This document shows positions 1 to 64,000 of a stretch of DNA of 64,000 bases, one piece after another. How positions within the stretch are numbered: position 1 is the stretch's first letter; each line of letters starts with the position of its first letter. Both the position numbers and the translations under genes were made by a program. Origin of the DNA: Symmetrospora coprosmae (taxonomy: Eukaryota > Basidiomycota > Cystobasidiomycetes > Symmetrosporaceae); contig VUYT01000018.1 of NCBI GenBank assembly GCA_008802785.1, forward strand, positions 248,001-312,000, in the 5' to 3' direction. The notes under the pieces are model-generated. The model did no database searches. It saw only the letters and a list, made by a program, of their open reading frames with translations, and was not told the origin of the DNA.

Positions 1-3000
1 ACAAGAGTCAGAAGCTCTGCAGGAGGAGGTACAAGAGCTGGAGAGGTGCAACGAGGCTCTCAAAGCTGAGCTGGATGTGAGCGGGCATACCACCGCTTCG
101 GCGCAGTTCGACAGACTGCTGATGAGTGCGGACGCTGATCGTTGCATGCTCCGCGCGGCCAGGCTTCCTCTATAACACACGCAGAAGAAATGGCCCTGCT
201 GAAGGAGCAGAACCTCTCGGTAGAGATGGCGTTCCAGGAGTCCAACTCGTCTCTCCTGTCCTGCCGCTCGGCGTTGCGGCACACCGAGTCCCGCCTATGC
301 GAGCTCGAGCGTCTCCTCAACAGCCTCTCGCCAGACTCGCAGGCCGCGCAGAGCGGCAAGCGCAGCTTCGACGACGAATACGTGCTGTCCCTGCGCGCCG
401 AGCTGGAGGACGAGATCCGCTTGCGCGGGGACGCGGAGCAGCGCGCCGAGGGCGTCGAGACGCGCCTGGCCGAGACGCTCGCTGCCGCCCGCACGCACGC
501 GGCAGAGACGGGCGCACTCGACGCAGACGAGACGGATCGGAGTCTGATTCACGAGGTCACCAGGCGCGAGTTAGGAGCGTCGCGCTCGGCTCTCGCGTCT
601 ACGGAGGCAGAGGTCTACAGCCTGAATGCGGTCAAGGAGGAGCTTGAGCTTGCATGCGGCACGCTGCGAGCCCAGCTGCTCGAGAAGGAGGCAGTAGTGG
701 CTGCGCTGCAGACCGAGCTCGAAGCTTCGCAGGGTCTCCTCGCAAGCCAGCACTCGATCTCAGGCGACACAGCCGCCCTGCTGTCGGAGAAGGACGATGA
801 GATTCTCTCGCTCAGTTCCGAGCTAGACTTGTTGAAGCGTGACGCTCGGGCACTGCGGGACCAGCTCGTCTTCTTGCACCAGGAAGCGGGAAGCAAAGAT
901 AGTAGCGGCCTCTCGACGCCGGTCGCACGCAGTGGTGCCAGCGACAGCCGCAAAGAGCACTTCAGGAGCACATCAGCCCCATTCTCGCCCAGCCCGTTGC
1001 GACACGCTTCGTACCCGCCAGACGCCCTTGCGACTGCGGTCCAGGTACAGAATTGCCGTTCGCAAACCCTGTCACACGAGCCAGACGAACTGTACGATCC
1101 CGACGACGAGCGGGTTGCGCATGGAGTTCCAGAGAAAGACAGCTCGGCCGAGAGAGCCGTCGTCATGATCGCCAGGCTCCGCGAGGAGAGGGATGAAGCC
1201 GTATCGTCACTCTCATTCTACCTCGTCGAGCACCGAATTACCAGCCAGGCTCTGCAGGAGGAGCTGGACGCCCTCGTAGCGGAGAGGGAGAATTTATCAG
1301 CTGCCTTGCAAGAGTTGCAGGAAAGCAGTGCCGCCGATGCAGAAGGCAGAGAGCAGGCAGAGGCGAGGCTTCTAGAGGCGGAGGAGCGTGAGGCTCAGCA
1401 GAGTGCAAGAATAACCACGCTAGTGGAACAGCTTGAGCCCACGAAAGAAGCCTACGAGGCGCTCTTGGCAGCGAGACCGGACAAGACTATCGGGGATGCA
1501 CACCCACCGCTGTCACCTGCCCCAGCCGAGGATCAATCGATGCTGTCCACTCCACACAGCCCAGCGGCACGTCCAAGTGTGGTCGCCGCGGAGCAGATCC
1601 ATTACCAGATAAGCCAGCTGCACGATAAGCTCGAGGAGGTCCGCGCAGTCCTTTCCGAGAGGGATGCTACCATCGCCACCCTGGTCGACGAGCGCGACAC
1701 CTTGTCGGAGCAGCTACGAGAGCGGAGTCTCGCATTGACCGGCGCACAGAACGCTACGCTCGAACTGCAGCAGCGGTGCGAAGCAACGATGGAGCGTCTC
1801 GAGCACTACCGCACCGACTCTGCAGCCGAGAAAGAGGAGCTGCAGGGCGAGCTCGACTATGTGCGCACGTACCTTGACGGTGCGCAGAATCTCGTCATTG
1901 AGCTCGAGGACGACAAGAAGCGCCTCGCGAGCGCGAAGGAAGGCCTCTCGCACCAGCTCGGCAGCCTGCAGGCCCAGCTGGCGGAGGCCCAGCTGCGGCG
2001 AGTGCAGACGGAAGAAGAGCTTCTGGAGATCCTCGAGAGCAATCGGAGGCTGCACACGGAGCGGATCCAGTCGGATGATACAACATCTCAGCTGGTCATC
2101 TGTCTTGCGCAAGCTGCCCGCATGAAATCAGCAGCGGATGCAATTATGGTGAATCTGCGGACGGAAGCACACAGCGCCTGGAATGCGCTGGCCATAACGC
2201 AAGCGGAATTAGCCGATATCACCGCGCAACGGCTTGCCGCCCAAGCCAGCCTCGACCGTCAGACTCTACAGCCTGAGCTGCACACCGCAGACCCCGATGA
2301 GAACAGGCAACAGCTTAGTCTGCTAGTACTTATCCTCATCGAAGCGAGCAGGGAGCTTAGCCGAGTCCGTGCTGCGCATCCGGAGAAAGTCGACGTGCTG
2401 GCTCGTGAGGTGGAGGAGCGGGGTGCCTTGGCGGATCAGCTGCTGCGAGCGGAGGAGAACAGGGCAAGACTGCAATACGCACTCGAAGAGAGCCAGCGCG
2501 CTGTCGAGAGCATGCGGACGGACCACGCGTCAGAGATGGAAGGCCTTGTCCGAGCGACAACCGAGCTCGAGACGTGGCTGGAGGACAGCAAGCAGAAGGA
2601 AGGCGACCTCTCCACGCGCCTCGCTGCGCTCCAGCAGGAGACCGCTGAGCGTGAAGGGCGCTTTGCAGGGCTCGAGAGCGACATCGCACGGCAGGAGGCG
2701 GAGATCGCCTCTGTCCAGGGCGAAGTCAGCAGGAAGCAAGACGAGATAGATGCGCTGCGCGAGAGCCTTCGGGCGGCCGAGGAGGAGGGCAAGAACCTCG
2801 TGGCGGACTTCAACCTACTGAGTGAAGAGTTTGAGAAGAAGCAGATGGAACACGAGACCAAGACGCTGCACAGCGAGACGCAGCACACTCAGCTACTAGA
2901 AGCGCGGGCGGCTTTGGAGACTCTTCAGCTCAAGCATGCCGAAGTCGTTGCAAGAGAAGAGGCGCTCGATCGGCGAAAGCGGGAACTCGAGAGCGAGCTG

Positions 3001-3975
3001 GAGGCCAAGCAGCTTGACGTTGAGGAGGTGAGTCAGTTCGCCAGGGGTCATGATGTGCCTAGCTGACAATCGATGTGTCGGATCCAGACCGATGACCGAT
3101 ACCTCGCATCTTTGAAAACGATCAAGAAGCTCACACTGGTCACGGACAAGCTCAAAGTCCGCGTCGAGGCTCTGCAGCGCGCGAACACGCTGCTCAACAC
3201 CGCCGTGCCAAAAGTGGTCGAGGGTGGTCCTGGCGCGTATGCCGTAGCAGAAATCATGGCCCCTGCTCCCTCATCCGCCAAGAAACGCGGTCTGCCCAGC
3301 GAGTTTGTCGGTAAAGATCCCGGTCCGCAAGCCGTCATCGCGGGACCAGGTCTTCAGACACAGGCGCAAAGCCGGACAGGCTTGCAGAGTCAGGCAAAGG
3401 AGGTAGTGCCGGCAGGGGAAGACAGTGCGGCCGCCCGCACCGTAGCCCCATTGCCGCGTGCCCGCGACAGCCGACCGAGCACTGCTGAACTAGCTTCGGG
3501 GACAAGCGCTGTTGCCGCAAGGGAGTCGAGCGCTACTGGCCGACAGGCGACCACCGCGGCTAGACCTGCGACGACACCAGAACCTCGAGCGCCAGCGCAC
3601 AAGGCTGGCACTAACTCCTCCGGCAAGCTAGAGCCATCCAAGGCGTCTGGTGCCCCTCAGTTGACAGCGGCAAGCACAGCCCATGCCTCCACCAAGCCGC
3701 GCCGCCCACTTGCAGCTGTGCAGCCGCAAGCTCCGCAGCCAGCCTCAACCGGGCCAACGACTGCCAGTCTATCGCAGAAACTTGGGGGGTTGACATCGTC
3801 ATCGGCTGCCGGGTCACACACAGCTCCGAAGGCTGGGGCTGGCCAGAGACCCGCCTTCAAGCCGGCACTCAACGTCAGACCACTTCCGAGCCGCGCTGCC
3901 TCTGGCCCGACCGATACGACTAGTCTGCGCGCGGCTCTGCAGGCATTGCGCCGTCAACCTCAGCCACAGACCTAA
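1..3975 (+). CDS. Long coiled-coil protein, 5' end outside the window
   Basis: Function not recognised. The reading frame is open from base 2 and joins three exons whose phases agree: 2-125, 185-3027 and 3088-3975 (donors gtgcgg and gtgagt). About 1,280 residues are visible. Roughly the first 960 are Glu/Leu/Ala/Arg-rich heptad-like sequence typical of a long coiled coil, broken by a Ser/Pro-rich stretch near 900-1150 and another near 1490-1580. After the last intron a short helical piece (LKTIKKLTLVTDKLKVRVEAL) leads into a Pro/Ala/Thr/Ser-rich disordered tail of about 230 residues. Such architecture fits spindle-pole, golgin-like or motor-tail proteins, but any head domain would lie before base 1. 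The coiled-coil reading is direct; any cellular role is a guess. Confidence 0.75.
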
Positions 3976-4264
3976 GGCCCGAATGCGGTGCTGCTCGCGT
4001 GGACTAGCGATGAGCCGTTCTTGCCATCTTGTCGTTGTTCCCTAGAATATGAGCACCGTTATCTGCAACTATCATCTGATGTGCATCTTCCCGGAAGGGG
4101 ATCTTGAGGGTTGCCGCGCTCAGCGGAGAGGATTGGAGTAGGTCGAATGCTGCATTATCTGGGCGGGATCAGGGTATCAAAGTACGACGACACGAACACG
4201 GATGAAACAAGGAGCATGTACAGATGGCAATCGAGCGGCAGACAGCCGAACGCCACTGCGTCCA

Positions 4265-5314
4265 TCAATAGTGGTGCTTGTCCCAGGCTGGGTCCTGCAG
4301 GAAGGCGATCATGGTCTTGGATCCTGTCTGCAGATGGCAAGGGTGAGCGCAAGGTAAGCATGCCGCGAGAAGTCAGACTGGGCCAGAAATGATCTAGCGA
4401 GATAGCAGTAGGGGGCGACCTCACCTGAAGCAGCGGGTGTCCTGCTACAATCTGCAGAAAGCGCTCGAGCCCTTCCCGTCTGCTCTCGATGATCTCGTCC
4501 GTGAAGCGATTCGTGAAGACCTTGCCGGGCAAGGGTGGGATGTTGACTCGCGTGCTTTCCCGCTCGAGAATGTCTCGGAAGGCCTCAAAGTCCGAGCTGT
4601 AGCGAAGATAGCACGGTGAGTGGCTGCTGTCGCGCGAGGTACGGTAGGACGCCCGTGCGAGCGACCTACTATCGCCGGCGAACAGAAGAGTACTTGACCT
4701 TGAAGGCAGGAATGTTTGTCTGCAATGCCACCATGCAAACGCGTTGATCCATTAGTGCTGAGCAGGCCTGCTGATTCTTGCCAGTTTAGTCCAGACGCGG
4801 CGGCCGATAACCCAAACGTACCCGGCACATGATCTCATAGTCTGTGTACATCTTGCGCCCGAAGTCTAGGAAACGTAGCACGCAGGTCTCGCTCAGCTTG
4901 GTCATTTGCAAGGAATACGCTGATCGGCAACGCACCGTGCGTCCTCGGGTCTCGCACTGCAATGACGGCGATACAGGGAGGAGGGCGTCAGCTGCGAGTT
5001 CAGTTCCTTGGCCCTGTCGCGCCCCATCTGCCGCACGCACCTTCGATCTCGAGGTAGTTCTCTGGGACAGCGTACATATCCTCCGTGACGTGACTGCGCT
5101 GCGCCGTCTGAACCTGTGGCTGCGGCTGCTGTTGCTGTTGTGGCTGCGTCTGCTGCTGCTGCTGCCCATCCCCACTCGGACCTCCTGCAGCGCCCGCACC
5201 CGCAGGCTGGTCGAACCCGTCGTAGCCATACGAGGTCGTGCTGAACGTATAGCCAGGAATATTCCATGGATTGGTCGACGTACTGCCAGAGTCTATGCGC
5301 GCGAATCCCTGCAT
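4265..5314 (-). CDS. snx3: SNX3/Grd19-type sorting nexin (PX domain)
   Basis: Endosomal PtdIns3P-binding sorting nexin that works with retromer in cargo recycling. Six exons, phases consistent: 5041-5314, 4936-4956 (21-nt microexon), 4822-4865, 4670-4719, 4425-4596, 4265-4327; 207 residues. The N-terminal ~85 residues are low complexity (Gly/Gln rich, poly-Gln). The PX domain follows: VPENYLEIE, then [11 protein letters not shown], the RRRYSDF phosphoinositide-binding motif (split by an intron), the PPLPGK loop, and [18 protein letters not shown], ending [12 protein letters not shown]. Length and motif order match the SNX3 family. The ATG at 5314 is the first in frame with the exon. The microexon supplies VRDPRTH, the family's usual NPQTH stretch, so without it the domain would be short of a strand. 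Confidence 0.93.
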
Positions 5315-5701
5315 GGCGCTCTCTGTCGTGGACTCGGGTTGAATACGGGTCGGGCCTGCCGGTGAGGTGCAGTCCAGGTCCAGGTCAGACCGTGGTCAGG
5401 CGCTTCGGGACGGGACGTGCGCGCGTCAATGGTGGATTCTGATATGCGAGCTCCGACGGATCGACGAGGAACGGCAATGCGATGCTATGCACTTGCACTC
5501 GAATAGCCTCGAAACAAAGCAAGGTCAAGCGTGTCCGTACTGTTCCTGGAGGCGGATCCGCATGCGCGCCTGCGCAGTGGCAACTGGGAGGTCTGGACAG
5601 GTTGCATTCATCATGATCATCAGAAAGGGAGACCTGCTGTGCTATGCTACATGTAGTTTCTGACTCTTCCTTTCCTTCCTCATGAAAAGCTCTTGCCCGC
5701 G
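5315..5701. other. Intergenic, upstream of SNX3
   Basis: 387 bases between the 3' end of the membrane-protein gene and the SNX3 start, both on the minus strand. It should hold the SNX3 promoter. No convincing ORF, RNA gene or repeat was seen. Confidence 0.5.
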
Positions 5702-7744
5702 TTACGTCGAGCATCTCTCCCACCTCCGCCGCTCCATTACGCCCACAGGGAGTCTTGGAGCTTCGTCAAGGTAGCGGCTGCCTTGTGTACTCGGCAGCAT
5801 CCTCCGTCCCATCAGCTGCTGATGCAGCATATCCTCGTTCAGGCTTGAGCGCACGACAGACTGCTGCTCGGTTCGTCCCGGACGCGGGCCATACTGCGAC
5901 GTTGCAAATCTGCTCGAGCAGACCGAGCCGGCTGCATTGTTGTTCTGGTACTGATACTGAAAGTGGTGATCGGGAGCCGGGGTGGGTGCATGTCGGAGAA
6001 AATGTTGCATGGGTGCGGCGGGGCTCGATGGCCGGCCAGGCGTAAGGGCGGATGGGGTACCGATGCGTGGAATGTGCTGCAGTGAAGGCAGACGAGGCGC
6101 GTGAGGCGTGCGGGGTTCGCCGCCGTATGCGGTTTGCGGGGAGGAGTAGGGGTAGGCAGCGGGCGCCATGCGCTGAATGGCGGGGACCGTTTCCGGGTAG
6201 GGCCAGACGGCCGGGGCCGGAGCCGGCGTATTGCGTCTGCTGGGAGCGCCAGCGAGAGACGGAGAGTGAGATCGAGCGACCGACACTTGCGAGTATGCAC
6301 GGCGGCTCAGGGCGGGGTACACGTCCTCCAGATCGGCGGTGACGGGGTCGGCATCGTACGACTGAGGCTGGAACATGGCGGATGCGGAGGCACGGCGACC
6401 AGGACCAGAGGGTCTCGAGGGCGAGCTAGGAAAGGCGGTGTATACCTCCAGAGCGGGTGTGGTAGCACGGCTGTACTGTAGACCCGCATGTCGCACACCA
6501 CCCATGGTGCTTCCTGCACGCGACGCAGGCACAGACGCGAGGCCGGCCCCTCCGCTCTTCTCGGCGACGGATAGGAGAGAGGAGCGGCGTGATGTTTCGC
6601 TACCGTGCCATGTCGAGTCCTGCGGTATGAGTAGAGGTCTTTCCTTGGCCTGCGCCTTCTTGGAAAACCTGGACGAGCGCGCGATGCACTGTAACAGCGC
6701 GACGGCAATGACCAGGGCAGCAATGGCTGATGGAAGGTAGGTTAGAAGCACGTCAGCATCTCAGGCTCAGGAAAGGCGAGTCTGCGATGGCGCATGAAAC
6801 TTACCGATGAGGATGGTGAGAATGATGGCCACAGGAAACCACTTGCTTCCGGTCTTGTAAGCGGACCAGATGCTCGTGAAAGGAACGGAAGAGGGGGTTG
6901 CTGTGCTAGTAGGCGTCGAATTGGTGGCCGAGCTCGCGTCGCCACTTGCGCTGGTTGAGGAGGGGAGGGACGAGGTGGGTGAAGGCGTCGACTCATCGGC
7001 TGTGACCGTTGATGTGACGAGGACCGGTGAGGTCGACGGTGACGGGGAAGAGACTGCCGGCGATTCGGTGACGGTCACCACAGGTGAAGAGGATAAGGTG
7101 GTCCTGATAGGGGCGCTAGAAGCAGATGTGATAGGCGAGCTCGAGGCGGCCAGGCTCGATACAGATGCACCTGTCGAAAGCGAGCTGGCGAGTCTGCCCT
7201 TTGGGTTGGCGAGTTCTGTGGAGGCCGCGCCACGCAGAAGGGTTGCAGCGCTCGATGAATCGACCTGAGCCGGTTTTACCTGAATGTCACCTCCGGGTGT
7301 CTCTTCTACCGTGTCGAGAGCATCGTCATTGTCATCTGGCGAAGCAGCCGCGCTCCGACTGCCGAGCTGGTCTGAAGTGGAGTAGCGGCTCTCGTGCTCC
7401 CGGTCATAAGCCGCATCGAGGTCATCAGATGTCAGGAATGACTTGGCCGCTGACGCGCTTCCTGCTCCCTCGTCATCCCGGTCTTCGTCCTCGTCCTCTT
7501 TCCGCCGCCTGCTTATCTGCCCAAGGCTCCTGCGTATCATCCTGCCCGCCTTGATGCGGCGGCCCGAGCCAAGGAGCTCTCGTGTCCTGCTACTTGCATG
7601 CCGAGCAGCCAGTGCTCGCCGGCCAAACTGACTCTGGTCGATAACGGCCAGCTCGCTCGGGCTTCCGGCTGCGATGGCATTGGTTTGCAGCGCTATGAGC
7701 GTCGCTAGGACGGCCATGAACCGGGTAAGGTGAATGTGAAGCAT
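5702..7744 (-). CDS. Single-pass membrane protein, wall-sensor-like
   Basis: Probable plasma-membrane protein of the Mid2/Wsc/Skg6-like architecture; no enzymatic domain seen. Two exons, 6805-7744 and 5702-6726, joined in phase (donor GTAAGT) to give 654 residues. The start at 7744 (MLHIHLTRFMAVLATL) opens a signal peptide. An Arg-rich stretch with an acidic cluster follows, then a long Ser/Thr-rich, presumably O-glycosylated ectodomain. The transmembrane helix (WFPVAIILTILIAIAALVIA) is itself split by the intron. The cytoplasmic tail of about 330 residues starts with a basic stop-transfer segment (RSSRFSKK) and is Pro/Ser rich. In-frame codons extend further upstream of 7744, but only this ATG directly precedes a signal sequence. 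The role as a cell-wall sensor is inferred from layout alone. Confidence 0.75.
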
Positions 7745-8592
7745 CTTGAAGTACTGAATAGGGGTGATCCGCGCAGCGGGGTTGTCGTCCAGCGATGCGA
7801 GAAGCGCAGCTGTCAAAGCTGGGCGGGTGCCTGCGTGCAGAACCTGCTGCGGAGTGGTGTATGTGCTAGAGAGTAACAGGAAAGAAGGAGAAGGAGAAGA
7901 GAGGAACGATTCGTACGCTCAGCGCATCTGAATTAGCTGGCGCGTCTCCCTCGATAATTCGTCCATGCGCATGGCACCGGGAGTGCGGTTTTCGCAAGGG
8001 GGAATGGAAATGAGCGAGCGGGAGAGTCAGAACTACCAACTCGGGCAGGTAAATGCAAGACGTTCGCTCGGTCATAATCGTGATGCGATGCCATGCTCAT
8101 CCTCTTCGCCTCTCTCGGAGATGGCGAGCTGAGCCGGGCTGCGAGATGGCCGGACGGGGACCCGCCACCTTGAGGTCAGCTCAGCGCTCAGCACGGCCAG
8201 CTGTTATTAGTGTACAGCAAAAAGTGGGTGTGAGCGTCTGCAATAATGAGAGCGCAACATGTACAGTGTAGTCTGTACAGGACGCGCATGCTGGTCGGTA
8301 CGTCGAGCGGAGGGGAAGAGGCGTTTTGGCCGGGTCTTCGCGTCGGCAGCAAGCGCGTGTCACCTGGGAAGACGGCAGCAAACCAAACGCCATGCATGCT
8401 CATCACCCGTCTATGTGATACCTGGTACACCCTATGGACCGTACTCTGAAGCGTAGAAACAACAAGCATGGACGGCGTAGACCGGACTAGTACTGCTGTG
8501 AAAGGTCATCGTGAATCAGAAGCGCAAAGACGAAGTGATACACGAATTGGAATGGTCGGAGGTAGTCATTATTGATAAGTTATTGAGGGCAC
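7745..8592. other. Intergenic, upstream of the membrane protein gene
   Basis: 848 bases between MPS1 (3' end at 8593) and the membrane-protein start at 7744. Presumed promoter and leader of the latter plus the MPS1 3' UTR. Short overlapping ORFs occur on both strands but none shows a recognisable motif. Confidence 0.5.
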
Positions 8593-11500
8593 TTATCGAG
8601 TCGTCGCTTGCTGTTGCTGCAATTGCCGAAGCATGGCCTCGACAAACCGCTCCTGCTCGCCTCGCGAAGGCGTGCGGCCCTGCGACCACTTGAGCGTGTT
8701 TGCGACGATGGCGCTCATGAGGTCCGGCGAGATGTTATCGCCCTCCGTTTCGGCGGTTGCCGATGCGGCGCGCGCGTGACCATCGATGCGGAGGAAAGGG
8801 TCCTCCAAGAGCTCCGGGATAGTCGCACGACGCTTGGGCTCGTACCGCAGGCAGTCCTTCATGCACTTGAGCAGGTCGGCTTCGACGCGCACAGCAAGGT
8901 CCGGAATGGCCTCGCCCTTGAGTGTGGTGGGCACGGCGTGGGTAGGGAAGTCGATCTGGTAGCCGGGCGTCTGGATGGCATTCATCTTGGCCGCGAGGTT
9001 CTTGATGCGCCCGAATGGCGTGTGCCCATACACAATCTGATAGAGGATGCATCCGAGGGACCAGACATCCGAAGGTCGGCCGAGCTTCATGACGCGCTCG
9101 CCACGCGGACCGTGCGAGATGTGCGGGTTCAGCGCTTCGGGCGACATATAGTTGGCTGTGCCGATCTGAAGAGGTGCATGGTAGCTTCATGAGCATGCAC
9201 AACACGGGAAATGCTCGAGCCATCAGGGCCCAGAAGTACTCACCTGCTGATCGCGCGCAATGTTGGTGGTATCGTTCGGGATGGCCTTTGCGATGCCGAA
9301 ATCAATGAGCTTGAGTGCGCCTTTGACGAGGACAAAGTTGGCGGGCTTGAGGTCCGTGTGGACGATTCCCTGTTCATGAATGACATAGACGGCTTCAAGC
9401 ATCTGCTCCCACGTGTGCCGGATAAAGTTCATCGAGATGCTCTTGCCCGTGCGCTCCTGCAGCAGGGCATTGAGGTCGATCTCTCCAATCTCCATGACCA
9501 TAATGAGGCTGCGCCGCGCCTCGTTGACCTCGGATGCAACGAGCTGGATGATCCGGTCATGTCCGCGCAGCCGCTCGAGCAGATCAATCTCGTTCAGGAA
9601 CGACTGGTACGTCTCGCTGTCGGCACCTTTGCCCAAGTCGACCTTCTTGAGCGCGAACACCTGGTGGTCCCGGTCAGAGACGCGGAAGACCTTGCTTGAC
9701 CCTCCCCGCCCGAGAAGACCCATGCGGGTATATGTCTTCCCTTTTACAGTCACTGTGCCCGTTGTCCGGCGAGCAGGCTGCTGCGGCTCGGCAACTTGCT
9801 GCTGCTGCTGCTGTTGCAGAGGTGGGGCTGGCAGAGAGCTGGTCGGCGGGAGGGTAGGCGGAGGCCGAGCGGCCTGCTGCTGGTCCTGCTGATGTGACTG
9901 GTTCTGCTGAATAGCATGGCTCTGATTCTGTGGCTGGTAGGGAGGGATAGCCTGTGGTTGAAGGTAATGGTAGCGGTCGTCTGGGGGCGTGTCGGCGCCT
10001 CGCTTGGTAGGAACAGCATAATCATTGACGAGCACCTGGCGATCTGATGGGTGGTAGCCGAGCCCTCCGTTCGAAGATGACGAAGAAAGCTTGGCACCTC
10101 GGGACTGTTTCTGCAAAGGCTGGCGAAGGGAATCCGGCTGAGACGGCTGCTTCCGCACAATGTCGCCCAAGACGACTCTTTCGGACTCCCGGTCGGTAGT
10201 CGGCGCAGCGGCATCTCGCACAAGGCTGTTCTGCTGCGCATGCATCTGCCGCTGCTTCAGCGAGTCGCCGAGCATGGGCGGCGAATAGCGGCTCTTGGAC
10301 AGGTCATCCTCCTTCTCCACTGGTACCTTGGCTTTCAGGCCCGCAGCGGAGCTGGAAAGCGACTTCTGGGAAAGAGCGCCGCTTTGCGATCGCGATTGTG
10401 CGTGCTGCTGGCGATCGTACTGCCCCTGGTTCTCCTTGTCCATCTCGAGAAGCATCTCGACTTCCTCCTCGTCTCGCGATGCATTCTCCCGGCCCGCTCG
10501 ACGAGGTGCTGGTTGAGGGCAAGGCGCCTGCGCCTGAATATGCGACTGATGGCGCGAATCGGACTGTAACTGGGGTGGGGGCGAGCGACGCGACTGCGAT
10601 TGTGATTGCTGCTGCGATAGTTGCTGCTGCTGCCTGGCGATAAGGGTGTCAGAGTCCTTGCCCTCGCTGTCGATGGACGTACTGCTGGACGACGCGGGCA
10701 AACCCGAGACGTCGGTGTCGGGGACGAGGACCAGGTCATCCAGCCTTATGCGAGAGGTAGACCGACTGTGCTTCATGAACGGTCCAGGGACGATCCGGCC
10801 TGCCCTACTCAAGTCTGCCGGCATCGGGCCGGCTGCACCTGAAGCAGGCGAGTCTCTAGGCGATGGTGCGCGCGGGGCCGCTGCCGCAGCTTCCTCTGCG
10901 CTCGCCTCATCTGGCTGCGCATCTCGGCGGGGCCGGAGGCTAAGCGAGGATGTCTGCCGAGCATGGTGCGCGCTCGAGGACTCGAGCACAGTCGGGAGGG
11001 ACGGGACGAGCTGCGCTCGCTCATGCGCTGTCGACGCATCGGCGGCAGGGGTGGCATGGCTGGGAGCCCGCGCGGAGCTGGCATCAGGGGGCGAGGGGAC
11101 TGACAAGATGCTGGAGAGATTGATGCTCGCTGACGCCGATCTGAGCGATGCGTGGCTGTCCTCGAGCGCTGGTTTCGGTGCGAGACGGCCGGCGCGCGTC
11201 AGCGGCAGGCAACAGGGCTACACTCGCACGACGACCACGGGTTGAACTCACTGGTGTCGCGTCCCTGCCCAGTCGCCGCATCTTCGTCCTCTTCCTGCTG
11301 TTGCTGCTGCCTCTGCTGCTCCTGCAGCTGCTGGCTGAGCGGGACGCGCATTGCCCTCCGGACGCTCAGGCCGCCCGTGTTTGGTGCCTCGCCATCCGCG
11401 CGAGACCCGGGACCCGCTGCGCCGCCGCCGAGTATCGGCGCGCCGCTCCTGCTCTTGTTGAGACGGAAGGCTGAGCGGAAGCGCTTGCTCGATTCGGAGA

Positions 11501-13040
11501 GACCAGAGGATATGCCCGTCTGCCCGGCCGTACCCGCGGTGGAGGCCGTGGCATGTAGCGCCGAAGAGGATGTGGGCACACGGGGGAACCCGGGTGTGGA
11601 CTTGAGATTTGCGTATCGGGATGAGGTGCTGGGGCCGTCCATGGTAGTGTCGATTGACTCGGACGAGAGGACGCGTGCGCTCATTCCCGGCCGGCTCTGG
11701 GTAGGCGGACGCGACTCGTCGGAGTGCGACTGCGAGGTGCGCGTCGAGGCTGTCGAAGTGGAGGCAGTCGAATATCTCGCCTCTGCGGGATCCGTGTGCC
11801 GAACGGCTTCCCGTGGGTTGCTAGCATCCGAAGTTGCGATTCTAGCGGCAGGGCCTGGCTCCTCCTCTGGGATGATGTCGACTGACGTGCTCGAGAGGGC
11901 ACTGAGGCCGTCCATGCTCCTCTTGCGTCCGAGACTGCCGAGGCCCGAGAAGAGGGTGTCCTTGCTCTTCTGCCACCGGTCGTTCCCGCTGCCTCCATTC
12001 GCCGACGTTTGTCCCAGCGAGGTTGTTGAGTGATTTGCGTTGCCGTCCTTAATGCCGAGGATGCCTGCGACTGCGCTCCCGGGTGCTGTAGCGTGTCTGG
12101 ACCGGGGCGAGCTGTTCTCGGCGTCCTCGGTGTGCGCATGCCGGTGGAGATGCCTGACATCCTCGCTGTAGTGATGCCTGTGCAGAGCCTGCCCTGGGCC
12201 CGGTCTGGCCAAGGAGGCTGCGAGGCGGGCGCGCGGCGACGGAGTGCCATCCGCAGATCCGGTGAGCAGAGAGGTGGTCTTGCGGTGCGTGTGCTGCTGC
12301 TGCGACGATGAAGAGGGTCCCGCTCCTCCTCCTCCGGGTGATGCCACGTGACTTTGGCTTAAATTGTTGTTGTCAATAGCGGCGGCGGCAGCGGAGGAGG
12401 TGAATCTGCTCGAGGCGGCGCTGAAGAGCGAGGAGGAGGATGCAACGCGCACCAGACGGCTCTTGAGGCTTCCACTAGCTGATCCTGGTGCGCTGACGGG
12501 CGATGTCCCAAAGCTGGCCGCGGTAGGCGAGCCGAGGTACTGGGGCGAGCTCGAGCGGGCAGCCGACGACGAGACTGCGGCGGGGGACGAGTACGACACG
12601 GCCAAGGGAGGGCGGGGAGACAGCCTGCTCGCTGATGTCGATGCCACCGTGGTGCCCTCTGTCACCGTGGCTGTGGCGGCATTGTGCAGCTCCAGCTCCC
12701 GCATGAACCTGCTCTCGAACACTGGTGGGCGGACGGGGATGTCGTCAATGTCTGACAGTGCTGGGCTGTTGGCTACTGCTACTGCCCCTGCTCCTGCTGC
12801 TCGGCTGAGGCTGCCACCTGCTGCGACATAGCGGACAGGTGTGCTGGGATTGTCATGATGCATGTCCTGCTGCGCGCTGTCGTATGCTGCTGCTGCTGCT
12901 GGAGAAGGAGAGCGGCTCTGGGTTGATGGGGTCGCGTGAGTGGGAGACGGCGCAGGGGACAGCCCGCTGTTGAGCTTGCTGACGAGTCGACCGAACCGCG
13001 ACTCTCTCGGGGAGGGATAGTCTGCGGCGGCGGCGGCCAT
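8593..13040 (-). CDS. mps1: MPS1/TTK dual-specificity spindle-checkpoint kinase
   Basis: Mps1 kinases act at kinetochores in the spindle assembly checkpoint and in spindle-pole duplication. The catalytic domain lies at the C-terminus, about residues 1050-1350: glycine loop GRGGSSKVF, VAIK-type Lys in FALKKV, catalytic loop HTDLKPANF, DFG in LIDFGIAKAI and activation segment IGTANYMSPEA. The last two show the family signature clearly. Exons: 11252-13040, 11130-side exon 9244-11129 and 8593-9165. All three phases add up (1,415 residues), linking a ~1,000-residue Ser/Pro/Gln-rich N-terminal half to the kinase. Yeast and human proteins are 764 and 857 residues. A separate upstream gene ending near 11199 is the alternative; the clean GTGAGT donor at 11251 favours one gene. 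The start at 13040 (ATG GCC GCC) is the first true ATG. Confidence 0.88.
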
Positions 13041-13274
13041 GGTCACTATATCGATGCTGTCGCTGTCGCTGCTGCCATGCGCCTCTGCTGCTTCAATTCG
13101 ACAGACAGAGGGAAGAGCCGGGAAAGCGACCTACAGTACAGTACGCAGGGAGCGCGGGGAGGGGTCGATCAAAACAGGGGGGCAAGGGGCAGAGACGGGC
13201 AGAGCGCGACACGCGTCGCAGCTTGTCGTCGTCACCACCACCACTCCCCAATACAGTAACGAAACAGAAGCAGC
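13041..13274. promoter_or_regulatory. Divergent promoter MPS1 / RNH203
   Basis: Only 234 bases separate the two divergent ATGs, so both genes must share this promoter. A Gly/Ala-coding GGC run lies at the MPS1 side; no clear TATA box was seen. Confidence 0.55.
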
Positions 13275-14562
13275 ATGACATCCGCTGCAACTCTGCCCAC
13301 GTCGATCCGCCTGCCATCCAGCAGCACCAACGTCGACACCGTCACGTCGCTCCACCTCCTGCCCTTCCGCGTGCAGTACTCTGGGCCAGCCCGCATAAAA
13401 GGCTACTTTGCGCTCACAGAGCACGCCTCTCTCTCCCAAGCCACACATAATGGCACCGCTGCACCCCTTCAGCGCGCCTACTTCCGGGGGAGGATGCTGC
13501 TGGGCTCCGAGATCCGCCTCCCGCACGGCTACGCGGGCCAGGTCTGGAAGAGCAACGGCCCGACCATCTCGAGTCTGCCATCACAGCAGCAGCAGCAGCA
13601 GCAGCAGCGCCAGGCACAAACACCGCGGCCCGGCACGCATGCTCACATCGCAGACCCCGTCTACGGCCCAGACAGCCCGAGGCGCTCTCCCCGCAAGCAG
13701 GCGGCCGCTTCCGCTTCCGCTGCGGACGCAGGCGCAGGCGCGCCTCCAGCGAAACGACTCAAGCTCGACGGTACCGTCACAAGTAGCGCAGGTGCAACCC
13801 AGAAGCAGCAGGTGAAGAAGCAAAAGGTCAAGAAAAAGAGGGAGACATTCGACATGAGTCCTGACCTCAGTCCCGTCAAGAAGGTCGAGCAGCCCGTCGA
13901 CGAACCGCTCGAGCTCGATGCCTTGCCAGTCCATGGGCTGCCCATGCTCGTCGACGACGAGGGCAAAGGAGGCACGGCAATGCTTGCTGCGACGCACTCA
14001 GAGGAGAGCGGAGATGTCACTGCTGTCCCGCCGCCAGGAAGCCCGACCAAGCAGGATGTAGGCAGCGCAAAGGGTGCAGCAAAGGACAAGGCGGACGAGC
14101 CCGTCAAGCTTGAAGATGCGATTGAAGAGCAGGACAACACGGAGCAGAACCTATCGGCATCTATGCCTCGCGCCAGTACGCCGCCTCCTTCAACTTCCTC
14201 CTCCGCGCCCATCTCCCTTCCTTGCACCCCGGCAGGCCACAGCAAGCCGCTCGTGCTCAACATCGCCACGCCCAAACCCTTCGCCGCACCCGCAGTTGAT
14301 GACAACGACGACGGTGTCTCTGGGGGGCACCGCGGAGAGGCCATCACGGAGCGTCTCCTGCAGCCCATTGCAGAGTTCAAGGCATTCACAGTCTGGAACC
14401 CAGACACAGAGGTCGACGCCGGCGAGGACGCGTACATCCGCGCACTCGCAGAATGGACAAAGCTCGCTGCGCTGGTACGTCCGTATCGCATCTTGTCTGA
14501 TTCAATGGTCGCCGCCGCTCATGATCGCCCTGTGCGTCCGGCTTGTGCAGATCCACGGCTAG
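13275..14562 (+). CDS. rnh203: Ribonuclease H2 subunit C (Rnh203-like)
   Basis: Non-catalytic subunit of RNase H2, which removes ribonucleotides and RNA from DNA hybrids in the nucleus. Two exons, 13275-14474 and 14551-14562, 403 residues. The two halves of the family fold are recognisable: residues ~25-95 (LHLLPFRVQYSGPA, then YFRGRMLLGSEIRLPHGYAG) and residues ~365-403 (FKAFTVWNPD, ALAEWTKLAALIHG). Between them sits about 260 residues of disordered sequence with a poly-Gln run at 13583-13606, Lys-rich basic patches and Ser/Pro tracts. Family members are usually about 110-165 residues. The final exon is just 12 nt (Ile-His-Gly-stop) after a cag acceptor, and it completes the conserved end of the last helix. 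Confidence 0.88.
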
Positions 14563-14980
14563 AGGTAGTATCGGGTCAGTCGATGTTAGGCCGCGCTCGA
14601 CGATTCATACATCGCCGGTGCAACGGCTGCCACCGCCGGGCCAGCATATGGCCGCGTTGAGCCGTGAGCCCGGCATGTACGATTGAATAACGGCGCCCGC
14701 GTGCTCAGAAATTGTGACCACTCGGTTGGTTCGACGTGTGGAGAGATACCTTGCGCCCAGATCACAGCGGATGGGAGGCGAAATCATCGAGCGCAGGAAG
14801 GGACAGACTCTGCCCTCCCGTGCGTCTTGTTGTCGACGTAGATGGCTCCCCGCTGCGAATTGGATTGAGCCGGTTGAACCTAGCGCAGCGCATGCGACGC
14901 GGTGATCGTAGAGAACAAAGATCAGCAATCCTTGTCCAATCATCGCCCGATCGCCGGTGCAACAGCTATGTAGGAGTGAC
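14563..14980. other. Convergent intergenic region
   Basis: 418 bases between the 3' ends of RNH203 and the MADS-box gene. The pair CATCGCCGGTGCAAC/ATCGCCGGTGCAAC occurs twice (near 14610 and 14948), a short direct repeat of unknown meaning. Otherwise nothing is seen. Confidence 0.45.
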
Positions 14981-16504
14981 CTACCGCTCCCACGAATCGA
15001 CCGTGTGTGCATAGCCCACCCTCTCGCCCGCGTTATGCGAAGCGAAGCGGTCGTGCACAGCTCGCCATTGACTCGGGCCCGCATCTGCTCCAGCACCGGG
15101 TCCTACAGTGTGATCGTATCCTGCCCGCGGCTCCGGCAGCGGAGGGAGCGCCTGCGGCAGGGACACGGGCACGGGCACGGGCAAAGGCGGCAGGGCGTTC
15201 CCAAACGCATCGCTGTTCTCGAAGCGCCGCTCAATGCTCAGACTCCGTCGCAGGCGGCGAAGCCGCCGCTCGCATTCGTCCTCCGAAACGTCGTCCGTAG
15301 CAATGGGGATGGAGGTGGTCCATGCGCCACGAATGGGCGATGCGACGCCTCTTCCTGGCACCGCCGACGTCTCAGAAGCCTGTGCGACCCCTGGCCTGGC
15401 TCCGTCTGCGTTTGGATCTGTAGAAGGCCCCGCTTGGAGGAAGCTCGGGTCAAGGGCATAGCCGTATCCCGAATGCTCGAAGACGGAGGTTGTGTCGGGC
15501 GACGAAGAGTCTGATCTGACGCCCTGCGCGCTGAGGCCACGCCAGGCAGAGACGGTCGGGACCTCGTTTGATGCAGAGGCCGAGACGAGCGGCATCGGAT
15601 TGATATCTTCGGGCTTGCTAAAGGCATCGCGGAGGATGACGTTGCCTCCCCGCTTCGAGGCTCGCGGTATCGGCGGGGCGGGCTCGACTTTGACGGTACC
15701 GTTCTGCACAGAAGCAATGGTGCCGTGTCAGCATGCCCGTGCACGTAGAGAGCGCCACATGGACGAACCAGACAAGCAGCAATCATGTTCTTCCCGCTGG
15801 GCTGCGTGACCATGGGTTCAACTGGCACACGCCAGGACGGCAGCCGCAAGAAGGCTGTCAGTACGGGGCGAGAGGCCAAGCCTTGCCGGTTAACCTCACA
15901 GGCTTCAGTAGTGTACGTATACACGACGCCGCTCTCGCTCACGACGAGCAGGAGCAGCGCCGTTCCGGTGAGCACGGATAGTTCTCGAGCCTGCCCGCGT
16001 CGCAGCAAGCGCGAGTCGCGTCAGCCAGGTTGGGCCGTGACATGGCTGCGAGTAAGGAGAAACCAAGCACTTACTTTGGTGAAGAGGCCAGCTCGGCGCT
16101 TGCTGAAGGTGACTGCGCGCTTGCCCTTGTCCGTGACGTATTCTGGGGGTCGCGCGGTCACGATTTCGCGTCAGTACAGTCTCGGACCTGCTGGATGCTC
16201 GGTCTCCCTCTTCGGGCAGTCGCAGCGACACAGGCGCACCGATGGGAATCTTGCGTCGACCTTGTCCACCTGGCCGTCGAGGCTTGCTGGCTGCCGCTGC
16301 TCCAGTCGGAGCTGCCATGCCGTCGCTGTCGACGCCGTCCTCGGACTCATCCTCGTGGCCGCCGGGCTCCTCGCCCCGCTCGGCTCGACTGTCTGGGTAT
16401 GGGTCGAGCTGCATCGCCGCAGCAGCGGGAGCCCTCTCGCCAGATGCAGTGGTCGATGCTGCTGCCTTCCGGCCAGCAGTTTTGCGACGGGTTGCCATTG
16501 ACAT
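14981..16504 (-). CDS. mcm1: MADS-box transcription factor, SRF/Mcm1 type
   Basis: DNA-binding regulator that in fungi partners with mating-type, cell-cycle and metabolic cofactors. Five exons, phases exact: 16240-16504, 16075-16142, 15900-15990, 15769-15821, 14981-15703; 399 residues. The MADS domain spans about residues 82-140: GRRKIPIEYVTDKGKRAVTF, SKRRAGLFTKARELSVLTG and LLLVVSESGVVYTYTT. It is followed by the SRF-type extension FEPMVTQPSGKNMIAACLN, which separates Mcm1/SRF from MEF2-type proteins. The N-terminus is Ala-rich then acidic; the C-terminal half is Pro/Ser rich. Basic residues in place of the usual SRRH (here GKRA) are a mild divergence. Two ATGs lie six bases apart at 16504 and 16498. 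Divergent from the siderophore transporter. Confidence 0.92.
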
Positions 16505-17470
16505 TCGTGAGGCTGTTGACCTGACGCAACCAGGTGGACCGTCGGCGCGAGACGCTCTCCGGACTCTCAGGGATCGGCATTGCAGCAGTCTCACAGAAAG
16601 TCGCAACTGACCCATACAGGCCCTATGTATCTTGCGCGCAGCCATTGCATGTGCGACGCGTCTCGTGAATTCCCACGGGGATTCCACCGCTGATCTGCCC
16701 GACTGGCATGACAAATCCGACAGTCACCGCTGGCAGAGGCGTCGTCATGGTAATTCTGGACGCAAGCTCATGCGAATGCAACAGACGAATCGTCCCGTAG
16801 TGGTACGGAGGTGAGAACGGCGGTTCCCTCTCAGCTGCACTGGCACTATAGTGCTGACCTGCCTCGCTTTGAACGAGCTCGGACAAGCGGTCGAGCGCAC
16901 CGGAGGACACATCCGACTCTGACACCTTCTGGACCCAAAGCCTTGCACATGCAAAGGCTCGTGTGATGGTTCGAGCATTTGTCAGGCAGCCGGACAGCCT
17001 GCGCTCTCAAGTGAGAAGTGAGAAGGCCGAGCCGGGGAAGAGCGAGCAATTGCAAGCAGAGACCGGCCGAGTCGCCCGGATCAAATCAGATTGTGCGCTC
17101 GGACAATCTCGGATCACCCGCTCTGACTTTCCTGCCAATCAGTGCGCAAGATGCCGCTGCCCAGATCTCTCTCAAAAGGTGATCGGGGATCAGATAAAAA
17201 ACTGCGCCAGCCCAGGCCCACGTCGGCAATTCTCTTGGGGCGGGCGGGGACGAGCGCCCCTGCCCTGCAAGTCTCTTCAGAATTTTGGAGAGGCCATCTC
17301 ATCTCTGCTTCTCTGATCTTCCTGCTGCTGCGCATTGCGACACACCTCGTTAGAGCCTCCACACCTCTGTCCTTTTTCCCCCTCGACTCGCCGCATTGCC
17401 GACTCTGGCCCGCACACTTGCCCTTATTTCATCTGATCCCATCTCATCTCATCAGATTAGATAGCCCAGC
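16505..17470. other. Long divergent promoter, MADS gene / siderophore transporter
   Basis: 966 bases between divergent starts. The transporter side has an AGATAA site and a pyrimidine-rich leader (about 17330-17450). A 100-codon minus-strand ORF at 16623-16925 shows no known motif and is not called. Confidence 0.5.
17192..17197 (+). promoter_or_regulatory. AGATAA GATA-factor-type site
   Basis: AGATAA lies about 275 bases before the transporter ATG, inside CAGATAAAAAAC. Fungal siderophore genes are commonly repressed by GATA factors (SreA/Urbs1 type) through HGATAR sites, so the position is suggestive. One six-base match alone is weak. Confidence 0.3.
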
Positions 17471-20014
17471 ATGAGCGCAATGCAGCAGGTCCCCCTGGAC
17501 CACCACAACGACGACAAGAAATCGACGCACACGTCAAACGGCAACAGCGATGCCCAGCACGACCTTCACTACCAGGATCTGGGCTCCGAGGTTGGCTCCA
17601 TCAAGCAGACTGTCGGTGTCTCCAAGATGGAGGCAGTCGCTCGAGTGACCCAGGGCAAGGCAGGGCGCAAGTACCTGATAGGTATCGCTCTGGCTGTCTA
17701 CGCATGCAACTGGGTCGTGAGTACCGTCGTCTCTCCTCATCACACCCGTTTGCTGCTCACAAAGCGGCATGCTTCCCGCAGTACTCGATGGAGGGAAGCA
17801 CGACCTACTCTTACGCTATCTGGGCTACAAGCGACTTCGGCGAGCACTCTGGGGGTCTCGCAGCCCTCAACATCGCTACCGGAATCATCTCTTCCGTCTG
17901 CACGCCTTGTCAGTATCTTCACTGCTGACCCCCAATGGCACCGTGTTGACCTTGTCCTCGTTGCACAGTCCTCGCCCGCTTCGCCGACGTCTTTGGACGT
18001 GGTCAAGTCTATGCTGTTGGCCTAGCTTGCTATGTCGTCGGCTTTGTCATCATCGCCGCTTCCCCCAACCTGTCAGCCTACATCATTGGCAACGTTCTAC
18101 AGAGTATCGGTGGAGCCACCGTGTCTCTCATGAACGCCATCCTTTGCGCCGACTTGCTTCCTCTCAAGTGGAGGTGAGCATTTCGATGACAGTCTGCTGA
18201 TTAGGGGCAGGAACTGACGTCGTACTCCCTCTGCAGAGGTATGGGACTTGGCCTCCTCTCAACACCGTACCTGGCCACGGTCTGGTATACCTCGAGCATT
18301 GCTGAGGCGCTCGGCACCGACAAGAATTGTGGGTCGACGCAAGATTCGTCATTTCCTCACGGCGTCTTGCTGATCCTCTTCCGTGTACATCTTCACTGTC
18401 TGATCAGGGCGATGGGGCTACGGCATGTACTGCATAATCATGCCCGTCATCATGGGTCCCGCCATCTGGGTCATTCTGTCTCTCGAGCGCAAGGCCAGGA
18501 AGCAGGGCTACATCGAGGAGATCCAGGCCAACGCGCAGGTCGGCGACGAGAAGGCCGCTCAGATGGCCAGCGAAAAGATGAACGCTCCCAAGGCGCCCAT
18601 CAAGACCCGCGCTGTCCAGATCTTTCACGAGATGGACACTGTCGGTCTCCTACTCCTCGCTTTCGGCTGGTCCCTCCTTCTGCTTCCATTCTCGCTGGCC
18701 GGCGGGGCGGACCACGGCTACGCCAACCGCTCGCTCATTGCCATGTTTGTCGGTACGTCGGGGCAGGCTTACTCGGTGGTGAGGTCGACGCGAGCTGCGC
18801 TGATATCGCACATTTACAGTCGGAGCCGTGTGCTTGATGATGTACGCGGGGTGGGAGATCTTCTACGCCAAGTACCCTACGGCGCCAAAGCGACTGTTCA
18901 AGAACAGGACTTTCATCATGGGCATCATCATCAACTGGATCTACATGGTTGCTGGCTACATGGTGAGGAGCCTGGCTTGTCAAGCAGTCCTTTTGTTCGT
19001 AGCGTGGAAATCTGACGTCTCGCACCCTATCCTGCCAGAACCTGACATACGTCTACAGCTACACTTACATCATCGTACGTAGCCGAAGTCAACTAAGATT
19101 AAATATGTACAAACTAAGATGGTGCGCCCTCCGTCTCCTTCCTCGACCGCCACGATGCAGACCGACTTCAACGACAGGACCCAGAATTGTGAGCATGCAG
19201 AGGCTCCTTGCACTTCTCCGCTGCACAGCTGACATCGGCTCGCTCCTGGCGCAGACTACAACAACGTGCTCACCATGGGCCTGTGCTCCTTCGGCGTCGT
19301 CGCCGGCCTGGTCTACCGCTACACGCACCGCTACAAGATCTGGCAGATTGCTGGACTGGCAGTCAAGATCATCGGAATGGGAGTCTTCTGCAACGTCGGC
19401 ACAAACCAGAAGGGCCGCCTTATCGTTGCGCAGTTCCTCGTCGGTGCTGGTGGCGCCATGTCCGTCGTTGCCAGCCAGATTGCCGTCCAGGCTTCTGTCC
19501 CTCACCAGGATGTCGCCCTCGTCATCTCCCTCCTCGGCCTCTGGACTGCCATTGGTGCCGGTGTTGGCTCGGCCGTCTCTGCCGCCCACTGGCAGGCCAA
19601 TCTCCCAGAGGCACTCCGCCGCTACGTCCCAACGACCATCGATGATGCCACCATCACGCTCTGGTACGGCAACATCATTGCCATCAAGGAGTACGCCATC
19701 GGCACACCAGAGCGTGATGGTGCCATCCGTGCCTACCAGGAAGTCATCGGTGTTCTCTTCAAGGGTGCTCTCGGCATCTCTTTCGTGCCCCTCATCGCTG
19801 CTTGCTTCCAGGTCCGTATTAGCTGCCCGCACAAGCCATACAAATGTACCGAGGCTGACTCATCGTACGCTGCTTACAGACCAACTACTACCTGGGCGAC
19901 CAGCAGAATTCAATCACCAATACTGACACCGCTGGCAGGAAGGTTGACATCCCGGCCGAGGAGGAGAAGCCCAAGACCACCTTCCAGAAGATCCTGCGTC
20001 TTTGGGACAGGTGA
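17471..20014 (+). CDS. Siderophore-iron transporter (MFS, Sit1/Arn family)
   Basis: Major-facilitator permease importing ferric siderophores, normally with 14 membrane helices. Ten exons with agreeing phases: 17471-17716, 17782-17908, 17969-18173, 18237-18328, 18408-18752, 18820-18962, 19039-19074, 19161-19188, 19255-19811, 19880-20014; 637 residues. Family landmarks include YSMEGSTTYSYAIWATSDFG after helix 1, the FLARFADVFGRGQVY loop, TVSLMNAILCADLLPLKWRG, and the C-terminal NYYNNVLTMGL and ALVISLLGLWTAIGAGVGSA helices, all in order. The N-terminal ~65 residues are hydrophilic and cytosolic. Exons 7 and 8 are only 36 and 28 nt and encode the external loop TYVYSYTYII-TDFNDRTQN. A GATA-type site upstream hints at iron repression. 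Confidence 0.93.
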
Positions 20015-20239
20015 ACGTCTCGCGAGATGCGAGTGATAAAAGGGCAGTCGGTGTACTGCGAGTAGAGGGTAAGGTTGCTCGAGGGCAACCGGAAGTTGGT
20101 ATGTCAGCTGCTGGGTAGAAATATATGCGGTAGAGTCTAGACGGCAGAAGTCCGTGTGTGCCCGTGTGCAGTACGCGCGCACGGTAATGAAGACACTGTT
20201 TGCTCAAGGCTTGCTATGCTACATTTGCGCACTGCGCGT

Positions 20240-23200
20240 TCAAATGGTAATACGATATGTGCTATGCACATCTGTCGATATTCTCAGGCACTCATTCAGT
20301 CCGTGAAGGCCTCTCGAATCCACTATGACGATGGGAAGTGGCGCGGCCGAGCTCGCCGCAACGTACTCTCTCCGAAGGCGTGCCGCCAGGGCAGACGCAT
20401 GGGCCGAGGCCGTAACTACGATGGCCTCGGTCCATCCCTTGCAGCAGTAAGTCGTCTCTCGAAGTCCGTCGACGCCTTCCTCCTTCCGCGTATATCCGGC
20501 TCGCCGAAGCAGAGTGCCGATCCAATTGACGCCACCTTCGTAAGCCAGGCGGTCCATCCGCACACCCTCGTGCTTAGGATAGACGGTCCAAAGGTACTTG
20601 CTAGATGCTGTACGTGGGCTTGAAGACGTGGAAGAGGTGGGAACGAGCATAGAGAACTCCACGAAAGAGGATGACCGCCTGCCAGGCACGATGAGCGAGC
20701 GCTGGCGAGCGAGGGGAGACGTGACCGTCACATCACCTGCGAGCAAGCCCTGCGCGGACAAGCCAGGTCGAGGAGTACGTGGGCGCAAAGCTGATCCGGC
20801 CAGGGTCCGTGCGGGAGATCCGACACGCTTGGATGCGGCTACTTCTTCCGCTGCTCTGTCCAGCGAGATCAACGCTGGCGGCAGCAAAGGAGTAGACGCT
20901 TGATGCGCTACATCCTTGATTTGCAGAGGTGGATCTGCTCGTACCCTACGACCAGGCTCGATGATCGAAGCAGCCATCGGGACCGAGCAGCTGTATCTTC
21001 GTTTCCGACTACTGCCGCCGTTTCTGCCCTTCTTTGGCGCATCGGCCCTCAGGAGCTTCTCCACCCACTCCTGCTCCTGCTTGGCGCGCCACCCCTGTCC
21101 GTCTCTCTGGTTCACACGGTGAAGCCCTGCGCTGCCAAGGCTCTCCCCATCAGTGTCGGTCCCGCTCTCGCCAGAGACGGACGAGTAGCGGCTCCATAGG
21201 TCGTCCACTGTCTCCTCCGCCTCCGAGTCTGTCGTGTGGCTTGCGTCCCGCCCCATAGCCTGCAGCTCGTCGAGTGCGACTGCCTCGCTCGGCAAGCGGG
21301 TGTGGTGGATGGCTGAAACGCGTGGGAAGCGCAGCTCGTAATATGCACTACCGCGAGACCGCGTGAATCCGGCACCGTAGAGCTCGAAGACAAGCGGCGA
21401 GGTGAGCACGAACGACATGCCCTTGCAGGCGTCTGAAATGGACATGTCGAAGGACCAGCTCTTGCGCAGTCGGGACATCTAGGGAGGCACACAGAAGACG
21501 TGCTCAGTGGGGGTATCGCACCCGCACCCGTCGTTTCGGAGCTTACCCAGCTTTGCTTGTCCACACCGCCCCGCTCGATGACGCGATTGTTGGCCTGCAC
21601 CAGCATGTCCCGACTTGCCAGGTACGAGACCGAGAATAGGACGAGATATGAGGGCCTGTCGGCTGTTCCATTGTCAAGTTCATGGGCATTCTGCAGTACG
21701 CCTACGTGGAACGCCGTGAAGCATGAGGTCGGCACTATCCGGCATAGACCGAGCATGCTTTAGCACTGGCCGCACGCGGACGGGCAAGTCGCCTATGGCA
21801 CTTACCGCGCAGTTCGCGACCTCTCTCCTTATCCCAAGAAGCTCCGACAATGCAAAAGGATGCGGTGTCACCGAGACCCGGGATGTAGTCTGAGCCGCGA
21901 AACGGTGACAGCGGTCGATCAGCCCAAATCTCAATGATGCGGCAGGTGCAGGCCTACCTCGTTTCAGCTTGATCCACCGTTGTCCCCGCTTAGTGTCATT
22001 GTACATTGACGAAGCCGGCTTGATCATCAGGCCCTCTGATGGAAGAGAAAGCATGTCGCATCAGCTGTAAGGCGAGATGTGTCGTCTGGTCGACAGAATC
22101 GCACCTTGCCGGTCGACTATGCATTTTGCAAAAGTCCGGACGAGACGCTGTAGGAGTACGGGTATGTCAGGTTGGTTGTTAGCCAGACTGTGATATGGCC
22201 GACTCACCTGATAGCCCTCCCGGTAGCCCAAGGCTGCGAAATCGAGACAAGTCCGCTGTGCCAGCACGACCTGGACTAGCGAACGTCAGCTGCAGCCCCG
22301 GTCGTCTGTAGCGGCCGCGGGACTATCGGAAGCGACACGTACATAGCCTTCGACAGGCCGGATGAGCGATTCCAGGACAGCTCGGCGCTGCTCATACGTG
22401 TCAAACACGAGACTCTGCCCATCAAGCAGAAGAACATCGTAGAAGACGAGCGCGAGGTGGCGCGCTGGCACGTAGTTGTCACCCAGGGCGGCCGAGCGCT
22501 GCGATTCTGTAGTCTGGCTCGAGTCGAGCATGTCCGTTGGTCTGTAATCTGGCCGGATCAGCGATATACTGCATCAGATGTCAGGCTTCAGGGACGTAAG
22601 GCCTAGCTCACGCTGGTTGACGGCCGCAAGCAGGAGGTCGTCCCAAGACCGCCTGCGCGCACTCGGGAATGAATGCGAATTCGTCGATGGTCTCGTTCTC
22701 CTCATTGTACGCCACCATCTCCGCCTCCAAGACGACTGTGTGGATCTGGCGATGGCAGGGGAAACCAGTTGTATCGCTGACAGCTTCCTCTGTCCGGCGA
22801 AGTAGGTGAGCGGAGGGAGGCGCAGTCGGAGCAAGGGCGAAAGGCAAGCCGAGAGCTGCCAGAATAACTCTGCTCGACACGGCACACGGGTCAGCCGTGT
22901 CGTATGGGCAGGATGGAAAGCTACGCATGCCGACATACGGATGCGTCCCGATCCGATCCCATGTCGAGTCGCGCTTGCTTTTGCTGAATATCGTGACGGC
23001 GCCTTCCGAGGCAGGGCGCGAAACATCGACGTGAATCTGCATGCGCTCGCCATCGTACTTGGTCTCGAGGTAGACCCTGCCGGAGGGAGTCGCACCGTGA
23101 CAAATATCGGCGACGGCACGACAGGAGCGCCCTTTGTCTGCTTTTGGGATCTAGGCATTTTAAGCGTCCGGCGGGCGTTGGGCGAGAACCCTGTCAGACG

Positions 23201-24230
23201 TTTCCTCTGCGGAGCGCATTAGCTCGGAGGCCAGAGACTCACCTCAATGCGGGTCCCAATCTGTGGTGCGGCAACGCGCCTAAGCAGATCCCGCCGTTCG
23301 CTCTGGGTATACGCGTCACCTGTAATAGGCACAGATGGTTAGCCAAGCTGTACAACCCGAGCCGACTCGTATACTCGCATCGCACGCACGATGCAGCACA
23401 TTCTCCTGCTCCAAGACCAAAAAAGCCCTGTCCAAGTCTGCCCTATATCGATACACCGCGGGCAAGATCCAGTTCCATTCGCTTAGGGCTTCGACCAGCT
23501 CGAAGGTCTGGTACGCGTTTGCGTTGTACCGATTCAGGGCGGATTCGACCGTGGCCGAAGGTAGCGGATAGAGCAGGGGCGAGAGGTCTCGCAAGATGAT
23601 CTGCGAGAGGTAGCCTGCCTCTATCGCCGAGAGCGGCTCGAACAGGTCGTGAAGGACGTCGGATTGAGCACGCGGCCGGCCTTTGCTGCCTGCTAGTCGA
23701 GTCCGCAGCGCACGGACCTCATCGCAACTAAAGTCGCATTGTGATGCGAGCTCATCCAGCAGCGTATCCAAGCGCTCCAAGGTATGACTGGCGGACGTGT
23801 CCAGGCACCTATCGCGTCGACGGGGCGCCAGACAGGCTTCGACGAAACTGCCAAAGCATCCCGATTTTTGGTGCAGCGGATCCATCTCTTCGTGCATTCG
23901 GGAGGTTCCCATGAGGTTTGACGAGGGCGGTGCGCCCATCCAGCAACCAAGCGCGCGGGACGAGCCTAGGTTGAGCGCCCTGTGGAGCTCCCTGGCGAGG
24001 AGGGTCTCGCCGAGGCCGTATCGTCTCCTGACCTCGTGCTCTGGGAAGATGAGGCGAAAGACGAGCAGGCCTTGACGAGGGGTGACGCCTTCGAGGCAGA
24101 ATATCCATCGTCGGAATATCTCGATGGGTGTGGGTTGCTCTTTGCTGCCGGTCTGGCCGTTCCTCTGCTTTGCCTTTATCGACGCGGTGTGCTGGAGGAG
24201 GCGGACGACGTCGCTGAACAGGACGGCCAT
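20240..24230 (-). CDS. ATP-dependent DNA ligase, Lig4-like core without BRCT domains
   Basis: Seals DNA nicks through a Lys-AMP intermediate. The N-terminal ligase domain is in the first exon (23390-24230, start MAVLFSDVVRLLQ), followed by 23243-23319. The adenylation core has motif I KYDG (near 23060), VVLEAEMVAYNE, LALVFYDVLLLDG (about 22440), EGLMIKPAS and RWIKLKR (about 21970-22040). The last exon, 20240-21478, starts the OB-like region FVLTSPLVFELYGAGF, LRFPRVSAIHHTR. Unlike true Lig4 there are no paired BRCT domains; the tail of ~290 residues is Ser/Arg rich and ends in a region without recognised fold. This matches a fungal-restricted ligase group. Exon borders around 23080-23240 and 21550-22000 could not be resolved by eye, so exact protein length is unknown. 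Confidence 0.82.
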
Positions 24231-24315
24231 CTGGCTGCTGGCTGGCTGGCAAGGAAGGCTATGGCGACATGGAAGGAAGTTGAAAGCAAGAAGGAAGATG
24301 CTGTGCAATAAGCAA

Positions 24316-24379
24316 GGAGTGAGGAAGGAAGGAAGGAGTGAGGAAGGAAGGAAGGAAGGAAGGAAGGAAGGAAGGAAGG
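24316..24379 (+). repeat. (GGAA)n microsatellite
   Basis: A run of GGAA/AAGG units with two GGAGTGA interruptions and then about nine uninterrupted units, inside the ligase/kinesin promoter. Likely length-variable between strains. Confidence 0.9.
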
Positions 24380-24425
24380 ACCTGCGAACGCGTCCTCCTC
24401 ATGAGAGCCCCCCACTCAGGCGGTG

Positions 24426-24433
24426 TCACGTGA
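24426..24433. promoter_or_regulatory. TCACGTGA palindrome (E-box/Cbf1-type)
   Basis: Perfect 8-base palindrome containing CACGTG, the core bound by fungal bHLH factors of the Cbf1 type. It sits about 115 bases before the kinesin ATG and about 200 before the ligase ATG, centred in the shared promoter. Confidence 0.45.
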
Positions 24434-24454
24434 CCCACAGCGGATTGTTGTTTC

Positions 24455-24477
24455 GGGGGGGAGGGAGGGAGGGAGGT
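24455..24477 (+). other. G-run tract able to form a G-quadruplex
   Basis: Seven G followed by GGG runs separated by single A bases, giving at least four runs of three or more G with one-base loops. It lies 70-95 bases upstream of the kinesin ATG on the coding strand. Confidence 0.6.
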
Positions 24478-24548
24478 CGCACCAGGAGCAGCAGCTCTCG
24501 TCCTCCTTCCTCTGCGTCCAGGACGACGTATACTCACTCATTGGCAGG

Positions 24549-27500
24549 ATGGACGAGAATGACGCTTCGTCGCTGTCGGCAACGTCCGTGGGCGCGGCCA
24601 GTGGTGGACTGCCCAGATCGCCGTTCATGCCCGTCCGACGCTCGGCCAAGGACAGCAGCACTGCGACGACGACTGGCAGCGGGAGCGCGGCACAGACACC
24701 GAGAGCGCCGTCGATGCACCATCCTTCCTTGCTGAAAGGATCCATGACACCCACAGCAGTGTCGAAAGCAATGCTGGGCGGGGGAGCGGCTGCTCGCGTC
24801 GCCCCGTTGACCGCATCCAACCTGTCAGACTGGACCCAGACAGCAGCCGCCGCCGGTGACAGCGATGGCGAGAACATCGACGCGGCCAGTCCCGCAAACT
24901 ATCCCATCCGCTCGTCCTTCAGGACACCCAATTCGCCCTTGCTCAGTAGCGCAGCGAGCAACTCGGACGCCGGGTCGGTCAGCGGCAACGGGAATGGCAA
25001 TGGCAGTGGCCTGCCCACGTCGAGCAAGTACGCGGGCGTGGCGGGAAAGCTCGGGAGACCCCCACCAGGACCCTCGATGCTGTCCAGCAAGCGATACACG
25101 CGCACCATGGCCCGTCCTGCTTCTCCGGAAGCTCAGGAACAGATGCAGCCACCGCGTCCAGGCTCGGCCATGTCTCATGCCGTCTCTGCGAGCGACCTGC
25201 GCGTAAAAGCTAGAGTGACATCAGGCTCAGCGCCAAAGAAACGCCTCGGCCTCGTCAATGGCGCAGAGAGGGCCGACCCAGCCCCGTCTTCCATGACTCA
25301 TGGTATGCGCTCCGTGACGGGTCCGCTGCGCGCTCCAGAGACGCCGGGCGCATCAACCGCCTACAAGCGTCCACGCAGCAACTCCCGCGCAGCGCCACCT
25401 ATGCCTGCTCAAGTCTCTCGGCCAGCTAGCAGGGCAGGCGGCGATTACTCTCGCCCCGCCTCCCGCATGGACGACTTCCCAACCTCGTCGTTCGTCAGCG
25501 CCGCCACTTTCGGGCAGGACGAGCACGCCTCCGAGCTGCTCGCCGGAGGTATGGGCGGCCTGTCGCTCAAGCACCGTGTGGACTCGGACACGTCCATTGG
25601 AACGACCATGCCCGCAGTTCCAAAGAGCGAGAGCGTCCTTGTCTGCGTCAGGGTCCGCCCGCCCGCCGTCAGCCACACGGTGCAGGTCGTCAACCCGGCC
25701 CACCTCGAGGAGGCGTGGCGCATGGATACGGACGAAGGGTCCGTCAGGCTAGGAGATGGTTCCGGGCAGGAGTATCGATTCGGTCAGTTGCCTCGATTGA
25801 GGTTCTTTTGCACTCCGCCCGCGCTGGCTGACTCGCATTTCGCAAATTACCTAGACGCCGTCGTAACCGGATCGGGCAATACGAATGTGTATGAGCAGGC
25901 AGCCAAGAACCTGATCCAGTGTGTCCTTGCACACGGGCCGTGTCGATGACGCGCCTGTTACGCGCTGACACCCCTCCCCTATGCACACAGCTCATCCATG
26001 AACGGGTTCGACGCAGTCATCTTCGCCTATGGACAGACTGCATCTGGAAAGACATTCACATTGAGCGGCACTCCAGCCAACCCAGGCATCATCCCGCAAG
26101 CCGTATCGGACATCTTTGCGTACATCCGCTCGGTGAGGCAGGTTGCCCATTGGCGTAGTGAAGCCTGCACACTGAATCGCAGTACTTGACCATGCTTGTT
26201 CCTCAGCATCCCAACAAGGAGTTCCTGCTCCGAGCGTCGTACATCGAAATCTACAACGAGCAGCTCAAAGACCTCCTGGCACCCGAGACGGCCGGGCAGG
26301 TGAAAGTCCGCCAGGACGAAAAGAAGCGTTTCTTTGTCTCGCCACTGCGTGAAGAGGTCGTCACGAACGAGCAGCATGTCGCGCAGCTCCTCGAGCGTGG
26401 AGAGAACAACCGGCACACCGGCCAGACAGACTATAATGCCCGGAGCTCGCGGAGCCACACAGTCTTCCAGATGGTGCGCAACCTCCAAGCTGAAAAACCG
26501 AGTACTACATGCCTCTGACTATGGTGGCTGTCTCGTGAACCTCCGAACATGCAGGTTATCGAATCCCGAGACGTGGACCATGCCAATCCTGCACACCTCA
26601 AGCGATCCTCGGCCCTAAGCCGGCCGCAGACACCGTCTTTCGCCCGGCCTGGCGCCTTGCCAGCTGACGACAGAGCAGTAGTCACATCACGTCTGTCCCT
26701 TATTGATCTCGCGGGGAGCGAGAAGGCTACCAGCCAGGCGGACCGGCGGGTCGAGGGCGCCTTCATCAACAAGTCCTTGCTTACCCTCGAAAAGGTCATC
26801 GCTGCGCTGACAGAGGACAAGACACGGTGAGCATGCCTGTCCATTCTCGGCTCAGATCTGATGAAGACACCGGCTGAGACCATCGGGGCGTGGTCCACAG
26901 CGCCCATGTCCCCTACCGTGACTCGAAGCTCACGCAGATCCTGCAGCCCTCGCTCTCTGGCGAAGCGCGTGTCGCCGTCATCTGCACCATCAATCCGTCG
27001 CCGGTTGCTGTTGCCGAGAGCACCTCGACACTCAAGTTCGCGCAGCGCGTCAAGAAGGTCACGCTCCACGCTGAGCGGAACGAAGTCATCGGGGACCGAG
27101 CGCTCATCTACCGCTACGAGCAGACGGTGAGCTTTGCACACTGTTGATGCTTGTGCTGGTAGCTGGACCTCTACTTGCGCAGTTTTGCTGACGTGGCCCG
27201 TGGATCGACTCGCTGTCGCAGATTGCCGAGATGACGGCCTACATCGCCCAGCTTGAGGTCTCGCAATCTGTCCCAGCGACGCCACGGCGCAGTAATGGCT
27301 CAGACGGCCCTGGAGACGCAGCTCGTGCCGATCGAGCCTTCGCAGGCGCAGCTTCCGGCAAAGACGGCAAGAATCCGGATGTTGCGAAAGCGCGCGAGGA
27401 CCGCGCCAAGCTGCTTGGCTACATTGTCAACGCTGGCAATCTCGACGCAAAGAAGAGCGACGAAGCACCGCGGCCAGTTAGCCCAGTCAAGCCTGTCTCT

Positions 27501-28384
27501 GCCGCCGAGCTGCCGTTTGTAAGTTGCGGCTGATGCTACAGACTTCTTCTGAGCTGCAAGGGCTGAATCCCGCTCGATCCCGTACAAACAGCTGCAAGAA
27601 CAGCTGCTCGATGCGCAAGACAAGATCGGCGAGCTCGAAGAAAGTAACGAGCGTCAGAGAGACGAGATTGCGTCCCTGCGGGCGGAACTGGCAAGTGCTG
27701 CCGGCCAGGGGCAAGCGGCGCAGCGTGGCGAAATTGCTTCGTCCGATACAGCTCTGCAAGCTCTTCGTCAGCGCAACGATGATCTTGAAAAGGTAGCCTG
27801 CTCGCTCGCCCCGGAAGCTAGGAGGTGCATGGCTGACGGCCATCGTCCGTGTTTCGCCCGATGTTAGCAATGTCGCGAGTATCGCACCATTTTGGCGAAC
27901 GAGGACCACACAACGGCGCTCAAGTCAGAGCGGCGCCTTGCAGCACGCGAGTGGTCGGACAAGCTTCTACATCTGCAGAACAGCCTAGATCGCGCTCGGG
28001 CTCTACAGCAAGATGCTCTGGCGCAGCTTGCGGACGAGCGAAAGGTGAGCAAGCCAGCGCGATCGATGGTCCCGTGAAGTGCTGAGACGGTCTGTCTTGC
28101 AGAAAACGGCCGGTCTCGAGAAGCAACTGCTCAAAGGCGGAACGCTAGAGGCTAAACTCGACGGCATCGCTCGCCGACGCTCAGGTTCGCTCGATGGCCT
28201 AGCCTTGCTCTCTTCGGAGTCACCGGTACGTTCGCTAGGCTGGTCTACCCGACCGACGGGGAAGCGTGCTGGACTACTCGTGCTTATTCAGGCGTGCTTG
28301 GCACCAACAGATGATCAATACCGCAGCCAGCTACTTGAATCTGGACGAGATGCTCGACTCCCCCATTGCTACACCTCTTCGTAG
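24549..28384 (+). CDS. Kinesin motor protein, kinesin-7/Kip2-like
   Basis: Microtubule motor. Eleven exons with consistent phases: 24549-25782, 25855-25918, 25991-26132, 26207-26473, 26555-26826, 26901-27126, 27222-27518, 27592-27792, 27868-28044, 28103-28225, 28292-28384; 1,031 residues. The motor is internal at about residues 360-712, after a ~355-residue Ser/Pro/Gly-rich head extension: [11 protein letters not shown]-loop [24 protein letters not shown], and [17 protein letters not shown]. The C-terminal ~300 residues are coiled coil. A motor behind a long disordered N-terminus with [17 protein letters not shown] resembles the Kip2/KipA-CENP-E group, which track plus ends. A ~25-residue Ser/Arg-rich insert lies before the DLAGSE switch. 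Subfamily is less certain than family. Confidence 0.9.
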
Positions 28385-28700
28385 CAGACTGCGGTGATTG
28401 GCTTTCCGTCGAACCGCACTGGTGTACTTTTGTCCTGGCTTCCCTCGGTGCACGCCTGCAGTCGGCTTCTTTTCGTCATTCTGCAGCAGTTGTGTATCAC
28501 CGTAGCCTTTGATGATGCCTGGGTAATGATCGTGTCACGATTGGCTAGAGACTCGCTCGCGAACCTTCGGCAGTGAAGAGGCCCGAGCCTGAACTCGCAA
28601 GTCGGCAGTCAATGCTGGCTTCCCGATGCCATCTGCCTGCCGCAAGAGGTGGATGACGGCACAGGTGCGGTGCCCTGACGGACGCATCGATATGCTGTAG
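28385..28700. other. Convergent intergenic region
   Basis: 316 bases between the 3' ends of the kinesin and UPF2 genes. Nothing beyond presumed 3' UTRs is seen. Confidence 0.5.
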
Positions 28701-31700
28701 CTACCCCTCGAATTTGATGCGGAAGCCCCTCTTGCCAGCCGAGTCGATCCATGACTTTCGACTCTCCTGATCCTCGCGCTGCTCGTAGTCGAGCACGAGA
28801 CGCTTAAGCTGCTGCTGCTCTGCGCGGTCCTGCTGTTGCTTTGAGAGCGTATGCACACCGAGTGCGGACTCGCGAGGAATGTCGACGCCTCTCGCTTTGC
28901 CCTTCTTCATGAGTAAGGTGAATTTGAGACCATCACTGGCGACGCTGCCCTCACCACCTTCACTGGCTACACCAGCTTGCTGCTGGTGCTGCTGCTGCTT
29001 TTTGAGCGTGGGTGGAAGCGCTTCGGTCATTGCTGACTTGCTCGGAGCGGCGGACCGTCGCGGGTCGACTTCAGCCATCATCCTAGCGAGCTCGCGCTCA
29101 AAGTCGTCCTCCTCGTTGTTGCCTTCTTCGCGCTCCTCCTCGCTCGAAGAGGAAGACTCCGATTCGCTCGAAGAGGAACTGCTTTCGCCATCGGATTCAT
29201 CTGCCCCTTCACCACGTTCGGACTCGCTTTCGCTGTGTTCGTGATCTGGCCGCACCCGTTCACCTTCACCTTCATCGTCGTCGAGCTCGGCCTGGGCCTC
29301 TGCTTCCTGGACCGCTTCAGCTGGGGTAACTGCGGGCAGAACAATGCGATTGATCAGCGGGGCTGGAGTGGTGATCGTATGGCCAGACGACCAAGGATAT
29401 GGCCGCACTCTGCACGCTAGCTTTTGCAAACATGTCGTCTACGGCCATTGCGGCCTCCTCAAAGGTGGCGAACAGCACGAGCTTGGGTCTGAGCGTTTCG
29501 AAGGTGTCCGAAACCATAAAGTCGATGTCCATCGGAAGCGGCTGGCGCTTCACCTTGATGTACATCTGGAAGAAGACGAGGAAGTTGTCCATCTTCTTGC
29601 GCAGCAAGCCTCGCTCAAAGTAGACGCCGCATGTGTCGAGCAGTGTGCAGACCAAGCGGATGCGGAAATAGTCTTCGGGTGTATCGAGTAGTGACGTCGT
29701 ATCTGGTGTTGGTCGTCCATCGGCTGCCATTTGTGAACGTGTCAATACTTCAAGTCAGCATGGCTGAGCGGCATCGTGCGCCAAAAGCAAATGGCGCCCA
29801 GACTAACCGTGACCGAACGTCAGGAGAGACCAAAGGGTATCCAACACGACCTTGGCATCGACCATCCGGTACGTATAGAGCTCCCCCACATACTTGACGG
29901 TCGCCACTCTCTGCTGATTATGCTTGAAATTGTTATGCTCCATCCCGACGGTAACGTTCTCGAGCACGCCGTCGACAACGGCAATGGCAAACTCGGAGCG
30001 GTAGCGGGCGAGGTCGTAGAGCAGGAGCGCGAACAGGTAGACGCTGCTGAACTTGACCTTCCAGACCTTGGTGAAGGCATTGTAGAGCTTCCTGACGACA
30101 GTCGGGTCCTCCCAGTGCATCATGCGCAAGGCACGCACGACCTTCTCGAGATTGGGTCTCGAAAGCACGTCGTATAGGAGATAGCGGATGTACAGCTGCA
30201 TGGGCGTCCGCTCCTTCGGTACGGCCAGGGGCCGATCAGGCGGGTCACACTGGTAGTACGCGTTCTCGAGCATGGTGATCTGGCGCTGGTCAAGGTTACT
30301 GGCGACCTGCTTCTTGCGCTTCACAGTTTCAAGCATGACGCCCATCTTCTCGCCCGTGCCTTCGCTTCGTAGAAGAAAGCGGCCGCAAGTTTCAAGCAGC
30401 GTGCACAGGTTGTCCAAGTTCGGGCCCGAGAAGTCGTCCAGACAGACTTTGAGAACGTGCAGGATCGAGTGAGAAGGCGTGATGCCGAACTTGGCTAGCT
30501 CCGACAGGAAGCGGATGTTTTTTGAGCGAGACTCGGATAAGTCCTGACCCTTCTTGCGTTGAAAGTACCGGAACTCGTCTTCGAGCTGGCGTATTGAAGG
30601 CTCTGATTAGGCATAGCTCCACAAGGTGCGAGCTCTCCCGGACTTACCAATGCCACAGCGCCGGAACCGATATCGGGCATGTACTGACTGAGGGTAGCCA
30701 CCAGTCGGCTGTAGTACGGGATGAGGTCCTGACGATTCCGCGGCAGGCCGACGACAAGCTGCGCGCAGATATGAGCCAGCTCTTAGCTCGCTTGAACGTG
30801 CGGAGTGCTGTCGGCGCAGAGGCACACCTTAACAAGACGTCTTCGAGCAGGCTTCGAGTTCAAAAAGGTGAATTCGACTGCTGCCTTGTCTATAGCTTCG
30901 CAGTTGCTTAGGTCCGGTAGTCGCGCAAAGAGGGCGGTAAGCTGGGCAGCCGGAGCTGGAGCTAGACCGTCGTCCGGTTCGAGAGCAGCGGCAGCCAAGG
31001 GGCTGTGCCGGTCGTTCTCAAGTCAGCGGAGAGCAGCAGATCGTACGCTGGCGCTATTAGACAAGATCCGCGCACTCAGCATCGTCCTGTTGAGGCGCTT
31101 CATCCGAGACCGGTGCATCTCCAGCGACCGCATCGACCGCGGCCGGTGCCGAGTCTTTGGCGTCTTCAGGGCTGCCTTTGAGCAATGCACCCGGGACCTC
31201 GCCTCGAAGATCCATCAGGTCGGTGTAGAACCGCTTCTCCTCCTCGTCTGCCCAAATGCTGCCCGGCCCACCAATGCCACCATCTTCCCCATTTGCTCGG
31301 TTGCTCGATGCCGCACCCAAGCCAGTGATTACGCTGCTGTTTGCGAGCGGTGGTAGCGTAGGCAGGGGCACGGATAGCGACTCGGACAGAGACTGCACAC
31401 CCGCCCACAGCTTCTCCCAAGACCGGGCAAGCTTCTCATAGTTCTGCGCCCGGTCTTCAAAGATCTCGCCGCTGCGAATGTAGGCATCGTGGTTCTTCCT
31501 GTCGGTTTCGAGCAGTTGCTGTATACGACATGGGAGTGCGAATTTAGCGTACAGTGGTCATGCCGGGGATCTCGGTACCACTGACTGTATGGTCCTTGAT
31601 CGCCCGCCGGGAGAGGGCATCGTAGTACGCGACGAGAAGTCTGCGGACTTTGTCCTTTGTGGCTGCCGGGACGAGGTCATCGTCCCCTTCACGAGGCTTG

Positions 31701-32795
31701 AGCGCCTCGGCCTCGGCCGGCGTGGGTCCAGCGGGAGAGTCCTCCGGTACCGCGCTGGTGTCTGCAGTAGGCAGAAAGGCTATTCCGAGATACTTTGTGA
31801 AGGCAACCGCCAGCGGTACAGAGGTGATGAGCAGCTCCTTGTCTGCTGTGAGCTGGAAGGTCATGCAAGTTGCAGGCGGCTGTCAGCTCCTTCGGTGCTC
31901 CGAGGCACTAGCGGCTTCCACCAAAGCGTGCAGCCTACCAGATCCTTGAATATGCTGAAGGTAGCTTCTCCAGTTGAGGGTCCACCCTTCTTGGTTGCAT
32001 CGCCCGAAGCTCTGACGATCCCAGCGAGTTCGAGTTCGGCAAAGATCCTCAGCAGCCCGCGCTGCCGGAGGACGCGCGCACCCTCTTCCTTGTCCTTTTG
32101 GTCTGGCGCAAGTGCAGCGAGCTGGGCCTTTGAAGGAGCCTGCAGAGCGGTCTGAAGCGTGCTGACGAGCGGTACCGAGAAGAGCTCGGGGAAGCGCTGA
32201 TGCAGAGCGGAGACGACCTGAGCGTGCATACAGTCACTCATCAGCGTTGTGTCTAGCTGCTGGTGGGAGCTGCTGAAACGCATTGGACGGGCCTACCTCG
32301 ACGGCTCCAGCGATCTCGGTCCCGGTCTTGCACCGGGCCAACCCTTCGAGGGTCGCAGCAACGAGCTCGCTCGTGTACTTTCCGAGGTTGAGGACGTTGA
32401 CTTCCTTGATGAGCGCCGCTACAGAGTCGGCCGCCTGCAGCGAGGTCCGGAGTCGCTTGATGAAGGCGGTATTGCGCTTGAGCGACGAGTCGAGCGCACC
32501 CAAGGCTGCGTGCAGGATGGACCCACGCCTGTCAGAGCAGCAACAGACAGCGCTCAAGCGTGCACATGTGCGCATGCGTAGGCGTACCGTCGACGTCCAG
32601 CCCTCCCGTTTGCCATGCTGCTGCGTTCAGAGCGCGCAGCTCTGATCTTCTCGGCGGAGCCTTGGAAGCGTGACCTGACGTCGCCGTCGCAGCGCCATTC
32701 CCGATATTGGTGCTGTTGCTGGTGATGGTGCTGCTATTGTTATCGGCATGAGTCGACGTTGTGGCTCCTCCTGCCGCCTTCCCATCCTCTGCCAT
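28701..32795 (-). CDS. upf2: UPF2/Nmd2 nonsense-mediated decay factor
   Basis: Scaffold that bridges UPF1 and UPF3 in nonsense-mediated mRNA decay in the cytoplasm. It carries MIF4G-type repeats. The first exon (32588-32795) is a Thr/Ser/Asn-rich head; 32297-32505 has LDSSLKRNTAFIKRLR, then 31939-32217, 31586-31852 and an exon ending with LLETDRKNHDAYIRSGEIFEDR. Later exons hold NRQDLIPYYSRLVATL, then FRYFQRKKGQDLSESRSKNI and FRIRLVCTLLDTCGVYFERG. After an acidic Glu/Asp/Ser run, the C-terminal UPF1-binding segment reads LSKQQQDRAEQQQLKRLVLDYEQRE. Phases agree for the first four exons and for the last intron (donor GTGCGG near 29416). The junction near 31070 has no good donor and is unresolved. 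Start at 32795. Confidence 0.93.
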
Positions 32796-33121
32796 GTCAT
32801 GGGGCAGTAGCGGTACCAGTAATAGCAGTCAGTGCGGACAAGGGGAGGGAGGAAGAGGCAAAGCCGCCACCGAGGCACTTACGGAGACGCAGAGGACGGA
32901 CATACGATATGATCAGGTCGCTGGTCTGTCCCGATGATGGCCCCGATGCTCACTACTACTGGTCACAACAAGATCCGAGAGAGATGACTGACTATGATGC
33001 GGACACTGCCGGCGACTGCCCTTCGTCGTTGCTACAGCGTCGTACAAGGGAGGCCCAGAGAGCATTCCAGCTCGACCGAGAATCCTACGCACTAAGATGC
33101 GAATACTCCACCGTACCTCCC
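32796..33121. other. Intergenic, upstream of UPF2
   Basis: 326 bases between the UPF2 start and the 3' end of the G-alpha gene, both minus strand. Presumed UPF2 promoter; no other feature seen. Confidence 0.5.
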
Positions 33122-34754
33122 TCACATCAACCCTCTGCGAAAGGAGACAAAGCTACATCGTTAGCCTATCTCCCGGTGCATTCCAGCAGGACCGAAGACC
33201 CACGAGTATGCCAGATTCTTGCGGAGAATTGTGTCGTTGACAGAGATGAGCACTATCCGGACCTGCTTGGTGTCGGTTGCGCAGGTAAAGTGCTGATAGA
33301 GCTCATTTGGCCGTCTGTACAGCGTCCTGAATTTCTTTGCCATGTATTGTGCCCTGCGATATCGACACGGATACAATGTCAGCAGGCTGTCTCGTTGCCT
33401 ACTTTAGGATGTACAGTCGAGGTCAGACTCACGCAGGCTCGTATTCGTTCTCTCCCGTGTAGTCCGGGCAGTAGTCGCGCAGCTGGGTGCCTCCCCGCAG
33501 CTTCTGCTGGAACAGGTCGATCTTGTTGAGGAAGAGAATGATGGAGCTGTTTGCAAAGTACCGCGAATTTGCCACGCTCTCGAACAGCGTGACAGATTCT
33601 TGCAGTCGGTTGACGCTCTCGTCCTCGTACAGACTCTGGTCAAACTCCTGGATCGCGACGAGGAAGAGCAGAACCGTGACGTCCTCTGAAAGTAGGCGAC
33701 GGCACGGAGTGGTCAGTCTGCGAAGACCGAGACATGCGGGAGGTCTCTGAATCACTCACCAAAGCAGTTCAACCACTTGCGACGCTCTGTCCGCTGTCCT
33801 CCTACATCAAGCAGGCGATACCGCAGCTCGCCGACCTTCAGAATTGTCTCGCTGATACCCGTCGTCTTGACTCGACACCGCAGGATATCGTCGTCTGACG
33901 GGACAAAGTTGGCCGCTATTGTCCGGTCCACGTTCTCGAAGAAGTACTGTGAGGGTAGAGATAGTGTGCGCAGGATTCAGGAGGAATGTTCGATAGTGCA
34001 CCAAGCGAGCCGGAGATATGGAAATGCGTACCTCTGCAGAATCGTTCAGCTGGAACTCGTTCCGCCGGGCAATGGCATCCTTGACGCCTGCATCCGCATA
34101 CAAAGCTTTCACCGATCTCGCCGTCTCTTGCGGAACAGGCCACTGCAGGGGGTGGATATACGGCAGCATGAGCTGCGGCCAATTTTGACGCTTTCCGAGA
34201 GGACGGTCCCACCTCTGGGTACGAGCCAATATCGGCGATGATCTGAGCCTCGTTGGCGCTCTCGGGCTCGCTGAACGTGATGCCCAGCATCTCCATGGCG
34301 TCGAGGACGACGCTGAGCGACTGAAATGTGTTGGCGAGGATGACCTCGCGGTAGCCTAGGCGCTCCTCGTCGCCCATGGGCTTGTCGTACATCAGGCGGA
34401 ACTGCTTGAGGACGGTCGACTCTGTGCGCACGTGCATTGGCGAGCGAGCGAGCGAGCGCAGTCAGCATCAGCATTAAGGCGGACTCGCGAAGCTCCAGTC
34501 AGGTACAGCAGAGCACTCACTGCCGGACTCTGTGAGGGGCAGACACGAAGTGAGAGAGGGCAAATGCACAGATCAGCTCCTGAGCGGTCCGTGCATCATT
34601 CATGTAGGCCGTCAGACCCACCTCCGGCTCCCAGGAATAGCAGCTTCACATCCTGCCTGCTGTCGCGCTCCGCCTGCTTGAGCTGCTTCTCTATCGCCTC
34701 GTGCCTCTGCTTTGCGGCATTGTCCTCGATGGGGGCGCTCGCTCCGCAGCCCAT
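33122..34754 (-). CDS. Heterotrimeric G-protein alpha subunit
   Basis: Membrane-attached GTPase that couples receptors to cAMP or MAPK signalling. Eight exons, phases exact: 34622-34754, 34521-34529 (9 nt), 34213-34421, 34032-34142, 33760-33946, 33433-33685, 33204-33326, 33122-33134; 345 residues against a usual ~354. N-terminus MGCGAS gives Gly2 (myristoylation) and Cys3 (palmitoylation). G motifs: GAGESGKS (built across three exons), RCRVKTTGI, DVGGQRTERRKW, FLNKIDLF and TCATDT. The last 13-nt exon gives the C-terminus ...KNLAYSGLM, the usual receptor-contact tail; reading through the intron instead would add an atypical GPAGMHREIG end. Class within the fungal G-alpha groups was not assigned. 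Confidence 0.94.
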
Positions 34755-37286
34755 GGTGGTTCTCTCGACGACGGCGACGAGCGGGGGTCTAGCGAATACT
34801 TAGCGTGGCCTTGGTGACTGAAGCAGCTTGTCGAGCAACTTGGAAGCGTCGGGAATGGAGGCGGCTCAAGGTGGCGAAAGAGCTTGGGTGCGGGTCCAGT
34901 GTTGCACAGAAGAAAAAGAAGTGCCTGCCTGAGCTCGTCGTAGAGAGGTCCGTTGTGAAGGTCTTTCTCCTTTCCCTCGTCAGGAGCTTTGTCCGCCTCC
35001 GCTTTCTGAGCTGGGGCTGCGGGCCGTTGCTCGCCCGTGTCTTCCGCGCGCGCGCAGCGTCTGTCTCGTGGCACCCTGTGGTGGTCGGATGGAACGGCCG
35101 ACTGGGTCCGAGGGACTGTGCGCTGTCTTGCTTGCGATGCACTGACAGCCAGAAGCCGGTGGACTGTGCTGTAGCGGCGACGGTCGAGCCACAAAGTGAA
35201 GGAGTCGCGTGGGTGCGTGCGCCCGCTCAGACTCTCGGACGTCTGGGAGGTGCAGGCTTCTGGACTCAGCAAGACGGGATGCACACCAACTTCTAGGATT
35301 CTCGTATGACGATGGTCAGAGGGAGACGCAGAGGAATGCGATGGAATGCAGGACTCCCTGCGCGAGAGAGCCGCCTGGCGCTGGTGCTGGATGAGCATCC
35401 CTCCCCCCAAAGCGCCTTCGACAGACAGCAGCCGCAGCCCATTGTTGCTCCGCCTTGTCCGACCCAGTCCAGCACTGAGCGCTGTTCGGAGACGTCCATT
35501 GACTTGCTCTCTCTCCCTTTCCACCTTCTTGCTCCCTCACTTCCCCCCACCCGCTCCAGGCGTCCCCGTTACAAAAGTGAACAAAGAGCCTGGAAAAGAG
35601 CTGCTGCCTGGAGAAGCGGAGAAGCGTCCCCGCCCGGTCCGCCCCTTCCCGCAAGCCGGTGGCCGGCGCCTCCACAGCAGCCCATCTTCAACGCTCGCCC
35701 AAGGACATGGATGCATCATCCACCAGGATCCTAATGTGTGCCCGATGCTCGTCTATGTCACCTCCCAACACCCATGGCGACTATACATACTGCTGTTGGC
35801 GGACCTGCAATCTGCCCTCTGCCGCAGTTCCCGAGGCTGATACCGTAGTCGAGCGGTCCTGCGTTGCGTGATACTCACCGTCTTCAAGAAGTATGACCGC
35901 GTTCGTAGCTCCCTGACACTATGCACAGGACCTCCGGCGATCGAACACCTCGCTGCCATCCCGTGGCGACCCTCTCCTGATCAGTAAGACGCGTTAGGCC
36001 GAGCAAGCGATGCGCCCGCCCGCCTCAACAGAGATATACAGGAGTCACCATCATGAACGTGTCCGACTCGCTCTTCGTGTACCTGAACCATACGCAAAGA
36101 GGCGCGCCTTGCTAGATGGGTAGCGCGATGGGCCTCGCCGCATCTGTGCCATCTCTTGCCGATGCGGCCTGGACTTTGCGGACTGCCAATCCCAATAACG
36201 GGATCTAGCGCTCAATGCTCCCGCGTCAGTATCGTGTGACACGCTCCCCATAGGTGCGACGGACACAATGGCAATCGCTGCGAGTTGGCGTTCCCCGCCT
36301 ACCTCTACCTCCACCTGGAAAGCATGTGCGGCACGATTCGGTCGATTAGCAGCGCGGGCGCCCGGAGTACAATTGAAGGCATCGACAAGGACGAAGTATC
36401 TCCATGCCATCCGTCCAGCTGCGATTCGCGAAGATACGGAGGCCTCAGACGCCCGCCTGCCAGAACAACCTGGTGCACAGGGGCAGTGCGAGGAATGAAA
36501 GGTTCCCGCTTCCCTCTCACGCATATGCGGACATGCTTCTCTCGGTATCACCGCAAATTTAGGGGCGGAGGCGCGTGGTTCAAGCATGAAGGGGCTGCAT
36601 GAAGGGGCTACTTGTACATGTCCTGCGTCGACCAGCCGGGCCAGGCGAGGTGCGATCGTTCGGACAGGCTAGCCTCATCGCGCCTGTGTCAAGCGCGGCT
36701 AGGCTGCATCGAAGAGAGTCTTGCTAAAGTAGCGGAACGGTCGGGAACAGTCTCGAGGTGCGGTCCCCGGAGTCCTGTGCTCAGGGCAAAGCGGCGCTCC
36801 GTGCCTGGTCGCTGGAGGTGGCGAAGAGGTGGCCCGTGAGGCACGGTTGGTCCGATGGAGGATACGGGCGGGGCTCGAGACGGAGAGTGATAGTGAGTCT
36901 GTGCGCGGGGTGCTGAGCACAGTAAGGCCCTGTAGCATTGTCTGTGCGTGCGCACTGAACCGACTGTCAAGGCCATGCGATGTCGATGCACAAGGCAGAT
37001 AGCCTCGTTGGGGAGACCAGATTTGCTGTCGGCGTATCACTCGTACCTCAGTGTTAATGAACCGCATACTGTAGCAGTGAGGCGTCTGTGCAAAGACAGT
37101 GCGACCTTTGCCCAAGGCCCTGATAGCGGGTTGGCTGGCCAGGTGCGACTTGACGCCACCGTAGCAGGCCTCTCACGTGCCCGCCTAGAGGACGTCAAGA
37201 CCCGATGAAGCGCAGCGAGAGGGTTCGCCCTGCCTATTGAGATACAGCATCATCACCACGACGACAGCTCCGCAGTCCGTCTCGCC
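34755..37286. other. Unusually long empty interval
   Basis: 2.5 kb with no gene I can support, in a window where gaps are mostly 0.2-1.1 kb. ORFs of 100-280 codons exist on both strands (for example 34691-35524 minus and 36051-36587 minus) but none has a motif or convincing splice pattern. No tRNA-like A/B box was noticed. It includes the promoters of G-alpha and SNF8. Confidence 0.4.
36584..36609 (+). repeat. 13-bp tandem duplication
   Basis: GCATGAAGGGGCT is present twice head to tail with no spacer. Confidence 0.8.
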
Positions 37287-38168
37287 ATGCGCCGACACGT
37301 CGGCCTCTCGTCGCTCTCGCACCAGACGACGGCCAATGCAGCTTACTCGTCGCTGTCGAGCACGCTCTCCGAGCACCAGCTCTCGATGCTCCAGGCGCAG
37401 CTCGCAACGTTCCAGGGAGCGCTGCGCACATTCGCAACCAAGCACCGCGCCAAGATCCTGTCGGACCCAGTGTTCCGGACGCACTTCGCCGACATGTGCA
37501 ACCAGCTCGGGGTGGACCCCCTCGGCTCTGGCGGGCGCAAGGGCGTCTGGGACTACCTCGGTGTCGGGGAGTGGACGTACGCGCTTGCCGTGCAGGTCGT
37601 CGACGTGTGCCTGTCAAGCCGTGAGCGGAACGGTGGACTCTTGGAGCTGGACGAGGTCGTCAGGGGCGTCACCCGGCTCCGTAGTGGTCCTGCTACGGCG
37701 GCAGGCAGTGGCAGCAACAAGGCAGCTGTTATAGCCAGGAGCTCCGCATCAGCCACCTCATCATCAGCATCCTCATCGGTCACTGCTCAGGATGTAGTCC
37801 GCGCCATTAACGCGCTCCAGCCGCTGGGCTGCGGCTACTCGATTATCGACCTCGGACACGGCAAGAAGATGGTGCGAAGCGTCGCCGCAGAGTTCGACAC
37901 GGACTCGCTAACTCTGCTCGAGGCAGCGTCCGACAGCGGTCTGGGTCATATCACCATCTCGAGCCTACGAAGCTTCACTGCGGGCCGCTCCACTGTGGGC
38001 AGTCCGGCTGCGGCCGGCGGGTGGACTGTCCAGCGAGCCGCGAATGCGCTCGAGAGGGCGCTACTCAACGAGGGACTCGTGTGGATGGACGATCAGGAAG
38101 CGGGAGAGGTCCAGTACTGGATGCCATCCCTATTTGATTTTCAGGAGACTCTCGAAACGGCCAGCTAG
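37287..38168 (+). CDS. snf8: ESCRT-II subunit SNF8/VPS22 (EAP30)
   Basis: Core of ESCRT-II, which acts at endosomes in sorting ubiquitinated cargo into multivesicular bodies. Intronless, 293 residues, close to the usual ~230-260. The N-terminus MRRHVGLSSLSHQ, the helix FATKHRAKILSDPVFRTHFADM and the block MCNQLGVDPLGSG are family landmarks. So are WDYLGVGEWTYALAVQVVDVCL, RNGGLLELDEV, the two winged-helix segments (VRAINALQPLGCGYSIIDLG and RAANALERALLNEGLVWMDD) and the closing VQYWMPSLF. A Ser/Ala-rich insert of about 35 residues (around 37690-37790) separates the helical hairpin from the first winged helix. The ATG at 37287 begins the conserved N-terminus directly. Confidence 0.95.
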   Translation: MRRHVGLSSLSHQTTANAAYSSLSSTLSEHQLSMLQAQLATFQGALRTFATKHRAKILSDPVFRTHFADMCNQLGVDPLGSGGRKGVWDYLGVGEWTYALAVQVVDVCLSSRERNGGLLELDEVVRGVTRLRSGPATAAGSGSNKAAVIARSSASATSSSASSSVTAQDVVRAINALQPLGCGYSIIDLGHGKKMVRSVAAEFDTDSLTLLEAASDSGLGHITISSLRSFTAGRSTVGSPAAAGGWTVQRAANALERALLNEGLVWMDDQEAGEVQYWMPSLFDFQETLETAS

Positions 38169-38783
38169 CAAGCTCTGGGCAGCTCGATGGGGTCCCACTC
38201 CAGCTATACTAAGTCAGCCGCTCGATGCACGCTGTAGTAAGCGTGCAGACGTGCTGCTCGCTGGTCTGAGCCTAGACCCAGGCATCGGACACAGGCATCG
38301 TGGACCTCCTCCGTGAACGCCACCGAGGTCGTCAGGGCATGTCCGACCTGGGCCGCAGAGGGGAGTCGTCGTCGTCGTCGTCGTCAAGGTGCGCGATGAC
38401 ACTTGGCGACCCTGTTGGAGGAGGGGAGGAACGCACATTACCATTGCCTCTGTTGGCTTCACCCTGACTCTTTGCGTTGACCATTCGTCCTTCCAATCTC
38501 TCAACCTTTTCCCATTCTTCGACCCCACGTAGCCCGGTGAGTTCTGCTGTGGGACTGCCACTGCTATGTGGGAGCCTCGCAAGGTTGGAGCTGACATCCG
38601 CATCCGGTCGACCGTGCTTGTTCTGCAGGAGCCGGACTCCCTGGAACAGGCTGCTTTCTGTCATTTCCAACCCCCCACCCGTCTTTCTTTCGAAAAGTAG
38701 CCTTGACGGCCTTTGACCCAACCTCCCCGAAAAAGTTACTATTCTGAGCTTGCTTGCTCGTCGTCAACCCGTTCACCTGAGAC
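38169..38783. other. Intergenic, upstream of the repeat membrane protein
   Basis: 615 bases. The proximal part is pyrimidine rich on the plus strand (38480-38520, 38660-38700), as in many fungal leaders. A minus-strand ORF at 38332-38721 contains the Asp run encoded by the GTC repeat and is not called. Confidence 0.5.
38366..38386 (+). repeat. (GTC)7 microsatellite
   Basis: Seven perfect GTC units. Confidence 0.9.
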
Positions 38784-40430
38784 ATGTCCATTCGCACTAT
38801 CGCGCTCGTCGCTATCGCCCTCAGCGGCATTGCGTCAAGCTCTGCTGCTCCTGCTTACCACTTGCGGGCACGCAATGACTGCCCCGTCAGGATGCGGCGA
38901 TCTGGTGAGCTAGATGCGAGATATGCGAGTATGGCAGCCAGCAGACCAACAGCTGACCCTTCCTTGTCCGTGCTCATCCAACAGTTGCTCCGGCCAGCGC
39001 GACAACTGGAGTTGGTGCCAAGGTCATCTCCTCGTTCACCGTGTCAGACCTGGCCGCCTTCACTGTTGCACAGGCAGAAGCACACGCAGCACCTCCTGCA
39101 CCTACGCCTGCCTACGGCTACCAGGCAGATCAGCAGGCCGGTGTCAACACCTGGCACGACTCGCAGCTCCCCGCAGTCGCTACGGGCGATTTCGGCGACT
39201 TTTTCGACACGACAGGCGCCGCTGCCGCCGCTGCTGGCGGTGCTGCACCTACTGCTACCGGAGAAGGAGAGCTCACGACCGGTATCGGAGCGAAAGTCGT
39301 CTCGTCTTTCACGGTTTCCGACCTGAACAGCTTCACGGCCGCGCAGGCTGGTGCCACCCCAGCTCCAAGTCCAGCTCCTGATGCAAAAGCAGGCGGCGCT
39401 GCCACGACTGGTATTGGCGCGAAGATTATCTCATCCTTCACCGTGTCTGACCTCGCTGCCTTCACTGCCGGCGCCTCGTCTGCTGCCCCGCCTGCGCCGT
39501 CCGGGACGTGGGCCGCTGCACCCACGCCTGCACAAGGCGTCAAGACCACCGGCGTCGGCGCACGCGTTGTCTGCTCCTTCACAGTTGGCTCGGACGTGGT
39601 CGCGTCTGCCACCGCTGCGCTCGGCAGCCAGGGCGCTCAGCCGACCGCCTCATCCTTGTCCGCGCCGCCGGCTCCGGTGGGCGCGGATGCGCCTGCTGTG
39701 TCCGGTACAGCCTCTTCGGCAGCTGCACCTCAATCTTCCAGGATCAAGGTTTCGCGCACGGGAACTTTCTCACCGACCACCACAGGTATCGCGGCGAAGC
39801 CCCTTGGATTCGCCACGACTAGTACTGTGTGAGTCTGTGCAGGCTTGCCAGCGTGCAGAAGCCAATAGCGGGAACCTGACTGTCCATCGCAACATAGCAT
39901 TGGGCAGGCCGCTCCTTCCGGACCGGCTGCACCCTCTTCGGCTTCCAGCGGGCCGCCCGCTCCTGCTCCCAATACAGCTCCAGCCAGTGACGCAGCATCC
40001 GCCGTGTCTTCGAGCTCGTCGAGCGCGCCGGCTGCCGAGACCCCAGTCGCTGCAGCTCAGGAAGCTGCTGCCGAGATTCCGGGACAGAAGCTCGCCGTCA
40101 TGCCTATCGGTGCGTTGATGTTCCAGGGGCCTGCGTAATCCAGACGAGCCATGCTGAAGCTCTGTACTGCCCGCGCAACACAGGCCTCGGCGTGTTTGGC
40201 GCCATCGCTGGACTCGGCATGATTGTGGTCGGCTGGGTCACCTGGGAGAGGAAGAAGGTGAGCTTGCGAGAGCGATCGTCTGCGCTCGACCGCCTTGAGC
40301 AGGTTTGCCAATCGTCCTTGTCCTGCTTCTTCACCAGTATCGCAAGCAGTTCCAAGCGCGTAAGGAGACTGAGGCGATCAACGACGCTCTCAACATGCGG
40401 TCATCGGTGTGTCCGATCTGTGGCTGTTGA
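38784..40430 (+). CDS. Orphan single-pass membrane protein with SFTVSDL repeats
   Basis: Not recognised. Five exons with matching phases: 38784-38904, 38985-39828, 39898-40109, 40184-40257, 40338-40430; 447 residues. An N-terminal signal peptide (MSIRTIALVAIALSGIAS) is followed by a CPVRM segment. Next come three clear and one degenerate copy of a ~21-residue unit, consensus TTGxGAKVxSSFTVSDLxxFT, separated by Ala/Pro-rich linkers. A fifth relic (TTGIAAKPLGF) lies near 39778-39812. An Ala/Ser/Pro stalk leads to one transmembrane helix (GVFGAIAGLGMIVVGWVTW), a basic stop-transfer ERKKYRKQF, and a short cytosolic tail ending SSVCPICGC. The layout suggests a cell-surface protein with type I topology. 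The repeat may be a folded module or an assembly motif; there is no dibasic processing site between copies. Confidence 0.8.
39002..39595 (+). repeat. Coding repeats, TTGxGAKVxSSFTVSDLxxFT units
   Basis: Copies at 39002-39064, 39275-39337 and 39404-39466 encode the full 21-residue unit; 39545-39595 is a diverged, shortened copy. They are irregularly spaced (about 80-270 bases apart) and the third bases differ freely, so conservation is at protein level. Confidence 0.85.
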
Positions 40431-40912
40431 TATGATCTGACAGCTCTGCTGATGCACTTGCGGGCTGCAGCGCATGGTCTGAGCGTGCTTCCAAATCGCG
40501 CGAAGCGTCACTACTACTGCACCGTCCCGTGCCCATGGACACTCTACATCCTTTAGTCGAGCTTCTGCCAGTCCACCCGCACTTCCACCCTACTCTCATG
40601 CCCCCGATGCATTGGATCTACACGCTCCTCCAATGCATCAAGTCCATCTCCACCTTCATTTGTTAGGGTACAGCCAGTTTGAGCCAAGAGGGAATACCAG
40701 CGCAGTTTGACACTGCCGACATTCCGCTTGCCCGCCTCCTTCCGAGACAAGTCCTTGAGATGCTTTGCGAGCTCTTAGCTCTTAGTACAGCCAATAGTCG
40801 TGTTACAACAACAAGAGCAACCGGCAGGAGTAGGACCTGTATGCGAAAGACCCTTCTAGCCGGTGGGGGAGAATTAGCACTAATGAATGAGAGAGCTAGC
40901 CCCAGTTTCAGG
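40431..40912. other. Convergent intergenic region
   Basis: 482 bases between two 3' ends. Nothing notable is seen. Confidence 0.45.
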
Positions 40913-42859
40913 TCACTGCAGTCTTGCCCATCCTGCCTCTGTCTCGGTTGTCATCCTCTCGAGCTCGCGGCGACGTTCGTGCACGCTCATCTCCCTTGCG
41001 CTAGACTCATCACCGCTGCCGAGTCCATCAGTCTCACCGTCGTCTTCGTCATCGTCCTCCCCCTGCATCCTCCGATACGACGGATCAAGCAGGCTCTCCC
41101 GGTCCTGAGCCCGGCCCTTCTGCATGCCCGACGCGGTGATCCCCGCGCCGCCGGCTACCGGGAATCCCTGCTCCTTCATCCCCGCCCGGGCCTTCTCGAG
41201 CCACTCCTGCGATACGTCTTTGCCCTTCTGCAGCAAGTCGATCGGCCGGGTGTGCGAGCCCGAGCGCGAGTGCTGGTGCGAGAGCGAGACATGCTGTGCG
41301 AGGCCTTCGCTGTAGTGCTGGCGCGACTGGCGGGACGCACTGACTGCCAGGCCATGGGAGCGGTTGGCGAACGAGGCCGAGGCGGAGCGGCCATGCGAGG
41401 CAACGGGTACAGAGGCCGTCCGACCTTTGAGCGGGAGACCAGCTGCCGCAGAAGCAGACGCCGGCCCGCGAGATCCGACGGTGTCGTCCTCCCCGTCGCC
41501 GATGCTCAGCCGCTGCGAGTGGGAGACAGGGTCTGTCCAAATGTACAGGCTCTCTGGCCGCTTGCGCCGCGGAAAATGTGGAGGGGGGCGATGCGGATGC
41601 CGCGAGAGGTCGCCATCTCTCGCTTTCGCGCTCTCGGTCGACGAGCGAGCCGTGACCGTCTTGCTGCGGGAGAGCCCCGCTGCTCGTCCGCCGCTGCTTG
41701 CTCCCGGTGCTGTGTACTCGCGCGACAGGATTTCTTCATCCTCTTCGTCCAGGACTTCGCCAGTCGTCCTGCCGTCGCTCGTGAAGGACGAGACTGTTTC
41801 GCCCCGCTTCAGCCGAGGCAGCATGCCGCTCAAGCTGGAGAGCGAGCTATCGGAGCGGTTCTTGTGCAGTGTGGCCGTGTGGCTATGCGATAGGGCATCC
41901 TCGCTGCTGGAGGAGGATGACGAGTTCGCTCGGAGGGCACTCGACACCACGGAGGGAGCAGACGAAGGCGGCTCCTTTCGAAGGCGCATCGAATTGAGGC
42001 CAATGTGCGAAGATCCAAGCAAGCGGACTGTGCTCGTGTCGCCAAGATTCGATGAGACTGAACCGTGCGAGGCGTGATATGATGCCCGCTTGCTAGGTCG
42101 AGTTGCCCCTCCTCCTCCTCCGCCGCCTGCAGATGAGGCGTTGCTCTGCCCTGTGTGCTGCGCTTGCACGGCAGAAGTGGAGATGATGTCGATGTTGATA
42201 GGGCCAATAGGCGGAATCGTCTGCGCTCTAGCAGTCGGAATCGAAGGCTGAGCATGCAGGTCCGAAGCCTTTGCGAGCGCGGGATGCTTCGGCGGCGGCG
42301 CGCTTGGCTTTGTGCTGGAAGGTGGGCGTGGCGGAAGAGGCGGTGATTTTGCGGTGAACGAAGACTCGGGAGGGGACGGTGGGAAATTGCCCATTTGCAA
42401 TGGCTGGCTAGAGGCTAGCGGGCCGGCGACAGACGGGACCGATGCGGGAGCACGCCGGAAAGGGTTCGAGCCGGCAATGGGCGTGTCTGGGCTTACACGC
42501 TCTTCGCGCCTCTCTGCCTGTTTGGCTGCTGTCGAGATAGATGCGGCACCTGCGCCTGCTTGTCTTGGTGCACTCGGCAGGGACGCAGCCAGACTTGCCG
42601 GCGGCGGAGGTGCGGGCGCTTTCTTCTTGCCAGCGACGGCATCCCGCAGGCTCGCCGTGTTTGTAGTGTTGGCTAGCTTCTTGGGTGGAGGTGGAAAGGA
42701 CAGCGCGAGAGCTGGTGACGCAGCGGGGCGGGGCGAGAGCGGTGTCGCCGGGTCCAGCTCGTATGTCCGGAAGAAAGGGTTTGCAGATTTTGAAGGGATC
42801 TCGTTTGTGAGTATCAGGGGCGACGTCTGCGGGAAGTGAAGACGCGAAGGCACGGACAT
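40913..42859 (-). CDS. Large disordered orphan protein with NPF motifs
   Basis: Not recognised. A 648-codon open frame, Pro/Ser/Ala rich and low in hydrophobics throughout. It carries NPF motifs (SANPFFRTYELDP, GSNPFRRAP) of the kind bound by EH domains, Pro-rich stretches (PPLPPRPPSS, PAPPPPAS) suitable for SH3 or WW domains, and a poly-Gly run. A more ordered C-terminus follows (LYIWTDP; RPIDLLQKGKDVSQEWLEKARAGMKEQGF; HERRRELERMTTETEAGW). These features would suit an endocytic or actin-patch adaptor, which is only inference. The N-terminus is uncertain. A CCCGCAG acceptor sits just inside the ORF (before the TSPLILTNE segment, about 42826). An upstream exon at 43131-43202 (MAFFGSMQQQQ) could splice to it in phase, replacing the ATG at 42859. 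Confidence 0.65.
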   Translation of the reverse strand: MSVPSRLHFPQTSPLILTNEIPSKSANPFFRTYELDPATPLSPRPAASPALALSFPPPPKKLANTTNTASLRDAVAGKKKAPAPPPPASLAASLPSAPRQAGAGAASISTAAKQAERREERVSPDTPIAGSNPFRRAPASVPSVAGPLASSQPLQMGNFPPSPPESSFTAKSPPLPPRPPSSTKPSAPPPKHPALAKASDLHAQPSIPTARAQTIPPIGPINIDIISTSAVQAQHTGQSNASSAGGGGGGGATRPSKRASYHASHGSVSSNLGDTSTVRLLGSSHIGLNSMRLRKEPPSSAPSVVSSALRANSSSSSSSEDALSHSHTATLHKNRSDSSLSSLSGMLPRLKRGETVSSFTSDGRTTGEVLDEEDEEILSREYTAPGASSGGRAAGLSRSKTVTARSSTESAKARDGDLSRHPHRPPPHFPRRKRPESLYIWTDPVSHSQRLSIGDGEDDTVGSRGPASASAAAGLPLKGRTASVPVASHGRSASASFANRSHGLAVSASRQSRQHYSEGLAQHVSLSHQHSRSGSHTRPIDLLQKGKDVSQEWLEKARAGMKEQGFPVAGGAGITASGMQKGRAQDRESLLDPSYRRMQGEDDDEDDGETDGLGSGDESSAREMSVHERRRELERMTTETEAGWARLQ

Positions 42860-43793
42860 ATGTCGGGCGAGGCGCGTTAAGTGGCGGCAGGTTCAGGTAG
42901 GGCAGCGAAGCCAAGTCAGGATGGCGGACCGAGGACCGCACTTCAATAGCACTGCGCCTGCAGATCGCACCTGGATGAAGATGTGATCCCGAGTCAAGGT
43001 GGAGCATGTCCGGGCGTGCGCGAGCTGTACATGTGGCCCGCGCGGTGGTTGGGGTCAGCCGCGCTGTGGCCCGCAAGGAGGAGGCGCCTTGCTATGCTAT
43101 GCTATGCTATGCCAGCCCCATCCAGCTCACCAGTCGGAGTATCGCGATGAATTCGCCCACGCCCAGGCTCTGCTGCTGCTGCATCGACCCGAAGAAGGCC
43201 ATGATCTGTGTCGCATGGAGCCCAACACGGAGGTGTCGCCGTCAGTAACAGCAGAGCAGCAGCGACAACGGCGAGCATCGCAGCCCAACGCGGATGCACG
43301 CTGCCCACCTCCGACTCCCTCTCCACGGGCGTCCTCTTTCTGATGAACCCCAGCATCTCGCCTATCCGCAGGCCGCGACCGAAGTGGCCAAGGTGACCGT
43401 CCAGCTCGAGTATCCATGGCGCATAGCAGTCATGCTCTGCAGGGCTCAGCCCGCTCGGATGGACGTGCGATGGCCGCGACATTGTCAATATCATGGACTG
43501 GAGCGCATTGCTATCCCTTGAACATTGGACGCTGCCCAGGTTGACAAGACGTCAGTCAGCGTCCGCCAAAGTGGGCACGAGTGCACAAAAGCGGATAACA
43601 CTCCGGAGCCTACAAAGACACCGGTAGGCACCATATACAGAGAGCGGTTCTGGACGCGAAGTGCTTTGGCTGGCGCTCATCTACTGGCCACATGGCTTGC
43701 GCGCAGGCAGGCATCCATTCTCGTCTTCGCGCATATCGGACGAAACTCTAGGCTTTCTATTCCTACCCCTACGCTTGATGTGTCCTGACCCTC
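42860..43793. other. Intergenic or 5' exons of the disordered protein gene
   Basis: 934 bases. May hold one or two upstream coding exons of the minus-strand gene (candidate 43131-43202 with a GTGAGC donor) and the iPGM 3' UTR. A minus ORF at 43102-43494 with one hydrophobic segment has no support. Confidence 0.4.
43091..43110 (+). repeat. (GCTAT)4 microsatellite
   Basis: Four perfect GCTAT units followed by a partial one. Confidence 0.9.
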
Positions 43794-45644
43794 TCAAGCC
43801 AGCAGCGAGTCGCCCGTCATCTCCTCGGGCTTGTCCAGGCCCATCATTGCCAGGCACGTCGGGGCCACATCGCAGAGCGCGCCAGTGACCCCCTCCTTGA
43901 GCTTGTAATCGCCTCCCGCAATAATGAGCGGAACCGGGTTGGTCGTGTGCGACGTGAGCGGTCCGCCCTCGTCCGTGATCATGACTTCAGCGTTGCCGTG
44001 GTCCGATGTCACGACCTGCGGCAAGATTTGGCAAGTAAGCGATCAGCAGCTCTCAGACAAAGCGGCGAACGGCTACGCACAAGAACGTAGCCGGCCTCCT
44101 TGCACGCATCGTAGACGGTCTTCACGGCCTTGTCAGTCGCAGTGATGGCCTTGACGGCTGCCTCGTAGACACCGGTGTGCCCGACCTGTCACGTCGAGCA
44201 AGACAAGGCATCAGCTGTCGTCGAAAGCGAGCAATCTCCAGGCTGGCGTCTGGTTTCCCAACTGACCATATCGGGCGGCGCAAAGTTGCACATCACAAAG
44301 TCAAACTCATCGCTCTTGACGACCTCGGCCACCTTGTCGGCGACGCCCTGCACGCTCATCTCTGGCTGCTTGTCGTACGTGGGCACCTTGGGCGACGGGA
44401 TCATGTGGCGGACCTCGCCGTCAAACTGCTTCTCGACGCCTCCGTTGAAGAAGAACGTGACGTGGGCGTACTTTTCCGTCTCTGCGATGTGACACTGGTT
44501 GCACCCTTGCTTGGCGAGCCACTCGGCGAGCACATTGTCCATGGCCTGCGGAGGGAAGGCAATGTCGAACGGGAACTCGGAGTTGTACCGCGACATGGTC
44601 GTAATGCCGAGGTTCTTTGGGATGGTCACATCCATGGGCTTGTCTGGCATGCCCAGCACCTGCGCAATCTCGCGCATCCTGTCCGAGCGGTAGTTGAAGC
44701 AGAAGACCGTGTCGTCGTCTGAATTTTGGCACGGTGTTGAATACGCAGGTGATCAGCTGCCATATGCAGATCTAGCAGCGCACAATCACTATCAATGGCA
44801 CACACCCTTCAAGCGCGTAGCTTCTCCGCCAGAGATGATGGGCTGCGAGCGAGCGTGACCGTCAGGTATGCATCAGCTCAACGCAGATCTTACTCATCGA
44901 TCCGAATGCGCGCGCAGTCACCTTGAGGAACTCGTCGTTCTCATCCTTGCCATATCTCGCCTCAACCGTCTTTGCCAGGTCCTCTGATTGCTCTCCCACG
45001 TTCTTGGTGAGTGCATCCACTGCGACCTGGATTCTCTCCCATCGCTTGTCTCTGTCCATGGCGTAGTAGCGACCGACAATGGTCGCGACCGTGCCGTAGT
45101 TGAGCTCCTGCATGAAGCTCTGGAGATCCTTGAGGTAGCCCAGGCCAGACGTGGGCCGGGTGTCGCGGCCATCACCAAAGAAGTGGACAATGGCCTCTGG
45201 GATGCCAAAGTCCTTTGCCGTCTCGAGCAACGCCTTGAGGTGGTTCATGTGCGAGTGCACTCCACCGTCCGACACGAGGCCCATGAAGTGGATGCGCCCA
45301 TTGCCGTCCTTTGCGCGCTGGAAGCACTTTGTGATGTTGGGCTGCTGGAGGAGCTTCTTGTGCTTGACCGTCTGGTCGATGCGCACAATGTCCTGCCAGA
45401 CGACGCGCCCGGCTCCCGCGTTCAGGTGCCCGACCTCCGAGTTGCCCATCAGGCCGTCGACCAGGCCCACGGCGAGTCCGTGCGCCTCGAGCAGGCCGTA
45501 CGCGTTCGCCTTGTCCTCTGCCAGCGACGTCATGCACGGCGTCTCGGCTGCCTCGACCGCATTGCCTTTGAGGCCGCCCTCGCGGGCCACTCCCCAGCCG
45601 TCATGGACGATGAGGCAGACTTTTGCCTTGACTTTTCCGGGCAT
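43794..45644 (-). CDS. 2,3-bisphosphoglycerate-independent phosphoglycerate mutase
   Basis: Interconverts 3- and 2-phosphoglycerate in glycolysis using two Mn ions and a phosphoserine intermediate. Five exons with exact phases: 44922-45644, 44806-44842 (37 nt), 44267-44718, 44081-44185, 43794-44015; 512 residues, the normal iPGM length. Metal and active-site motifs are intact: HDGWG at the N-terminus, [12 protein letters not shown] with the nucleophilic Ser, [39 protein letters not shown], and [12 protein letters not shown] near the C-terminus. It belongs to the alkaline-phosphatase superfamily and is unrelated to the cofactor-dependent enzyme of S. cerevisiae. The ATG at 45644 opens [18 protein letters not shown] directly. 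Confidence 0.96.
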
Positions 45645-46174
45645 AGTTCCAGGATGTGCGTATGTGGGTGATGCTGTGCGTGCGTGTGTCGTATGGGCGG
45701 CCAGACGGAAGTATCGCGTTGATTTGGTTGAGGCGAGAAGATGCGGGTCCCATGACGACGATAAGAGCGAGCCAGAGAGTGCAGGAGGCAGGGATGGCAG
45801 CAGTCTGTCAGCTCAGCGCATCACGAGAGCAATGCAATGCGAGGCTGGAGTGCGCACCTTCTGTGCGGCTGCTGCTGCTTTAATGCGGAAGAGTCGACTG
45901 AGAAGCAAGGCCAGATCCGCCGCTGCGACGTCAGGCCCGCCTGCCCAGTCGCTCTCTGCGGACACCGGAACCTGGTGCATTGCGGAAACATGAGAGAGCT
46001 ACAGCAGGAGCTACAGAACCAAGGCGCTAGTCGCTACACGATGGATAGCTGCTGCGCGATAGAATGATTTGTCAAGCCACCCTCGGTTTGTTAGGTCCCC
46101 TGCACACTTGACGCTTCACTCGCGGAAGTACCACACAGGCCCGCATCTGCAGCAGGAGGAAAGGGGAAGAGATG
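45645..46174. other. Intergenic, upstream of iPGM
   Basis: 530 bases between the F-box 3' end and the iPGM start, both minus strand. GTGCGT/GTATG-rich just upstream of the ATG; otherwise nothing is seen. Confidence 0.5.
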
Positions 46175-47837
46175 TCAGTTCCCGGTTGTGTGGGCCAGTC
46201 CGGGGCGTAGCTCTATGACCACCCACGGAGAGAGCTCCTCATGCGCAACGTCCGTCCACATCCCGTACACTCCCCTGCCGCCCACCTCGATGCCCTCGGT
46301 CTGCCACCTATCGCTTCCCCCATACCGAATGACGAATGTCCACCATCGCTGGCCGTCGTCGAGCATGCGTACGCTGCCCCGGAACAGCGACCCGTTCGGG
46401 CCGGTCGACGTGCCCGAAAAGTACAGCGTTGGGTGGGGCGAATCGGGATCCTCGTCCCGATCCCGCGCAGGCGTGTCTTCCTCCGGCAGCAGCTTGAGTG
46501 TCAGGCTATTCACCCCGCCGACGGCCTCGCTGATTCCGGACAGGCTGTTCACAGCTCCGCTCGGCAGGACCGGCTCGGCGAAGTTGCTGCAGTGCGTACC
46601 GGTCAGCTGAGCCCCATTGACGGAATGCGGACTGAGCGCTCACTAGGCGAAAAAGTCGTTGTAGTCGATGAAGGCATCTGCGGGCGAGGGAGGTGTATCA
46701 GCACGATTCCGGCAGGCAAGAATATTGACCGCTCCCGCTCACAGATGTACGACCATTTGGACTCTACTCCTGCCCAATCCCTTCCGGGACCGGGCTGCTT
46801 CCAGAAGACCGCCTTCTCAAAGCCATAGGGAAGTATGTTCATCTCCTCTGGCTCGGCCCACTGATGCCAGGCGCTCTTGACGTTCAAAGCCATGACACGG
46901 GCAATAGCGTCCAGGAGACGCCAATCTGTCCAGATCTCTCCATCCTCGCGAACGACCAGTGGACCATGGTATGTCTCCTCGGTAAAGTTGCTCGCGCGGT
47001 ACACCAGCTCGCGGTACGCTTGCCCGGAGCGGTACGGGGCCGCAGCGACCTCGGCCATGCTCTGCCCCGCAAAGTGCAGCTCGCACGCGGCCATATTGAG
47101 AGCAGCCTGCTCGGGCGTTATCGAAGACTGCGTGGCCCGAGAGGCGCGACTTGCTCGCGTCGTTCGGGTGGGCGAATCCTCATTCGCGAACGATGAAGGG
47201 GCGGATACGTCCAGCCAGTCGGCGATGGCGCTCTTCGAGGAAAGCAGGGACACTAGAAAGTCGGCATTCTTCGAACAGCCGGGATAGCGGTTCTCCGCTG
47301 TCCGAAAGACATCGACCAGCGTATGTAGGACAAGGCTGCGGTTCTTGATCTGTGGTGTTTCGGTGCACGTTAGCTCCATCAGCATCCGCCTCGCTTGCCA
47401 CCTGCTTGTCCCGTCCTGCCTCGAAAGACCCGCACCTTTTTGTCTGAATGCGGGCTCCGTATGGTTCCGCGAGCCCGGCATCTATCTCTGACGAGCCTGG
47501 CGTAGTCCGGCGGGGTGCTGGTACTGCTGCTGCCACCGCTCACTACTGGCGCCTGCCAGCCTGAGCCATCTGCTCCTGATGCTGGCCGAGGCCGGTCGAA
47601 GCCAGGCGGCAGCCTCCCAGCGTCCCCATCGCCGGTTGCAGGGGCAGGAGGTGGACTGGGCAGCGTGTCGAACAGGTTCAAGAAGAGAGCCTTCCACAGC
47701 AGCGGGTTGCCTGCCGGGTCAGTGAACTCGGCCAGGGTCTTGCATGTCTGCCCGGCACATGCGACGTCCACCGGGTCCAGGGCGGAGCAGGTCAGGATGT
47801 CGTGCAGCACCTCCGGCGTGAGGTCCAGCAGAGGCAT
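46175..47837 (-). CDS. F-box protein, basidiomycete type
   Basis: Likely substrate receptor of an SCF ubiquitin ligase. Four exons with agreeing phases: 47436-47837, 46743-47349, 46644-46677 (34 nt), 46175-46586; 484 residues. The N-terminal F-box reads LTPEVLHDILTCSALDPVDVACAGQTCKTLAEFT with WKALFLNLFD after it. The middle part (LHTLVDVFRTAENR; LVYRASNFTEETYHGP; DWAGVESKW, AFIDYNDFFAYN) and the C-terminal sandwich-like region (LYFSGTST; WWTFVIRYGGSDRWQTEGIEVG; GVYGMWTDVAHEE; GPxW-like end) match a domain set common in basidiomycete F-box proteins. Its substrate is unknown. Confidence 0.82.
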
Positions 47838-48972
47838 CGTATCGTATGAATGGCAGCTTCACGGCTATGCTGGACCACCTGGTGGATGGGTACGAGCGAA
47901 AGAGAGGCAGGGCCGGACAGGGTGGCGTAGCTTGCGCGCGTGGAGAGGATCGGTCGGACACACGCGGCGATAAGGTACAGGGGAGATCTCCTCTCTCTCT
48001 TCCCTCTCAAACTGATGTTGCTGCCGTACACTCTGCACCGTGAGACGAAATGCGCACGACCACAGAAGACTGGAGCGGCTTCCGATACGGCCATACTTGG
48101 AGCTTCGACACTGCGATCTCATCCGGCAGCGGTCCCCACCGCACAAGAGAAGCGCAGCGCAGCGCAGACGCGTCGAGACGCTGCGACAATCCGCGTCTGA
48201 CTCTACTGTCCCTACAACCTTGCAAATCCATATTCCCACAGTGCCCTGCCTCTCATCGTCGCAGGTGTCCGCCTCCGCATGGGCGTCCCTCGCCGCTGGA
48301 TCATGCAGGAGGACCTGTGGGCGTCCCACAGACTACTCGCCATGCTTCCTCCCTCTCTCTATACCCGTCCCGATCCGTACTCATGCTCGCCTGATCATCA
48401 TTGGCGTAGCTACCGTTGCTCCGGCGTGACGCTGCCGCAGGAGATGTTGAAGCGATGCTGACGTTGAGGCATGCAATTCGTGCAGCCAGAGCTGATACGT
48501 CGCTTGAACAGTCCCCTCTACCGAATCCAATCTGCTCAAGGGACTGCCTACTCCTGATCCTTACACTGGAAGTGCCACCTCCGGCCTTTGTCCAACAACT
48601 GAGAGATCGATGTGAAAGCGGATGGAGGCTCCCCTGTCTACATCTCCGTCGACGAACCAACGCAGTCCGTGCGCTGTTCATCAAGCTGACACCCATCTCC
48701 GTGGCCCGGCGTAACTCCGCTTACCGGAGGTAGTGGCTGCGTCGACCACTGCCTGTCGCACCCTTCACAGAATCATGGCTCATCGACCAACCTACCGCAA
48801 TCCGCGCGAGTGCTCTCTTCTTCGCTCCCTACACCTCCACTGCACGAGTACCTCAGCCGCATAGACCCATACACCGTGGAGACACAGCTCTGTACGTGGC
48901 GATCTCGCTCTGCCACCCGCCGGTCTGGGGACGTAACTGCTGACGCCTCGCTGTCGCAGTAGATCAGTAAGG
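47838..48972. other. Divergent intergenic region
   Basis: 1,135 bases between the F-box start and the zinc-finger-like gene. A CT-rich block occurs near 47985-48012. Small ORFs on both strands lack motifs. A possible untranslated exon boundary (ctgtcgcag at about 48950) lies just before the next ATG. Confidence 0.4.
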
Positions 48973-49903
48973 ATGCCTGTCGGATTGCCTGTCAAATTCA
49001 AGTGTCCAAACTGGTGCGCATACGCTGTTTCCCTGTGCACAAAAGGATATAGCTTCCGCTAAGATGTTCGCGCCCGCCCGCAGTAAGAAGGAAACCGGCC
49101 CCAATGCGATGAGAATGCATTTACAAGACAATCCGAGCTGCTGGGATGCGCATCATCAGCCTTTCGATAATGAAGCTGGCAAATCTACCTTTCGATGTCC
49201 TGGCTATGCCTATCCTTGTGGAGAGGTCAAGTGTGTATTCCGAACCAGAGAGCTGTTCAAGGACCACATCGAGAAGTGCGACTTCTATAAACTCGCCAAG
49301 GAGGCAGCCGACGCCGTGGCAGCCAAAAGGCAGGAGCAATCCTCCGCCGCGGTTACCTCAAGACAGATGCCACCTCCCTCGATTCTTCCTCCGCAACGAC
49401 GCCAAACCTGGCCACCCGTGCGCAGCAACGACCCGCCACGGGTGCGCAGCAACAACCGGCCGCAAGCGCAGCAACGACCCCATCCCGCTATGAGTCCGTT
49501 GGGCAGCGATAGACATCGACCTGCGCTTGTAGCCATAAGTGCCGGCGTCGACAAGCATCAGCAGGGCCGAGCGCTCTCCAAGACTGAGCGAGCAGCACGG
49601 GTGCAAGCCGCCAACGACCACTGGTCGGGTCAATCGTCCAGCTTTACGTTGCAGTTGCCCGTCAGAAGGCAGACTGACCCCCAAGCATCCTCAAAACCAT
49701 CGCAGGCATCTGTCAGGAGGCCGACCACGCCTGCTACTTCCACTTCCATGTCTATGCCTGTTCCGGTCTCCGGCCCGCCGCGCCGTCATCTCCCGGAACA
49801 GCCTCTCGCCCACAGTCTGCCCGTTCCGCCTCTTGGTTGCGTACCAAGGGCAAGCCAACCAAGTAGGACCGCACTTGCAGAATTACTGAGCTCACGGAGA
49901 TGA
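48973..49903 (+). CDS. Orphan protein with C2H2-like zinc-finger N-terminus
   Basis: No known family. Two exons, 48973-49034 and 49084-49903, joined in phase (donor GTGCAC, acceptor CCCGCAG); 293 residues. The junction creates a Cys/His cluster: KFKCPNWCAYAVSL, then MRMHLQDNPSCWDAHH, FRCPGYAYPCGEVKCVF and FKDHIEKCDF. That is about eight Cys and several His in the first ~85 residues, consistent with one or two degenerate zinc-binding modules. The remaining ~200 residues are Pro/Gln/Arg/Ser rich and presumably disordered. If translation began instead at the ATG at 49064, the first Cys pair would be lost. Possibly a nucleic-acid or protein-binding regulator; that is inference. Confidence 0.6.
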
Positions 49904-50948
49904 GGTCGTCACGATGCGACCAGCAGACCTGTCGGTACCTGTTTGACATCCTGTGCATGCCAGTCCCTAGTCTGCCCGACATTGCCCACTTCACTATCCC
50001 GTAAAAGCTCCGCCTATCTTCTGCCAAGACCGTAGGAACAACAATGACCTGTTATCGCGCGCGGCGACGACAAAGCAATACCGCTTGCCATCTGGATCTC
50101 ACCCTCTAAATGACGGACACCTCTGCACGGGCCACGTTCCTGGAACATGCTGCTGCACACAAACATTGCGCGAGCGGGACCATCGCATCGAGGAATTTCA
50201 ACGTCTCGCTACGTTCGAGCGACTGACATGTTCATTGAGCGCAATGCTGGTGCAGAACTCGCGGCGCGCGGCTGCTGTCTATGAGTCCGAGGGGAACGCC
50301 GGGAGGGGAAGGCTGTCTACTCGCATCTACCCACTAGTCCTCTTATTCTCGGACCCTTTCATATAGGCCTCGCACATAGCTTTGGACGCATACAGATCGC
50401 CGAGCGAGACCGCATGCCATCGCGACTGAGAAGCACCCCTTCGTCTTGCGCAGTGTGACTAACGGCCGCTCTCTCGCGGATTGCTCGTGCAGGATCATTA
50501 GCCGAGAAACGGTGTCCGACGTGCCTCGCTGCGTATGGCATAGGCCTCTTACGCATGCCGTCAATCCCTTTCATTAGTCTAACTGCATTCTACTTTCCGA
50601 TGCCGGGGTGTTCGGGGCTATTCCAACGGGGCGGTCACCAAGATGGACTATCACGCATGCGCATACGCTTTTGCTATCCGTCTTTCGCGCCCCAGCGACC
50701 GTGCGAGCAGTACACTAGCATGGTTGCGTCAGCAAGGATCAAAATCTGGCCACTCGTTGCGGCAGTGCTGGATCTGTTCTTTCAAGCCTCGGCTTGGCCC
50801 GCCTCTGGACCCATGGTTGTGAACGCTCGTCGCCGGACGCTCCGGCTACTTGGTTGCATCTTTACACCTTCAATCCATCTGGATCAGCTGCTTCCGTTGC
50901 TTTGTCTACCGCATCCTCCACACCCAGGCACCTCAACCACAGAAGAAG
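49904..50948. other. Intergenic between two orphan genes
   Basis: 1,045 bases. Short ORFs only. A CAACCACAG acceptor-like site right before the next gene's ATG (50949) suggests that gene may have an upstream exon somewhere here, which I could not locate. Confidence 0.4.
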
Positions 50949-51872
50949 ATGCCGTCCCCGCGCAGACAGCCTGCCACACCTCCAAAGCGGTACCGCAATA
51001 TTAGCGCCCAGACAGGCGTCCCGCTTGCTCGATCCCAACGCATCACCACCGGCGGACAGGGACCGACTCCAGTCATCGCCCAAAGCGCCGCGGAGGCTCG
51101 ATTCAGAACCTATCCACCGTCTCCCCAGCCACAGCAGTCTCAGAGACCTCATCCAGCCATGCCACCTACCTCTATCGTTTCACCCTCATGCGTCAGCGGA
51201 ACCCTACCGGTTCCAGCTGGTATCAGGAAGGCTAGCCCGCGTTCAGCCAAGAAAGCTGGCCATCTTTCCAGTGTCAACGTGGCTGCATTTCAAGCCAGTG
51301 CCGATCGACTGGCTGCGGAGCGCACCGCAACTCTCGCAAAGAATCTGCAGATACCCGCTCCTCGCAGGAGGGAGACCGCACCTGCCCGCTTCGAAAATGC
51401 GGCATTGTCAGCCACATCATCCGTCACCCGCCGATCCACTTTGCCCAATGCCCCGGTCGCCGGCAGTGCTGGTGAGAGGGCCTTACAAGGGCAGCAGTTC
51501 GTAAATTTGGCTCAGCTCGACAACCGACGGATGCAGAGCCCGCCGGTCTCTGCCGCTGTCGTCACTACAGTACCCACTTCACTCAGGCCACAGGCAGCGA
51601 GCTCCGCGCCGGCAGCTCGCGCACCTGCTCATGGCTCCGAGCCAACGCCCGGAATTAGCGGGACTCTGTACCAGGTATTGCGCCGCGGAGATGTCACCGA
51701 TGCGCGGAAGCAAGACATGCTCGTCAGAATATTCCTAGCCAAGGGAAACCCGTCAGATGATGCGATTAGCAGGCTGGCAGACGGCGATGACGCCATAACC
51801 GAGATTGTCCGGATCGCAGCGAACACAACTGTCCTGAAACGTTCAGACAAGTGGGCGCGAGAGACCAAGTGA
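50949..51872 (+). CDS. Orphan Pro/Ser/Arg-rich protein
   Basis: Not recognised. 307 residues from the first true ATG (50949, MPSPRRQPATPPKR); the frame is open for a further ~100 bases upstream and an acceptor-like CCACAG lies just before the ATG, so the N-terminus may be incomplete. The first ~210 residues are low complexity. The C-terminal ~75 residues look folded and helical (ISGTLYQVLRRGDVTDARKQ; MLVRIFLAKGNPSDDAISRL; ITEIVRIAANTTVLKRSDKW). It shares the short string QRPHPAM and similar Arg/Pro/Gln composition with the upstream neighbour. Possibly two diverged members of a lineage-specific family. Confidence 0.55.
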   Translation: MPSPRRQPATPPKRYRNISAQTGVPLARSQRITTGGQGPTPVIAQSAAEARFRTYPPSPQPQQSQRPHPAMPPTSIVSPSCVSGTLPVPAGIRKASPRSAKKAGHLSSVNVAAFQASADRLAAERTATLAKNLQIPAPRRRETAPARFENAALSATSSVTRRSTLPNAPVAGSAGERALQGQQFVNLAQLDNRRMQSPPVSAAVVTTVPTSLRPQAASSAPAARAPAHGSEPTPGISGTLYQVLRRGDVTDARKQDMLVRIFLAKGNPSDDAISRLADGDDAITEIVRIAANTTVLKRSDKWARETK

Positions 51873-52324
51873 GCGGCGTCATGTATGTTAAGCAAGTAGA
51901 GTTTGATACACCCCGTCCCAAAACACGACAGCAATGTGCTTTTGACCTCCTCTGCTGATTGGCGCATGCGCTAGCAGCTGACCATAGGCTTGCCCGCTTG
52001 CATGGTCGATCGGACCGGCAACATGGTCGGGTGCTATGCTTGTACCTGGCGAGATGCCAGTCAGGCGAGGCTTTAGCCCCTCTGTCGCCGCAGATCCGCG
52101 CCAGCTCTCCGCGAATATGCCGCGTGGCTACTCGATGTGCATAGTTCATCCTTGCTCTTTCATCGGCGCTTTCGCGCGTGAGTCGTCGATCCGATTCATG
52201 TGCACGCTTTGCGCGTGTCCGGTCTGGGTCGTTTTCGAAGCTGGCCAAGGCTTGTGCCCGAGAGGGGAGGCTAGCGACGGGCCTCTGCCTGTGCCTACCC
52301 ATGTGCTCTGTGCCAGCCCTGCCA
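51873..52324. other. Convergent intergenic region
   Basis: 452 bases between two 3' ends. Nothing notable is seen. Confidence 0.45.
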
Positions 52325-53585
52325 TCACGTCATCTCCCCACTGTCGCGCATGGCATTGAACATGTCCCACGCGTCATCGAGCGTCTGCCTGTTCTGCGGG
52401 TCCACCTCGATCTCGACGCCCCTCTGCGCGAGAGGCTCGCCCTGGTCGTCTGCAGCTCGGCGGAGCTGTCTCTGAGCGTTTGGCGTGTGTTGGGACGCGA
52501 CGAGCTCCCTCTGTACGCTTGACATGTCGAAGGGGAGCAAGGCATTGTTTGATGCGGCCTGCGCATGCCGGGACGCGCCCGCTGTTGATGAAGACGGCGA
52601 GACAGGCGTGTCCTCCGGACTCCGGAGCGAGACGGAGAGAGAGGGCGGGGCGGGTGCGAGCGGTTCGGCACGCTCGATGATCTGAAGGCGGGAGAGGAAG
52701 TCGTCTGCCATGGAGGCGTATGGGTCTGGCTGCAGCTGGACCAGGAGCTCTGGTCCTTGTGCGGGATCCACGGGCGCAGAGGCGGAAAATGTGGCTGAAG
52801 CGTCATCGCCGTCTCGCTGAGGCTGCGCGGCTGCGCGCTCGATATCCTCGAGGAGCTGGATCGCGGACGAGATCTGGGACAATGCTTGAAACGAGTCGGA
52901 GGAAAGGCACACGCTTTCGTACCACGCCGAGCGGCGTGTGCAGTCCTCGGAGCAGAACTTGGACGCGGCAGAGGTGTCGAGGACTTTCCGGGAGCGGAGA
53001 TTGATGCGGTACTGCCAGAGGGGCAGTGAGATGAGTCAGAGCGGCTGAGTAGCTAGAATAGGTGAAGAGGGCAAGAACGCACGACAGGATCCTCGGAGTA
53101 GGCTCGGCGCGGGACGTTGCTGCACGGCGGGTAGGAACAGCACCCGTTGACCCAGCGTTCGGTGAGGACATCCCGGTACTGGCTCTGCTTCATTGTGCGG
53201 GCCTGTAGTGCGCGAGTGTCAGTGTCAGTCCCAAGTGCGTGCATTGCCGGGCTTCTGTGAAGGGACGCACTGCATCGCGGAGAGCTCGGCGGTCGACGGA
53301 TCCCTCGCCGAAGCGGGCGACCCAGAGGAGCGTGTCTCGGGTATCCTGGACGGCTCTCTGCGCCATTGTTGCGCTGTTGTTCTTGAACCTGCTGGCTGTG
53401 CTGGTGCTGGTACTGCTTGCGTCTTCATTGCCGTTTGCCGTACTGCTGCCACTGCCATTGCCGCTTCCACCGCCGGCGCCGGTGGCCTTCTCGACGACGC
53501 TGTAAGACTGGGTGAAGCCCGATGACGCCGACGTTGACGGTGTACGACGCGCGTCTCCATTGGATTGACCGCTCGTACGAGCCAT
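52325..53585 (-). CDS. rtr1: RNA polymerase II CTD phosphatase RTR1/RPAP2
   Basis: Rtr1/RPAP2 removes Ser5 phosphate from the Rpb1 C-terminal repeat and aids Pol II import. Three exons, phases exact: 53271-53585, 53083-53202, 52325-53011; 373 residues. The family zinc module is assembled across exons: YRDVLTERWVNGCCSYPPCSNVP, then YRINLRSRKVLDTS and KFCSEDCTRRSAWYES, giving the C-x4-C ... C-x3-C pattern with the following aromatic. An Ala/Gly/Ser-rich N-terminus (~75 residues, Asn/Gly/Ser repeats) precedes it. The C-terminal ~190 residues are disordered and end with EVDPQNRQTLDDAWDMFNAMR, a helix that may be a partner-binding motif. Divergent from SQS1 with only 187 bases between ATGs. Confidence 0.88.
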
Positions 53586-53772
53586 TGCTAGATTCCGTGT
53601 ACTGCGTGCCTTTTGTGCGTCTCTGCTGGTGGATCGCCACCAGAGCTGTCGCGCGTCGATGGGGAGCAGCAGCAGCAGCACGTTCTCTTCGCTCGACCCG
53701 CGCCTACAGACTCAGAACACAGCTCTTGCAGGACCGAAACATACACATACATAGTAGACACACACACCCACA
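53586..53772. promoter_or_regulatory. Divergent promoter RTR1 / SQS1 with CA-rich leader
   Basis: 187 bases. The last ~35 bases before the SQS1 ATG (53737-53772) are almost only A, C and T on the coding strand, in an ACATACACATACAT...ACACACACACCC pattern that recurs in the DBP2 leader. Confidence 0.55.
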
Positions 53773-56700
53773 ATGTCGTACAGACGCGGCGGCAGAGGAG
53801 GAAGAGGAGGAGGAGCGAACCACGATGAAGACCGCCCGACCTGGAAACCCCGTGGCGGCGGCGGATCATCGTCATTCGGAGGCGCAGGAGGGCGCGGGCG
53901 AGGAGGACGGGGAGGAGAGGGCAGAGGCAAAGGTGGTGGAGGTGGACGCGGTCGTGGACGAGGCGCATTCAGCTACACGGACATGTCGAGCATGGCGCAC
54001 GACTACTCGGAGAGCAGCTCCAAGCTCCGCCTGAGCGAGCCGGAGCTGGACGTCGACGTCGATGACGAGGTTGCGAATGGCCAGACAACTAGCGGCCAGG
54101 CAGCTGCAAGCCAGCAGCGGAGCAAGGCTAGAGACTCTACCTCAGCTACGGTGGAAGGGTACACGCGCCCCAAGCCCTCCTTTAAGCCCGTCTTCACGCT
54201 GCAGCCCGAGTCAGACGTTGCAGTTCAGGCGACGCGGCATCAGCCATCGCAAAGCTCCCTCCCAGACTTCATCCCAGCCCGCACAGAAGCAGCTCCGATA
54301 AACCAGAGCATGCCACATCAGGCTGCTGTGTCAACCTACCATGCAAAACGGACAGCTCACCTCGGGATTGGCGCTCAGCAGCAACAGCAGCAGCCTTTTG
54401 CGCACAGTGGCGGATATGGCGGTCAAGGGTCCACCTTCCGCGCGCCGACCTTTGGAGCTAGACAACCAGAGCGCAGTCGAGCAGGCTACCCGTCAGACCC
54501 TAACTTGCTTGTGCCCATGACGTTCGTCAAAAGCACAAAGCGGATCGAGCCTACCATGGATGGCAAGGAGCACGATGAGCTGCGTGAGTGTCTGTCTGTC
54601 TCGTCTCTGACTGCACAAGGTCGGAAGCTCATGTCGGTTTTGCTTGGTGACGCTGCAGTGCACAAGCGAAAGATGGAGCAGGCTTTCGGCAAGGACACCC
54701 TCCCGCAGCATCTTGTCGGTCTCGGGGAGCACAAGGAGAACGTGCCAGCGCAGCCCATCTCCACCACGATGCAGACGAGCCTGTCGAGCTCATCGTCCAG
54801 ATCTTCGAGATCACAGATGGCCACTCCACTATCTCCGCACGCAAAGCCGTTTCACAGCCCGCGGCTCGCGGCCGCTCCAGTCGATCAAATCGAGAGCCAT
54901 CAGCCATTTTACGCCTTCTTAAGGGGCTCGCCGCGTCAAGCCAGCGACAAAGGCAAGCAGAGGGCAGTCCTACCGGTAGAGTCAGACCCGGAGCCGCTGT
55001 TCTTCATCGACTCTGTTGGCGAAAGAGCCACGACTACCGGTCCCGACGACGAAGCTGAGGCGGAATCGGATACCGAGGAGATCTACCCACGGCACGTCGA
55101 AAGCCGTGCTGCGCCCGCTACCGCCGTTCCACCTCCTATGCCCAGCTCGCATTCTGCTTTCCCGTCTCTGCCAGATCGTTTCGCCGCACAGAGCAGCATC
55201 AGTGTGCCTGAGCCGCCAGCCGTGCCAGTGCATCTACCACTTAAGCCCTATGCGCAGACGATAACGGATGACATCTCGTATGCGCCGGCTGTAACAGCGG
55301 CAGCAGTATCCACTGAGCTGCCGCCTGCCGCAGTCGAGTTCCTCCGCTCCGCCACCGCTAGCTTCAATAGCGCTGCCTCCCGCTCGAAGGATGCGCCACC
55401 TGCGCGCAAAGTATCGGCCAAACAGAAGCGAAAAGAGGCCAAGGAGCGGAAGAAAGAGCGGAAGCGCGCAAAGAAGGAGAACCGACGGCCGGCGCATAGT
55501 CTAGACAAGGAGAAAGAGGCGCGCAGGCCCCGTGTGGGCGAGAGCGATGTAGAGTGGGGCAGCGATGGTCCGCCGGACATGGGCGACGAAAGCGATAGCG
55601 GCGACAGCAAGGATGGTGATGTCCAGATGCCCGGAGGCGCGCAGTCGAGCGTGCTCCGCGCCAACGTCGCGAAGGGTGCGAAACCTGCGGGTCGGAAAGG
55701 CCGAGGGAAGCGGGACGATGCCATCGAAGCGGCACTGGCGGACATTCTCGCGCAGCCGGCCGACTCGGATGACGATGATTCCGATGCGCGCGAAGAGAGC
55801 CAGCGGGCAATGCGCAGCTTTGTCGATTCTTTCTCGATGCGAGCGGGCGAGCATCTCACGCTCGATGACCTGGACGACCTGGACCGGATGCGTGTGGAGG
55901 ACGGCGAGGGGGAGTACACGACTACGGCTCAGGGCTCGGGAAGCGACGAGGACGAGGAGGACGATCTGCGCTACGAGCAGAAGGCCATCATGAAGGAGTT
56001 TGTGCGCGCTGAGGTCACGGCCAAGCAGCCAGAGAACACAACGGGGGAGTCGAGTGCGAGAGACGAGTTCCCGGTCTATGTGCCAGAGCTGGCGGAACCA
56101 CCGATCGATTCGGACATGGACGACTCGAGGAACGAGATCTGGAAGACGGACGATGAAAGCGACTTGGAAGACGAGGAGGCTGTGGGTCCTAGTTCTGCTT
56201 ATGCGCGGGCAACGATCACGGACAGGGCCGCGACTGACGTGCACTCCTGCGACTGCAGGCTAGAGTCAAGTGGCAGCTGAAGGGAGACAGGTTTATGCGC
56301 GACCAGCGAGCCCAATTGGCAGACTCTGTGGAAGGCTCGGTCTCGGTAGGGCGGGACCTCGAGATGAAGATCGAAATTGCCGATGAGACTACCATTCTCA
56401 TTGTTTCCGACGACGACGAAGAGGCGGAGCAGGAAGACGAGGACGAGGAAGAGTCCGAGTCCGAGTCGGAAGAAGACGACGAAGACGAATTCGACATTGA
56501 CGACATGCTCGAGGACGACATTGATGCCCTCATCATGTCTGGCTTGCAACCATCGCGGCGCAAAGCGAACAAGCAGCCTCCGTCTACGAAAGATACCTTC
56601 TTCGATGCGCACCTGCAAAAGCAGTGGCAGGCGGATCGACAGAAGAAGGCGCTCAAGAAGCAGGAGCGTGCGTTGGCTCGAGCGGAAAAGAACCCGAACC

Positions 56701-57542
56701 GCTCCAACAAGCGCAAAGCCAAGCGGGCAGCTGGGCAAGCGCGCGGTTTCAGCGCAAGAGATGACGAGGGCGACATGATGCTCGAGTTTGACCTGAATGG
56801 CAGTGCGCGCATCCCCGAGTTCCACAAGATCAATGAGGATCTGCGCAAGTTCATCGAGAACTCGGGCAGCATGCAGTACGAGCTGCCTCCGATGGACAAG
56901 AAGTTCCGCTATGCCATCCACGATCTCGCTGCAGCTTACAAGTGGGTTATACAAGCGACTCAAGAGGGACCAGATCCTCTGGCTGACCTGGCTCTACTTG
57001 CGTGTGCACGTAGCCTAAAGAGTAAGAGCCGTGGTGTGGGACGAGCAAGGCACAATGTGCTGTATCGGACGCAGCACACGACTGTGCGCGGAGCCAACAT
57101 GCGCAAAGTGCAGAAGTTCCTGTCCATCACTGCGACATGGAGCAGCGGGGCCAACAAGAGCTTCAGCTACGATCACCCTCGCGGCAATGGCAAGGGTGGA
57201 GGAGGCGGGCGCAAGCCGGGCAATGCCAATGCGGGTGGAGGGAACGCATTCGTCACTCGCAACTACGAGGGCGCGTTGGTTGGTGAGGGTGCAGACCGCA
57301 TCGACAGCACCAACCTGGGTCACCAGCTGCTCGCAAAGATGGGATGGACAGAGGGCATGCAGATTGGCAGGAATGGCGGCATTGACGAGCCCATTTCGGC
57401 TGTCATCAAGACGAGCAAAGCTGGACTGGGCAGCGGGTACGTGCGCTACAACAGAGGCGTCAGCAGCAGCATGCAGGTGCCGGCTGCGGGCGGATCGGGC
57501 GGGAACACGGGCTGGGGCACCCCAGTAGCCATGGAAGGGTGA
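53773..57542 (+). CDS. sqs1: SQS1-like G-patch/R3H RNA-processing factor
   Basis: Sqs1 is a nuclear and nucleolar cofactor that stimulates the DEAH helicase Prp43 in splicing and ribosome biogenesis. Two exons, 53773-56181 and 56259-57542, in phase; 1,230 residues. The N-terminus is an RGG/Gly-rich patch (first ~65 residues). A long disordered centre has acidic runs (DDDEEAEQEDEDEEESES) and Lys/Arg-rich stretches (KQKRKEAKERKKERKRAKKE), typical of the family. The R3H-like region (FIENSGSMQYELPP; MDKKFRYAIHDLAAAYK; GRARHNVLYRT) is followed by the G-patch near the C-terminus (STNLGHQLLAKMGWTEG; IGRNGGIDEPISAVIK; GLGSG). Family length is 767 residues in yeast, so the centre is expanded here. Confidence 0.9.
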
Positions 57543-57981
57543 CGACTCTTTTCCCCTGTGTACGCTCTGCGTGTAGCTGACGAGTGCGCAACTGCGCGCG
57601 ATCCATATTTGCGGTCATCTCCCTCGGTGATGGGACATGGATACGTACTCTGCTTGAGCACACTTGGTCACGTCGACGGGAAGCGTTCCTTCCTTCTAAA
57701 CTGTCTCATTCACAGCTCCGCCTGCTCAAGCTGATCTGACTGATTCCTTGAAGCGTTGAGACTCCGGCCCGAGGCCCCCGCTGTCGCTGTCGCCGCCACT
57801 CGTCTGCAGAATTCGTCGTCGAAATTTGGTGGCGAAAATTCAGCCGTCTGGCCTCTGGCCGAGAATGCTGCTCTGACCTTGCCCTCCCTCCCTCCCTTCA
57901 CCCAACCACAAACACAAAGATCATCAGATAGGTCAAGCAGGCACATACATATCACACACACACACACATACATATACATCA
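57543..57981. other. Intergenic and DBP2 5' leader with CA repeat
   Basis: 439 bases between SQS1 and DBP2. The leader 57942-57976 is an ACATACATATCACACACACACACACATACATATACAT-type stretch directly before the ATG, a perfect (CA) run flanked by CATA units. Confidence 0.6.
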
Positions 57982-61884
<3,903 letters not shown>

Positions 61885-63139
61885 ATGCGTTACTCTACTC
61901 TCCTCGCCGGCTCTGCTGTCGCAGCTGCTTCAATGGTCTCCGCCCAGGCCGCCACCCCTCACGACATTGTTGTCCTCCAGTACGCGCTCACCCTTGAGCA
62001 CCTCGAGGCCGCCTTCTACAAGGAGGGTCTCGCCAGGTACAGCCCTTACGACTTCAAGGATGCCGACTACCCGGCTCCGGTTCCTCAGCGACTCGCTCAG
62101 ATCGGCGCGCAGGAGGCCACCCACGTCACTGCTCTCGAGGGCATCCTCCGCTCGCTCGGCGTCGAGCCCACCAAGCCATGCGTGGGTTGCTGGCGACATC
62201 AGTCGGAGCGAGCTCTTCTCAGGCTGATTTTCTTACCCGAATATAACAGACGTACGACTTTGGCTACAACAGCATTCAGACCTTCCTCGCTACCGCGAGC
62301 ATCCTCGAGAGCGTTGGAGTATCGTGAGTTGAAGGCTGCTGCTCATTGTCCCTTCCTCGCTGACAACCTCTCCCGGTTTTTCAGCGCCTACCTCGGCAAG
62401 GCCCCCCTCATCGACAGCAAGGCTTACCTGACTGCCGCCGGTGAGCTCCGTCTGCGCTGATCCTGCCGAGAAGGGACACCAGCTGATAGCTTTCGATTCA
62501 TGCAGGTGCCATCCTCACCGTCGAGGCTCGCCACCAGGCTCTCATCTCTTCCTTCCAGGGCCAGGACGGCACTCCGTCGCCTTGTATGCCTCCTTTCTCC
62601 TGTTCCTGTCTTGGTGATATGGCTCTGACTCTTCCGTTCCTCCAGTCGACACCCCTCTCCAGGGCTCGCAGGTCTTCTCGCTTGCCGCTCCCTTCCTCAA
62701 GGAGTGCCCCTCGACCAACCCGACGCTTCCTTTCAAGAACTTTGCCGACCTCACCATCACCACGCAGACCCCGCAGATCGGCCAGCGTGTCGAGTTCACG
62801 CTCCCGGAGACCAAGGGCGACGTCTACTTCCACTGTGCGTCACCCTTGGCCGCTTTGAACACGCTCGCTAGCTCGAGACTGACATCTTTCCTTGGATCTA
62901 CTTCAGTCCTCAACGGCCTGAGCGACATCGCTGTCAAGTCCGACAACAACGGCGCTGTCCTCCCTGAGGGCGTCTCTGGCACCATCTACGTTGTTGCCAC
63001 CAACTCGGCTGCCGCGCCCAACGACGACAACACCATTGCCGGCCCTGCTCTCATTGTCCTCGCCAACCCGGACGCCACCTACAAGCTCCCCAAGGGTGTT
63101 ATGGGTCGCCAGCGACGAGCGATCGCCTTCAGCGCCTAA
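61885..63139 (+). CDS. Secreted ferritin-like-domain protein (Rds1 type)
   Basis: Member of the fungal Rds1-like group carrying a ferritin-like four-helix domain; Rds1 in fission yeast is induced by stress and nutrient change, biochemical role unknown. Six exons, phases exact: 61885-62181, 62250-62323, 62385-62440, 62506-62583, 62646-62834, 62907-63139; 308 residues. A signal peptide (MRYSTLLAGSAVAAASMVSAQA) is followed by the helical domain: VLQYALTLEHLEAAFYKEGL with a Glu-Glu pattern, then QEATHVTALEGILRSLG. AYLTAAGAILTVEARHQALI carries the second set of Glu/His that could bind metal. The C-terminal half is beta-rich. The pyrimidine-rich leader suggests strong expression. Confidence 0.88.
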
Positions 63140-63578
63140 GCGATGGCTTCGGCCACCCTTTGGCCTGCTCGTGACCCGCTCTTGCTGCTCTCCTCCTTTG
63201 TTCGCTTGCTACTCTTACGTCTAGGTCGACGATCATGACAATGTGTGAACTAGGGCTATACTGTGCTTGATTCGTGTCATTGTGTGCTGCGACGCAAAGC
63301 CTTTCCCTACCTCCGCGGCCTGACCTGGAAGAGTTCCTGGCAGACTGATGCGCTCACTAGGTACCGAGGATGACGACCTCTAGATACTCAGAAGGCTCCA
63401 TCTAGCGCGGTTCTGATCCAGGCATCGAGTTCCCCGAACATCCCCGCGGGCTTTGAGCTGCCAGTCACTGGGATCGCTTCGCGAGCCATGCTTTGCACGT
63501 GCCCTCCTCTTCGTCTGTCCAGCATGCATTCGACACGGTAGCAGAGACTCGCAAGGCATAGGCAGGGCAGCTGCGAGG
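63140..63578. other. Intergenic region
   Basis: 439 bases between the ferritin-like gene and the partial kelch-like gene. Nothing notable is seen. Confidence 0.45.
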
Positions 63579-64000
63579 ATGAACACAATACCAAGCAACG
63601 GCTCGCTAGCAGCTACAGCAGCTGGCCCTGCTGCCGGCGCAAGATCTGCGCAGCCTCCGACGCAACAGCCACACAAGAGGGTCGGATCTTCGTCGACCTC
63701 AGGAGGGAGCGCCAACACCTTGGCGTGAGCTGCTGAGATTGCCTATGGCCTTCCTAAAGGAACCATCGACTGAGCCTGAGCTGCCACGCGCGCGACTGCT
63801 CGCCCGCAGGGATCTGCTGGCTTGCACGCGAAGATGCACGGGGACGGTCCCTCCTGCACTTGTGAGCGAGCGACCGACCGACCGACCAGGCACCCTGACT
63901 GCTCCAAGCGGCCTGATAGTTTCACTGACGCGTTGCTGCACTCTCTGTCATACAGGTCGGCTTCAGCTCGACGGTCATCGGGGACAAGCTCTATGTCTTT
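63579..64000 (+). CDS. Start of a kelch-like protein, cut by the window end
   Basis: After a CATACAG acceptor (exon from 63956) the last bases read VGFSSTVIGDKLYVF, the typical start of a kelch blade. A candidate first exon begins at the ATG 63579 (Ala/Gly/Ser/Pro-rich, 49 residues) and ends at a GTGAGC donor at 63725. The donor phase (2) does not match the kelch reading of the next exon (0), so the true first exon or donor may be different. The kelch identity rests on 15 residues only. Confidence 0.4.

Follow-up and report, generated by a model that had tools for sequence, protein, structure and literature searches.

In the window, by which we mean the whole 64,000-nucleotide stretch of DNA that was analyzed, a G-alpha gene carries a 9-nt exon within the codons of its P-loop, and this exon is very probably a constitutively spliced microexon left by intron crowding. 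On this reading, two ordinary short introns lie 9 nt apart within the P-loop codons, each of them most likely recognized across itself (intron definition); with splicing defined by introns, the 9-nt exon would be joined by default, and a normal nucleotide-binding G-alpha is the predicted product. The actual splicing, the default inclusion of the exon, and the order in which the introns were gained are what we infer from the sequence. The divisibility of 9 nt by three is most likely incidental, and a transcript that skipped the exon would be noise, encoding a protein without the Ser-Gly-Lys of the P-loop.

Structure and identity of the G-alpha gene

The gene was modeled from consensus borders and a profile alignment as eight exons of 133, 9, 209, 111, 187, 253, 150, and 13 nt. 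An uninterrupted reading frame runs through all eight exons from the ATG to the stop codon, and the spliced product is 354 amino acids long, with the N terminus MGCGAS. The features of the gene are as follows.

33122 to 34754, minus strand: complete G-alpha gene, with the ATG at 34754 and the stop at 33122
34622 to 34754, minus strand: exon 1, 133 nt, from the ATG, ending GCC GGA G
34530 to 34621, minus strand: intron 1, 92 nt, GTGGGT..CACAG, phase 1, within the P-loop Glu codon
34521 to 34529, minus strand: exon 2, the microexon AGTCCGGCA, 9 nt, carrying the rest of Glu45, Ser46, Gly47, and the first base of Lys48
34422 to 34520, minus strand: intron 2, 99 nt, GTGAGT..CACAG, phase 1, within the P-loop Lys codon
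34213 to 34421, minus strand: exon 3, 209 nt, first letters AG TCG ACC
34143 to 34212, minus strand: intron 3, 70 nt, the length preferred by the profile alignment
34032 to 34142, minus strand: exon 4, 111 nt
33760 to 33946, minus strand: exon 5, 187 nt, with switch I RVKTTG and switch II DVGGQ
33433 to 33685, minus strand: exon 6, 253 nt, with the NKID motif
33204 to 33353, minus strand: exon 7, 150 nt, with the TCATD motif
33122 to 33134, minus strand: exon 8, 13 nt including the stop codon, C terminus ..SGLM

The microexon is preceded by ..CCTCACAG and followed by GTGAGT, and exon 3 opens AGTCGACC directly after ..GCGCACAG. A 9-nt microexon had been placed at 34521 to 34529 by the initial annotation, and its coordinates, letters, and borders were found to be as claimed, on the minus strand. 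An intron 3 of 40 nt, present in the first hand model and in the first alignment, gave way to the 70-nt form favored by the profile alignment. An open frame at 37287 to 38168 on the plus strand, past the gene on its 5' side, is one that we take to resemble the ESCRT-II subunit SNF8/VPS22. As an internal exon of no more than 27 nt with spliceosomal borders (AG before it and GTGAGT after it), exon 2 falls within the class of microexons, which PMC8378409 defines as exons of 27 nt or shorter.

The PF00503 profile matches the gene exon by exon. Of the four exons matched on contig 9, two exceed the curated cut-off of 48.8 bits, at 111 and 84.2 bits, and the other two fall short, at 37.5 and 28.8 bits. 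A profile made from an alignment of the window protein and three paralogs matched PDB G-alpha with an E value of 5.3e-146, the match to G(o)/G(i) alpha running the full length; within the best 60 of 264 sequences matched, the nearest solved structures are G(o)/G(i) alpha, e.g., PDB 6oik chain A. Given the 9-nt exon, the G1 motif GxGESGK[ST] is present in the spliced protein as GAGESGKST, and RVKTTG (switch I), DVGGQ (switch II), NKID, and TCATD are intact in the spliced model. The motifs expected of a G-alpha, namely, the switch I Arg/Thr, DVGGQ, NKxD, and TCA, are present in the window protein. With its G1, NKID, TCATD, and two switch motifs, the protein agrees with the G-alpha family (PF00503), and the gene differs from the family only in exon layout, with the P-loop codons split across three exons. 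Viral contigs scanned with the G-alpha alignment returned 34 pattern matches, none of which encodes a relative as judged by tblastn.

The genome searched amounts to 20 Mb in 77 contigs, and its compact genes and style of introns suggest a fungus, probably a basidiomycete. Eight further loci were fetched from it and aligned with a splice-aware script, and for six of them (L009, L010, L011, L012, L014, and L015) the G-alpha models were good enough for the counts. The two left out of the counts are L016, which looks Arf/Arl-like by its motifs, and L013 (contig 30), a very divergent G-alpha-like locus whose P-loop reads GSADSGKS and whose switch II is degenerate (DVSGSRGRR). L014 (contig 31) and L015 (contig 49) are a close pair of divergent G-alpha genes, and the L014 model has one in-frame stop at a position where L015 has Arg. 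Contigs 16, 31, and 49 each carry a paralog that is situated within approximately 7 kb of a contig end.

The extreme C terminus (GLM or GLI plus the stop) is carried on a last coding exon of its own, 12 to 13 nt long, in the window gene (33122 to 33203, minus strand, together with the preceding intron), L010, and L012. If intron 7 of the window gene were retained, the message would read ..AYSWVFGPAGMHREIG and then a stop. An isoform of this kind seems likelier than skipping in the P-loop because retained introns are the most frequent type of event in the two fungi compared, Schizophyllum commune and Ustilago maydis (PMC5034255, PMC2219887).

Splice junctions at the P-loop

With the microexon included the protein reads GAGESGKSTV, and with the microexon skipped it reads GAGESTV, the frame being kept and S46, G47, and K48 being removed. 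Translation of the two forms thus bears out the earlier statement that skipping is in frame and costs the protein its Ser-Gly-Lys. The same annotation held that GAGESGKSTV arises only with the microexon, and this stood when the alternative junctions were enumerated: none of the 922 one-intron pairs yields GxxxxGK[ST] before a stop, and the single two-intron combination that yields the motif, among 97 with canonical outer borders, is the 9-nt exon model. When the 200-nt stretch was shuffled with its dinucleotides preserved, a short exon restoring the motif was obtained in 1 of 20,000 shuffles.

These counts bear on an alternative reading with a faulty gene model or a dead gene, in which the P-loop is made by another junction or never made. 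Every other one- or two-intron route enumerated having failed to give the motif, this reading is further opposed by the remaining G-alpha motifs that were checked, all of them intact, and by the open frame across the eight exons. The intact RVKTTG, DVGGQ, NKID, and TCATD make sense only if the P-loop is normally made, and we consider a faulty model or a dead gene to be exceedingly improbable.

Splice-site weight matrices were built from 44 paralog introns that had come from an aligner rewarding consensus borders, so the matrices lean to consensus. The donors of intron 1 and intron 2 scored 10.27 and 9.99, respectively, and are the two best among the gene's seven, in keeping with the initial description of the GTGGGT and GTGAGT borders as good. 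The corresponding acceptors scored 8.17 (second of seven) and 6.66 (fourth of seven). An unused acceptor-like site at 34579, inside intron 1, reached 7.13, which is more than the score of the acceptor used for intron 2, and the last letters of the microexon scored 6.57 when treated as an acceptor. Both values weigh against constitutive inclusion.

The frame-neutral length of the microexon had led to the proposal that splicing switches the gene between an active and a dead G-alpha. In such a regulated switch, exon 2 would be skipped under some conditions to give an in-frame G-alpha that lacks the P-loop Ser-Gly-Lys and is dead for nucleotide binding, and the skipped form may act as a dominant negative by trapping G-beta-gamma or a receptor in a complex that is inactive. 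It speaks for this proposal that skipping keeps the frame, whereas retention of either intron 1 or intron 2 leads to an early stop. However, the microexon is flanked by strong donors on both sides, and a deletion within the P-loop of a GTPase would probably misfold the protein. Skipping of the microexon would also require an intron of 200 nt. Among 45 paralog introns (a count that includes a doubtful 39-nt intron at the start of L015, which was excluded from the 44 on which the matrices are based), the median length is 70 nt and the maximum is 173 nt; 200 nt is not far above this maximum, and skipping is thus physically possible.

Skipping could also take place as noise, with a low and unregulated share of transcripts lacking the microexon and encoding a dead, unstable, and useless protein; some tuning of the G-alpha dose by this means is conceivable. 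No new splice sites would be needed, as the donor of exon 1 would only have to be joined to the acceptor of exon 3 across the 200 nt, and exon skipping has been reported in Schizophyllum (PMC5034255) and Ustilago (PMC2219887) and is among the isoform types of Cryptococcus (PMC3990503). As the principal account of the locus, noise skipping is unlikely, and it is compatible with a constitutively spliced microexon, the difference between the two being one of emphasis only.

Intron positions in the paralogs

A second P-loop microexon was identified in L010 (contig 16), in which an exon ending ..GGA G is followed by AAAGCGGGAAAAG (13 nt) and then by T ACG ATC; here, none of 476 one-intron pairs yields the motif, and among 64 two-intron combinations this one alone does. 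The 5' boundary of this exon is identical to that of the window microexon, as the upstream P-loop intron shares the position and phase of window intron 1, and the downstream P-loop intron lies 4 nt further on than window intron 2 and is in phase 2. Skipping of the 13 nt shifts the frame. Frame-neutral skipping is therefore not kept between these two related genes, which are paralogs and not orthologs, and this counts against a regulated switch. The borders of the L010 microexon are weaker, with donors at the 27th and 9th percentiles and acceptors at the 50th and 36th, and the argument from strong sites thus does not extend to it. Of the remaining modeled paralogs, L011 carries one P-loop intron, located three codons upstream in the first Gly, and the other four have no intron within the P-loop.

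When introns were placed at random, overlapping exons of 13 nt or less arose in two genes in 7.7% of trials, and an identical 5' boundary arose in 0.7%, the comparison being post hoc. The latter figure favors common descent of intron 1, which, judging from the shared boundary, is probably older than the split between the window gene and L010. Intron 2 would then have been gained, or have slid by 4 nt, separately in the window gene and in L010. In a protein tree of eight rows, support was obtained for the L014/L015 pair only, and the window gene and L010 may or may not be sisters. The P-loop microexon is old or recurrent in the G-alpha family, and its divisibility by three has not been kept.

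Several paralog introns do not coincide but lie 1 to 4 nt apart, as seen at alignment columns 45 to 49, 166, 228 to 229, and 371 to 372 among the window gene and L009 to L015; at column 166, for example, the intron is in phase 0 in the window gene versus phase 2 in five paralogs. Near coincidence of this kind suggests intron sliding or repeated gain.

To set the microexon against a base rate, which here is that of one gene family, the seven G-alpha genes were taken together; they contain 52 introns and 45 internal coding exons, of which 4 do not exceed 27 nt. Random placement of the 52 introns gave a mean of 4.1 internal exons of 13 nt or less, compared with 2 observed, and a mean of 8.2 of 27 nt or less, compared with 4 observed. 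As the random means exceed the observed numbers, tiny exons are no commoner than intron crowding predicts.

An introner-like origin was considered for the flanking introns and rejected, as the 200-nt stretch matches only itself genome-wide in a search that disregards simple repeats and very common words. The likeness of introns 1 and 2 does not exceed that of shuffled sequences (score of 10 against a shuffle mean of 10.6). When the two L010 introns are added, the five further pairings do not stand out from shuffles either. The lowest shuffle frequency of the six pairs was that of intron 1 and L010 intron 3, whose score of 13 was reached in 36 of 200 shuffles.

Comparison with splicing and microexons in other fungi

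Coding exon skipping is reported to make up 1% of coding events in Schizophyllum commune, in which a looser junction count gives 1,527 coding skips against 7,851 coding alternative splice sites (PMC5034255), and in Ustilago maydis coding exon skipping accounts for 12 of 193 events (PMC2219887). Its status as a minority event in these two species argues against a regulated switch in the window gene. Several reports can be cited in favor of one: a 20-nt microexon in Xlr2 of Trichoderma virens is present or absent with glucose (PMC11121469), microexons tend to be in frame, as described in a nervous-system context (PMC13149111), and the microexons of P450 genes were deemed likely candidates for alternative splicing (PMC1184071). 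Against it, even for Xlr2 the authors found no read that connects exon 1 to exon 3 (PMC11121469), and microexon residues are given as typically lying in disordered regions (PMC13149111), unlike a P-loop. In the window gene, the frame-neutral length of the microexon is all that was found to speak for a switch between active and dead G-alpha; several results lean against such a switch, among them the strong donors, the 13-nt counterpart in L010, and the 200-nt intron needed, and we regard it as very unlikely.

Gene predictors readily overlook exons this small, as the authors of the Xlr2 study say of their own gene (PMC11121469). An annotation that passed over the window microexon would show a G-alpha lacking the P-loop lysine, which might be mistaken for a pseudogene or for an isoform that is inactive. 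The two paralogs with P-loop microexons and a common 5' boundary also offer a natural case of intron gain or sliding in an invariant motif. Were skipping regulated after all, it would amount to direct splicing control of G-protein signaling in a fungus. Among the open-access matches listed, no title or abstract opening named a fungal G-alpha or P-loop microexon, which is weak evidence of absence.

The closest parallels come from two fungal systems. In the P450 genes of Phanerochaete chrysosporium, microexons encode 2 to 10 residues, the shortest exon is 6 bp, and 41 genes have exons of 29 bp or less; the authors consider that these microexons likely promote alternative splicing (PMC1184071). 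Like the window exon, they are tiny and lie amid short introns in a fungal gene family, whereas the window exon belongs to another gene family, falls in a nucleotide-binding loop, and is found at the same place in two paralogs. The abstract on Xlr2 describes functional microexons as previously undescribed in filamentous fungi (PMC11121469). The Xlr2 microexon resembles that of the window gene in that each contributes residues to a key domain of a fungal protein; however, it is 20 nt long and not frame neutral, unlike the 9-nt exon described here, and its dependence on conditions was derived from RNA-seq and overexpression.
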